Source: Candidatus Latescibacterota bacterium (lineage in GTDB: Bacteria > JAAXHH01 > JABIQT01). Taken from it: a DNA stretch of 8,248 nucleotides. Numbering within the stretch: position 1 is the first letter of the stretch; each line of letters opens with the position of its first letter. The position numbers and the translations under genes were made by a program. This document shows positions 1 through 8,248 of this stretch, one piece after another. Location of the stretch: assembly GCA_018667995.1 (NCBI GenBank), contig JABIQT010000683.1, forward strand, positions 1-8,248, in the 5' to 3' direction. The notes below the pieces were generated by a model that was not told the origin of the DNA, did no database searches, and was given only the letters and a program-made list of their open reading frames with translations.

Positions 1-87
1 CTTGCGCGGGCAGATCACGGGACGCCTGATTTCTGGACCGACCCCGCACCGCCAGGGATCGCCCCCACATCGCCAGATGAGAAATAG
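1..87 (+). CDS. C-terminal end of an upstream gene (5' truncated), unknown product
   Basis: Frame 1 is open from the first base of the window to a TAG at 85-87 and encodes the last 28 residues of a protein, including DHGTPDFWTDPAPPG and ending PTSPDEK. The Pro- and Asp-rich composition looks like an ordinary hydrophilic C-terminal tail. The stop lies 14 bp before the next ATG on the same strand, which suggests co-transcription with the downstream genes. I cannot assign a family from 28 residues. A second frame is also open across this stretch, so the coding call rests on the well-placed stop and the plausible composition. Confidence 0.45.
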   Translation, partial: LARADHGTPDFWTDPAPPGIAPTSPDEK

Positions 88-101
88 TCGGACGGTGTCT
101 C

Positions 102-857
102 ATGATTCTCCTATCCAATTGGAAGCGCGGTATCTGCTTTGAACCGACAGATTGTCCTGCTCGGCGGATGTATCTCTGGTTCTATGAGTGGCACTTGTTC
201 GATGCGTTTGGCCCGGGCGAACATACTCCCGGAAGGCACAACCCTGAAACACAGATCTCAGACGACGGGCTAAATGGCATCCTGAGCCATAATGGCCTTC
301 GTCTGGAGCTCAATTCCCTTGAAGACGGTGTCGCACTTCGCCTTATCGTTTCGAACCATACGAGCGATACCTGGCCTGATGTGGCTGCCATAATCCCCTG
401 TTTCAATCCCGGTCTTGCCCCAGAAGCAGTACCTACTGAGGGCTTTTTCGATGATGAACATGAGAGAACTTGGTTTCTAGGTAGATCCTCCCTGGAGCTA
501 CTGCAACTACGGGATATCCATTTTAACTACGAGTATAGAAGTGCCGTCGACGAGCGTGCCGCCGGAGGTATCCACCCTTTTACCGAAAAGTGGCCGACTT
601 CCGATCGAGACGCGGGAGGCGGGTTACTGGTACGCGAATCGGTAGATCGGAAGTGGGTAGCGGGCATCGCCTGGGAATCCTATCTCTCACTTCAGGGGCA
701 TAACCCGTGGCGATGCATGCACCAGTCGGTGCGCATCGGACCGCTGGCACCCGGGGCCACTCGTGAAATCAATGGACGTATTTACTTGTTCCAAGGCGAC
801 CGAATGTCCTGCCTGGACAAGTACGCCCTTCAATTTCGGCAGAACGATGGCGGTTAA
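102..857 (+). CDS. uncharacterised 251-aa protein, probably beta-rich and cytoplasmic
   Basis: I do not recognise a named family. The protein has no signal peptide and no membrane segment. It is rich in aromatic residues and short hydrophobic strands, which suggests a beta-sandwich, possibly carbohydrate-related (inference only). The most distinctive blocks are an N-terminal Trp/Tyr-rich stretch at residues 23-31 (MYLWFYEWH), a SNHTSDTWPDV segment near 84-94, and a C-terminal block at 191-218 containing WESYLSLQGHNPW, then CMHQSVRIGPLAPG, followed by strand-like REINGRIYLF. The LAPG turn before a strand is common at the edges of immunoglobulin-like or mutarotase-like domains. From memory, similar GHNPW...GPLxPG segments occur in hypothetical proteins of Latescibacteria/Planctomycetes-type genomes. 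Shine-Dalgarno is weak (GGACGG at 90-95). The stop overlaps the next start by 11 bp, so the two genes are very likely translationally coupled. Confidence 0.75.
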   Translation: MILLSNWKRGICFEPTDCPARRMYLWFYEWHLFDAFGPGEHTPGRHNPETQISDDGLNGILSHNGLRLELNSLEDGVALRLIVSNHTSDTWPDVAAIIPCFNPGLAPEAVPTEGFFDDEHERTWFLGRSSLELLQLRDIHFNYEYRSAVDERAAGGIHPFTEKWPTSDRDAGGGLLVRESVDRKWVAGIAWESYLSLQGHNPWRCMHQSVRIGPLAPGATREINGRIYLFQGDRMSCLDKYALQFRQNDGG

Positions 858-1791
858 GACTTCGTTTCGGGACGAGGAGCTATCGCATCTCCTTGGTCCC
901 TACGATATCGGTGATCTCCTGACCGCTTCACCCACAGCGGAGGGCACCGTCCAGACAAATATTCGAATTGGTACAACCACTGGGCAGTATGTTTTCCGGT
1001 ACTACGAAAACAGAACTCGGTCGTCGGCCATGTTCGAGACAGATCTCCTTGCATTCCTACAATCCAGCGAATTTCCAGCACCCGTACCACAGCTAACAAA
1101 TGCCGGTATCCACGTGGCTATGTACCGCGGTAAGCCATACGCCATTTTCGGATTCATGACCGGACAGAGGGTGAATCGTTTGAGCTGGCCCCAATGTGCC
1201 GATCTCATAAAACATGTCGCATTGCTCCATAATGTTACCAAGAGTTACAAACCTGAAATTTCCGAAGATAGAGCACACTATACCCGTGATTTCTGCAGCA
1301 AACGAGCCCAAAATCTCTCACGGCAGGCGGCTTCGCAACAGGGAAGCGACAAGGCCGCCTGGATAGACCTACAACTGAGTCTGCTTGATCTTCCGGAGAC
1401 GATACCGAAGGGCATCTGTCATTGTGACTTCGACCTCAGCAACCTTCTCTTTCATGGAGATCGACTCACCGCACTGCTCGATTTCGATGATGCCAACTAT
1501 ACTTACCAGTCATTCGATCTGGTTCACCTGGTGGAGTCGCATGCCTGGCCGCACGGTGGCGAGTATGATAGAATCAAGGCGTGCAGGGTGATCCGGGAGT
1601 ACCAGCGGAATCGCGCTATGGACCCACTCGAAATAAGACATTTCTTTGATGTATGCAAGCTATCTATTCTAGTAGATAGCCTATGGTTTTTCGATCGTGG
1701 ACGTCTTCCTGATTTCAATGAGAAGCGGAAGATAGAGTTTTTGGATAGTATAGGGCGAGAGGCCTTCGAGGAATGGCTGCGAGATACCTGA
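847..1791 (+). CDS. ThrB2-like APH-fold kinase (homoserine kinase type II family or a relative)
   Basis: A 314-aa small-molecule kinase of the aminoglycoside-phosphotransferase/choline-kinase fold. The N-terminus (MAVKTSFRDEELSHLLGPYD, then IGDLL) closely follows the start of type II homoserine kinases, which open MAV-x-T...DEEL..LL..YDIG. For this reason I prefer the ATG at 847 to the in-frame ATG at 763, which would overlap the previous gene by 95 bp. The catalytic Brenner motif is H192-C-D194-F-D-L-S-N199, with D194 the expected base, and the metal-binding motif is LLDFDD at 211-215. Total length matches ThrB2 (about 310-320 aa). The family transfers the ATP gamma-phosphate to a hydroxyl; in ThrB2 this makes O-phosphohomoserine for threonine synthesis. 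Two points argue for caution: no thrA or thrC is adjacent, and LLDFDD is closer to generic APH than to the DFYFACND block of ThrB2. The substrate is therefore uncertain. Shine-Dalgarno is poor, which fits coupling to the upstream gene. Confidence 0.82.
   Translation: MAVKTSFRDEELSHLLGPYDIGDLLTASPTAEGTVQTNIRIGTTTGQYVFRYYENRTRSSAMFETDLLAFLQSSEFPAPVPQLTNAGIHVAMYRGKPYAIFGFMTGQRVNRLSWPQCADLIKHVALLHNVTKSYKPEISEDRAHYTRDFCSKRAQNLSRQAASQQGSDKAAWIDLQLSLLDLPETIPKGICHCDFDLSNLLFHGDRLTALLDFDDANYTYQSFDLVHLVESHAWPHGGEYDRIKACRVIREYQRNRAMDPLEIRHFFDVCKLSILVDSLWFFDRGRLPDFNEKRKIEFLDSIGREAFEEWLRDT
1659..1680. repeat. Intragenic perfect inverted repeat, 8-bp arms, 6-nt loop
   Basis: GCTATCTA at 1659-1666 is the exact reverse complement of TAGATAGC at 1673-1680, separated by TTCTAG. 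It lies inside the kinase gene, about 110 bp before its stop. It could form an mRNA hairpin on either strand. By rough arithmetic, close to one such structure with 8-bp arms and a short loop is expected by chance in a window this size, so function is not implied. Confidence 0.5.
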
Positions 1792-1818
1792 CGTGGAGTT
1801 TCAATGGGCGGAATTCTG

Positions 1819-1858
1819 CTCCTGAATAGATTTCTGAAGACAAAGCGCTATTCAGTAG
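1819..1858. repeat. Inverted repeat in spacer, 11-bp arms with one mismatch, 18-nt loop
   Basis: CTCCTGAATAG (1819-1829) and CTATTCAGTAG (1848-1858) pair at 10 of 11 positions. The inner eight base pairs are perfect (CTGAATAG/CTATTCAG). No T-tract follows on either strand and the arms are AT-rich, so this is not a classical intrinsic terminator. Candidates are a weak hairpin at the kinase transcript end or an operator half-site pair. Such repeats occur by chance at this loop length. Confidence 0.45.
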
Positions 1859-1908
1859 AGATCCAGACTGTTCGTCATAAATTGATATAAATGGTCAAAT
1901 ACCGAGTC

Positions 1909-1914
1909 AAGGAG
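1909..1914 (+). promoter_or_regulatory. Shine-Dalgarno AAGGAG for the 306-aa gene
   Basis: AAGGAG lies 8 nt upstream of the ATG at 1923. It supports that start over the ATG at 1891, which opens only a very short frame ending at the same region. It is one of the clearest ribosome-binding sites in the left half of the window. Confidence 0.75.
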
Positions 1915-1922
1915 ACCCCGGG

Positions 1923-2843
1923 ATGATACCTTCTGTCGATTTTGTTGGTGGCAAATTTGTCGGTACTCTTGTAGAGGACGTTGCCGGCGATGAGATCCTT
2001 GGTGCGGGATTCAGACCTCTTTGCCATTCACTATATCCCAAACAGAATCTCTATCGTGACTACGGCGTGGGCCTGAATTTCGAACATATCATGAACGGTA
2101 CGTCCGCAGATAAGTCGATTAACAAATTCACACCGCGACTGGATCCCAGGTCGGTGGTGAGCCATGATACGTGTTCTGCTTCGATTCTGAACCGCGGCGA
2201 GGAGTCGACGTGGCAGGTGGATAGTGAAATGCGATATGACATTTCAAGTGAGCACGCGATTGATATGACATTCAGTGCTGTCCTGCAGGCAGAGCGGTTT
2301 CCGCTCGGATATGTGGCGTTCATGTGGGCCAGCTATATGAACCGCACCCGTGAACGGCGCATACATTTTCTGGGTGAGGATAGTGGCGTGCAGGGATGGA
2401 CCAGCTTTGGAGACGACACTCCAGAGGCGCATAGTGACTTTGAAACGGGTACGGTGTCCTCAGCGGCGGCTCCCGATCTTCCTTACGAGAAGGGCGCTGA
2501 TACTCTGAACATTCTGGAGCATCCGGGGAAGAAATTCACGAAGCCCTTCTACTACGGGCTTGTGGACGGAGACGGTGATCTATCAACGACCGATGATACC
2601 ATGGTGTATATTATGATGTTCGACCACACCTCATCGGTAAGGTTCGCCATGTGGAACTTCATTTGCGATGCCAGCGGAAATCCCGACCCACACAGTCCGG
2701 CCTGGGATTGGCAGTACGTAATCCGCAATCCCATCATCGGACAGCCTTACGGTTACCGTGCTCGAATGGTCTACAAACCGTTTGTTGACCGGGCGGACGT
2801 GGAGAAGGAGTATGAGGACTGGAGAGCGCAGCTTGGTCCGTAA
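1923..2843 (+). CDS. uncharacterised 306-aa protein
   Basis: I do not recognise the family. There is no signal peptide, lipobox or membrane helix, so it is probably cytoplasmic. It looks beta-rich throughout, with many aromatic residues. Segments that should be useful for a search are RPLCHSLYPKQNLYRDYG (31-48), a central FPLGYVAFMWASYMNRT (about 126-142), an acidic DGDGD at 205-209 that could be a turn or metal-binding loop, and the C-terminal block WDWQYVIRNP followed by PYGYRARMVYKPF (241-287). The last 20 residues look helical and charged. The pattern of edge strands and Trp/Tyr clusters resembles carbohydrate-active or mutarotase-like sandwiches, but no catalytic motif is evident. The start is well supported by AAGGAG. 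It precedes the QW-motif gene on the same strand by 53 bp, so the two may form one unit. Confidence 0.75.
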   Translation: MIPSVDFVGGKFVGTLVEDVAGDEILGAGFRPLCHSLYPKQNLYRDYGVGLNFEHIMNGTSADKSINKFTPRLDPRSVVSHDTCSASILNRGEESTWQVDSEMRYDISSEHAIDMTFSAVLQAERFPLGYVAFMWASYMNRTRERRIHFLGEDSGVQGWTSFGDDTPEAHSDFETGTVSSAAAPDLPYEKGADTLNILEHPGKKFTKPFYYGLVDGDGDLSTTDDTMVYIMMFDHTSSVRFAMWNFICDASGNPDPHSPAWDWQYVIRNPIIGQPYGYRARMVYKPFVDRADVEKEYEDWRAQLGP

Positions 2844-2876
2844 GCACATATTATTCCGGAAGTCACTCGATGTAGA

Positions 2877-2895
2877 GATTCTCACGGTGAGGATT
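2877..2895 (+). promoter_or_regulatory. Possible hairpin covering the ribosome-binding site of the next gene
   Basis: As RNA, GAUUCUC (2877-2883) can pair with GAGGAUU (2889-2895) around an ACGGU loop: seven pairs, two of them G-U. The 3' arm contains the only Shine-Dalgarno-like sequence (GAGG, 2889-2892) for the ATG at 2897. At the DNA level the centre is also a palindrome, CTCAC-G-GTGAG (2881-2891). It could damp or condition translation of the downstream gene; it may equally be coincidence. Confidence 0.35.
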
Positions 2896-2896
2896 C

Positions 2897-3802
2897 ATGA
2901 ATCGACTCAAACAGGAATCGCTCGAGCGCGCCCTGAGTTTCATCTCGGAACGTGCCCGAAGAATCGATCGAACACTGGCTCGGTACTGGTTCGATAGCGG
3001 GAGACGGGGTGACGTGCTAGATGCAGTTGCTGAGTTCCAGAATAACGATGGAGGATTCGGAAATGCGATCGAACCGGATTTCCGAGTGAAGGATTCCTCG
3101 CCTACCGCGACCACGGTGGCATTTCAGTATCTGAGATCTGTCAAGGCACCTGCCCAGCACCCGACTGTAATTCGTGGCATTAAATACCTGATGGATACCT
3201 ACGATCAGGAGCACGGCTGGTGGGAACCTGTGCCGCCTTCCGTGAATGAGGCACCACATGCGAGTTGGTGGCACTATCAGGGGCCCGCAACTGCTTTCAC
3301 TGCAAATCCGGCCGCCGAAATATGTGCCTGTTTTCAGGCCTATCCAGAAACCGTCCCGTCCAGTTTACTGGATGTGGTTACTACCCAATCCTTGAGACAC
3401 CTCACAGGCCTGCCCGATACCATGGAAATGCACGACATGCTGTGCTACCTGCATCTTGCGGATGAGGCTAATAAGGTCGTTCAGGACACTATCGTTGGGA
3501 AACTGCAACGGGGGGTGCGTGAGGTGGTCGACTTCGATACTGAGATGTATTCGGGGTATTGCGCCAAGCCGATTTGGTTGGCGTCCAGTCCGGAGTCCCA
3601 TCTGGCAGATGTGATTATGGACGGCGTAGAGACAAACCTTGATTATGAGATCTGTAACCAGTCGGCCGATGGTAGTTGGGAGCCGTTCTGGACCTGGGAC
3701 ACGTTCCCGGAGGATTGGAAGCAAGCGCGAATGGAATGGCAGGGACATCTCACCGTAAAGACGCTAAAGGCCCTGAAGGACTATGGACGGTGGCCTATCT
3801 GA
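2897..3802 (+). CDS. Prenyltransferase/squalene-cyclase-like (alpha/alpha) repeat protein, 301 aa
   Basis: The protein carries motifs resembling the QW repeats of terpenoid cyclases (Qxx(D/N)GxW/F): QNNDGGFG at 48-55, QEHGWW at 104-109 and QSADGSW at 245-251, the last followed by an aromatic run EPFWTW. Long amphipathic helices between them fit an alpha/alpha barrel. It has roughly half the length of a true squalene-hopene cyclase. I see no DxDD protonation motif of class II cyclases, so cyclase activity is not supported. Known single-barrel relatives are mostly uncharacterised or act in prenyl binding. There is no signal peptide or membrane segment. The start is preceded by GAGG only 4 nt away, possibly buried in a hairpin. 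It ends 13 bp before the convergent aminotransferase gene. Function and substrate are unknown; the fold call is moderately secure. Confidence 0.78.
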   Translation: MNRLKQESLERALSFISERARRIDRTLARYWFDSGRRGDVLDAVAEFQNNDGGFGNAIEPDFRVKDSSPTATTVAFQYLRSVKAPAQHPTVIRGIKYLMDTYDQEHGWWEPVPPSVNEAPHASWWHYQGPATAFTANPAAEICACFQAYPETVPSSLLDVVTTQSLRHLTGLPDTMEMHDMLCYLHLADEANKVVQDTIVGKLQRGVREVVDFDTEMYSGYCAKPIWLASSPESHLADVIMDGVETNLDYEICNQSADGSWEPFWTWDTFPEDWKQARMEWQGHLTVKTLKALKDYGRWPI

Positions 3803-3812
3803 TCGCGCTGGG

Positions 3813-3835
3813 TCGTCAAGCAAGTCTCTTGATGA
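3813..3835. repeat. Weak stem-loop at the convergent gene junction
   Basis: TCGTCAAG (3813-3820) can pair with CTTGATGA (3828-3835) around CAAGTCT: eight pairs, one of them G-T. It straddles the stop of the aminotransferase gene (3816-3818) and begins 10 bp after the stop of the QW-motif gene. There is no T-tract on either side, so termination activity is doubtful. It is the only structured element in the 13-bp space between the two converging genes. Confidence 0.3.
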
Positions 3836-5012
3836 GCTCGACCAACTTCTCAAGGAATCGATCGATGTCCTGGGTGGTGACATAGTAATGTGTCGATATT
3901 CGCATCGCACAGTGGCCATCCAGTGTGTGATCGTCTACGTGTAGTTTAGCCTCATCCAGGAACAGCTCGACCCATTGGGGAAGATCCACACCTGAGATAT
4001 CGAAAATAGTGGATCCAGGCGAAGATATGTCGGATGCCCGATCGGAGAGCAGGCGCACTTTCGGGATATCATGTAACCCCGCTTTGAGATGGTCAGAAAG
4101 CATCCGCAAACGACGCTGAATGTTTTGAATTCCGATCCTGTTGAGGAAATCCTGTGCGGTACCAATGGCTGCTCTTGTAGGCAGATCGTAGGTACCAAGA
4201 GACTCGTATCGAGCCGCTCCCAGAGATGCGTCCTGGTCAGAGATATACAGGGATTTGAATAGATCCTGGATGGCCTCCCGAACATAGAGAAATCCAGTGC
4301 CGCTTGGTGCCAGAAACCATTTGTGTAGGCTATTGGCGTAAAAGTCACATCCCAGATCACTGAGATCTACAGGCATCATGCCAATGGCCTGCGCTCCGTC
4401 TATGGCGGAGAGAACTCCCCGTTCAGCCGCCAGGCTTGTCAGTCGTTTCACCGGATACAGGTAGCCACCTCGCGTAACGTGGCAAAAGAACATTACCTTT
4501 GTTCTCTCTGTGATCCCACTATCCATCAATGAGACGATCTGATCGGCGCTCTCGAGTGGGCTGGGAATCGTCACTTGCTTCAGCGTGATTCCTTGGCGCT
4601 CCATCTTGATACTGACGGGTTTTAGAGCGCTGGGGTGTTCCTGCGTGGTCGTCAGTACCTCGTCTCCAGGCTTCAGATCCAGACAGTTGACGATATCGTA
4701 GAGACTCTCGGAAGCATTCCGAGTCAGCGCGATTTCCGAGGCGGCTGCTCCCAGGAAATCGGCAAGCCCGGGTCGAACGGTCTCGGCGATATACCTTGCG
4801 AGGGTACGTTTGGCATTCGTGGGGTTCCGGGAGAGCAACATGAACCCCTCCCCCACCGATTCTGCAACAGTTTTCGGGGGCATTCCCAGACTCGCGTTGT
4901 TGAGGTAGCAGTGTCCGGGATCTAATACGAAATGGGATCGCACCTGTGTCCAGTACGATATGTCGTCTGCTGCGATGGAGAGAGGATTTGGGGGGGCGAT
5001 TTCCCTTAGCAT
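3816..5012 (-). CDS. Class V PLP-dependent aminotransferase, isopenicillin-N-epimerase-like
   Basis: A 398-aa fold-type I PLP enzyme of the aminotransferase class V/cysteine desulfurase superfamily. Family landmarks are in the expected order: YLNNASLG at 36-43, TRNASESL at 97-104 (phosphate/cofactor loop), TTQEHPS at 122-128, the cofactor aspartate in AIDGAQAIG at 203-211 (D205), and the Schiff-base lysine K231 in NSLHKWFLAPSGTGFLYVR. The HKW...APxGTGFLYVR block and the N-terminal YW.QVR layout fit the CefD-like (isopenicillin N epimerase-like) branch better than NifS/IscS, and I see no active-site Cys loop of desulfurases. Most members of this branch in environmental genomes have no proven substrate. 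The start at 5012 is supported by GGAG 7 nt upstream (complement of 5020-5023). It lies 104 bp downstream of the haem/barrel gene on the same strand. Confidence 0.9.
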   Translation of the reverse strand: MLREIAPPNPLSIAADDISYWTQVRSHFVLDPGHCYLNNASLGMPPKTVAESVGEGFMLLSRNPTNAKRTLARYIAETVRPGLADFLGAAASEIALTRNASESLYDIVNCLDLKPGDEVLTTTQEHPSALKPVSIKMERQGITLKQVTIPSPLESADQIVSLMDSGITERTKVMFFCHVTRGGYLYPVKRLTSLAAERGVLSAIDGAQAIGMMPVDLSDLGCDFYANSLHKWFLAPSGTGFLYVREAIQDLFKSLYISDQDASLGAARYESLGTYDLPTRAAIGTAQDFLNRIGIQNIQRRLRMLSDHLKAGLHDIPKVRLLSDRASDISSPGSTIFDISGVDLPQWVELFLDEAKLHVDDHTLDGHCAMRISTHYYVTTQDIDRFLEKLVELIKRLA

Positions 5013-5116
5013 ATGGAGTCTCCGACATGATCTGAAGTGCGAAGTAGCTGCGACCGCTCCCGGGCAAAGTAGGAGCGATGGCTAATAGATATCACGGAAT
5101 GACAGGATGATCAGCC
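5013..5116. other. 104-bp spacer between haem/barrel gene and aminotransferase gene, with a small hairpin
   Basis: CGCTCC (5055-5060) and GGAGCG (5072-5077) form a 6-bp GC-rich stem around an 11-nt loop. On the minus strand, where both flanking genes are read, it is not followed by a T-run, so it is at best a weak terminator or processing signal. No clear promoter for the aminotransferase gene was found, but the spacing leaves room for one. Confidence 0.35.
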
Positions 5117-6262
5117 TTAGAACATCATGTGTAGCTCGAGTGACAACTGATCTTGTTTGACGCCCGTACCAAAGATAGGGTCGGCGAATACACGGGGTCG
5201 ATTAATGTCATAGAATGCCCGGAGCTGCAAAAATTCGTTAATGGTGGGCTCAAGGCCGATCCGAATCCTTTTTGCTGTTACCCCGCTGAGTCTTCGGTCG
5301 AAATAGTCGAATGCTATTTTGGCATTAACACCCTGGGACACAAGGATATTTGCTTCTCCGTATGCGGCATAGCGAACCTTGAAATCACCCAGCGTCGTGT
5401 CAAATGCTCTTATCATGTCTAACTCACCAAGGACAGTCAGAGGCCCCCCTGTGAACCCGATGAAGGGGCCGCCCATAAAGAGGGCCCGATTACTACCGGT
5501 AGCACTGGCGATGGCCAGCGGGTCCTCTGAATTTGCGGCGAAAGAAGCACCTATACGACCCCGGCTGCCCACGGCCGCGACCCGCATGGTGAACTGCTTG
5601 CCGTCATTGCTGTCGGACGTTGCGAAAGGTTCCCCATTTGAAACGGCCGCCTGAAATGAGATGTTTTTGGGTTCCAGCCCCAACTCAATACCGAAGTCCT
5701 GTCCCAGCAAACTGGTTTGACTCCGTGTATAGGGAAAATCCCAGAGACGGTAGCCAAAGGGGAGATTCATACGTCCTACCTTTATCCAGCCTCCGTGCGG
5801 TAGCCCTTCGAAAATGCCGACTAGTTCCCGACTTGTTGCTGAGCCAGGAGCTACCTGCTGGTCCATGTAGATCTTAAATCTATCCTGCTTGATTACGATC
5901 TCGGCATAGATGTTTGCTTCAAAAAGTTGGAAAGTATTGGTAACGTCCTGAGTAAAGCCAGGTCGATTGACTTCAGGTAATGTGGTATTGTGAATGAGCC
6001 GTACGTCGCCACCGATAGAAATGAAGTCCGATAGCGCGCGGTCTAAAACCATTCCAGACTCGGACGATTTGGTCGGCATTACCGGCAAGTCAGTCTGAGT
6101 AAATTCAACACCATAGAGGCTTCGCTTTCCCATTCCCGTCTGGTTGACATGACAGGCACTGCACATGAGACCTTCCCTGACCGCTATATACGGCTCGGCC
6201 TGTGTAAATCCAGGGACAGATGCAAGGGCCGTGAGGACAACAAGGATGAACAGACGGGGCAT
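5117..6262 (-). CDS. Secreted monohaem (CSACH) protein fused to an outer-membrane porin-like beta-barrel
   Basis: Starting at the ATG at 6262, the protein has 381 residues. An ideal AAGGAG (complement of 6269-6274) lies 6 nt upstream, so I reject the longer in-frame start at 6304. Residues 1-22 are a signal peptide (MPRLF, hydrophobic core, TQA cleavage site before EPY). A single c-type haem motif C34-S-A-C37-H38 follows at once, with M44 as one possible second axial ligand. The remaining 320 residues show repeated alternating amphipathic strands with aromatic girdle residues, for example WIKVGRMNLPFGYRLW, FKIYMDQQV and KVRYAAYGEANILV, and the chain ends in Phe (LELHMMF), the usual terminal signal of barrels inserted by the Bam machinery. 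The overall pattern recalls phosphate-selective-porin-like or electron-conduit barrels. The protein would sit in the outer membrane with the haem facing the periplasm. Substrate and electron partners are unknown. Confidence 0.8.
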   Translation of the reverse strand: MPRLFILVVLTALASVPGFTQAEPYIAVREGLMCSACHVNQTGMGKRSLYGVEFTQTDLPVMPTKSSESGMVLDRALSDFISIGGDVRLIHNTTLPEVNRPGFTQDVTNTFQLFEANIYAEIVIKQDRFKIYMDQQVAPGSATSRELVGIFEGLPHGGWIKVGRMNLPFGYRLWDFPYTRSQTSLLGQDFGIELGLEPKNISFQAAVSNGEPFATSDSNDGKQFTMRVAAVGSRGRIGASFAANSEDPLAIASATGSNRALFMGGPFIGFTGGPLTVLGELDMIRAFDTTLGDFKVRYAAYGEANILVSQGVNAKIAFDYFDRRLSGVTAKRIRIGLEPTINEFLQLRAFYDINRPRVFADPIFGTGVKQDQLSLELHMMF

Positions 6263-6276
6263 GGACTTCTCCTTTT

Positions 6277-6294
6277 TATTGGTTAACGCCAATA
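6277..6294. repeat. Inverted repeat TATTGG-N6-CCAATA in the haem/barrel leader
   Basis: Perfect 6-bp arms at 6277-6282 and 6289-6294 surround TTAACG. The repeat ends 3 nt from the Shine-Dalgarno of the haem/barrel gene. Its position suits an operator or a leader hairpin that could influence ribosome access, but 6-bp arms are common by chance. Confidence 0.4.
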
Positions 6295-6321
6295 TCACGG
6301 ACATGATTGGATTCGGCGTCC

Positions 6322-6350
6322 TTGACGTGCAGCATGAGGATTCCTATAAT
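6322..6350 (+). promoter_or_regulatory. Sigma70-type promoter for the copZ-like gene
   Basis: TTGACG at 6322-6327 and TATAAT at 6345-6350 are separated by exactly 17 bp. The -10 is a perfect match to the housekeeping consensus and the -35 matches five of six positions. Transcription would start near 6357, giving a leader of about 46 nt before the ATG at 6403. The 17-bp spacing is normal, unlike the stretched 19-20 bp spacers typical of MerR/CueR-activated promoters, so constitutive or repressor-controlled expression is more likely. Confidence 0.75.
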
Positions 6351-6402
6351 ACTCCAACGGAATTACCACGTCAATGGGTGTCTTAGGCAGCGAGGGGGGA
6401 CT

Positions 6403-6624
6403 ATGTTTGGTAAAACTGAGAAGCTGGTAATCACAGTGGGAGGGATGTCTTGCGGCCATTGCGAGGGTAGAGTCGAGAAGGCTGTTATGCTCTGCGACGG
6501 GATAAAGAAGGCGAAGGCAAGCCACAGTGAGCGCACTGTGAAAATCACCCATGCTGCAGGTTCTGTGGTGAATATGGATGAGGTCCGCGCAGCCATTACA
6601 GAGTTGGGTTTTCAGATGGAATGA
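6403..6624 (+). CDS. copZ: CopZ-like heavy-metal-associated (HMA) domain metallochaperone, 73 aa
   Basis: A single HMA domain with the canonical metal-binding loop G14-M15-S-C17-G-H-C20 near the N-terminus. The usual beta-alpha-beta-beta-alpha-beta pattern follows: KLVITVGG strand, CEGRVEKAVML helix, KKAKASHSERTVKITH strands, MDEVRAAITEL helix, GFQME end. The two cysteines bind Cu(I), or another soft metal, and hand it to a P-type ATPase or other partner in the cytoplasm. The start at 6403 follows GAGGGGGG (6392-6399). The in-frame ATG at 6307 would add 32 residues not found in the family and would begin upstream of the promoter, so it is rejected. No CopA ATPase or regulator is encoded in the window. 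The gene stops 12 bp before the convergent batE stop. The metal specificity is inferred from the motif only. Confidence 0.9.
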   Translation: MFGKTEKLVITVGGMSCGHCEGRVEKAVMLCDGIKKAKASHSERTVKITHAAGSVVNMDEVRAAITELGFQME

Positions 6625-6636
6625 GGCTGGTCTGTG

Positions 6637-7434
6637 CTATATAATTGACAGTGACTCACGTGATATCCAACCTTCCTTTCCATCCGGCAGCAAGATTCGT
6701 TTCCAGCCGCTTCGTTGTTCGATGACGGTCACCTTGGTTCCTTCGTGAAGCGAGAACAACGGGTCATAATTATCTCCAGGGCCACTCCGTGCCGGGGACT
6801 CCTGGTCCAGGATGATAGCTTCTATCGCCCAAAAATGATCATAAAACCGAGCTCCTGCTACTGCCCCCATCAATGCCAAGACGATGGCAGACAATACTCC
6901 TATTCGATAGATCCTCCGGCGAGTAGCGTTGCTCTTGGCCAGCACAAATCCAATACATAATAGAAGAAGTACGAGACCTGGAACCGAGACGCCCAGAGTG
7001 GCCTCGTCGATAGTGAACGACTTGAGTAAGCGGTAGCCAATCCACGGTTCATCAATCTGAATTCGATCCACCGTACGCAGATTGGCTATTTCCAAATTCG
7101 TACGGGTATCGCGGTCACGAGGGCGGAGGCGAGCTGCTCTTTCATATGCGAGTATGGCCCGACCAGTTTCTTTCTGCTTAAAATAGGCGTTCCCGAGATT
7201 GTAGTAGACAGAACCGTGCTCAAATCCCAATTGGAGCATCCGTTCATAGATCCTGCTGGCCTCGGAGTACTGTTCACGTTCATAGAATTCGTTTCCCTGC
7301 CTGTACAAATCCACAATGGTGCTATCGGCTTCATTTCCACAGGCTGTGGCCAGACACAGTATTGCGAACAGGTAGTGGTATGACGAACCGAGTGTCGAAG
7401 GCCATTGCGGACCGCGAGTCTTGTGGAATTTCAT
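6637..7434 (-). CDS. batE: BatE-like protein: N-terminal signal/lipobox, TPR repeats, two TM helices, SH3b domain
   Basis: A 265-aa protein with a domain order typical of the last Bat gene. Residues 20-31 are a hydrophobic signal ending in a weak lipobox (LATA-C32), so it may be a lipoprotein. Two TPR motifs span roughly 40-110 (YRQGNEFYEREQYSEASRIYERML and YYNLGNAYFKQKETGRAILAYERA cores). Two membrane helices follow at about 149-166 (VPGLVLLLLCIGFVLA) and 178-196. The C-terminal 60 residues form a bacterial SH3 domain, with ARSGPGDNYDPLFSLHEG and GWKRILLPDGKEGWI as signatures. Its ATG overlaps the batD stop (ATGA, 7431-7434), so translation is coupled, in line with the weak Shine-Dalgarno. 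Bat proteins were named for aerotolerance in Bacteroides; their molecular role, probably an envelope complex with the MoxR/VWA proteins, is still poorly defined. Confidence 0.88.
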   Translation of the reverse strand: MKFHKTRGPQWPSTLGSSYHYLFAILCLATACGNEADSTIVDLYRQGNEFYEREQYSEASRIYERMLQLGFEHGSVYYNLGNAYFKQKETGRAILAYERAARLRPRDRDTRTNLEIANLRTVDRIQIDEPWIGYRLLKSFTIDEATLGVSVPGLVLLLLCIGFVLAKSNATRRRIYRIGVLSAIVLALMGAVAGARFYDHFWAIEAIILDQESPARSGPGDNYDPLFSLHEGTKVTVIEQRSGWKRILLPDGKEGWISRESLSII

Positions 7435-8248
7435 GACCGTTTCGTCAGCTTCTGCTCTAACGCCTCAATGACTGCCGTCGCCGTATCCAGGACTTCCCGA
7501 GCGCTCTCTTCTGTTAAAGCGGTTGGGGCAAAACGGGCCATATCACAGGCATCCAGACAGTGTTTTACTGATTCAACCGTCGTAGGGTCGAGGTCTCTTT
7601 CCCGTAATAGATCCAGGACTTGCGGTACCGTCATTCCAGCCACCGATACGTTCAGCTTATCACCCATGTATCGGTGTAAAGCTGTTGCAATGTGAGCAAA
7701 GGTCTGGTCCAGATGGTCTTGCTTCAAGGCATCCGCTGCCGTATGAAGTAATTTGCGGGTCTCGCCACGGGCTCTGCGCCACCTCGCATATCCTACATCT
7801 CTCTGCAGCCGGGAGGTATGAGATCGGTACAGAAATGCTCCCATCAGACCGAGAATCGGCGCTATATTGAGGAATATGAACCAGGGAGTTTGATAGAGGT
7901 AGTCGCCCTCATGTGCCATCACTATACCGGCTGGCTTTATATACTGGATATCCTGTCGGACCTGTCGGACGTCTTCCTTTGGCGACGTGTAGGCCATGGA
8001 GGACTCACCGTCAGCACCCGGTGCAACGCGTAGTTTGAGCGGATCTGTCATTGCCGTCTTGTAGGTCTGGCTTCGGGGATCGAAATAAGCGAAGGTGGCT
8101 GGGGCGATCTCCATATCCCCCGCCTGAAGTGGAATCAGAACATGTTTGTATACTTTCTTTCCTGAAACGGAACCGCCACTGTGCCCGATGTTCTCGGTAT
8201 TTGATGACGCATATTGCTTGAACTTCTTGAAATCTGGAAGGGCTGGAC
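7431..8248 (-). CDS. batD: BatD (oxygen-tolerance) protein, C-terminal 271 residues, 5' end beyond window
   Basis: The frame is open to the right edge (first full codon 8246-8244), so the internal ATG at 8114 is not the true start. The visible part begins PALPDFKKFKQYASS and continues GKKVYKHVLIPLQAGDMEI, then PATFAYFDPRSQTYKT and DPLKLRVAPG. This is the characteristic last beta-domain of BatD (LxxGxxxIPxxxFxYFDPxxxxYxT). A single membrane helix follows (TPWFIFLNIAPILGLMGAFLYR), then a 130-residue helical cytoplasmic tail ending LEQKLTKRS. The periplasmic repeat domains belonging to the N-terminal half lie outside the window. BatD acts in the Bat envelope module with BatA/BatB and BatE. Transcription runs leftward into batE with a 4-bp overlap. 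Confidence 0.9.
   Translation of the reverse strand, partial: PALPDFKKFKQYASSNTENIGHSGGSVSGKKVYKHVLIPLQAGDMEIAPATFAYFDPRSQTYKTAMTDPLKLRVAPGADGESSMAYTSPKEDVRQVRQDIQYIKPAGIVMAHEGDYLYQTPWFIFLNIAPILGLMGAFLYRSHTSRLQRDVGYARWRRARGETRKLLHTAADALKQDHLDQTFAHIATALHRYMGDKLNVSVAGMTVPQVLDLLRERDLDPTTVESVKHCLDACDMARFAPTALTEESAREVLDTATAVIEALEQKLTKRS

Follow-up and report, generated by a model that had tools for sequence, protein, structure and literature searches.

The window analysed here, an 8,248-nucleotide stretch of a Candidatus Latescibacterota contig, encodes on its minus strand a 381-residue protein in which a single c-type haem-binding site is followed by a predicted 16-strand outer-membrane barrel. 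We assign this protein to a widespread family of cytochrome-porin fusions with one haem, which is unnamed, apparently undescribed and distinct from Cyc2 but is built, and probably works, like Cyc2; we give this reading a probability of about 0.7. The architecture of the window protein (from sequence and fold prediction), its conservation and its gene neighbourhood have been established in the present work, and its most likely role would be one-electron exchange across the outer membrane. The features relevant to this assignment are as follows.

5117-6262, minus strand: fused monohaem cytochrome-porin gene, 381 aa, start ATG at 6262, stop codon at 5117-5119
6269-6274, minus strand: ribosome-binding site AAGGAG, 6 nt upstream of the ATG at 6262, read from the sequence
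6197-6262, minus strand: signal peptide, residues 1-22, with the cut before E23 deduced from the sequence ..TQA|EP
6110-6196, minus strand: haem segment, residues 23-51, EPYIAVREGLMCSACHVNQTGMGKRSLYG, the best-conserved stretch of the family, alignable with the haem segment of Cyc2
6149-6163, minus strand: c-type haem-binding motif CSACH (C34-C37-H38), retained in 46 of 46 aligned homologues
5120-6025, minus strand: 16-strand barrel, residues 80-381, from AlphaFold2 and VIA-align Z scores of 22-24 to 16-strand porins
5699-5767, minus strand: strand 5-6 loop, residues 166-188, NLPFGYRLWDFPYTRSQTSLLGQ, at the porin L3 position by the AlphaFold2 strand order
5129-5131, minus strand: candidate for the sixth haem ligand, H378, at position -4 from the C-terminus, present in 41 of 46 homologues
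6403-6624, plus strand: divergently oriented HMA (CopZ-like) metal-binding protein, MFGKTEKLVITVGGMSCGHC..., PF00403, E 8e-13
3816-5012, minus strand: downstream class-V aminotransferase/cysteine-desulfurase-like protein, PF00266, E 1e-48

The N-terminus, inspected by eye, is a Sec-type signal peptide, MPRLFILVVLTALASVPGFTQA|EPY, and C34 lies 11 residues past the likely cut; the chain contains one CxxCH and ends in ...LELHMMF. The initial annotation had noted precisely this lone CSACH close to the cleavage site and a porin-like barrel with a terminal Phe, and both observations stand. It had also named cytochrome c maturation genes as a check, and such genes are indeed present in the genome, with three PF01578 loci (cytochrome c assembly proteins) scoring over the cut-off. 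An exported CxxCH encoded together with a maturation system is one trait expected of a c-type cytochrome, the other being covalently bound haem.

AlphaFold2, run with 16 aligned sequences, yielded 16 strands, mostly with pLDDT of 70-90, and left the N-terminus poorly resolved; when the run was repeated on the chain without its signal peptide, the same 16 strands were obtained, within the range of about 14-18 anticipated in the initial annotation, preceded by small helices with pLDDT of 31-49. Across both runs the haem domain was modelled with low confidence (pLDDT 27-49). VIA-align matched the barrel to Omp32, OprP, OprO and OmpK36 at Z scores of 22-24 with 8-15% identity, and Foldseek likewise placed it among 16-strand porins; these matches denote structural likeness and carry no information on function. 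The general porins share the fold with the window protein, and the strand 5-6 loop would correspond to their constriction loop, but they lack a haem site. This loop is the only conserved long loop of the barrel (conservation 0.54 vs 0.10-0.36 in the other long loops), although pLDDT is low at residues 172-182 within it.

The family was delineated in two ways that differ in their dependence on the haem site. A contig scan with barrel-only patterns recovered 15 loci in metagenome-assembled genomes labelled Latescibacterota, Zixibacteria, Calditrichota, Gemmatimonadota, Neomarinimicrobiota, Deltaproteobacteria/Myxococcota and Geopsychrobacter, and every homologue found in this way whose N-terminus is present carries CxxCH. 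Given that these homologues were picked without reference to the haem site, the association of CxxCH with the barrel is not a chance one. A profile built from a 16-member alignment had matches in 13 of the 249 Gemmatimonadota genomes and, in a set of 384 genomes taken from across Bacteria, in 45 when weak matches are counted; this profile spans the haem segment, so its matches are not independent of CxxCH in the way that the barrel-pattern set is. Relatives with a CxxCHxNxTG start in environmental genomes, which the initial annotation had mentioned, thus do exist, as both searches attest.

Homologues show 32-63% identity across the full length, and the family as a whole is spread over at least seven phyla and comprises two subfamilies. 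Among 46 aligned full-length members, CxxCH (the conservation of which had been proposed as a check), P24, G43 and R47 are each found in all 46 and N40 in 39; two very weak barrel matches (L064 and L065) have no CxxCH. The near subfamily, which includes the window protein, starts with EPYLA-x-R-x-G-x-KCSxCHVNxTGGGxR and the distant one with P-[RQ]-[FY]-SA-x-YGQ-x-CxLCHxNPTGGGxR; the two lie on opposite sides of one branch (support 94/98) and align over their whole length in hhalign (probability 100, E 5e-64). The window protein has both the start that defines the family, P-x5-6-G-x2-CxxCH-x-N-x2-G-x-G-x-R, and an alignable barrel. Some distant members depart from the single motif: L105 and L107 are dihaem variants with a second CxxCH about 73 residues past the first, and L054 and L111 have two N-terminal CxxCH motifs 24 residues apart. 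For the window protein and all 16 profile members, Pfam and NCBIfam yielded no family near the cut-off; PDB sequences queried with the protein and with the profile gave nothing relevant, a search of plasmid sequences for the window family gave no match, and a literature search for CHVNPTGGG-like strings found no paper; the family is also not described in the excerpts of three papers on Cyc2 distribution (PMC10654088, PMC12442345, PMC9040806).

The initial annotation had presented a monohaem tag fused to its own barrel as an alternative without precedent. This was mistaken: Cyc2 and Cyt572, neither of which it named, are established examples of a 16-strand porin that carries one fused haem (PMC8406198, PMC5566968). 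Cyc2, described as a 16-strand porin, is a haem-bearing outer-membrane protein that is reduced by Fe(II) and a proven Fe(II) oxidase (PMC8406198). Leptospirillum Cyt572, compared with the window protein by its description, is likewise a monohaem cytochrome of the outer membrane for which a porin-like barrel of 16 strands is predicted (PMC10654088).

For sequence comparison we used six Cyc2 homologues from plasmids, retrieved with a short probe modelled on the published motif. Cyc2 and the window family have in common a signal peptide, a single N-terminal CxxCH, a 16-strand barrel and, in most cases, a nearby gene for a c-type cytochrome, which was seen in all seven Cyc2-homologue regions viewed. 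The size and architecture expected of Cyc2 (at least 365 aa, a single N-terminal CXXCH and a porin of about 16 strands) are accordingly found in the window protein. The sequence motifs are different. AXPXFAR[Q/K][T/Y] upstream of CXXCH, stated to be unique to Cyc2 (PMC8406198), is replaced by AEPYIAVREG in the window and occurs in 0 of 46 family members, although the strict pattern also fits only three of the six Cyc2 homologues collected; the PXL motif after CXXCH, present in 6/6 Cyc2 homologues, is likewise found in 0/46 members, the window having VNQTGMGKR. Conversely, N/D-x-x-G-x-G-x-R is present in 44 of the 46 and absent from the Cyc2 set. Alignment of the family with the six homologues by hhalign covered only 21-32 N-terminal columns at E values of 1e-5 to 1e-6 (pairwise, not database-corrected), with the shared spacing A-x-P-...-G-x-x-CxxCH; no barrel similarity emerged from the profile comparison, and a Cyc2 profile search of the window's own genome did not find the window gene. 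Given that Cyc2 of A. ferrooxidans, neutrophilic Cyc2 (Cyc2PV-1) and Cyt572 also show significant mutual similarity at the N-terminus only (PMC5566968), it is likely, as judged from these sequences, that the haem segments go back to a remote common origin.

The same observations could be taken further, to mean that the window family is a divergent Cyc2 cluster that descends with Cyc2 from one ancestor along its entire chain and likewise functions as an Fe(II) oxidase; the identical architecture, strand number and haem-segment spacing fit this scenario, as does the confinement of the similarity between Cyc2 and Cyt572 themselves to the N-terminus. We nevertheless consider it unlikely, given the distribution of the three motifs and a barrel that does not resemble that of Cyc2 even though the two subfamilies of the window family align throughout, as well as the last strand, which carries an invariant Trp in the Cyc2 homologues and a conserved His at position -4 in the window family. 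By the published criteria, which concern sequence features, the window family is not Cyc2, though it is built like it.

This His, H378, is the only conserved His besides H38 among the 46 members, which have no conserved Met; the five exceptions have Q, R, N or Y at this position. A His at -4 as a generic trait of porins appears less plausible, given that it is missing from the six Cyc2 homologues and from L064 and L065, the weak barrel relatives without CxxCH; the comparison covers these eight proteins. Outer-membrane proteins usually end in a pattern in which alternate residues point toward the lipid. Since strand alternation would put F381, M379 and L377 toward the lipid, H378 would be turned inward, to the lumen of the barrel at its periplasmic end, the expected site of a haem plug. 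We propose, as a specific new prediction, that the haem is held between H38 and H378.

Three lines of evidence on the mechanism agree: H378, the conserved strand 5-6 loop and the genes adjacent to the barrel gene in relatives. In 18 of 19 genomes that carry the near subfamily and do not belong to the window's order, the barrel gene adjoins a gene for a lipoprotein monohaem cytochrome c, which is marked by an invariant lipobox Cys, a CX2-4CH haem motif and Met-Pro and is also found beside several distant-subfamily barrel genes; among the 10 genomes that did not contribute to the cytochrome profile, nine have this arrangement. Given that the two genomes checked hold approximately three to five such genes, chance adjacency would have a probability below about 1% in each. 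In Calditrichota (L013), the pair belongs to a cytochrome oxidase cluster, COX1-COX3-COX4-COX3-ctaB-...-dihaem cytochrome c-lipoprotein cytochrome c-barrel. The idea of an electron conduit, one of several put forward in the initial annotation, gains support from these neighbours. Members of this lipoprotein family in Gemmatimonadota and other groups (e.g., L016, 5448-5885) have CX3CH and CX4CH motifs rather than CXXCH, and the Calditrichota locus (L013, 3442-8155) also encodes a cupredoxin-like protein and, directly downstream of the barrel, a lipoprotein with two CxxCH motifs.

That cytochrome c genes repeatedly accompany the barrel gene in relatives, joined in one case by a cytochrome oxidase cluster, bears on another interpretation, namely that the protein is a haem-gated or haem-sensing porin in which the plug controls solute permeability instead of conducting electrons. 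A plug in a 16-strand fold like that of Omp32, OprP and OprO, together with a conserved loop at the L3 position, would suit gating, and the window gene itself has no adjacent cytochrome; in view of the gene pairing in relatives, we regard this interpretation as quite improbable. The MtrCAB, PioAB and MtoAB complexes combine a barrel of 26-28 strands with a separate multihaem cytochrome. Like them, the window protein may use a barrel to carry electrons across the outer membrane, but it differs in having 16 strands and a single haem on the same chain, and the window contains no dihaem or multihaem gene.

Within the window's own order, close homologues occur in G001, as two tandem copies, and in G011 and G013. 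Five members from this order form a clade (100/99), and in none of them does a cytochrome gene lie alongside the barrel gene. The lipoprotein cytochrome profile has a match in G011 and a weak match in G001, and none in the window's own genome (85% complete assembly) or in G013. The own genome encodes, in addition to the assembly proteins, class I cytochromes c and one COX1, and one locus (L113) holds a cluster whose sequences read as alternative complex III subunits and SCO together with coxA, coxC and a coxB fused to a cytochrome c. The combination of cytochrome c assembly, cytochromes c and the alternative complex III/caa3 cluster implies that an electron route is available in this organism. 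A second copy of the barrel gene, 39% identical and cut at the contig edge, is also present (L009, 1-663; G000:C600).

Within the window, the neighbours offer no pointer to the substrate or to the direction of electron flow. The aminotransferase-like gene is syntenic in L010 only. The HMA gene is also beside the barrel gene in L010 but is missing in L011-L023. Overlapping divergent promoter-like sites, TTGACG-17-TATAAT on the plus strand and TTGACG-17-TATTAT on the minus strand, occupy 6322-6374 in the spacer that separates the HMA gene from the barrel gene, together with an inverted TTGACGTG/CACGTCAA; neither this intergenic region nor the promoter-like sites are conserved in L010. Elsewhere in the window there are a TPR-SH3 protein and a partner resembling BatE/BatD (6637-8114, minus strand), whose homologues in L011 are located upstream of the barrel pair, a homoserine-kinase-like APH (763-1791), a prenyltransferase/cyclase-like gene (2897-3802) and two plus-strand ORFs (102-857 and 1923-2843) that have no Pfam or NCBIfam match.

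The HMA gene and the promoter-like sites shared between the two strands could suggest that CxxCH binds a metal such as Cu or Zn, or forms a disulfide, with no haem involved and perhaps in connection with the CopZ-like protein. Against this, the residues around the exported CxxCH match the corresponding segment of Cyc2, for which haem is proven, relatives have cytochrome c partners, and the HMA neighbour is restricted to the window and L010, with no conservation of the intergenic DNA. The metal-only option, already raised in the initial annotation, finds no support and appears very unlikely. A role in copper handling deduced from the CopZ-like gene is weakened by the same restriction of this neighbour to the closest relative and by the lack of intergenic conservation.

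We return to the preferred reading, a fused monohaem cytochrome-porin distinct from Cyc2, for which the following mechanism can be envisaged. The protein would be exported by Sec, and the Ccm machinery would attach one haem c at CSACH. The haem domain, comprising mature residues 1 to approximately 50, would plug the periplasmic mouth of the 16-strand barrel, with H378 on the last strand acting as the second axial ligand (bis-His) and fixing the haem inside the mouth. A soluble redox substrate could then pass the conserved strand 5-6 loop into the pore and exchange one electron with the haem, and the electron would move to or from a periplasmic cytochrome c, presumably the adjacent lipoprotein monohaem cytochrome in most relatives; in the window's own genome, the partner might be some periplasmic cytochrome c that connects to the alternative complex III/caa3 oxidase chain. 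In its complete form, as a second family of one-chain conduits beside Cyc2 with a bis-His haem (the CxxCH His and H378) wired to a lipoprotein cytochrome c, this proposal is put forward tentatively, at somewhat less than even chances.

Microbial iron oxidation is recognised in genomes chiefly by Cyc2 as a marker. Current surveys may overlook or mis-score a widespread sister family that lacks both published Cyc2 motifs, the lineages concerned being Gemmatimonadota, Calditrichota, Marinimicrobia, Myxococcota, Desulfuromonadales and others. The single conserved His at position -4 offers a direct way to test how a porin holds its one haem, and extracellular electron exchange may extend to lineages that have not been credited with it.
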